From the NCBI GenBank assembly GCA_020073615.1, contig JAIQEX010000078.1:1-32038 (forward strand): a stretch of 32,038 nt of DNA, given 5' to 3'. The stretch's first letter is position 1. Each line of letters begins with the position of its first letter. A program made the translations under genes and the position numbers. Shown piece by piece: positions 1-32,038 of the stretch. The stretch is from Terriglobia bacterium (GTDB lineage Bacteria; Acidobacteriota; Terriglobia; Bryobacterales; Bryobacteraceae). The notes beneath the pieces are model-generated. The model saw nothing but the letters and a program-made list of their open reading frames with translations, did no database searches and was not told where the DNA came from.

Positions 1-104
1 AACGCCCGCGCGCTGCCATAGGCCATGGGCGGAATGTAGATGCGCTTTCCGGTTAGTGGATGGCCGCCGGGTGCGCCGGCGGCTCGGTCGACGATTGGTA
101 GCAT
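1..104 (-). CDS. HgdB/DUF2229-like protein, 5' part only (cut by window edge)
   Basis: A frame opens at the ATG at 104 and stays open to the window edge (34 codons plus 2 nt). It is preceded by a good Shine-Dalgarno, AAAGGGA, at 112-118. The translation contains GKRIYIPPMAYGSARAF, which resembles the start of the HgdB-like or DUF2229-like module that follows the activase modules in large acyl-CoA dehydratase activase-related proteins. It overlaps the 3' end of the upstream activase gene by 52 bp in another frame, so the two genes are probably translationally coupled. In many bacteria I recall the same modules lying on one polypeptide of about 1,400 residues; here they are split. The full length and function cannot be seen from this window. 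The family call is inferred from a short stretch and from the neighbour. Confidence 0.6.
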   Translation of the reverse strand, partial: MLPIVDRAAGAPGGHPLTGKRIYIPPMAYGSARA

Positions 105-3103
105 CGCAGGATCCCTTTGCTGTCGAGGTACGCTTCCGAGCGCGTCATGTAGCCGGCGTCGTTGCCGTGCCCGTCGAATTGCAGCACCAGCAGAGGCGCG
201 CCGGCGGCCTCGCGGGCAAAGTGCTTGATGTAGGAATCGGGGCCGCACTTGAAGTTGGTGATGTAGACCAGGTGCAGGTTGGGGCGCGCCGCGGCCACCC
301 GCGCCGCCTCCAGAATCTTGCGGCCCGAGGCCCAGAACATGTTGGCGCGCGGGTCCTCCACCGGCTCGCGCCCGGTCACCAGGAAATCGAGGGGAATCAC
401 GTTGGCGCCGTAGCGGTGGCGCAGCTTGCGCGGGATATCGCAGTTCACGCCGCGGTCGTAAATATTGTAGCCGCGCCCCGCCAGCACCAGGCCGGGCTCG
501 CCGGTGGCATCGAGTTTCTCGAGCGCCCGCCGGCCCGCTTCCAGCAGCTTCTCCTGGAACTCGCGCTGCGCGGCGTAGGCCGCATCCACGGCGCGGTCGC
601 TGGCGTGCCGCGCGACGCCGATGCGCCGCATAGTCTCGGCCAGCGCCTTCTTCACCTGCGCAGGCCCGAGCTGGAAATGCAGCGTGGGAATCAGGAATTT
701 GTGCTGCTCGGGTTCGAGCGCCGGCGCCGAGCGCAGCACCCACGGCAGTGTCTGGCTCCACGGGCAGTAGTGCGACGGGGAGCCCTCGCCGCCCCCTTCC
801 GCGTCCACTATGTTGGGTATCAGGATGTAATCGACGCCCGCCTCCACCAGCGCCCACACGTGCCCGTGCGCCACCTGCACGGGATAGCACGGCTGCGCCA
901 CCGCCATTTCGATTCCGGCCGCCGAAATGCGCGGGTCCGTCACCGGGGAGAGCACGGTCTCGATGCCCAGATCCGCGAAGTAGGCCTTCCAGAACGGCAG
1001 GCGGTCGAGCATGGTCATGGCACGCGGCAGGCCCACCTTGAACTTACTCCCCTGCGCGTTGGGCAGCGCCTCCACTAACTTCTCGCGATACGCAAACAGG
1101 TCGTCGATTACCGGTTTGCGGCCGGTCGCCGAAGGTTTGCGGAACTTATCCGAGCACTTGTCGCCCCAGTAGCTCTTCTGCCCCTCGATGACGAACTCTT
1201 TCATGTCACACAGGTTCGAACAGGCCTTGCACACGAAGTCGCGCGTGCGCAGCTCGAGCTTGTGGAGGCCGTATCCGCGGAAGCGGCTGCGCAGGCCCGT
1301 GGCGCGATGCCACTCGCGCGCGATGAGCGCCATGCCCACGGCCCCCATCACTCCGTTGTAGGGCGGCACGGTGATGCGCTTGCCCAGCAGGCTGGCGAAG
1401 GCCGCGGTGACGGCGTCGTTGTACGCCGTGCCCCCCTGGCAGTAAATCGTGTTGCCGATCTTGCGCCCGCGCACCACGCGGTTCAGATAATTGAGCGCGA
1501 TGGAATAGGCCAGACCGGCCACCAGGTTGGGCACAGTTTCGCCCTTGTGCAGCCAGCCGGTGACATCGCGTTCCATGAACACCGTGCACCGTTCGCCCAG
1601 GCGGGTGGGGCTGGCCGCCGCCAGCGCCAGCCTGGCAAATTCCCCCTTGATGCTAATCCCCAGCTTCTCGGCCTGCTCCTCTAGGAACGACCCGGTGCCG
1701 GCCGCGCATGCTTCGTTCATGGCGAAATCCACCACCACGCCGTTTTCGATGGAGATGAACTTGGAGTCCTGGCCGCCGATTTCGAAGATCGTGTCCACCG
1801 GCTCGCCGCCCAGCGTCCTGCTCACGTGGACGGCGCCGGTCTTGTGCGCCGTGATTTCGTCGTTCACCACGTCGGCGCCCACGAACTCGGCGATCAGCTC
1901 GCGGCCCGAGCCGGTGGTGCCCACGCCGCGCACCTCCAGGCGCCGGCCCCACAGGCGCTCCACCTCCGCCAGTCCCTGCTCGACGGCCTCGATGGGCCGC
2001 CCCGCGGTGCGCAGGTAGACATCGTGGATCACGGCGCCCGCTTCGTCGAGGGCCACCACATTGGTCGAGACCGAGCCGATGTCGAGGCCCAGGTAAGCCG
2101 CGATCGGCCCGTCCCCGGCGGGCGGCGCGTAGGCCCCCACGCGGTCGCGCAACTGCACCACGTGGTCGCTCGACAGCGGGTGCGTATCCTGCACCGTCTC
2201 TTCGGAATCGTGCTGGCGCAGGCGGTGAATTTCGAGAATGGACCGTTTGCGCGGCTCCTCGGCCTCCAGGATGGCGGTGCCGATGGCGCCCGCCCAGGCG
2301 TACTCGGCGGGCACGAACAGGTCGTCGGCGGAGAGCGCGAACGCCTCGCGCAGCGCCCCCGTCACACCGGCATTCTGCGAGACCGCGCCGATCAGCGCCA
2401 CCGGCGCCGCCACCGGCCGGCCCTTCACGACGGAACTCTTGAAATTGCGCGCCACGGCATCGCACAGGCCGCGCAGAATTTCGGCCGGCGAGTAGCCCTT
2501 CTGCTGGGCGTGAATCATGTCGCTTTTGGCGAACACCGAGCAGCGCCCGGCGATGCGCGCGGCGCATTTCGCGGTGGCGCACACGCCGCCCACTTCCTCC
2601 ACCGAATACTGCATGCGCAGCGCCTGCTGATCGAGGAACGACCCGGTGCCCGCCGCGCATTCCCCCGAGCGGTCGTAGTCCAGGATGCCGCCCTCCTCCA
2701 GGCGAATATACTTCGAGCTCTCCCCGCCGATCTCGAAGACCGTGCGCGCCCGCGGATAGCAGGCGCCGATCATGCGCGCGATGGCCTTGAATTCGTTCTC
2801 GAAAAACAGGCCGAGCACTTTGGCGATGATGCGGCTGCCCGACCCGGTGACGCGCATGCCCTCGACGCGGTCCTCCGGCACCACTTCGTAGAACTCCCGC
2901 AGCAGGTCGTAGGTGGTTTCTATGGGGCTGCCCGCGATGCGCCGGTAATCGGAGAGAACCAGCGGCCGCGCGTCGAGCCCGGTCATGCGGAAGCGCGGGT
3001 TGGCCGCGCACAGCGCGTCGAGAACCGGCCGGTCGCCCGCTTTGCCCAGCGCAGCCAGTTTGAGACTGATGGCCCCGATGTCCAGACCGAGATTGATCCC
3101 CAT
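53..3103 (-). CDS. Acyl-CoA dehydratase activase, two BadF/BadG ATPase modules plus DUF2229-like region
   Basis: Large cytoplasmic protein of about 1,016 residues. Two ASKHA-type ATPase modules of the BadF/BadG/BcrA/BcrD (HgdC) family are in tandem. The first begins LGLDIGAISLKLAALG right after the start; the second begins LGLDIGSVSTNVVALDEAG near residue 335. Each carries the CAAGTGSFL motif (ECAAGTGSFLDQQ and ACAAGTGSFLEEQ) and a later Cys (GRCSVFAKSD and ERCTVFMERD), the usual ligands of a subunit-bridging [4Fe-4S] cluster. A DUF2229-like C-terminal third starts with CKACSNLCDMKEF. Small activases use ATP to drive an electron into 2-hydroxyacyl-CoA dehydratases or benzoyl-CoA reductase; the role of these large forms is not established. 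I chose the ATG at 3103 because GGAG lies 5 nt upstream and the family normally starts just before the LGLDIG strand. An in-frame ATG at 3136 would add 11 residues and has no clear SD. Confidence 0.88.
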   Translation of the reverse strand: MGINLGLDIGAISLKLAALGKAGDRPVLDALCAANPRFRMTGLDARPLVLSDYRRIAGSPIETTYDLLREFYEVVPEDRVEGMRVTGSGSRIIAKVLGLFFENEFKAIARMIGACYPRARTVFEIGGESSKYIRLEEGGILDYDRSGECAAGTGSFLDQQALRMQYSVEEVGGVCATAKCAARIAGRCSVFAKSDMIHAQQKGYSPAEILRGLCDAVARNFKSSVVKGRPVAAPVALIGAVSQNAGVTGALREAFALSADDLFVPAEYAWAGAIGTAILEAEEPRKRSILEIHRLRQHDSEETVQDTHPLSSDHVVQLRDRVGAYAPPAGDGPIAAYLGLDIGSVSTNVVALDEAGAVIHDVYLRTAGRPIEAVEQGLAEVERLWGRRLEVRGVGTTGSGRELIAEFVGADVVNDEITAHKTGAVHVSRTLGGEPVDTIFEIGGQDSKFISIENGVVVDFAMNEACAAGTGSFLEEQAEKLGISIKGEFARLALAAASPTRLGERCTVFMERDVTGWLHKGETVPNLVAGLAYSIALNYLNRVVRGRKIGNTIYCQGGTAYNDAVTAAFASLLGKRITVPPYNGVMGAVGMALIAREWHRATGLRSRFRGYGLHKLELRTRDFVCKACSNLCDMKEFVIEGQKSYWGDKCSDKFRKPSATGRKPVIDDLFAYREKLVEALPNAQGSKFKVGLPRAMTMLDRLPFWKAYFADLGIETVLSPVTDPRISAAGIEMAVAQPCYPVQVAHGHVWALVEAGVDYILIPNIVDAEGGGEGSPSHYCPWSQTLPWVLRSAPALEPEQHKFLIPTLHFQLGPAQVKKALAETMRRIGVARHASDRAVDAAYAAQREFQEKLLEAGRRALEKLDATGEPGLVLAGRGYNIYDRGVNCDIPRKLRHRYGANVIPLDFLVTGREPVEDPRANMFWASGRKILEAARVAAARPNLHLVYITNFKCGPDSYIKHFAREAAGAPLLVLQFDGHGNDAGYMTRSEAYLDSKGILRCYQSSTEPPAHPAAIH

Positions 3104-3268
3104 TCTCTCTCCAGTGTCGGGGTCCAGGCGGGTCATCTCAAGCTAATAGGACCCGAAGTGCCGATTTTGGCAGCGACCGGCGCCCTGCGGGGGGCCAGTG
3201 GTGCCGGTGGGGAAGTCCTCCGGCGCCGTCTACCCGAACCTGCCTGGGCACCTGGCCGAGGCTTCGAT

Positions 3269-4561
3269 TCACCACACGTGCGTTGCCAGAATCCGCGGAC
3301 GGCCCGCAATGCGATTCACTACCGGAACGCGCAGCACGATCTGCAGATTCTTCTTCGGCCAGTCGCGCGGGAACAGCCGGGCGGCGTCGGAGAAGTACTC
3401 GGGGCTGCTGAGGAACTCGCCGGCCGCCATGGTGCCGTACTGCGTGATGCCGGCGGCGATCAACACGGTGCGGTCGGTGGTGGTATCGAGGATGCGCGAC
3501 ACGATGGCGTAGTCGTTCGGAATGTCCCAGTTCGGCCAAGCCCCGGTCAGCTTCCATTCGGTGTTCTCCGGATGCAGGCGATCGTGCACCATGTCGGTCT
3601 CGTGCTCGCTGTCCTTGTTGAAGGTGAAGCGCAGTTGGCCGGCGGTGCGGAGAGTCCACGGGTTATCGAAGGCGGCGATCAGCACGGCCGGCGTATCCCG
3701 CAGGTCGGCGAACGACGTGGAGCGCTCCCCGCGGATGCGGTAGGGTTTGCGATACCTCTCCAACAACGATGTGAGGTGTACCAGGCAGACCGCGTCGCCC
3801 AGTGCCACATACCGGTCCCACAGAATGATCAGATCTTCTTCGCGAATCGCCCGGTGCGCGGGAGGTGCGCCGGCCGCGTGCGGTGTTTCGAATCCCTGAA
3901 TCGCGTCCTGGGCCTGGGCCGAGCGCAGATTGTACGCCACCGGCTGACCCACGCAGATGAGCACCGTCCCCGGCGTTTTGAGCACGGGGCCCCAAAGGAG
4001 ATCGAGGTCCGACCGCCTCCAGCCGGGCGATGCCAGCGCGGCAGCCAGGATCAGAAGCGCCAAGACGCCGCCGGCTACGGGGATCGCCAAATATCGCCTG
4101 CCCGGGTTCCGGAGCGTTGGGCTGGCGGCTACAGCGGCTACGCCCGCTCCGCCCGCTCCATTACCGCCCGCTCCGTTAAAGTGGAATTCGGCAATATAAG
4201 ATCCGGAAAGCAGTTCGATGCGGGCTTCGGATTCGTGCCCCGATTCCTGGTAGTACTGCGCCAGCTTTTTGCGGATCTCAGCCGCACTGGCCCGCACGAT
4301 GGGGTCCATGCTGGTGTCGTAATCCGGCGCACGGCCGAACACCTCGATGCCGAGCGTGCGCTCCTTCAGGGAACTGGTCTCGCCCGCCAGAGTCTGCTCG
4401 GTGATATGCCGCAGGAGAATCTGGCAACGGCGGCTGCCCCGAAACAGGTGGCTGCACAGCACCTGCTCCAATAACGTTCGGACCTCATCCGCCTTTTCGG
4501 GCGGCAGAAGGGGCACCGTAACATGAACATCGGGCCTACGCGACATGGCGAACGCTCTCAT
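3269..4561 (-). CDS. Membrane-anchored ToxR/CadC-like regulator candidate
   Basis: 430 residues; no gene name recognised. Residues about 20-128 form a module I know from many Solibacter-type proteins: a helical part with LKERTLGIEVFGR, then DPIVRASAAEIRKKLAQYY followed by ARIELLSGSYIAEF. The last two resemble the recognition helix and wing of OmpR/ToxR-type winged-helix domains. A Gly/Ala linker (about 129-150) leads to one membrane span (about 157-178, LAIPVAGGVLALLILAAAL), and the remaining 250 residues would be extracytoplasmic. That is the topology of ToxR/CadC one-component regulators; DNA binding is my inference. The gene is divergent from the TonB receptor at 4791, and the region between holds CGTAACA repeats. 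No convincing SD precedes the ATG at 4561; an in-frame ATG at 4546 is an alternative start. The C-terminal domain is not recognised. Confidence 0.75.
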   Translation of the reverse strand: MRAFAMSRRPDVHVTVPLLPPEKADEVRTLLEQVLCSHLFRGSRRCQILLRHITEQTLAGETSSLKERTLGIEVFGRAPDYDTSMDPIVRASAAEIRKKLAQYYQESGHESEARIELLSGSYIAEFHFNGAGGNGAGGAGVAAVAASPTLRNPGRRYLAIPVAGGVLALLILAAALASPGWRRSDLDLLWGPVLKTPGTVLICVGQPVAYNLRSAQAQDAIQGFETPHAAGAPPAHRAIREEDLIILWDRYVALGDAVCLVHLTSLLERYRKPYRIRGERSTSFADLRDTPAVLIAAFDNPWTLRTAGQLRFTFNKDSEHETDMVHDRLHPENTEWKLTGAWPNWDIPNDYAIVSRILDTTTDRTVLIAAGITQYGTMAAGEFLSSPEYFSDAARLFPRDWPKKNLQIVLRVPVVNRIAGRPRILATHVW

Positions 4562-4662
4562 CGTAACACGAATAGTTCGCGTAACATACTTTTATTGGCC
4601 GCCCGCGTAACATCCCGTAACGCATTGATTCAAAACGGCCGGAAATGTACCGTCCGGTAACA
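4517..4662. promoter_or_regulatory. Cluster of CGTAACA direct repeats, candidate operator
   Basis: Six same-orientation copies of CGTAACA or one-base variants lie at 4517-4523, 4562-4568, 4580-4586, 4606-4612, 4616-4622 (CGTAACG) and 4656-4662 (GGTAACA). The first is inside the 5' coding end of the regulator-like gene; the others fill the divergent intergenic stretch 4562-4790. The heptamer is not palindromic, as expected for tandem winged-helix regulators binding direct repeats. The rest of the intergenic region (4663-4780) has no clear promoter hexamers by eye. That these are binding sites, and for the neighbouring regulator-like protein, is inferred. Confidence 0.45.
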
Positions 4663-4780
4663 CCCTTTCTTCCGGACACGCATCGGGTTAGCATCCTACG
4701 CGAGCCCCGCAAAGATGTCTATTCGTGTAAGGAGAGCACGACGGGTTTAGTTTTCAGGGGTTTGGACCTTGATACCTTAA

Positions 4781-4786
4781 AGGAGG
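4781..4786 (+). promoter_or_regulatory. Shine-Dalgarno fixing a GTG start
   Basis: AGGAGG followed by a 4-nt spacer (aaac) and GTG at 4791. This perfect SD supports the GTG as the start of the TonB receptor. The encoded N-terminus reads directly into a signal peptide. Confidence 0.85.
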
Positions 4787-4790
4787 AAAC

Positions 4791-7700
4791 GTGCATAGGG
4801 TTAGTCTCCGAGCAGCTTTTCTAGCGTGCGCGCTCCTGGGGGCCTTTGCCTTCCAGGCGTACGCGCAGCAAGCAACGATCGTCGGAACCACTACCGACCC
4901 ATCGGGTGGGGCGGTTCCCAATGTGACGATTACGATCACCAACAAACAGACCAACCAAGTCACCCAATTCACCACCAACGGCGAGGGCCAGTATGTAGCG
5001 CCCAGCCTGCAGATTGGGCTTTATATAGTGCGCGCCGAAATACCGGGCTTCAAGAAAGCGGAGCGCACCGATGTCGTCCTGGCGGTAGGCGATCGCGCCC
5101 GCGTGGATTTCAAGCTGGAAATCGGCAATGCGCAGGAGAGTGTCACCGTTGAGGCCACGGCGGTAGCAGTTCAAACCGAGTCCGGCGAGGTCAGCGACGT
5201 CATTTCCGGAGCGCAGGTTTCCCAACTTGCCACCAATGGCCGGAGCCTGTATTCTCTGGCCGCTCTGACTGCCGGAGCCTCCAGCGAGATGGCGGATTAC
5301 CAGAGCGCCACGCCGGTCGGCGGCAGCGCCCAGGTCAGCTTCAACGGTCTGCGTAGAGAGCATAACATCTACCTGATCGACGGCGGTGAAAACCTGGATC
5401 GCGGCGGCGCCGGCACCATCAGCGTCATGCCGTCCATGGATGCCATCGCCGAGTTCCGCCAGCTCACTTCGAACTACGGCGCGGAATACGGCCTGTCCTC
5501 CGGCGGCACCATGACCATGGTGTTCAAGTCGGGAACGAAGGATTTCCATGCCGGGGCGTGGGAGTTCCTGCGCAACGAGGACCTGGATGCCAACACCTTC
5601 TTCCGCAACGCTTCGCGGCAGCCCAATCCCGTAAACCGCATGAATGTTTACGGCTTCAATGTCGGCGGTCCGGTGTTCATCCCCAAAGTGTATAACACGA
5701 AAAAGGAGAAGACCTTCTTCTTCTATAACATGGAGTGGCGCAAGCTGGTTCAGGGCGGCGCCCTCAACACCACCGTCCCCTTGACCAGCCAGTACGGCGG
5801 CAACTTGGGCGCGACGGCCATCCACGTCCCCAACGCCAATCAGCTCTCGCCGCAGCAGATCGCCCGCTTCGCGGCGGTGGGTTTGGCCCCCGGCCAGGCT
5901 TTCCCGGCCAACACCATTCCGTCTGCTTTGCTGGACCCCAACGCCCAACTCCTGCTGAAAGCCGGTATCTTTCCGGCCCCGACCAGCGGAACGAAGTTCG
6001 TGGGTGGCAACAATGCGCCCACCAACGTCCGCGAGGAACTCTTCCGCATCGACCATCACTTTACCGATAAGGTGTGGGTGTTCGGCCATTTTGTGGATGA
6101 GTCCATCCTGCAGACTTTCGGGACTACCATGTGGAGCGGCGACAACGTCCCGAGCGCCGCCAACACCTTCGGCAACCCTTCCTATAGCGGCGTCGTGCAC
6201 ACCGTCTATACCATCAGCCCGACGGTGCTCAATGAAGTCTCCTTCAACTACAACGGCAACCGCATCAACATTCTGCCGCTGTCCTCGGCGGTCATCGCGC
6301 GTCCCAGCGGCTTCAATGTTCCGGAGCTGTTCCCGAGCAACGCCCTCAACCGCATCCCCAGCATCAACCTGGGTGGCTCGACTGGAACCAACTACGATCT
6401 TAACCGCGTGCCGTGGGTCAATAAGGCCGACGACTACCAGATCCGCGACGACTTTTCCTGGACCAAAGGCAGCCACCAGTTTAAGTTCGGTGGAAGCTGG
6501 GCCCTCTATAAGAAGATCCAGGACGTTTTCGGCCAGACTCAGGGTAGCTTTGCTTTCAACGGCAGCTACACCGGCAGCGACTTCGCCGATTTTCTGCTGG
6601 GCTATGCCAATCAGTACCAGGAAGCGGCGTTGCAGGATAAAGGCTACTGGAACAACCAATCCTGGGCGGCCTACGGGCAGGACACCTGGAAGGTCAACCG
6701 GCAATTGACGTTGACCCTGGGCCTGCGCTGGGATGGGATTCCGCACACCTATGAGATGAACAACCGCCAGTCGAACTTTTATCCCAACCTGTACGACCCG
6801 TCCAAACGAGCGGTGCTTTCGGGCGGCACGATCAGCCCCACCAGCCCCGGCCTCGGCACCAGCCCCAACCCGGACCTGAAAGGCGTGCTGTTCTACCTGA
6901 ACGGCATCGGCGTGGCCGGCCAGCCCGGCATCCCCGCCGGCTTGGTGCAGAACCACTGGGCCACCTTCGGCCCGCGCGTCGGTTTTGCTTACGATCTGAC
7001 GGGCCAGGGCAAGACCGTCATTCGCGGCGGCTTTGGCATCATGTACGAGCGCGTCCAGGGCAACGACGTGTACAACGGCGGCGGCAACGTTCCGTTCAGC
7101 ACCAACGTGACGTTCAACAACGTGAGCCTCTCCAATCCGAATACCAGCCTGCTGACCGGCACGACTCAACTCGCGCCCATCACCGTCAGCGACGTCACCG
7201 GCCTCTCCAATACCGACTACAAGCCTCCGGCCAGTTATCAGTTCAGCATCGGCATTCAGCAGCAGTTGGGAAAGGCTTCCGTAGTGTCGCTTACTTATGT
7301 CGGCAACCAGAACCGGCACCAGAACGACTATCGCGAAATCAACCTCCCCGACCCCAGCCAACTTCCGGGGCTGATCCAGGGCACGGCGGTCTACAACAAC
7401 GTAGTGCCGTATGCCGGCTTCCACTCTCTGAGGATGTCCGAGAACGCCAACAACTCCCACTACAACGGGCTGCAGATCAACTACCGCGGGCAGATCCGCG
7501 ACCGCCTGACCCTGCAGGCGGCCTACACCTACTCCAAGGCGAACGACCCGCTCGCGCAGGGCGGCGACGCTCAGGACATGCAAAACACCTCGAATCCCTA
7601 CAACCGGGCCTACGACAACGGGCCGAGCCCGCTGGATCGCCGGCAGGTCGCGCTGGTGAACTTCATCTGGCAGTTGCCGTTCTTCCGCGGCCAGAACACC

Positions 7701-8168
7701 AGCCGCCTGGTAAGGGGCACGCTCGGCGGATGGGAGATCTCCGGTATCGGCACCATGGAAACCGGCCTTCCCCTGAACATCAACCTGGGCGGCTCGCAGG
7801 GCAACAACGGCCTTGCCAATTCCACCAACCGGCCCAACGTCGCGGGCAGTGTTTCCATGCCCAATACGCTGAACTCCTGGTTCGCGGCGTCCGCGTTTTC
7901 GCTGCCCGCGCTGGGCGCCTGGGGCAACTTCCCCAGGGGCTCGGTGTACGGTCCGGGCCGCGACAACTGGAACCTCTCGCTGTTCAAGAGCTTCACCTTC
8001 AGTGAGGCTCGCGGCAGCCGCCTCGAGTTCCGCGCAGAGACATTCAATGTCTTCAACCACACCCAGTTCAGCGGTGTCAGCACCACCTTCACCGCGAGCG
8101 ACTTCGGTCACGTAACTTCCACTTACAACCCGCGGAACATCCAGCTTGGATTGAAGCTGTTGTTCTAG
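4791..8168 (+). CDS. Oar-like TonB-dependent receptor with carboxypeptidase-regulatory domain
   Basis: 1,125-residue outer-membrane protein with a GTG start. Residues 1-25 are a signal peptide ending AYAQQ. Residues about 28-112 form a carboxypeptidase-regulatory (CarboxypepD_reg) beta-sandwich, with TTTDPSGGAVPNVTITI and later GEGQYVAPSLQIGLY. A plug-like region follows (about 115-250, including YLIDGGENLDRGG), and the rest is a beta-barrel rich in Tyr, Asn and aromatic turns such as NHWATFGPRVGFAYDL. The chain ends LKLLF with the terminal Phe usual for barrel insertion. These receptors are greatly expanded in Acidobacteriota and are thought to import large ligands such as glycans or peptides using TonB/ExbBD energy; the ligand here is unknown. 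The gene is monocistronic, divergent from a membrane regulator-like gene, and followed by a hairpin terminator. Confidence 0.93.
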   Translation: MHRVSLRAAFLACALLGAFAFQAYAQQATIVGTTTDPSGGAVPNVTITITNKQTNQVTQFTTNGEGQYVAPSLQIGLYIVRAEIPGFKKAERTDVVLAVGDRARVDFKLEIGNAQESVTVEATAVAVQTESGEVSDVISGAQVSQLATNGRSLYSLAALTAGASSEMADYQSATPVGGSAQVSFNGLRREHNIYLIDGGENLDRGGAGTISVMPSMDAIAEFRQLTSNYGAEYGLSSGGTMTMVFKSGTKDFHAGAWEFLRNEDLDANTFFRNASRQPNPVNRMNVYGFNVGGPVFIPKVYNTKKEKTFFFYNMEWRKLVQGGALNTTVPLTSQYGGNLGATAIHVPNANQLSPQQIARFAAVGLAPGQAFPANTIPSALLDPNAQLLLKAGIFPAPTSGTKFVGGNNAPTNVREELFRIDHHFTDKVWVFGHFVDESILQTFGTTMWSGDNVPSAANTFGNPSYSGVVHTVYTISPTVLNEVSFNYNGNRINILPLSSAVIARPSGFNVPELFPSNALNRIPSINLGGSTGTNYDLNRVPWVNKADDYQIRDDFSWTKGSHQFKFGGSWALYKKIQDVFGQTQGSFAFNGSYTGSDFADFLLGYANQYQEAALQDKGYWNNQSWAAYGQDTWKVNRQLTLTLGLRWDGIPHTYEMNNRQSNFYPNLYDPSKRAVLSGGTISPTSPGLGTSPNPDLKGVLFYLNGIGVAGQPGIPAGLVQNHWATFGPRVGFAYDLTGQGKTVIRGGFGIMYERVQGNDVYNGGGNVPFSTNVTFNNVSLSNPNTSLLTGTTQLAPITVSDVTGLSNTDYKPPASYQFSIGIQQQLGKASVVSLTYVGNQNRHQNDYREINLPDPSQLPGLIQGTAVYNNVVPYAGFHSLRMSENANNSHYNGLQINYRGQIRDRLTLQAAYTYSKANDPLAQGGDAQDMQNTSNPYNRAYDNGPSPLDRRQVALVNFIWQLPFFRGQNTSRLVRGTLGGWEISGIGTMETGLPLNINLGGSQGNNGLANSTNRPNVAGSVSMPNTLNSWFAASAFSLPALGAWGNFPRGSVYGPGRDNWNLSLFKSFTFSEARGSRLEFRAETFNVFNHTQFSGVSTTFTASDFGHVTSTYNPRNIQLGLKLLF

Positions 8169-8194
8169 CCGGTTTCGAGTAGCGTTGGTAACTA

Positions 8195-8231
8195 ACCCCG
8201 CCCGGGCTTCACGGCCCGGGCGGGGTTTTTC
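8195..8231 (+). terminator. Rho-independent terminator after the TonB receptor
   Basis: A GC-rich hairpin with arms ccccgcccgggc and gcccgggcgggg around a short ttcacg-type loop is followed at once by a run of five T. It starts about 27 bp after the receptor stop codon. It sits between convergent genes, and the other strand has only a poor T tract after the stem (ttagtt), so it may act weakly on the minus strand too. Confidence 0.9.
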
Positions 8232-8258
8232 TTGGTGGGGAAACACTGAGAGAAGAGC

Positions 8259-9935
8259 TTACTTCGGCTCCTGCAGCTTGACCACGCGATCGGCCGCCAC
8301 ATTCCGGAGCTCCTGAGTAACTCCCGAAGGCCAGCGGATTTCCACCAAATCGGCGGACTTACTCGCACCCAGGCCGAAATGCGTGGGGCCCGCGCTCGAA
8401 GATCCATATCCGGCGGCGAAGGAAACGTGATTGTACTGAACGGCGCCTCCGGCGGTCACTTTGATGCGGGCTCCGATCGCATCGCGATTGCTCCTGGTTC
8501 CACGCAGCTCGAACTCCAGCCAATGCCCGCCGCCCGGGCTGTCGTTGAACCAGAGTTCGGCGGGTGCACCGATGGCGGCCGCCACCACGTCCAGGCGGCC
8601 GTCGCCATTCAGGTCCGCGGCCGCCGAGCCCCGATGGCGGCCGGGCGGCCGTGCCGTCAAACCGGCTTCGGCGGTGAGCGCCTGAAACCGCGTGCCGCCC
8701 AGGTTCCGGAACACGGTGTTGGGCTGCTCCACCTGCACGCGCGATCCGTATCCCAGCGATTGAACGTGGCCGCGCGTCACAAAAATGTCCTTCCAGCCGT
8801 CGTTATCGAAATCGGCGACGGTCGGAGAATAGCCGGCCATCGAGACGCTGAGACGGGCCATGCCGCTGGCGCCGGTGACGTCGGCGAATCCGCCCTTACC
8901 CAGATTGCGGAACAGCGGGAAGGTCTCGTTGTCGAGCGCCACGAAAGCGATATCCGGCAGGCCGTCGTTGTCGAGGTCCCGGAAGTCCACTCCCATCCCC
9001 GAAATGAACTGTCCGTTCTCGGTGAGCGCCACGCCGGCATCGAACGCCACCTCCTGGAACTTCGCGCCGCCCTGATTGTGGAACAGCGAATTGTCCATCT
9101 TGTCGTTGGCGACGAACAGATCCATCCAGCCATCCAGGTCGTAGTCCGCGATGCCCACACCCATGCCCTTGCCGGGATGGGCGCGGATTCCCGATTCCGC
9201 GGATACGTCGCGGAAGGTTCCGTCGCCGTTGTTTAGGAAGAGCTGGTTGGGGGTCGGCTTGTAGAACTTCGGATGACAGTAGTCGAGCTTGCCCGGTCCC
9301 GCTTCGCAGGCCGGTTCGGTGGCGAAGTCCCAAGCCAGGTAGTTGACCACAAAGAGGTCCAGCAGCCCGTCGTTGTTCACATCGAGCCAAGCCCCGCCCA
9401 CCGACCACAGGGGGCCGTACTGGCTGTCCGACCGGTTGAGCCCCGCCTTCGCCGTGACATCGGTGAACGTGCCGTCTCCGTTGTTATGGTACAGGCGGTT
9501 GCCATGGACGCCGCCAATGAAAATATCCTTGTAACCGTCGTTGTCGTAGTCGCCGATGGCGACCCCGTTGTCGAAGCCCACGCCCGCCAGGCCGGCCTTG
9601 GCGGTGACATCTTTGAAGTTGCCCTTGCCGTCGTTTTCGAAAAGCCGGTTGGAGTACTTGGGCGAGCTCTTTTTCAGCGTCTGGATATCGGCTCCGTTGG
9701 CGAAGAACACGTCCAGGTAGCCGTCGTTGTTGTAGTCGAAAACCGCGACGCCGCCGGCCATGGTTTCCGGTGCATGGCGCCGCGGCGTCTCGCAACTCTC
9801 GAGCTGGAAATCGATCGGCCGAAACGCGAAGTGGATGGGTGCTTTAGCGTCCTGGCCGGAAGCGATGGCCCAGGCAGCGGCCAGCACTACGGCCAGCGCC
9901 CAAACCGTGTGGAACCGGTGCGGCAATCTACTCAT
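8259..9935 (-). CDS. Secreted FG-GAP repeat protein with C-terminal ASPIC/UnbV domain (CRTAC1-like)
   Basis: 558 residues from ATG 9935. The N-terminus (MSRLPHRFHTVWALAVVLAA, ending near SGQD) is a signal peptide. At least seven FG-GAP/VCBS blades follow, each with a DxDxDG calcium-type loop: DYNNDGYLD, DYDNDGYKD, DVNNDGLLD, DYDLDGWMD, DLDNDGLPD, DFDNDGWKD and DLNGDGRLD. The last 80 residues are an ASPIC/UnbV domain (NRDAIGARIKV, then HFGLGASKSADLVEIRWPSG). The predicted fold is a secreted integrin-like beta-propeller; the biochemical role of the bacterial CRTAC1 family is not established. The ATG overlaps the stop of the upstream TPR gene (ATGA), so the two are co-translated. A same-frame open stretch continues upstream of 9935 but is a shadow of the TPR gene, so the signal peptide fixes the start. 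A paralogue lies at 14387. Confidence 0.9.
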   Translation of the reverse strand: MSRLPHRFHTVWALAVVLAAAWAIASGQDAKAPIHFAFRPIDFQLESCETPRRHAPETMAGGVAVFDYNNDGYLDVFFANGADIQTLKKSSPKYSNRLFENDGKGNFKDVTAKAGLAGVGFDNGVAIGDYDNDGYKDIFIGGVHGNRLYHNNGDGTFTDVTAKAGLNRSDSQYGPLWSVGGAWLDVNNDGLLDLFVVNYLAWDFATEPACEAGPGKLDYCHPKFYKPTPNQLFLNNGDGTFRDVSAESGIRAHPGKGMGVGIADYDLDGWMDLFVANDKMDNSLFHNQGGAKFQEVAFDAGVALTENGQFISGMGVDFRDLDNDGLPDIAFVALDNETFPLFRNLGKGGFADVTGASGMARLSVSMAGYSPTVADFDNDGWKDIFVTRGHVQSLGYGSRVQVEQPNTVFRNLGGTRFQALTAEAGLTARPPGRHRGSAAADLNGDGRLDVVAAAIGAPAELWFNDSPGGGHWLEFELRGTRSNRDAIGARIKVTAGGAVQYNHVSFAAGYGSSSAGPTHFGLGASKSADLVEIRWPSGVTQELRNVAADRVVKLQEPK

Positions 9936-10966
9936 GGAACCTGCTCGATGCGCCGTCCCGGCACTTTGATGAGCGGCGCCGCCTGCTCCTCCTGGGCCAT
10001 CTCTTTCACCTTGGCGAACTCGGCGGCCGCATCCGCTTCGCGGCCCAGGGAACGCCACAGCCGGCCGAGACGGTAATGGGCGTCGGGCTTCGATGGATCG
10101 AGCCGGATCGCCTCCTTCAAATGACGGGCAGCTTCGGCGGAATCGGCCTTGCCGGAAAGAAGGATGCCAAGATCCAGATGTGCCAGCCGGATGTTCGGAT
10201 CCAGGCTCAGCGCCTTCCGCAGATGCTCCTCCGCTGCTCTCTCGCTTTCCGAATGCATTTCGGCGTCGCCCAGATAGGTCAGCGCTTGCAAGTGCTGCGG
10301 ATGATGCGCCAGCTCCGCCTGAAACTCGCGGCACGCCTCTTCGAAACGCTTCTGTTTCCAATAGAGGTATCCCAGGCTGAAGTGGACCTCGGGCTCGAGC
10401 GGCGCTGCTTTTACCGCGGCTTCGAACTCTGCGGTCGCCGGCTCCGCCTGGTTGGCGGCATCGAGCACCTCGCCCAGTAGCATGTGGACGGGCCCCGAAT
10501 CCGGGTCCTTGGTGAGCAGAAACCGGAATTCCCCGATGGCTTCCTGGTACTGCCCCGACCACAAGTAACTTTGCGCCAGCTTATAACGCAATTCCACGTT
10601 GTCGGGCTGCTGCGCGGCCGCGCGCTTGAGTTGGGCGGCGGCAGCATCGAATCGGCGGCAGCCATAGTAACTCATGCCCAGTAACACGCTGGCCTGAAAG
10701 CTGGACGGGTCGGCCTTCACGGCGCGTTCCAGGGCCGACGCGGCATCGGGGAAGCGATTCAGCTTCACATAGGCCAAACCGAGATTCAGATAGATGCCGG
10801 GCAGGTGCGGATCCAGGGCGATGGCGGCGCGGTAGTGCGCGACGGCCGCCTCGTATTTGCCCGCGCGCGCCAGCCCCAGGCCGGCGTTGGCTTCGGCAAG
10901 CGCTCCGGTTTCGGCCGCGGCCCAGGTGCATGCCGCGGATGCGAGCAGGATCACAACGAACTTCAT
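9932..10966 (-). CDS. Secreted tetratricopeptide-repeat protein
   Basis: 344 residues from ATG 10966 (MKFVVILLASAACTWAAAE), a short signal peptide. About nine TPR units follow, with typical W/Y-L-G-A-A-Y spacing: NAGLGLARAGKYEAAVAHYR, YLNLGLAYVKLNRFPDAASA, SLGYLYWKQKRFEEACREFQ, HYRLGRLWRSLGREADAAAE and others. TPRs make helical scaffolds for protein contacts; here the protein would act outside the cytoplasm. It is translationally coupled (4-bp ATGA overlap) to the FG-GAP/UnbV gene, and I infer that the two products work together. An in-frame ATG at 10999 would place extra residues before the signal peptide, so it is less likely. The upstream 10967-11088 stretch is shared with the divergent glycosyltransferase gene. 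Confidence 0.88.
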   Translation of the reverse strand: MKFVVILLASAACTWAAAETGALAEANAGLGLARAGKYEAAVAHYRAAIALDPHLPGIYLNLGLAYVKLNRFPDAASALERAVKADPSSFQASVLLGMSYYGCRRFDAAAAQLKRAAAQQPDNVELRYKLAQSYLWSGQYQEAIGEFRFLLTKDPDSGPVHMLLGEVLDAANQAEPATAEFEAAVKAAPLEPEVHFSLGYLYWKQKRFEEACREFQAELAHHPQHLQALTYLGDAEMHSESERAAEEHLRKALSLDPNIRLAHLDLGILLSGKADSAEAARHLKEAIRLDPSKPDAHYRLGRLWRSLGREADAAAEFAKVKEMAQEEQAAPLIKVPGRRIEQVP

Positions 10967-11066
10967 AGAGTCGGTTCCCGGGGCCGCTGTTCCTTCCATA
11001 ATACCGCGCCGCCCCGGCTGCGTCCGGCCCGCAAAAAGAGAACCGGACCTGAAGAACGGACTCACG

Positions 11067-11083
11067 TACAATGGATCAAAGGA
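11067..11083 (+). promoter_or_regulatory. Candidate -10 box and start-deciding SD for the GT-C gene
   Basis: TACAAT at 11067-11072 resembles a -10 hexamer but has no good -35 box 17 bp upstream. AAAGGA at 11078-11083 lies 5 nt before ATG 11089 and favours that start over the ATG at 11071, which has no SD and overlaps the -10-like box. Confidence 0.45.
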
Positions 11084-11088
11084 TACCA

Positions 11089-12975
11089 ATGCCTGCCCGC
11101 TCCGGCGCTTCGATCCTGGCGTTTCTGCTGCTCGCGCTCCTGTTCCTGCTGGCCGGGGGCGCCACCCTCCGCGAGTCCGTCACCATCGATGAGGTGGCGC
11201 ACATCGGCGCCGGGGTCAGCTACCTCCAGAAACTCGATCTGCGCTACAACGAAGAGCACCCGCCGCTCGCCAAGGTGCTGGCGGCACTGCCCCTGGTGGC
11301 GCGCGGAACGCACGCCGACTATTCCGGCGCCATCTGGAACAACAGCCGCGAATTCTTTCCGGCCTTCCTGGGGGAATGGGTCTTCGGCGAGTATGTTCTG
11401 ACGCGCTGGAACAACCCGCAAAGCACGCTCGCCTGGGCAAGGCTCCCCATGCTGCTTCTGACGCTCGCCCTCGGCTGGCTGGTGTTCGCCATCGCGCGCC
11501 GCATAGGCGGAGACTGGGGCGGGCTGCTCTGCCTGGCGGTGTATGTCAGCACCCCCGTGTTTCTGGTCTTCGGCCCCCTGGTGCTGACCGACATTGCCAT
11601 CACCTTCTTCTCCCTGTTGGCGCTATGGGCGCTGGCCGGGATGTGGGACAGTCCCGACCGTAGGAACACCCTCCTGATGGCGCTGGCGCTGGCCGGGGCG
11701 ATTCTCACGAAGTTCACGGCCGCCATTCTGTTCCTGGCCTTCGTGGCGGTGGCGCTGAGCACGCGCTGGCGCCCGCTGGCGGGGCAACCCGCCGCGAAGG
11801 CCGAGGCCCGCCAATGGCGCCGGTTGCGCTGGCGCGCCATGCGGAAGGCAACGTGGTGGGCCGCGCTGGCCGTGTACGCGGTCTACTTCATCCTGTCGTG
11901 GAACCAGCCGCTCGACATTCCGGGCCTGGCCGGTCACGGTCCTCTGGCCGCCCTTCTGGGACGCCTGCTGATGCCGCCCTGGCTCTTTCTGCGGGGATTG
12001 GCGCTGATGGTGCTCGGCGGAAACCGGGCGACCTTTATTCTCGGGCATGCATACCCCCATGGGATCTGGTTCTACTTTCCCGTCCTGTTCGTTTTGAAGT
12101 CTCCGCCCGGCTTTCTCGTCCTGCTGGCCGCCGCGCTGTCGGTGGCGTGGATCGCGAAGCGGTCAGGCCGGCCCCCGGTAATTCCGGCGGAGTGTGCCAC
12201 GCTGTGGCGCGTGCTCTGGGTTTCGCTGGTGGTATTCACGGGGATTTGCGTGCTGGGCCATTTCAACGTCAGCATCCGGCATTTCACCATTCCCCTGGCA
12301 TTGTCGATTCTGCTGCTGGCGCCGCTGCCGAGGCTGCTGGGGCGCTTCCGGACGGCCGCGCCGAAACTGGCGTGGGCCTCCAGCGCGCTGGTGGCGCTCG
12401 CGGCCGCCAGTTGCCTGGTGACGGCCGTGCGCGCCTATCCAAACTACTTCCCCTATATCAGCCCGCTCGGCTGGGGGCATCCCGCGTACTGGCTGGTCAA
12501 CGACTCGAATCTCGACTGGAACCAGGCCCTTCCCGAAGTGGAGCGATTCGCCCGGCAACGCGGTCTCAAAGACGTCCCCGTGGACATCTACGGGTTTTCG
12601 GATAACACTGCCGTCGTGCCGCAATCGCGGTTGTGGGATTGCCAGGCGCCCGCGGCGGCGGACGCCGGCCTCTGGGCGGTGGTCTCGGCAAACATGATCC
12701 TCGATGGCCACAACTGCATCTGGCTGATGCAGTATCCGCATGAAGCCCTGGCCGGCGGCAGCATGTTCGCCGTACACCTTCCGGCGGCGATTCCGCCCGC
12801 CGGCACCCCCGGAGGGCCGCCACCCGTCGAGGCTCGGCGGCTGTTCCTGGGGTTTCCATTTGAGATGCGCCAGATGTTCCAGGGACTGGTGCGGCGTCCC
12901 GAGGATATCCCGAAGGTGTATGCGGACATGCGGGCGGAGTGGGAGAGGCAGATGCAGGCCAAAAAGAAGAAGTAG
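11089..12975 (+). CDS. GT-C membrane glycosyltransferase (ArnT/PMT-like, lipid-carrier dependent)
   Basis: 628 residues from ATG 11089, chosen on the AAAGGA SD. One N-terminal membrane span is followed by the loop TIDEVAHIGAGVSYL and YNEEHPPLAKVLAALP. These acidic and HPPL motifs are typical of the first extracytoplasmic loop of ArnT/PMT-type GT-C enzymes, where the Asp/Glu is catalytic. Roughly ten more hydrophobic spans follow to about residue 440. A soluble C-terminal part begins with YWLVNDSNLDWNQALPEVER, a segment I know from this family, and ends in a Lys-rich tail (QAKKKK). The enzyme would transfer a sugar from a polyprenyl-phosphate carrier to a lipid or protein on the outer face of the inner membrane; donor and acceptor are unknown. 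It is separated by 83 bp from the next operon. Confidence 0.85.
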   Translation: MPARSGASILAFLLLALLFLLAGGATLRESVTIDEVAHIGAGVSYLQKLDLRYNEEHPPLAKVLAALPLVARGTHADYSGAIWNNSREFFPAFLGEWVFGEYVLTRWNNPQSTLAWARLPMLLLTLALGWLVFAIARRIGGDWGGLLCLAVYVSTPVFLVFGPLVLTDIAITFFSLLALWALAGMWDSPDRRNTLLMALALAGAILTKFTAAILFLAFVAVALSTRWRPLAGQPAAKAEARQWRRLRWRAMRKATWWAALAVYAVYFILSWNQPLDIPGLAGHGPLAALLGRLLMPPWLFLRGLALMVLGGNRATFILGHAYPHGIWFYFPVLFVLKSPPGFLVLLAAALSVAWIAKRSGRPPVIPAECATLWRVLWVSLVVFTGICVLGHFNVSIRHFTIPLALSILLLAPLPRLLGRFRTAAPKLAWASSALVALAAASCLVTAVRAYPNYFPYISPLGWGHPAYWLVNDSNLDWNQALPEVERFARQRGLKDVPVDIYGFSDNTAVVPQSRLWDCQAPAAADAGLWAVVSANMILDGHNCIWLMQYPHEALAGGSMFAVHLPAAIPPAGTPGGPPPVEARRLFLGFPFEMRQMFQGLVRRPEDIPKVYADMRAEWERQMQAKKKK

Positions 12976-13058
12976 ACCGGTATTGCGCCTATTCAGACCT
13001 CTAAAGCCATATTGGTGCATGAATTGCACGCTCTTCGGTGATCGCAAAAGGGAGTGCT

Positions 13059-14390
13059 GTGCTGGCGCGTAAACTGCGGATAAATCGGCCTGTTTTCATC
13101 ACCGTCAGCCTCGGGTGCGCGATCCTCGGTGCGGGATTTGGCGCAGATGTGGGGAAACCGGAGACTGCCCTGGCGTATCTATTCACGGAAACGCCCCGCT
13201 ACGAGCCCAAGGCCTGGCTGGAGGGCCGGGACCGCTTTCCGGCAGGCGCCACCCTGAAACTCGTTTTGGGGCAGACGCGCCGTGTGGTCGCTCCGGGGTT
13301 CCACGCCTCGGCGGACGCGGCGGTCTCCTACGATGGCGCCCGCGTGTTGTTCTCGGGGAAACGTACGGCAGCCAGCCGCTGGCAGGTTTGGGAGGCTGAC
13401 ATCAACGGGGGATCGCTGCGGCAGATCACCCACTCCGAGTCCGATTGTATCCGGCCGTTGTACCTGCCCACCGGGGAGGTCGTGTACACGCGCACCGGCG
13501 CGGACGGAGCCGGGATCGAGATTGCCGGGAAGAGCCTGACGTTCGCACCGGGCAGGTTCCTGACCGATGACGTGCTCCGCGACGGCCGCATCCTGTTCGA
13601 GCGAGGGCGGAACCCGGGCAGCCGCGAGCTATTCACGGTCTACCCGGACGGCACCGGCGTGGAAGCGCTCCGCTGCGATCACGGGCCGGACCGCGGAGAG
13701 GCCCGGCAGATGGCCTCGGGGGATGAGGTGTTTCGCTCCGGCGGCCGGCTCGCCAGATTCACGTCGGCGCTGGCCGTTCAGACCGATGTTGCCCAGCCGG
13801 AGGGCGAAGGGACCGGACCGGTGGCCGAGATTTCTCCGGGCGTCTGGCTGGTGAGCCTGCGCGAGGACGCGGGCCGCTTCGGCCTGTACCGTTGGGACGC
13901 GGAGAGCCGCCGGACGGCGCCGCTCGAGACCCCGAAAGACGCTTCCGCGGTACAGCCGGCCATAGTGGCGCCCCGGATTCCGCCTCGGGAATTTCCGTCC
14001 GCCTTGGTGCCCACGCGAACCGCCGGGAACCTGCTTTGCCTGAACTCGAGGGTTTCGCGAACGCCGATGGAGGGAGCCGCGGTGCGTGCCGTCCGCATGT
14101 ACACGCAGAACGCCGATGGCCAGCCCGCACTCCTGGGCCAGACCCCGGTGGAAAGCGACGGGTCCTTCTACATCCAGGTTCCCGGCGACCGGCCCTTGCG
14201 CATGGAACTGACCGATGCCGCGGGCCAAACGGTGCGCAGCGAGCGGGGCTGGTTCTGGATGCGCAAGGGCGAACAGCGGATTTGCGTGGGTTGCCATACC
14301 GGGCCGGAGCGCGCCCCGGAAAACAAGGTGCCGGAGATCCTGCTGAAGACCATCGTGCCGGTGAAAATGCTGGAGGTGCAGCAACCGTGA
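13059..14390 (+). CDS. HzsA-like secreted propeller protein with one c-type heme site
   Basis: 443 residues from GTG 13059, where GGGAG at 13050-13054 gives a 4-nt spacing. An in-frame GTG at 13038 would add 7 residues. Residues about 8-30 are a signal peptide. The middle part has TolB/PD40-like blades (AAVSYDGARVLFSGKR, WQVWEADINGGSLRQITHSE, CIRPLYLPTGEVVYTRTG). Near the C-terminus are DGSFYIQVPGDRPLRMEL and GWFWMRKGEQRICVGCH, with one CxxCH (C409, C412, H413). This layout matches what I know as the hydrazine synthase alpha-subunit middle-domain (HzsA-related) family, widespread in Planctomycetota and Acidobacteriota and mostly uncharacterised. True HzsA has two hemes; here only one motif is visible, so hydrazine synthesis should not be assumed. 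First gene of a tightly packed operon; its TGA overlaps the next GTG by 4 bp. Confidence 0.75.
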   Translation: MLARKLRINRPVFITVSLGCAILGAGFGADVGKPETALAYLFTETPRYEPKAWLEGRDRFPAGATLKLVLGQTRRVVAPGFHASADAAVSYDGARVLFSGKRTAASRWQVWEADINGGSLRQITHSESDCIRPLYLPTGEVVYTRTGADGAGIEIAGKSLTFAPGRFLTDDVLRDGRILFERGRNPGSRELFTVYPDGTGVEALRCDHGPDRGEARQMASGDEVFRSGGRLARFTSALAVQTDVAQPEGEGTGPVAEISPGVWLVSLREDAGRFGLYRWDAESRRTAPLETPKDASAVQPAIVAPRIPPREFPSALVPTRTAGNLLCLNSRVSRTPMEGAAVRAVRMYTQNADGQPALLGQTPVESDGSFYIQVPGDRPLRMELTDAAGQTVRSERGWFWMRKGEQRICVGCHTGPERAPENKVPEILLKTIVPVKMLEVQQP

Positions 14391-16000
14391 CCGCGAGACT
14401 CGTGGTGATATCGCTGGCGATTTCGTTCGCCCTCCGTGCCCAGGGCCCCATCCAGTTCGCGGATGCCACGGCGCAGTCCGGCATCAGGTTCACGCACTCG
14501 ACCGGCGCCGAGAAACTGGGTTCGCTGCTGGAGAGCACGGGCGCGGGCTGCGCCTGGTTCGATTACAACAACGACGGCAAACCGGATCTGTACGTGATGA
14601 GCGGGCGGCCGCTGGAGCCGGCCATGCATCCCTATCCTCTGCGCAAGGCGCCGGCCGCGATGCCGCACAACCACCTGTACCGCAACGACGGCAACGGCAA
14701 GTTCACCGACGTTACCGACGAAGCCGGCGTGGCCGGTGAAGGCTATGGCTTCGGGGTGATTGCCGCCGATTTCGATAACGATGGCTACACCGACCTGCTG
14801 GTCACCAGCTATGGCCACGTCACTTTGTACCGCAACCGGGGCAACGGCACCTTCGAGGATGTTACCGCCAAGGCGGGCATGCGGACCCAGGGCTGGGCGA
14901 TCGGGGCGGCGTGGCTGGATTACGATCATGACGGCTGCGTCGACCTGTTCATCGGGCGGTACGTGAAGTTCGATCCCGCGTATCGTTCCTACTATGCCGC
15001 CGACAACTATCCGGGGCCGCTCGATTACGAAGGCGACACCAATCTTCTGTTCCACAACACCTGCCACGGCTCGTTTGAAGACGTGAGCGCGAAATCGGGC
15101 ATCGCACGCTACAAAGGCCGCACCATGGGCGTGACCGCGGCGGATTTCGATGGCGACGGCTATCCGGACATCTACGTGGCCAACGACAAGACCGAGAATT
15201 TCCTGTTTCACAACAAGCGCGACGGCACCTTCGAGCAGATCGCGGTGGAAGCCAATGCGGCGTTCGGCCAGAACGGCGAATCCACCTCCGCCATGGGGCC
15301 GGTCTTCTTCGAGATCGACAACGAAGGCCGGACGGACCTGTGGGTGAGCGACTCCAAGTACAACCGGCTGCTCAAAAACGACGGCAAGCTGGGATTCACC
15401 GACGTTACCCAGGCAGCCGGCATCTCGCAGTGGTCGGCGCAGTACACCAGTTGGGGAACGGGCATCTACGATTTCGACAACGACGGGCGCAAGGACATCC
15501 TGATCTTCCACGGCGGCCTGATTCACATGGTGCCGCAGGAACATTCCCTGTTCCGGAACCTGGGCGGAGGGAAGTTTCAGGACGTCTCCACCACCGGCGG
15601 ACCCTTCTTCGGGGTGAAGAGCGTGGGCCGGGGCGCGTGCTTTGCCGACTACGACAACGACGGCAAGGTGGACGCGTTTCTGGTCAACCTGGGTGCGCCC
15701 GGGGTATTGCTGCACAACGAGACCGCGGCGGGCGCGCACTGGCTGGCGGTCCGGCTGATCGGGAGCAAGAGCAATCGCGACGGCATCGGCGCCACGGTGG
15801 AAGTCGAGGCTAACGGAATGCGCCAGAAGTCCGAGCGAGTGGCGGGGTCGGGCTATCTCGGGCAGGACGACTGGCGCCTGCACTTTGGGTTGGGAGCCGC
15901 GGGCAAGGCCGGGCAGGTCGTGGTGACCTGGCCCAGCGGCGCCAGGCAGGTGTTGAAGAACGTGCCCGCCGATCGAGTCGTGGAGATTCGGGAACCGTAG
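14387..16000 (+). CDS. Secreted FG-GAP repeat protein with C-terminal ASPIC/UnbV domain, operon copy
   Basis: 537 residues. The start is the GTG at 14387, which shares GTGA with the preceding stop; a GGAGG lies about 10 nt upstream. The signal peptide is VTARLVVISLAISFALRAQG. Seven propeller blades carry DxDxDG loops (DYNNDGKPD, DFDNDGYTD, DYDHDGCVD, DFDGDGYPD, DFDNDGRKD, DYDNDGKVD, and a degenerate EIDNEGRTD). The C-terminal UnbV/ASPIC domain has NRDGIGATVEVEANG and HFGLGAAGKAGQVVVTWPSG. It is a paralogue of the minus-strand protein at 8259, but its partners here are heme proteins rather than a TPR protein. The function of bacterial CRTAC1-like proteins is unknown; the operon suggests it scaffolds or matures the neighbouring periplasmic redox proteins (inference). 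Confidence 0.9.
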   Translation: MTARLVVISLAISFALRAQGPIQFADATAQSGIRFTHSTGAEKLGSLLESTGAGCAWFDYNNDGKPDLYVMSGRPLEPAMHPYPLRKAPAAMPHNHLYRNDGNGKFTDVTDEAGVAGEGYGFGVIAADFDNDGYTDLLVTSYGHVTLYRNRGNGTFEDVTAKAGMRTQGWAIGAAWLDYDHDGCVDLFIGRYVKFDPAYRSYYAADNYPGPLDYEGDTNLLFHNTCHGSFEDVSAKSGIARYKGRTMGVTAADFDGDGYPDIYVANDKTENFLFHNKRDGTFEQIAVEANAAFGQNGESTSAMGPVFFEIDNEGRTDLWVSDSKYNRLLKNDGKLGFTDVTQAAGISQWSAQYTSWGTGIYDFDNDGRKDILIFHGGLIHMVPQEHSLFRNLGGGKFQDVSTTGGPFFGVKSVGRGACFADYDNDGKVDAFLVNLGAPGVLLHNETAAGAHWLAVRLIGSKSNRDGIGATVEVEANGMRQKSERVAGSGYLGQDDWRLHFGLGAAGKAGQVVVTWPSGARQVLKNVPADRVVEIREP

Positions 16001-16003
16001 ACT

Positions 16004-17842
16004 ATGCGCAGCGGCATCATCATCGGGCTGGCGGCACTGGGGGCGCTCCTGCTGTCCGGGCAGCCCTCCGCGAAGCCCGGCCGTTATCCCAACCCGATTG
16101 ACGTCGCACTGTCTTCCGACGGCAGCCGGCTGTACGTAGTCTGCGAAGGCACCGATGAACTGGTGGCCGTAGACCCGGTCACCCTGGCCGTGGTTGCGAG
16201 GGTGCGTGTGGGGCACAGGCCGCGTGGGATCGCCCTCAGCCCGGATGGCAGCCGCATCTACGTGACCAACTCCTGGTCCGACACCGTCACCGAGCTGGAT
16301 GGGACGTCGCTGGCGGTCACGCGCACCTTGCCGGCGGGCTGGGAGCCCATCGGCCTCACAGTGGACGCGCGCGGGCAGATCTTGTATGTCGCCAACCGCC
16401 TCAGCAACGACGTTTCGGTGATCGACCTGGCGGCCGGAAGCGAGATCAAGCGGCTGGCGGGCGGGCGCGGCGCCAGTTACCTCGCGGGCGATGGCGCGCA
16501 CGTGTATGTCACGCACATCTACCCCAATGCGGGCAAGTTCCGGACCGAGCCCGAATCCGAGATCACGCGCATCGAAACCGGGCAATCGACCGTCGATGCC
16601 CGGCTGCGGTTGCATAACGTCGCGGGTGTGTCCCATGTGGCTTTGTCGCGCGACGGCCGGCTGGGCATCGCGGCCCAGCTCCGGCCCAAGAACCTGGTTC
16701 CGCTGGCGCACGTGGCGCACGGCTGGGCGTTCGGAGATTCGCTCGCGGTGTTCGGCGAGGACGTAGGCGGCGTGGTGCAGCTTCCCCTGGACGAAATGGA
16801 GCGCTACTTCTCGCTGCCGTTCGGAGTGGCGATCGCCCCCGACAAATCCCGAGCCTACCTGACGGCCAGCGGCTCCGACGAAGTGGCCATCGTGGATTTG
16901 CAGCGGCTGGTGGCCGCCGCGCGCTCGCCCGAGCGGGACACGCTGGCCAACGACCTTTCCGCGTCGGCGCGCTACGTGGTGGCGCGCGTTCCGGTGGGAC
17001 GAAATCCACGGGGAATCGCGCTCTCGAACGATGGCACCCGGTTGTATATCGCCAACCACCTCGACGACACCGTGTCCGTGTTGGATACGGCCGCGGGCCG
17101 GATCGTCGGGACAATCGCGCTGGTCGGCCCGGCCATCGTCGACCCGCAGCGGCGCGGCGAGCGCCTGTTCTATTCGTCGAAATTCTCTTTCCAGCGGCAA
17201 TTCGGCTGCGCGAACTGTCATCTCGATTCCACCTTCGACGGCCTGGCGTGGGACCTGGAGCCGGATGGCTTCGGGGTGGACATTGTGGACAACCGCGCCA
17301 TCGAAGACGTGTCCGAGACGGCTCCTTTCAAATGGAACGGCGGCAATCCCGACCTGTACACCGAGTGCGGTCCGCGCACCGAGCGATTCTTCTTCCGGTC
17401 GCAGGGAATTCGCGATGCCGATCTGAGCGACCTGATCGCCTACGTCGGGTCGATTCCTCTGCGGCCCAACCGCTACCGGCTACCGGGCGGCGAATTGACG
17501 GCCGCCCAGGAACGCGGCAAGGACATCTTCGAGCGCGCGCGGCGCAAAGACGGTTCGCCCATCCCCGAAGAAAACCGGTGTTCCTTCTGCCATTCCGGCA
17601 AGTATTACACCAACCGGCAACTGGCCGACGTGGGCACCGGCAAGCCCACCGACCGTTCGCCGCTGATCGACGTGCCGCACCTGACCAACGTCGCGTACAG
17701 CGCGCCCTATCTGCACGACGGCTCGGCGCGAAGCCTGGAAGAAATCTGGACCGTTTTCAATCCCAAAGATACGCACGGGGTGACCAACGACCTGGTGAAA
17801 GACGAGCTCAACGATTTGATTGAGTACTTGAAAACCTTATGA
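16004..17842 (+). CDS. YVTN beta-propeller fused to MauG/cytochrome c peroxidase-like di-heme domain
   Basis: 612 residues. A signal peptide (MRSGIIIGLAALGALLLSG) leads to a YVTN/YncE-type propeller, about residues 25-370, with repeats such as DVALSSDGSRLYVVCEGTDE, GIALSPDGSRIYVTNSWSDT and GIALSNDGTRLYIANHLDDT. The C-terminal 230 residues are MauG/di-heme peroxidase-like with two c-type heme sites: CANCH (C402, C405, H406) and CSFCH (C526, C529, H530). The second is followed by YTNRQLADVGTG and the closing HLTNVAYSAPYLHDG motif of this family. MauG-like proteins use high-valent hemes for peroxide or protein-radical chemistry in the periplasm; the substrate here is unknown. The order propeller then MauG-like domain is also that of the beta and gamma subunits of hydrazine synthase. 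The gap to the upstream gene is 3 bp, and the stop overlaps the next ATG. Confidence 0.87.
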   Translation: MRSGIIIGLAALGALLLSGQPSAKPGRYPNPIDVALSSDGSRLYVVCEGTDELVAVDPVTLAVVARVRVGHRPRGIALSPDGSRIYVTNSWSDTVTELDGTSLAVTRTLPAGWEPIGLTVDARGQILYVANRLSNDVSVIDLAAGSEIKRLAGGRGASYLAGDGAHVYVTHIYPNAGKFRTEPESEITRIETGQSTVDARLRLHNVAGVSHVALSRDGRLGIAAQLRPKNLVPLAHVAHGWAFGDSLAVFGEDVGGVVQLPLDEMERYFSLPFGVAIAPDKSRAYLTASGSDEVAIVDLQRLVAAARSPERDTLANDLSASARYVVARVPVGRNPRGIALSNDGTRLYIANHLDDTVSVLDTAAGRIVGTIALVGPAIVDPQRRGERLFYSSKFSFQRQFGCANCHLDSTFDGLAWDLEPDGFGVDIVDNRAIEDVSETAPFKWNGGNPDLYTECGPRTERFFFRSQGIRDADLSDLIAYVGSIPLRPNRYRLPGGELTAAQERGKDIFERARRKDGSPIPEENRCSFCHSGKYYTNRQLADVGTGKPTDRSPLIDVPHLTNVAYSAPYLHDGSARSLEEIWTVFNPKDTHGVTNDLVKDELNDLIEYLKTL

Positions 17843-18900
17843 GATTAGCTGTATTCTTCGCCAGTATCGGTCTGCTCGGAGCCGCCGAACTTCCGCGGTT
17901 TCGATGGGAGAACTTCACCACCGCCCAGGGACTGCCCGACAATCGCGTGTACAGCGTGTGCGTGGACGGCGACAAGGTCTGGGCCGGCACCGACAATGGG
18001 CTGGCTCTGTATCAGAACGGCAAGTGGCGGGTGTTCACCCCGGCGGACGGGCTGGCGCATCGCGCGGTGCTGTACCTGGCGCTCGACAAGCAGACCCACG
18101 ACCTGTGGATCGCCACCATGGGCGGGCTCAGCCGCTATTCCGGCGGCCGCTTCGACACCTTTTCCCAGCTCAACAGCGGGCTGCCGAACGACGTGGTCTA
18201 CGGCGTTGCGGCGCACGGTGACTTCGTGTGGGTGGCCACCGCCGCGGGAGGCAGCCGGTTGAACAAGCGCACCGGCGAGTGGAGCATCTTCAACGAGCGC
18301 AACACGCCGATGTACGAGATCTGGACGTACTCCGTGACCGCGGCGGAGGACAAGGTCTACTACGCCGTCTGGGGCGGCGGCGTGCTCGAGTACGACGTCA
18401 AAACAGAGCGCTGGAAGGACTATAACGACCCCGACGGCGAAACCGAGATGGTGCTGTTCAAAGACCAGGGCCTGATCCACGAGATCACGAGTTCGGTCAG
18501 CTACGTCAACAAGATTTTGTGGGTGGCCACGTATTTCGGCGCCAGCCGCTACGACGGCCGCAACTGGCGCAACTTTCTCGAGAAAGACAGCGGCCTGCCG
18601 AGCAATTTCCTGAACCAGGTGAAATCCGTGGATGGCACGCGGACCTGGTTCTCGACCGACAAGGGGCTGGCGTATTTCGATGGCGAACAGTGGGCCACGT
18701 ACCGGCCCGCGCTCGATACCCACGCGCCGGAAATGCTGGTGCGAAACGCCGCGGGCGAAACCAGCCGGGTGGCCGTCGATACGGCCCCCGCGCACAACTA
18801 CATCTTCGGCGTCGAATTGCAGGGCGACGATATTTGGGTGGCCACGGCCAAGGGCCTCAGCCACGGAATCCGGATCAAACAGGAGACTGGAAAACCATGA
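17839..18900 (+). CDS. Secreted two-component-regulator-type beta-propeller protein
   Basis: 353 residues, starting at an ATG that overlaps the previous stop by 4 bp. A signal peptide (MRLAVFFASIGLLGAAE) is followed by FRWENFTTAQGLPDNRVYSV, the hallmark opening of the propeller domain found on hybrid two-component sensors. Blades continue with VWAGTDNGLALYQNGKW, LWIATMGGLSRYSGGRF, VWVATAAGGSRLNKRTGEW, LWVATYFGASRYDGRNW and RTWFSTDKGLAYFDGEQW. Unlike the sensors, it has no membrane span, histidine kinase or other C-terminal module, so it is a stand-alone periplasmic propeller. A ligand-sensing or scaffolding role within the surrounding operon is inferred; I do not know a characterised homologue. 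Confidence 0.85.
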   Translation: MRLAVFFASIGLLGAAELPRFRWENFTTAQGLPDNRVYSVCVDGDKVWAGTDNGLALYQNGKWRVFTPADGLAHRAVLYLALDKQTHDLWIATMGGLSRYSGGRFDTFSQLNSGLPNDVVYGVAAHGDFVWVATAAGGSRLNKRTGEWSIFNERNTPMYEIWTYSVTAAEDKVYYAVWGGGVLEYDVKTERWKDYNDPDGETEMVLFKDQGLIHEITSSVSYVNKILWVATYFGASRYDGRNWRNFLEKDSGLPSNFLNQVKSVDGTRTWFSTDKGLAYFDGEQWATYRPALDTHAPEMLVRNAAGETSRVAVDTAPAHNYIFGVELQGDDIWVATAKGLSHGIRIKQETGKP

Positions 18901-19385
18901 CGATTACTGAAGCGCTCGATCAGATTGGCGGCGCCACCGCGATCGAGAAGCGCGCGATCAACGCGCCGGCGGTGTTGAACGAGGCCTACCACTACGCGCG
19001 TCCAAGCTCGTTCTCGCGCGCGCTGCGCATCGATTTGAACGGCCTGGCGATTCTGCTGATTTCCGGCACCGCCAGCGTGGATGAGGATGGCGCCAGCGTC
19101 CATATCGGCGACTTCCGGGCGCAGGTGCGGCGCACCTACCGGAACATCACGGCCCTGCTCGAGGCCGCGGGCGCCACGTGGAAGGATATCGTGCGCACCA
19201 CCTGCTACCTGCGCGACATCGAGCGCGATTACGCCGCCTTCAACGAGGAGCGTACGGCCTTCTTCGAGGAGCAGCAGTTGGATCCGCTGCCGGCTTCCAC
19301 GGGCATTCAGGCCATCCTCTGCCGGCCCGAGCTGCTGGTGGAGATGGAAGCCATCGCCATGTTCATTCCGCCGCCCAAGGAGTAA
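18897..19385 (+). CDS. Rid (YjgF/YER057c/UK114) family protein
   Basis: 162 residues. The start ATG overlaps the previous stop (ATGA) and has AGGAGA about 10 nt upstream. No signal peptide is visible, so unlike its upstream neighbours it should be cytoplasmic. The Rid fold is recognisable from ILLISGTASVDEDG, QVRRTYRNITALLEAAGATW, VRTTCYLRDIERDYAAFNEE and the C-terminal ILCRPELLVEMEAIAMF, which includes the conserved Arg-Pro-x-Leu-Val-Glu stretch. Canonical RidA hydrolyses reactive enamines and imines released by PLP enzymes, but many subfamilies have other roles. This one has about 30 extra N-terminal residues relative to RidA (about 130 residues). Its place between periplasmic redox proteins and a DAHP synthase hints at handling a reactive amine or imine (inference). 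Confidence 0.88.
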   Translation: MTITEALDQIGGATAIEKRAINAPAVLNEAYHYARPSSFSRALRIDLNGLAILLISGTASVDEDGASVHIGDFRAQVRRTYRNITALLEAAGATWKDIVRTTCYLRDIERDYAAFNEERTAFFEEQQLDPLPASTGIQAILCRPELLVEMEAIAMFIPPPKE

Positions 19386-19387
19386 TT

Positions 19388-21208
19388 ATGCGCTGGCAAG
19401 CAGCCGGAGTGGCCTTTCTGCTGGCGGCAGCTGCCGGGGCGCAGCCGCGCACCTGTGCCTGCGGCGCGCAGCCGCCCGGGCCGCCGCCCAACCGCACGCT
19501 GGAGCCCTATGCCGGCGCCCCCGACGACCTGCGGCCGTTTTCGCGCTTCACCAAACCGTACTACGAACACTACACCAAGGAAGTCGAATACAACGGTGCG
19601 GCGCGCGACGTGCCTACGCTCAAGGCCGCGGACGTTTCCGAAGTCGCCATCGGGTTCCTGGGCCCTGTCCGCGAGCACAAGGACGAAGCCCTGGGCCAGG
19701 CCATGCTGCACGGCGCGGAGATGGCGGTGGACGAAGCCAACGCCCGCGGCGGCTACGGCGGCAAGCCGTTCCGGCTCAAAGTTCACAACGACGCGGCATT
19801 GTGGGGAGCCTCGAGCAACGAAATCGTCAAGATGGTGTACGACGACAAGGTCTGGGCCATGTTGGGGTCGATCTCGGGCGATTCCACGCATATCGCGCTG
19901 CGCGTTTCGCTGCGGTCGGAGCTGCCCATCGTCAACAGCGCCGCCACCGATCCCACCATTCCCGAGACCATCATCCCGTGGATTCTGACCTCGATTCAGG
20001 ACGACCGCGTGCAGTCGTATACCCTGGCGCGGCGCATCTATTCGGATCTGGGGCTCAAGCGGGTGGCCCTGTTGCGGGTCAACGAGCGCTATGGCCGTTT
20101 CGGCGTGATCAAGTTCCGCGACGCGTCGCGCCGCCTGGGGCACCCGCTGATCGTGGAGCAGAAGTTCGCTCCCGGCGATGTGGATTTCGCGCGCCAGCTG
20201 CGCGTGATCCAGGATTCGGACGTGGACGCGATCGTGCTTTGGACCGATGCCGCGCCGGCCGGCATGATCCTGAAACAGATGCGCGCCATGGGCATGCGCC
20301 AGCCGGTTTTCGGCGCGGCGAGGGTGGTGGGTGAGGACCTGCTGCGGATCGCGGGCGGCGCGGCCGACGGCCTGGAGGTGGTCTACCCCTTCGACCCCAC
20401 GCGCGACGATCCGGCGTGGGTCGATTTTCAAGAGCGCTTCACCCAGAAGTACGCCGCGCCGGTGGATTCCTTCTCGGCCCTGGGCTACGACACCATGAAC
20501 ATCCTGCTGGACGCGATCTGCCGTGCGGGCCTGAACCGCGCGGTCATCCGCGACGCCCTGTACGGACTGGAGCGCTACAAGGGCGTGACCGGCGAGATGA
20601 TCTTCGATCCCAACGCCAAGAACATCGCGCCCCTGTTTCTGGGAACGGTCAAGAGCGGCAAGCTGACCTTCCGCCGCTACAGCATGGAGCGGCCTTATGC
20701 CAATCTGCGGGAGCACGCGGTGGAGTTCGCCGGTCCGCCGGCGGAGGACGTGAGCGGGCAGCCGTTGACCATCGGACTGTTCGGGCCGCAAGCCGACAAA
20801 TTGGCGGCGTCGCTCGCAGCCACCGGCTACCGCATCGTGGGCATACCTTCGGAGGCCTCGTGGGGCAAGTCGTCCACGGACCTGGTGAACCTGGTGTACC
20901 AGCAGAACGCCATCGGACTGATTGCCACGGACCGGGCAGCCGCCCACCTGGCCGAGCAGATTGCGGTCAAGACATTTCTGCCGGTCATCGCCTTATCGGC
21001 GGACCGCAAGCTGACCTCCACCAACATTCCCTGGATCTTCCGCCTGGATGCGGACACGCCCGTCTCCGCGGCCGTGGATTGCCTCATCGACGCCGCGCGC
21101 CACGCCGGGCCCAATCGCGGACGGATCCGCGAATACCTGGCGTCGGGAAATCGCGTGGGGGGCAAGTTCGCGTTCGATTCGACCGGTGAGCCGCGCGCCC
21201 GGCCATGA
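19388..21208 (+). CDS. LivJ-like periplasmic substrate-binding protein with partial internal duplication
   Basis: 606 residues, starting 2 bp after the Rid stop. The signal peptide ends near AAGAQP. Residues about 83-430 form a type I periplasmic-binding (branched-chain amino acid receptor) fold: VAIGFLGPVREHKDEALGQA, MLHGAEMAVDEANARGGYGG, SSNEIVKMVYDDKVWAMLG and SFSALGYDTMNILLDAICRA. Residues about 455-606 repeat part of the N-lobe (LTIGLFGPQAD and SWGKSSTDLVNLVYQ) and end with a truncated copy of the domain terminus (GGKFAFDSTGEP). No permease or ATPase gene is present, so it may be a sensing or carrier protein rather than part of a complete importer. Substrate unknown. LivJ-like and YVTN proteins also flank PQQ-alcohol dehydrogenase systems, but no quinoprotein gene is visible here. 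Confidence 0.85.
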   Translation: MRWQAAGVAFLLAAAAGAQPRTCACGAQPPGPPPNRTLEPYAGAPDDLRPFSRFTKPYYEHYTKEVEYNGAARDVPTLKAADVSEVAIGFLGPVREHKDEALGQAMLHGAEMAVDEANARGGYGGKPFRLKVHNDAALWGASSNEIVKMVYDDKVWAMLGSISGDSTHIALRVSLRSELPIVNSAATDPTIPETIIPWILTSIQDDRVQSYTLARRIYSDLGLKRVALLRVNERYGRFGVIKFRDASRRLGHPLIVEQKFAPGDVDFARQLRVIQDSDVDAIVLWTDAAPAGMILKQMRAMGMRQPVFGAARVVGEDLLRIAGGAADGLEVVYPFDPTRDDPAWVDFQERFTQKYAAPVDSFSALGYDTMNILLDAICRAGLNRAVIRDALYGLERYKGVTGEMIFDPNAKNIAPLFLGTVKSGKLTFRRYSMERPYANLREHAVEFAGPPAEDVSGQPLTIGLFGPQADKLAASLAATGYRIVGIPSEASWGKSSTDLVNLVYQQNAIGLIATDRAAAHLAEQIAVKTFLPVIALSADRKLTSTNIPWIFRLDADTPVSAAVDCLIDAARHAGPNRGRIREYLASGNRVGGKFAFDSTGEPRARP

Positions 21209-22599
21209 CCGGCTGGTCCCCGGACTCCTGGAGAACGAAGCCCGCCGCGCAGGCGGTTGTTTATCCCTGTCCGGAAGAGGTGGAGCGGGTCGTGGAGCAG
21301 CTCGCCAAGCTGCCTCCGCTGGTCACCTCGTGGGAAGTCCTGGGTTTGAAGTCGCAGTTGGCCGAAGCGGCGCGCGGCGAACGGTTTCTGCTGCAGGGCG
21401 GGGATTGCGCGGAGAGCTTCGCGGCCTGCGACGCGGCCACGATCGCCAACAAGATCAAAATCCTGCTACAGATGAGCCTGGTGCTGGTTCATGGAGCCCA
21501 AAGAAGGGTTGTGCGCGTGGGCCGGTTTGCGGGCCAGTATGCCAAGCCGCGGACCGAGGAATTCGAGACGCGCCACGGCGTCACTCTTCCCAACTATCGG
21601 GGCGACCTGATCAATCGCCCCGAGTTCACGCCGGAGGCTCGCACACCGGACCCCCAGGCAATGCTGCGCGGGTACGAGCGTGCCGCGCTGACCATCAACT
21701 TCATCCGCGCCCTGGTGGTCGGAGGGTTTGTCGATCCGCATCATCTGGACTATTGGAACCTCGACTGGTTGCAGGATTCTCCCATGGCCGGGGAATACCG
21801 CCGGATCGCGCGGATGATCGCAGATTCCCTCCAGTTCACGGAGAGTCTGGTGGGCGGCTACCCGGGCGGCCTTCACGGGATCGACTTTTTCACCAGTCAC
21901 GAAGGCCTGCATCTGCCTTACGAACAGGCGCAGACGCGGCAGGTGCCGCGCCAGCACGGCTGGTTCAACCTTTCGACCCATTTCCCCTGGATTGGGATGC
22001 GCACGGCCGATCCGGACGGCGCTCATGTGGAGTACTTCCGGGGAATCCGCAATCCCATCGGGGTGAAAGCCGGCCCCCATCTGTCCGCGGAGTGCCTGAA
22101 GAGGCTGATCCAGGCGTTGAACCCGGAGCGCGAACCCGGGCGCCTGACGCTGATTCACCGCTTCGGCAGCGAGCGGATCGCCGACTGCCTGCCGCGGCTG
22201 ATCGAGGCGGCGCGGTCGACCGAATGCCCCGTCCTTTGGTGTTGTGACCCGATGCACGGCAATACGCGCACCACCAGCGGCGGCATCAAGACGCGAAACT
22301 TCGATGAAATTCTCAGCGAGCTGGACCAGGCTTTCGAGATCCACCGGGTTCACGGCAGCCGCCTGGGCGGCGTGCACGTGGAGTTGGCGGGAGAAGCGGT
22401 AACCGAATGCGTCGGCGGCGCCCGCGGCCTCAGTGAGGACGATCTGCACCACGCCTATCGGTCCTACCTCGATCCCCGGTTGAATTATGAGCAGGCCATG
22501 GAACTGGCTCTGTTCGCCGCACGGAAGATGAGGGCGCTCAACGGCCAGGCAACCGTCGCCGGAGGGTTCCATCCCCCGGAAGCCCACTCCAGCCGATAA
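21205..22599 (+). CDS. Class II 3-deoxy-D-arabino-heptulosonate 7-phosphate (DAHP) synthase
   Basis: 464 residues, the usual class II length. It condenses phosphoenolpyruvate and erythrose 4-phosphate to DAHP, the first step of the shikimate pathway, in the cytoplasm. Diagnostic motifs are LLQGGDCAESF, RVGRFAGQYAKPR, GSERIADCLP, CDPMHGNT, GGVHVELAGEAVTEC and YLDPRLNYEQA. The four metal ligands expected from the Mycobacterium enzyme map to C68, H351, E393 and D423, all present, so it should be active. Its ATG overlaps the stop of the LivJ-like gene by 4 bp, placing it at the end of an operon of secreted redox and propeller proteins, which is an unexpected setting. It could be the housekeeping enzyme or one dedicated to a pathway; other aro genes are not in the window. 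Confidence 0.95.
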   Translation: MTGWSPDSWRTKPAAQAVVYPCPEEVERVVEQLAKLPPLVTSWEVLGLKSQLAEAARGERFLLQGGDCAESFAACDAATIANKIKILLQMSLVLVHGAQRRVVRVGRFAGQYAKPRTEEFETRHGVTLPNYRGDLINRPEFTPEARTPDPQAMLRGYERAALTINFIRALVVGGFVDPHHLDYWNLDWLQDSPMAGEYRRIARMIADSLQFTESLVGGYPGGLHGIDFFTSHEGLHLPYEQAQTRQVPRQHGWFNLSTHFPWIGMRTADPDGAHVEYFRGIRNPIGVKAGPHLSAECLKRLIQALNPEREPGRLTLIHRFGSERIADCLPRLIEAARSTECPVLWCCDPMHGNTRTTSGGIKTRNFDEILSELDQAFEIHRVHGSRLGGVHVELAGEAVTECVGGARGLSEDDLHHAYRSYLDPRLNYEQAMELALFAARKMRALNGQATVAGGFHPPEAHSSR

Positions 22600-22751
22600 C
22601 GCGCCCGGCGGTGCAAAGCCTTTGCCCCAGCACCCAGTACGGTCTCGTCCCAAACGGCCCTTCCAACGGTTTCCCGGTTTGTGCGAGAATAGGGATACTC
22701 AGATTGTGAGGGCCACCGGCGGAGGCAGGCGGTCGGAAAGGCGTGTCTTTG

Positions 22752-23054
22752 ATGGCCGAAACGCCGTTTGACAATATCGAGGGATCCCACGAATATGTAG
22801 CCATGCTGTCGGAAGCCTTGGAAGAGGCCCGGCGTGATGTGGAGGGTGAGATTCGAACGGCCGACAGCGAGGGAGCGCTACGGCGCAAAGAGGCTCTCCT
22901 GCTGGTCTCCTATAACCTGGCCAAGCTGAATCTGCACATCACCACTTCCCGGCGCATCTTGAACGACCTACGTTCGCTGCGGCGTTTACTCATGGCGGAA
23001 CGTGGGGTGCAGTCCGAAACGGAAAGCGAGGTTGGCACCAGCGCGGGCGCATAA
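22752..23054 (+). CDS. Small helical hypothetical protein
   Basis: 100 residues from ATG 22752. A GGAAAG at 22735-22740 gives a rather long spacing of 11; an in-frame GTG at 22743 would add 3 residues. The protein is charged and almost entirely helical by composition (EALEEARRDVEGEIRT, LLLVSYNLAKLNLHI, RRILNDLRSLRRLL), with no signal peptide, membrane span or Cys. It looks like a short coiled-coil or helical-bundle cytoplasmic protein. I do not recognise the family. It lies in the same direction as carD but is separated from it by 262 bp containing a separate promoter. The 22600-22751 stretch ahead of it has no clear promoter or terminator. Confidence 0.6.
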   Translation: MAETPFDNIEGSHEYVAMLSEALEEARRDVEGEIRTADSEGALRRKEALLLVSYNLAKLNLHITTSRRILNDLRSLRRLLMAERGVQSETESEVGTSAGA

Positions 23055-23226
23055 TCCCCGCCCGGCCAAAAGCCGGCACCGGGCATGTCTTCCCGAAGGA
23101 CCACTAGCGGGAAGTGTATTTTGGCTGCGTCCATTGCTGCGCGCGCTTTCTGGGTGGTACCGGGTGTTTTCCTGGTAAGCCTATCGGAAAAGCCCACCCA
23201 ATGGCGTTTTTCGCCTCGGTCTGCTA

Positions 23227-23255
23227 TTGACAAGGACCGTTTGTGGGCGTACTAT
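23227..23255 (+). promoter_or_regulatory. Near-consensus sigma70 promoter of carD
   Basis: A perfect -35 TTGACA (23227-23232) is followed by a 17-bp spacer and -10 TACTAT (23250-23255). Transcription would start near 23262, giving a 5' leader of about 55 nt before the carD ATG. This is the best promoter in the window. The remaining 23055-23316 sequence holds no gene I can support. Confidence 0.8.
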
Positions 23256-23316
23256 CCTTTATTCGAAGTCTTTGTCCGTAGCAGCACTCGACATCGGTGG
23301 TTTGAGGGGACCCCGT

Positions 23317-23826
23317 ATGACGTTTCAGATCGGCGATAAAGTGGTGTATCCCAATCAGGGCGTGGGGACTATCGAAAATATCAGCACACGCTCCTTTGGA
23401 TCGGCCTTCGAGAAGTTCTATCTGCTGCGCCTGGGATGCCAGAGCATGACCGTGCTGGTGCCATTCTCCCATGCCGCCAACATCGGGCTGCGGAGGGTGA
23501 CCAAGGACCGGGAGATCTCGCGCATCCTCTCTTTTCTCTCCAATGGCTGGTGTGCCACCAGTTCGGATTGGAAGGTGCGGTTCAAGGAGAACACCGAGAA
23601 GATGCAGAGCGGCGACTTGCTCAAAGCCGCCGAAGTTTTCAAGGCTCTCCTGCAGCTTCACTTGGACAAGCCGCTTTCCTTCCGGGAGAAGAAGATGCTC
23701 GACCGTGCGCGCCATATGCTGGTGGCGGAGATCTCCATCGCGCGCGGGGTGGCCGAAATCCACGCGGTCGCCGTGCTGCAGCGCGCTCTGGCCAAGGCCG
23801 GACTCACCCTTCCCGCCGGGTCCTGA
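23317..23826 (+). CDS. carD: CarD/CdnL-family RNA polymerase-binding transcription factor
   Basis: 169 residues from ATG 23317, preceded by GAGGGGA at 23304-23310. The N-terminal RNAP-interacting domain starts FQIGDKVVYPNQGVGTIENI and continues to about residue 60 (YLLRLGCQSMTVLVPFSHA). The C-terminal helical DNA-binding domain includes SSDWKVRFKENTEKMQSGD, then LSFREKKMLDRARHMLVAEI. CarD/CdnL binds the beta subunit of RNA polymerase and stabilises the open complex, notably at rRNA promoters; it is essential or growth-rate linked in several phyla. The length and motif order fit the stand-alone CdnL type rather than the longer Myxococcus CarD. It has its own strong promoter. The open frame also extends upstream of 23317, but the family start and the SD fix this ATG. 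Confidence 0.93.
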   Translation: MTFQIGDKVVYPNQGVGTIENISTRSFGSAFEKFYLLRLGCQSMTVLVPFSHAANIGLRRVTKDREISRILSFLSNGWCATSSDWKVRFKENTEKMQSGDLLKAAEVFKALLQLHLDKPLSFREKKMLDRARHMLVAEISIARGVAEIHAVAVLQRALAKAGLTLPAGS

Positions 23827-23929
23827 GCGGTCGCGCCAGGACCAGTCCACCGGGAACGGAAGTCCCCGCACGCCTCGCGTGATCGAACTGTGCGCGCCCG
23901 CACTGCGTATCTACTAGCGAGAGGTTGCC

Positions 23930-24628
23930 ATGTTCTGTCATCGATGCGGCACGCAGGTAGCTCCCGATCTTCAATTCTGCCCGAACTGCGGTCAATCGTT
24001 CGCCGCGGCGCCAGGGATATGGGGCTCGCCCCCGGTGGCTTGGACCGCGCCCTCCGGCATCGAAGCCAGGACCGGCCGCTGGATCGGGGCGGGATGGCAG
24101 ATGGTCAAGGCGGACATCGGCATGTACTTCGTGCTGGCGCTGGTGATGAGCCTGGTCAGCTCGATGGTGCCGGTAATTCTGCACGGCCCGCTTCTGGCGG
24201 GTTTCCACATCTTCTGCATGAAGAAGATTCTGGGCCGGCGCGCGGAGTTCGCCGACCTCTTCACGGGCTTCAACTTCTTCGTGCCTACGCTGGTGGCATC
24301 GCTGCTCATATCCCTGTTCGTCTCCATCGGGTTTATTCTGTGCATCATTCCGGGGCTGGTGCTGACCGCGATGTACATGTTCACCTACCTGTTCATCGTG
24401 GACAAGCGCATGGATTTCTGGCCGGCCATGCAGGCCAGCCACGCCGTAGTGAAGAACGACTACTTCGGCTTCACCATGTACGTGCTGGTCTCGCTGCTGG
24501 TGCTCCTACTCGGCGTGATCTGCTGCGTGGTGGGCGTGTTCGTGGCCATTCCGGTGGTGATCGCTGCCACCACCGTGGCCTACCAGGAGATCGTCGGCTT
24601 CGAGCCGCGCACGGCGGCTACGTTGTAA
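23930..24628 (+). CDS. Zinc-ribbon integral membrane protein (first of three)
   Basis: 232 residues. An N-terminal zinc ribbon with two CxxC knuckles (MFCHRCGTQ and QFCPNCGQSF) occupies residues 1-23, followed by a Pro/Ala-rich linker. From about residue 65 there are four or more hydrophobic spans: MYFVLALVMSLVSSMVPVIL, LVASLLISLFVSIGFILCII, MYMFTYLFIVD and LVSLLVLLLGVICCVVGVFV. The membrane part, with a buried-looking segment KKILGRRAEFADLFTGFNFF, resembles the DUF975/glycerophosphodiester-phosphodiesterase membrane-domain type of small membrane protein. The ribbon would face the cytoplasm. Function unknown. An SD-like GAGAGG lies about 6 nt before the ATG. It heads a run of zinc-ribbon and DUF2752 genes. 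Confidence 0.82.
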   Translation: MFCHRCGTQVAPDLQFCPNCGQSFAAAPGIWGSPPVAWTAPSGIEARTGRWIGAGWQMVKADIGMYFVLALVMSLVSSMVPVILHGPLLAGFHIFCMKKILGRRAEFADLFTGFNFFVPTLVASLLISLFVSIGFILCIIPGLVLTAMYMFTYLFIVDKRMDFWPAMQASHAVVKNDYFGFTMYVLVSLLVLLLGVICCVVGVFVAIPVVIAATTVAYQEIVGFEPRTAATL

Positions 24629-24632
24629 GAGG

Positions 24633-24986
24633 ATGCGGGAACAGGTTGATCGGAATCGCGCGGTGATGCCGCGCCTGGCGCTGGCGGCCCTTGTGCTCTT
24701 CGCGCTGTGGCGCATCACGCCTCCCCCGGAACCGGTGTTCCGGCTGTGCGGCTTTCATTGGCTGACCGGCCGGCCGTGTCCGCTGTGCGGCCTCACGCGG
24801 GCGCTGTGCGCACTGGCCAAGGGACACTTCGGCCAGGCGATCGCCTTCAACGCCCTCAGCCCGCTGGCATTCCTGATGCTCGGCTCACTGCTTTGGGACA
24901 GCCCCTGGCGGGCCCGTTTGTGGGCCGGGGGGCTGGCCGCCTTTGCCCTGTATGGGGTGTGCCGCATCTTTGTACCGTTTCTGTAA
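24633..24986 (+). CDS. DUF2752 family membrane protein (first copy)
   Basis: 117 residues, starting 4 bp after the zinc-ribbon gene. The family signature is FHWLTGRPCPLCGLTRALC, with the CPxCGLTR core, followed by GHFGQAIAFNALSPLAFLML. Hydrophobic spans lie at about 13-27, 66-86 and 96-115. DUF2752 proteins are small inner-membrane proteins of unknown function; the paired Cys suggest a metal or redox site near the membrane surface. An in-frame ATG at 24666 could give a shorter product. A second, more divergent copy lies at 26666. Confidence 0.85.
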   Translation: MREQVDRNRAVMPRLALAALVLFALWRITPPPEPVFRLCGFHWLTGRPCPLCGLTRALCALAKGHFGQAIAFNALSPLAFLMLGSLLWDSPWRARLWAGGLAAFALYGVCRIFVPFL

Positions 24987-25016
24987 ATTTCATCGTCCTG
25001 CAGGTAGGCAAGAACG

Positions 25017-25022
25017 TATAAT
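25017..25022 (+). promoter_or_regulatory. TATAAT -10 box before the second zinc-ribbon gene
   Basis: A perfect TATAAT followed by GGGACTCC, placing a start site about 25 nt before the ATG at 25054. No recognisable -35 box at the usual distance. Confidence 0.5.
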
Positions 25023-25053
25023 GGGACTCCATTCCGCGGTGAGGAGGAGGACC

Positions 25054-25992
25054 ATGTACTGCGCCAGTTGTGGGGCCCAGATTGCCGAGGGCTCCCGATT
25101 CTGCCGCCACTGTGGCGCGAAAGAGCCGGTGCAGCCGGCGCCGGTTTCCGCCGCGCCCGCACCCGTACCAGTCCTGGCGCGCCAGCGGCGCAGCGCCGGT
25201 AACGCTCTCACGTGGCCCTTTCATCAGGACCAGCCGCCCACCAGTTTGTGGATCGCGGCCCTCGCGTCTATTCCTCTGATTTCGATGATCAGCCAAGGCT
25301 GGTGGCTCGATGCGGCGGGACGCCGCGGGCGCGGCGAGGTGGGTCTGCTTCCCGAGAATCGCGACCTGCTGCACATGCTCCGGGACGGCCTCATTGCGGC
25401 GGTAATGGTCATCGTCTATTTTGTCATTCCTCTGTTGATCATCGCCGTCGTGTTCGATTGGGGTTGGGACCGGGCGCTGGCGGATTTTGTGGATTGGGGC
25501 GGCCAGTGGATCCACTATTGGTGGGTCACCCTCTGGGGCGAGCACGGCGTGCGTCCGCAGGATTTCTGGCAGCTATTCGAGGTGGAGCTCGATCGCTGGC
25601 TGCTGCACGAGGTGGCGCCCATCCTCTACCTGGTGGCGGCCATTCCGATGTTCGTCACCGCCATGGCGCGCTTCGCGCTGACGCGCAGAGCCGCCAGCTT
25701 TTTCCACTTCCTGAGCAATGCGGCACTGTCGATTCGCTACCTGGGCAGCATGGCTAAGTTCCTGTTTCTGGTTCTGCTGTGGAGTCTCGCCGGAGTGGTG
25801 GTGCTGTCGGCGGTGATGGCGACGGCCATCGGGGTAGTGATCCTGCCCGTGGCGTACTTCCTGATCTCGGCCGCGGAGGTATGGATATCCGCCCGCCTGG
25901 CCGGCAACCTGGCGGCGCGGATTTGGGAGAGCAAGTCCCTGGCGAAGTACCGGCCCCAGGCGCCGGGCCGGGCGGCCGCGGCGGCGGGTTAG
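25054..25992 (+). CDS. Zinc-ribbon integral membrane protein (second of three)
   Basis: 312 residues from ATG 25054, just after a strong SD (gaggaggagg, 25041-25050). The N-terminal zinc ribbon has MYCASCGAQ and RFCRHCGAKE. A Pro/Ala linker follows (VQPAPVSAAPAPVPV), then hydrophobic spans at about residues 65-80, 114-138, 191-208 and a long pair at about 235-278 (FLFLVLLWSLAGVVVLSAVM and VVILPVAYFLISAAEVW). A Trp-rich amphipathic part (GGQWIHYWWVTLW) lies between. The frame is open upstream to 24943 but that overlaps the DUF2752 gene; the ribbon and SD decide the start. The membrane part is not recognised with certainty. It shares the ribbon-linker-membrane plan of its neighbours but little sequence beyond the ribbon. 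Confidence 0.82.
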   Translation: MYCASCGAQIAEGSRFCRHCGAKEPVQPAPVSAAPAPVPVLARQRRSAGNALTWPFHQDQPPTSLWIAALASIPLISMISQGWWLDAAGRRGRGEVGLLPENRDLLHMLRDGLIAAVMVIVYFVIPLLIIAVVFDWGWDRALADFVDWGGQWIHYWWVTLWGEHGVRPQDFWQLFEVELDRWLLHEVAPILYLVAAIPMFVTAMARFALTRRAASFFHFLSNAALSIRYLGSMAKFLFLVLLWSLAGVVVLSAVMATAIGVVILPVAYFLISAAEVWISARLAGNLAARIWESKSLAKYRPQAPGRAAAAAG

Positions 25993-26001
25993 CCGAGAAA
26001 G

Positions 26002-26007
26002 TATAAT
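26002..26007 (+). promoter_or_regulatory. TATAAT -10 box before the zinc-ribbon RDD gene
   Basis: A perfect TATAAT followed by AGGATACC, about 35 nt before ATG 26043, with an SD (ccaggaggacgac) in between. No -35 box is seen because that position lies in the GC-rich 3' end of the previous gene. Confidence 0.5.
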
Positions 26008-26042
26008 AGGATACCTTTTTTCACTTTCCAGGAGGACGACAA

Positions 26043-26666
26043 ATGTTTTGTCCGAATTGCGGTACGCCGCTTGAAGATGACTCCGCCTTCTGCCCCGGGT
26101 GTGGCGCCAGAATGCCCGCCGGCTCCGCCGCGGTCCCCACGGGTCCGGGACCCTCGGCTGTGGCGCCCGTCCCGGCCGCGGCGGCGGGCTATCCACTGGC
26201 GCCGGTCATGGATTACGCCACCTGGGGCAGCCGCGCGATCGGCTATCTGGTCGACGCGGTATTGGTGGGGGGAGCGGCCGCGGTCCTCTACCTGGTGCTG
26301 GGCGGATTGCTGGCGTCGCTCGCCGGGTCGGTGAGCCAGGACGCCGCGGTGAGCGTGTGTTGCGTCTCCATCCTCATTTTTCCGCTGGCGACCCTGCTGG
26401 TGGGGCTGTACAACCGGGTGTACCTGGTAAGCCGGCGCGGCTATTCCATCGGCCAGGGCCTGGTGAAGGTGAAGGTAGTGGATGGCTACGGGCAACTGCT
26501 TACGCAGGGGACCGCATTCATTCGCCTGCTGGTGCAGGCGGGCATGGGGCTGGTGCCGTTTTTGCCGCTGCTGGATCTGCTGTGGCCGCTGTGGGACGAG
26601 CGGCGGCAGACGCTCCACGATAAAGCAGTCAGCTGCTACGTGATCAACAACCCGCAGGGGGCCTGA
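26043..26666 (+). CDS. Zinc-ribbon RDD-family membrane protein (third of three)
   Basis: 207 residues. The zinc ribbon has MFCPNCGTPLEDD and AFCPGCGARMP. After an Ala/Pro/Gly linker, an RDD domain starts near residue 59 with YATWGSRAIGYLVDAVLVGG, which carries the family's Arg and Asp positions. A second span contains SILIFPLATLLVGLYNRVYL, followed by RRGYSIGQGLVKVKVVD and the closing WDERRQTLHDKAVSCYV typical of RDD. RDD proteins are small membrane proteins; some have been linked to ion transport but most are uncharacterised. The strong SD AGGAGG lies about 8 nt before the ATG. The TGA is shared with the next ATG (TGATG). Confidence 0.9.
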   Translation: MFCPNCGTPLEDDSAFCPGCGARMPAGSAAVPTGPGPSAVAPVPAAAAGYPLAPVMDYATWGSRAIGYLVDAVLVGGAAAVLYLVLGGLLASLAGSVSQDAAVSVCCVSILIFPLATLLVGLYNRVYLVSRRGYSIGQGLVKVKVVDGYGQLLTQGTAFIRLLVQAGMGLVPFLPLLDLLWPLWDERRQTLHDKAVSCYVINNPQGA

Positions 26667-27595
26667 TGGCGCGCTGGGGTTCCAGGCCGGGAGCCGCCGC
26701 GGCGGCGGTGGGCGGCGTGCTGCTGCTGCAGGCTGCGTTGGCGCACCTGCTGCTGCGCGCCGATGAGCTGCGCGTCTACGTGCTGGGCCATCCGGTGGAC
26801 TGGGTCTGCGGGCTCAAGCGTCATTTTGGCTTGCCGTGTCCCACGTGCGGGCTGACGCGCAGCCTGGTGCTGAGCCTGCAGGGCGAAGTGGGGAAGGCGT
26901 GGCGCCTGGCGCCGGCCGGTCCCGCGGTGGTGTTCGGCGGGCTGGCGTTCGCCGCCGCTCTTCTGGTGCTGGCCGCGGCGCAATGGCGGGCGTCGCGCAA
27001 ATGGGAACGGGCCGCCGCGCGGTGGATCCGCCGCGGCGCCCTGATCTACACCTGCGCCGCGCTCGTGGTCTGGATCGGCGGTTGGGCGGTGCAGTTTCGG
27101 GCGGCATCGCTGGGCCAACGGCCCGGCGCCACCAGGGGGTCCCGGGTGGACGGAAGCGGTTCCCCGCCACCGGCTGCTTTGATATACAATCCGACAAATG
27201 CCTCGCACGGCCCGGTATCGAAGCGCTGTGATTCTGGTTCTCCTGGCTTCCGGCGCGGCAGGGCAGGCGCCATCGCCCGAAGGGCCCATGACCATCGTGC
27301 CGCGCGTGCCGCCGCGTGCCGCCGAGGCGCAACCGGTGCTGCGCGTCGATTCGTCGCTGGTCATGATTCCCGCCCATGTGACCAACGCCATCGGCGCGCC
27401 GATGACCGGGCTGGGCAAAGAGAACTTCCGGATCCTCGAAGACCACGTGGAGCAGTCCATCGTGCATTTCTCGAGCGAGGACGCTCCGGTTTCCATCGGC
27501 GTCCTGCTCGACACCAGCGGAAGCATGCAGAACAAGATGCAAAAATCGTCGGAAGCCGCGGCGGCGCTCTTCCGGACGGCCAACGCGGAGGATGA
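26666..27595 (+). CDS. DUF2752 family membrane protein (second copy), C-terminus probably overrun
   Basis: The frame starts at ATG 26666, overlapping the RDD stop by 1 bp, and runs 309 codons. Only about the first 155 residues look like protein: spans at about 10-28, 84-110 and 130-147, and the DUF2752 signature LKRHFGLPCPTCGLTRSLVL. Beyond about residue 160 the translation becomes Arg/Gly/His-rich and reads out of frame through the first 398 bp of the VWFA gene, so that part is likely not a functional domain. DUF2752 proteins are usually 100-170 residues. A TGA in another frame at 27180-27182, just before the VWFA promoter, would give a normal-length product if one indel lay upstream. Function unknown; the CPxCG pair may bind metal. 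Confidence 0.7.
   Translation: MARWGSRPGAAAAAVGGVLLLQAALAHLLLRADELRVYVLGHPVDWVCGLKRHFGLPCPTCGLTRSLVLSLQGEVGKAWRLAPAGPAVVFGGLAFAAALLVLAAAQWRASRKWERAAARWIRRGALIYTCAALVVWIGGWAVQFRAASLGQRPGATRGSRVDGSGSPPPAALIYNPTNASHGPVSKRCDSGSPGFRRGRAGAIARRAHDHRAARAAACRRGATGAARRFVAGHDSRPCDQRHRRADDRAGQRELPDPRRPRGAVHRAFLERGRSGFHRRPARHQRKHAEQDAKIVGSRGGALPDGQRGG
27185..27190 (+). promoter_or_regulatory. -10 box for a probably leaderless VWFA transcript
   Basis: TACAAT ends 7 nt before the ATG at 27198, so transcription would begin at or one base before the start codon. No SD lies in the interval ccgacaa. A -35 box is not apparent. Confidence 0.45.
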
Positions 27596-28175
27596 ATTCT
27601 TTCTGGTCAAGTTCAGCGGCCGTGCCCGGCTCGCGGTGCCGTTCACGCCCGACGCCAGCGAGCTGTATAAGGAAATCGTCCGCACCAAACCCTTTGGCCA
27701 GACCTCGCTGCTGGACGCGGTGCACGTGGCGCTGGGGCAGATGAAGAAGGCGCAAAACCCGCGCAAGGCGCTGGTGATTCTCTCCGACGGCGGCGACAAC
27801 TGGAGCCGCCACACGGTGGGAGAGATCACCAAGGCCCTGATCGAATCCGGCGTCCTGGTGTACGCCATGGGAATCTTCGATCCCGACTACTCCACCCGGC
27901 ACCCCTCCGAGGAGCGCCGCGGGCCGCAATTGCTCGCGGCCCTGGCCGAACAGACGGGAGGCCGCCACGTTCCGGTGGACGACCTCGACGATCTGCCGGC
28001 CATCAGCGCCCGCATCGGACGCGAGCTGCGCAACCAGTACCTGCTGGGATATTACTCCACCAACGAGACGCGGGACGGAAAGTATCGCCGCGTCAAACTG
28101 GAGCTCGCCATCCCAGGCCCGGCGCTTCCCCTGCGCATCGATTACCGGCGCGGATATTTCGCCCCCGTGGAATAA
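27198..28175 (+). CDS. Secreted VWFA-related Acidobacterial-domain protein
   Basis: 325 residues. A signal peptide (about 1-23: RYRSAVILVLLASGAAG) is followed by a beta-rich lead-in typical of the VWFA-related Acidobacterial domain (RVDSSLVMIPAHVTNAIGAP, then MTGLGKENFRILED). The von Willebrand A fold then runs from about residue 98 with an intact MIDAS: D105-x-S107-x-S109 in LLDTSGSM, T169 in GQTSLLDAV and D197 in LSDGGD. The C-terminal part (RELRNQYLLGYYSTNETRDG then KYRRVKLEL) is also family-typical. The protein would bind a divalent metal and a partner protein outside the cytoplasm; its ligand is unknown. It is convergent with the lipid kinase gene, with only 6 bp between stop codons. Confidence 0.92.
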   Translation: MPRTARYRSAVILVLLASGAAGQAPSPEGPMTIVPRVPPRAAEAQPVLRVDSSLVMIPAHVTNAIGAPMTGLGKENFRILEDHVEQSIVHFSSEDAPVSIGVLLDTSGSMQNKMQKSSEAAAALFRTANAEDEFFLVKFSGRARLAVPFTPDASELYKEIVRTKPFGQTSLLDAVHVALGQMKKAQNPRKALVILSDGGDNWSRHTVGEITKALIESGVLVYAMGIFDPDYSTRHPSEERRGPQLLAALAEQTGGRHVPVDDLDDLPAISARIGRELRNQYLLGYYSTNETRDGKYRRVKLELAIPGPALPLRIDYRRGYFAPVE

Positions 28176-28181
28176 GGGCGG

Positions 28182-29066
28182 CTACAACGCAGGCTCTGGG
28201 GGCCGGTAAGCGGACGGCACCAGCAGCGTGAGCGCGCCGGGAACGATGCGGATTTCCGCCGGGAGAGGTCCGGCATACTCGCCGTCGATCTGTACGTGGA
28301 CGCGCTGGCCGGAGGTACTGGACAGCGCCACGCGGCTGGCGCGGAGCACGGTGACGCCCTCCATGCCGCTCAGGCGGTGCAGCACCATCCCGGTAAAGTA
28401 CTTCACGTAGCGCAGCGAAGAGCGGCCCTCGAAGAGCACCACCTCGAACTGGTCGTCGAACAGGCCCACCTCGCGCGCGATTTCGAAATCGCCGCCGTAG
28501 TTGCGTACCTTCGTCACCAGCGCGAAGGAGCACTCGTGCCGCTGCCCGTCGATCTCCGCCTGGAGCTGCGGCAAGGCGCGGCCGAGTACCCCGCCGGCGG
28601 CCACCCAGTAGGCCAGCTTGCCGGCGCGCGCCTTGAGCGGGCCGCTCACATGGTAGACGATGTGGGCGTCCAGCCCGATTCCCGCCATGAGCAGAAAATG
28701 GCGCGCCACGCGCCCGCCATCGCAGGTCGCGTGTCCCACGGAAATGCGGCGCGGGCGCCAGTCATCCAGGCTTTCGGCGGCGCGTTCCACATGCGGGGCG
28801 AGCTTCATCTCCGTGGCCAGCACGTTGGCCGTACCGGCGGGCAGAATGGCCAGCGGCACGCCGCTCGTCACCATGCCTTCGGCCACTTCGTTGATGGTGC
28901 CGTCTCCCCCGGCGGCCACCACCAGGTCCGCGCCCGCCGCGATGCGCTGGCGCGCAATTCCGCACGCGGTCCCGGGCCCCGTCGTGGGCAACACGGTGAC
29001 GTGGTGGCCGCGTTTCGTGAGGATCTGGACGGCCCGCTCGACCAGCGCTCCGCCTTTGGCTCCCAT
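28182..29066 (-). CDS. YegS/DAGK-like lipid kinase (N-terminus probably begins upstream at a non-ATG codon)
   Basis: The ATG-initiated frame gives 294 residues of a diacylglycerol-kinase catalytic protein: LVVAAGGDGTINEVAEGM (the GGDGTxNE catalytic signature), PLAILPAGTANVLATEM, and the C-terminal HVQIDGEYAGPLPAEIRIVP. Members phosphorylate diacylglycerol or related lipids with ATP at the membrane. The family's first strand, LIYNPxAG, is encoded just upstream in the same frame (VLIYNPCAGG, 29067-29096) but no ATG, GTG or TTG precedes it before the in-frame TAA near 29137. A -10 box and a GGAGAG SD point to an ATC codon at 29117-29115 as the apparent initiation site, which would add 17 residues. 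The ATG at 29066 is therefore only the minimal start. It is divergent from ligA. Confidence 0.85.
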   Translation of the reverse strand: MGAKGGALVERAVQILTKRGHHVTVLPTTGPGTACGIARQRIAAGADLVVAAGGDGTINEVAEGMVTSGVPLAILPAGTANVLATEMKLAPHVERAAESLDDWRPRRISVGHATCDGGRVARHFLLMAGIGLDAHIVYHVSGPLKARAGKLAYWVAAGGVLGRALPQLQAEIDGQRHECSFALVTKVRNYGGDFEIAREVGLFDDQFEVVLFEGRSSLRYVKYFTGMVLHRLSGMEGVTVLRASRVALSSTSGQRVHVQIDGEYAGPLPAEIRIVPGALTLLVPSAYRPPEPAL

Positions 29067-29114
29067 ACCGCCCGCGCAGGGATTGTAGATCAGGACAGTG
29101 TTCCTGTAGGCTGT

Positions 29115-31147
<2,033 letters not shown>

Positions 31148-31150
<3 letters not shown>

Positions 31151-31167
31151 GGCGGCCCGCCGCCTCA
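31148..31167. terminator. Palindrome spanning both stop codons of convergent genes
   Basis: TGAGGCGGC (31148-31156) and GCCGCCTCA (31159-31167) form a perfect 9-bp inverted repeat. Its first triplet is the ligA stop TGA and its last is the complement of the opposing gene's TGA. It could fold as a hairpin on either transcript, but there is no T tract, so termination is uncertain. Confidence 0.4.
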
Positions 31168-31737
31168 GGCGGCCACGGCACGGAGGCGGATCTGGGGCAC
31201 CTCGAGGACGCGCACGCCCGATGCCGGCCGCTCCACGGCGCGCACCATGGTCTCGATCATCTGGGGCAGCGTGACCAGGCCCAGACGCCGGGCCCCCTCG
31301 CGGGTTTGCGGCAGCGCGCCCAACAGCCAATAGGCGGGCAACAGGATTACCGGCCAGCGGCGGCCGGGGCCGAGCACATACCAGGGCCGCAAAATGGTGG
31401 CGTTCGAGCCCGCGGCGCCGATGGCCTCTTCGCCTTCCGTGCGCGCGGCGATGTATTCCCGCATCACGGGCGCCGGGTGCGCCACGCTGACGTAGATGAA
31501 ATGCCGGATGCCGGCCCCGGCGGCGGCGGCAACCGCCTGCCGGGCGCTGGCCAGGTCGATGCGCCGGAACTCGGCGGCCTTGGCGGGGCTGGGATGGGCC
31601 ACGCCCACCAGTTGCACGAACGTGTCCGCGGGCGCGATGCGGGCGCGGTAGGTGGCGGCGTCGAGGGGATTCCCGGAGACCGCCTCGCAGCCGGGGGCCA
31701 GGCGCCGCTCCGAACCGGGCCGCACCAGGCCGCGCAC
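31165..31737 (-). pseudogene. NAD(P)-binding/NmrA-like protein lacking its N-terminal Rossmann motif
   Basis: The annotated frame uses GTG 31737 and gives 190 residues of an atypical short-chain dehydrogenase/NmrA-like protein: TFVQLVGVAHPSPAKAAEF, RRIDLASARQAVAAAAGAG, IRHFIYVSVAHPAP, NATILRPWYVLGPGRRWP. In the same frame upstream one reads TGGRALSQELLRRGHTVRGL, which is the second half of the usual first beta-alpha-beta unit, but the first strand and GxxGxxG cofactor loop are missing. Only about 36 nt separate this from the pyrH stop codon and none of the frames supplies them. It looks 5'-truncated and may be non-functional, or the sequence may have a local deletion. If intact it would be a small NAD(P)-dependent oxidoreductase or sugar-epimerase-like protein. 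It is convergent with ligA and downstream of pyrH on the same strand. Confidence 0.6.
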
Positions 31738-31816
31738 GGTGTGGCCGCGGCGCAGCAGTTCCTGGGAAAGGGCGCGGCCCCCGGTCTTTGGATTGGCTGG
31801 CCGAGAAGGAAGTGCC

Positions 31817-32038
31817 CTACTTTATTACGGTGCCGATGCTCTCGCCCATGGCAATGCGCATGATATTGCCAGTGGTGTTCAGATTGAAAACGATAATCGG
31901 CAGCTTGTTGTCGCGGCACATGGCGATGGAAGTCGCGTCCATCACGCCCAGGGCCTGCGCGAGCACCTCCAGGTAAGTGATCCGCTGGTATTTGACCGCC
32001 TCGGGAAATTGCAGCGGGTCCTTATCGTAGACGCCGTC
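31817..32038 (-). CDS. pyrH: UMP kinase, C-terminal part (cut by window edge)
   Basis: A 73-codon frame open to the window edge and ending at TAG 31819-31817. The translation reads [20 protein letters not shown], then [40 protein letters not shown] and [13 protein letters not shown], a close match to the conserved C-terminus of bacterial PyrH ([28 protein letters not shown]). PyrH phosphorylates UMP to UDP with ATP, as a hexamer, in pyrimidine nucleotide synthesis. The N-terminal two thirds lie beyond the window. Its usual neighbours tsf and frr cannot be checked upstream, and frr is not downstream here. Confidence 0.95.

Follow-up and report, generated by a model that had tools for sequence, protein, structure and literature searches.

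A conserved gene set around hydrazine synthase-like proteins in Acidobacteriota and Bacteroidota, with a possible link to chorismate

The origin of hydrazine synthase (HZS) is an open question, and the available text of the two reports on its relatives proposes no specific function for them (PMC12758564, PMC10732223). HZS-like clusters composed of alpha, CRTAC1 and betagamma genes have already been published as clades I–IV by Hagglund et al. 2025, with no function put forward in the available text, and two substrate-binding protein (SBP) genes are reported there after the clade III cluster (PMC12758564). In its main text, the terms DAHP, chorism-, shikim- and regulator propeller are absent, and Rid occurs only inside another word. 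The hzsABC-like genes of Phycisphaerae UBA1845 comprise an hzsA-like gene upstream of a fused hzsBC-like gene; they lie beside hao and nxr/nar and are read as possible anammox, and the authors raise the idea of a wider family of enzymes acting on different substrates (PMC10732223).

Here we describe a larger conserved unit around the alpha/CRTAC1/betagamma core, which adds a Reg_prop propeller, a Rid protein, an SBP and often a DAHP synthase (DAHPS). The window is the whole stretch of DNA analysed, 32,038 nt from a Terriglobia bacterium (GCA_020073615.1, contig JAIQEX010000078.1). The original prediction placed four genes in a tight, overlapping operon, and its coordinates are right: all lie on the + strand, and neighbouring genes are spaced by −4, +3 and −4 bases. 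The operon runs on past 18900 with Rid, SBP and class II DAHP synthase genes at −4, +2 and −4 bases, so that the last of these overlaps the SBP gene by 4 bases. A signal-like N-terminus is present in five of the products and missing from Rid and DAHP synthase. The genes are:

13059..14390, + strand: HzsA-like alpha protein, 443 aa (PF18582)
14387..16000, + strand: CRTAC1-type FG-GAP/UnbV_ASPIC protein with a signal-like N-terminus (PF13517, PF07593)
16004..17842, + strand: HzsB–HzsC-like fusion, betagamma (sequence matches to 5c2v_B and 5c2v_C)
17839..18900, + strand: Reg_prop (two-component regulator) propeller with a signal-like N-terminus (PF07494)
18897..19385, + strand: Rid protein without a signal-like N-terminus (PF01042, 72.5 bits)
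about 19388..21208, + strand: type I SBP with an extra C-terminal part (PF13458, 157.3 bits)
21205..22599, + strand: class II DAHP synthase (PF01474, 597 bits)

Like HzsABC (PDB 5C2V), the operon encodes homologues of all three subunits, with a propeller and a di-haem gamma domain. In HzsABC of Ca. Scalindua japonica beta and gamma are likewise fused, which bears out the earlier statement that an anammox strain carries such a fusion (PMC12758564). Unlike the HzsABC genes, the alpha gene precedes betagamma with CRTAC1 between them, and the Reg_prop, Rid, SBP and DAHP synthase genes are additional. With clade II the window shares the alpha–CRTAC1–betagamma order and the lack of both an alphaII haem and extra betagamma haems (PMC12758564). 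The hzsA-like gene of Phycisphaerae UBA1845 also precedes a fused hzsBC-like gene; in contrast to the setting of those genes (PMC10732223), the cassette described here comes from Acidobacteriota and Bacteroidota and carries a chorismate-type arm.

The gene order recurs in many genomes, and is thus not due to chance. Its conservation beyond this genome, which the prediction had left to be checked in Acidobacteriota and Planctomycetota, was surveyed in Acidobacteriota and Bacteroidota and is found in both; PF18582 is also present in 34 of 150 genomes sampled from the order of the window genome. From 118 loci (117 with alpha called, 105 distinct), 72 were long enough, with at least 1.5 kb upstream and at least 7.5 kb downstream, and these stem from the two surveyed phyla. 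Alpha, CRTAC1, betagamma, Reg_prop, Rid and one or two SBPs occur together in at least 60 of the 72; CRTAC1 was called in 70, Reg_prop in 68 and Rid in 61. Gene calling relied on a codon-usage script whose starts are rough and which misses some genes, so these counts are lower bounds; among what it missed, tblastn recovered a Rid in L095, another on the opposite strand in L040, and a betagamma stretch in L143. By a hydrophobicity rule, signal-like N-termini are found in 63/114 alpha, 93/134 CRTAC1-like, 64/103 betagamma, 61/91 Reg_prop and 74/113 SBP proteins, and in 5/83 Rid, 1/43 class I DAHPS and 0/3 class II DAHPS proteins.

Sequence comparison firmly supports alpha as a homologue of HzsA and betagamma as a homologue of HzsB–HzsC, and the predicted folds of alpha and of the beta part also match HZS. 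Alpha consists of a signal-like N-terminus, a PD40-type propeller and a haem alphaI domain with a single CVGCH. An HZS_alpha match had been named beforehand as the test of its relationship to HzsA, and alpha scores 59 bits against this Pfam profile (PF18582, cut-off 26.6), upholding the proposal. Its best PDB match by sequence (phmmer) is HzsA (5c2v_A, E 2.7e-15), which is also the top Foldseek match (E 1.9e-22) of its AF2 model (pLDDT 89.8); against another HzsA chain, 5c2v_D, the model reaches a VIA Z of 32.7 over 402 residues. Alpha remains under the cut-off of the NCBIfam HZS alpha model (65.1 bits versus 800).

The alpha protein is shortened relative to HzsA: the C-terminal alphaII haem domain is absent, and there is one CxxCH in the whole protein. 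Tyr591 of HzsA, a ligand of haem alphaI, is missing as well, and Glu occupies its ungapped place four residues after the motif His. This Glu is found in 20 of 23 alpha sequences retrieved with the Pfam profile, a set free of the pattern bias of a second set of 50 taken from a scan of genome contigs (the 80 relatives nearest to the query of 260 found). The scan pattern holds C[IV]GCH and the four next residues, so the Glu in 50/50 of that set is biased. In 50/50 scanned and 22/23 Pfam-found sequences, the 12 residues that follow the motif His include no Tyr.

The betagamma protein was predicted to fuse a propeller to a MauG-like domain, and it does contain an HzsB-like propeller followed by a gamma domain with CANCH and CSFCH (C402–H406 and C526–H530). 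The propeller is seven-bladed and of YVTN type (about residues 28–370), and the gamma domain is di-haem and MauG/CCP-like. Residues 28–363 match HzsB (5c2v_B, E 8.5e-36), and betagamma also matches HzsC (5c2v_C, E 6.8e-20). Its AF2 model (pLDDT 83.8) compares best to 5c2v_B (VIA Z 46.2; next-best 36.9), in a search that barely covered the gamma domain, whose core is low in pLDDT. Scores again fall under the NCBIfam cut-offs for the BC fusion (NF052342, 184.6 bits versus 1250), beta (141.2 versus 560) and gamma (81.6 versus 625).

Gamma residues were mapped from the alignment of window betagamma with 5c2v_C. Both gamma CxxCH motifs are kept in all 46 betagamma proteins, and gammaCys165 (C455 in the window) in 40. 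The His of the HzsC DMHG motif, which we take to be the gammaII haem ligand, aligns with H591 and is kept in 45/46. The place of gammaHis144 is held by Trp (W444) in 46/46, and that of gammaAsp168 (T459) by Thr in 36/46 and by Asp in none. Lacking Tyr591 and the alphaII haem, and with Trp and Thr in place of gammaHis144 and gammaAsp168, the parts of the putative window complex are relatives of HZS but not a hydrazine synthase. The missing catalytic residues Tyr591, gammaHis144 and gammaAsp168 thereby support the earlier guess of a different reaction.

The products at 14387 and 17839 agree with their first description. FG-GAP/UnbV_ASPIC domains are matched at 14387–16000, and the stand-alone propeller at 17839 is of Reg_prop type, the HzsB-like propeller sitting inside the fusion instead. 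The best PDB match of this Reg_prop propeller is 4a2l (E 4.5e-18), and none of the 91 members of its family contains a CxxCH. The SBP best matches 4gnr (E 2.3e-29); its extra C-terminal part is perhaps a fused second copy, and in other lineages the SBP occurs as two separate gene copies.

The Rid protein is a single domain of 162 aa, with profile matches to 5ag3, which we take to be Hyg5, and to 4bps. In the profile alignment, Rid 53–155 pairs with 5ag3 236–340, which, provided that the alignment stays ungapped after Cys142, places Cys142 and Glu149 at 327 and 334; the active-site acid of Hyg5 is Glu-334, and in Nat-hyg5 the CH-II Cys-318 and the Glu-325 show the same spacing as the Rid pair (PMC7170507). 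Cys142 and Glu149, which align with the chorismatase active site, are kept in 74/74 cassette Rid proteins together with Phe39, Arg41, Gly57, Thr58 and Glu151, and the same seven residues recur in 12/12 two-domain chorismatase-like proteins, read by tblastn without a motif filter. Rid thus shares with the chorismatases FkbO, Hyg5 and XanB2 the Phe/Arg of SF[AS]R, the Gly-Thr of SGTAS and the active-site Cys and Glu, whereas it lacks their second domain and lies far under the family cut-off (TIGR04444, 30.3 bits versus 325). The window protein scores higher on the PF01042 and RutC models than on TIGR04444, to which one Bacteroidota Rid has no match at 1e-6. Positions 37 and 134 differ from chorismatases, a 51-residue Rid piece has no PDB match, and in the Rid tree, with long branches between groups, cassette Rid proteins do not group with chorismatases. 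Ser134, present in 74/74, aligns with RidA Arg105, a criterion for the imine deaminase (PMC5619798). This Ser rules out the canonical RidA role.

The window DAHP synthase scores 606.6 bits on TIGR01358, just under the cut-off of 614.7, and far above that of PF01474 (27). It is one of four DAHPS in the genome, the other three being one of class II and two of class I, and the cassette enzyme is likewise an additional copy in the 3/3 Acidobacteriota genomes checked (G150, G151 and G156), whose other copies are over the cut-off. In two Bacteroidota genomes (L182 and L184) the other DAHPS-like gene is under every DAHPS cut-off, which leaves the cassette copy as a possible housekeeping enzyme in these two. 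DAHP synthase lies in the cassette gene run at 33 of the 72 loci (class I in 30, class II in 3), before alpha, between two SBPs or after the SBP; it is of class II in the group of the window and of class I elsewhere, where it overlaps the next gene in 12/43. The class II copy is clearly a separate recruitment, and the DAHPS tree does not separate a single entry of class I into the cassette from repeated ones. Six of six cassette class I copies exceed the TIGR01361 cut-off for DAHPS. They match NF006421 only from position 66–87 of 338, whereas in 6/6 other class I-beta copies the match begins at position 1; the cassette copies therefore lack an N-terminal domain.

We tentatively favour, at somewhat under an even chance, a model in which dedicated enzymes in the cytoplasm supply a compound derived from chorismate and an exported HZS-like haem complex acts on it. 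Such a compound is the best current guess of substrate because the cytoplasmic enzymes of the cassette, Rid and DAHPS, point to chorismate; the link is circumstantial. The least uncertain step of this model is that alpha and betagamma would assemble outside the cytoplasm in an HZS-like manner; electrons would reach the gammaI haem by way of gammaII, which extra N-terminal haems would feed in those betagamma proteins that have them. With less certainty, DAHP synthase would raise shikimate flux, and a Rid oligomer, via Cys142/Glu149, may turn chorismate or a close relative into an aromatic product. Least certain is that this product would leave the cell, be held by the SBP(s) and be oxidised or reduced at the gammaI/alphaI haems, with the propellers joining both sites as in HZS. 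Against the chorismate arm, it is not universal: DAHP synthase is absent within range in 39/72 loci, and of the 20 among the 72 with at least six haem motifs in betagamma none has DAHPS and 17 have Rid. Neither a small-molecule exporter nor a later aromatic-pathway gene occurs among the subset of recurrent neighbours run through Pfam, although a BBP2 porin does.

The gamma domain also allows other readings. It exceeds the CCP_MauG cut-off (36.5 bits versus 25.6) and carries the CCP/MauG-type Trp in 46/46, a residue whose importance is documented (PMC12758564), and the iron-loaded AroG of E. coli is vulnerable to superoxide and H2O2 (PMC9936198). The complex might therefore serve peroxide or NO defence, the gamma domain removing H2O2 (or NO) outside the cytoplasm, with DAHP synthase tolerating oxidation and so replacing the iron enzyme, and with Rid as a damage-control or chaperone protein. 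We regard this as rather unlikely, as a stress role needs no HzsA, two kinds of propeller or SBPs, the Rid residues are chorismatase-type rather than RidA-type, and the HZS feature gammaCys165 is kept in 40/46. The same domain with its Trp, its weak NCBIfam matches of MbnH-type (35 bits) and MauG (16.7 bits), and the recurrent exported partners that have no assigned role would also suit a MauG/MbnH-like machine whose di-haem domain oxidises residues of alpha, CRTAC1, the Reg_prop propeller or the SBP into a protein-derived cofactor. MauG has a Tyr at the second-haem ligand place. The cassette protein has the HZS-type His (H591) there, and such a machine would leave Rid and DAHP synthase unexplained, making it the less probable of the two.

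Homologues of all three HZS subunits and the kept gammaCys165 might instead indicate a genuine hydrazine (N–N bond) synthase of non-anammox bacteria, which we consider extremely improbable: Tyr591 and the alphaII haem are missing, Trp replaces His144 and Thr replaces Asp168, scores lie far under the NCBIfam HZS cut-offs, and the available text of PMC12758564 likewise judges the relatives not to be hydrazine synthases. Hydrazine synthesis by the window operon is rejected on these changed gamma and alpha residues. A search of the window genome with PF13447 (HAO family) gave no match, but the controls were equally without one, so this result carries no weight.

The association of HZS-like proteins with a chorismatase-type Rid and DAHP synthase offers a testable lead on the role of HZS relatives, and perhaps of their ancestor. 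On a broader and quite improbable view, HZS-like complexes would form a class of exported haem enzymes that handle aromatics derived from chorismate, and in soil Acidobacteriota and Bacteroidota they would produce or consume a novel aromatic molecule, redox-active or N-modified. Hydrazine synthase would then have branched off late and been re-tooled, with NO and ammonia taking the place of the aromatic substrate. The carriers, among them the culturable Occallatibacter savannae AB23 (locus L135), are soil bacteria other than anammox bacteria, and in soil metagenomes the annotation of a gene as hydrazine synthase-like need not mark anammox.

The four genes of the original prediction are present, closely packed and all on the forward strand, and the operon extends past them. 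Downstream of the regulator-propeller (Reg_prop) gene lie Rid, a type I substrate-binding protein (SBP) and a class II DAHP synthase, at spacings of −4, +2 and −4 bases:

13059-14390, + strand, α, HzsA-like
14387-16000, + strand, CRTAC1, FG-GAP/UnbV_ASPIC
16004-17842, + strand, βγ, HzsB-HzsC-like fusion
17839-18900, + strand, Reg_prop propeller
18897-19385, + strand, Rid
~19388-21208, + strand, SBP
21205-22599, + strand, class II DAHP synthase

Five of these products start with a hydrophobic stretch; Rid and the DAHP synthase do not.

Both α and βγ are firmly identified as homologues of hydrazine synthase (HZS, HzsABC) subunits. The expected HZS_alpha match was found in the window α (PF18582, 59 bits; cut-off 26.6), and HzsA of Kuenenia is its sole strong PDB sequence relative (E 2.7e-15), with TolB propellers next at 0.02 or worse. 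PDB sequence searches match the whole βγ propeller to HzsB (E 8.5e-36) and the di-haem part to HzsC (E 6.8e-20). Fold comparison, which covers α and the HzsB-like part, agrees. The α model (pLDDT 89.8) has HzsA as its top Foldseek match (E 1.9e-22) and as a VIA match with Z 32.7 over 402 residues (model range 37-443); among the 50 VIA matches listed, HzsA alone reaches the model C-terminus. HzsB is the top match of the βγ model (pLDDT 83.8; E 1.1e-31), with a VIA Z of 46.2 vs 36.9 for the next propeller; the γ part is of low confidence at about residues 413-463.

Of 150 sampled genomes of the window's order, 34 contain PF18582. We assembled 118 loci from 37 neighbourhoods of the order, the best 80 of 260 named relatives and the window; 12 loci from the order are identical in sequence to named loci. 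An α was called in 117, of which 105 are distinct and 72 extend 1.5 kb or more upstream and 7.5 kb or more downstream. In these 72 the partners called are CRTAC1 (70), βγ (68), Reg_prop (68), Rid (61) and at least one SBP (68), counts that are lower bounds because the gene caller missed some genes visible by tblastn. All six components were called in at least 60 of the 72. Six of the 72 loci belong to Bacteroidota, and the gene order is conserved beyond the window genome, as the original prediction implied. The 12 incomplete loci lack Rid alone (seven), a called βγ alone (one) or most of the set (four). Among the carriers that are not labelled as MAGs are Occallatibacter savannae AB23 and Acidobacteria bacterium AB60.

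HZS is proposed in PMC12607021 to reduce NO at haem γI and to form hydrazine at the Tyr591-ligated haem αI. The window α has Glu instead of Tyr at motif His+4, as do 20 of 23 Pfam-found relatives, and has no αII haem motif. Mapped via the HzsC alignment, the γ His144 position is Trp in 46 of 46 aligned sequences, and the Asp168 position is Thr in 36 and Asp in none. These changes, together with window proteins falling short of the NCBIfam HZS cut-offs by wide margins, make HZS proper very unlikely, and the missing catalytic residues support the earlier guess of a different reaction. Both γ CxxCH motifs persist across the βγ alignment, with a DMHG-type His in 45 of 46 sequences and the third haem-linking Cys (Cys165) in 40, six Bacteroidota having Asp there. 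A comparable pattern is described for HZS relatives in PMC12758564.

Haem motifs in βγ number two or three in 47 of the 72 loci, one in 1 and six to ten in 20, with βγ uncalled in 4. Since the low-haem and multihaem forms are accompanied by the same partners, the extra haems are suggested to serve electron transfer within one common process.

Residues 53-155 of Rid align to 236-340 of the chorismatase-family structure 5ag3, which we take to be Hyg5; on these offsets, and provided the alignment has no gap past Cys142, Gly57, Cys142 and Glu149 map to 240, 327 and 334. The active-site acid of Hyg5 is Glu-334, and Nat-hyg5 has CH-II Cys-318 and Glu-325, spaced by seven as in Rid (PMC7170507). Seven residues (Phe39, Arg41, Gly57, Thr58, Cys142, Glu149 and Glu151) are invariant across the 74 cassette Rid proteins compared, and all 12 of the two-domain chorismatase-like proteins read from Acidobacteriota share them (the best 12 of 58 TIGR04444 matches listed, all below its cut-off). 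Ser134 occupies the position of RidA Arg105, the criterion for imine deaminase activity given in PMC5619798. Against kinship with chorismatases, cassette Rid has one domain only and scores low on TIGR04444, and the Rid tree, with long branches between groups, does not join the two. Two-domain chorismatase-like proteins, all under the TIGR04444 cut-off, occur at L165-L176 in several Acidobacteriota families.

The same-strand run holds a class I DAHP synthase in 30 of the 72 loci and class II in 3; none of the 20 loci with multihaem βγ has either. In Acidobacteriota the class I genes lie ahead of α; in five Bacteroidota loci they are flanked by two SBP genes. Of 43 class I genes, 12 overlap the next gene. 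The window, L031 and L050 have their class II gene after that for the SBP. Six of six cassette class I enzymes tested are DAHP synthases by TIGR01361, below KDO8P synthase cut-offs. All six other class I-β copies compared carry an N-terminal domain that these six lack; in characterised enzymes this domain is a site of feedback control. Four DAHP synthases are encoded in the window genome. Its class I copies share 55-65% identity with cassette enzymes, and its two class II copies share 62% with each other. Additional DAHP synthases score above cut-off in genomes G150, G151 and G156; the other DAHP synthase-like gene read in Bacteroidota G152 and G153 scores below.

The most economical account, which we hold tentatively, is an exported HZS-like haem complex acting on a chorismate-derived compound that Rid and DAHP synthase would supply. 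The chorismate link is circumstantial. The main rival, a role for the cassette in stress defence, seems to us rather unlikely.

Clusters of HZS-like genes that include CRTAC1 and a fused βγ are already on record (PMC12758564, 2025), as are HZS-like genes for which a wider family was suggested (PMC10732223, 2023). The main text of the former has no DAHP, chorism-, shikim- or regulator propeller, and Rid only within another word; its figures or supplements may show the wider cassette. Among the literature matches listed, none pairs hydrazine synthase with DAHP synthase, chorismatase or RidA.

Several neighbouring genes recur. A sensor kinase and OmpR-type regulator lie directly upstream of the cassette in Bacteroidota L147, L148 and L153 (Pfam for the L148 pair, gene cluster for the others), which suggests two-component control there. 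An amidase gene precedes the DAHP synthase-α cassette in 12 loci (L122, L123, L126, L127, L129-L135, L140), and an asparaginase gene lies near nine other, mostly multihaem, cassettes (L045, L049, L051, L056, L058, L066/L150, L152, L155; L066 and L150 are the same sequence), each gene type being identified by Pfam in two members. ApbE, FGE-sulfatase-like and GFO/IDH/MocA genes, assigned by gene cluster and by Pfam on L155 members, repeatedly adjoin the cassettes of L052, L059, L064, L152 and L155. The most significant PF18582 hit in the order (E 3.2e-34), in L032 (G118:C387), belongs to an open frame of 1373 aa that contains two CxxCH and adjoins a βγ fragment; it may represent a second kind of cluster. 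On the reverse strand of the window, 8259-11089 holds a second UnbV/FG-GAP gene and a TPR gene, divergent from the adjoining glycosyltransferase-like gene; L031 and L050 have this pair too, close to their cassettes.
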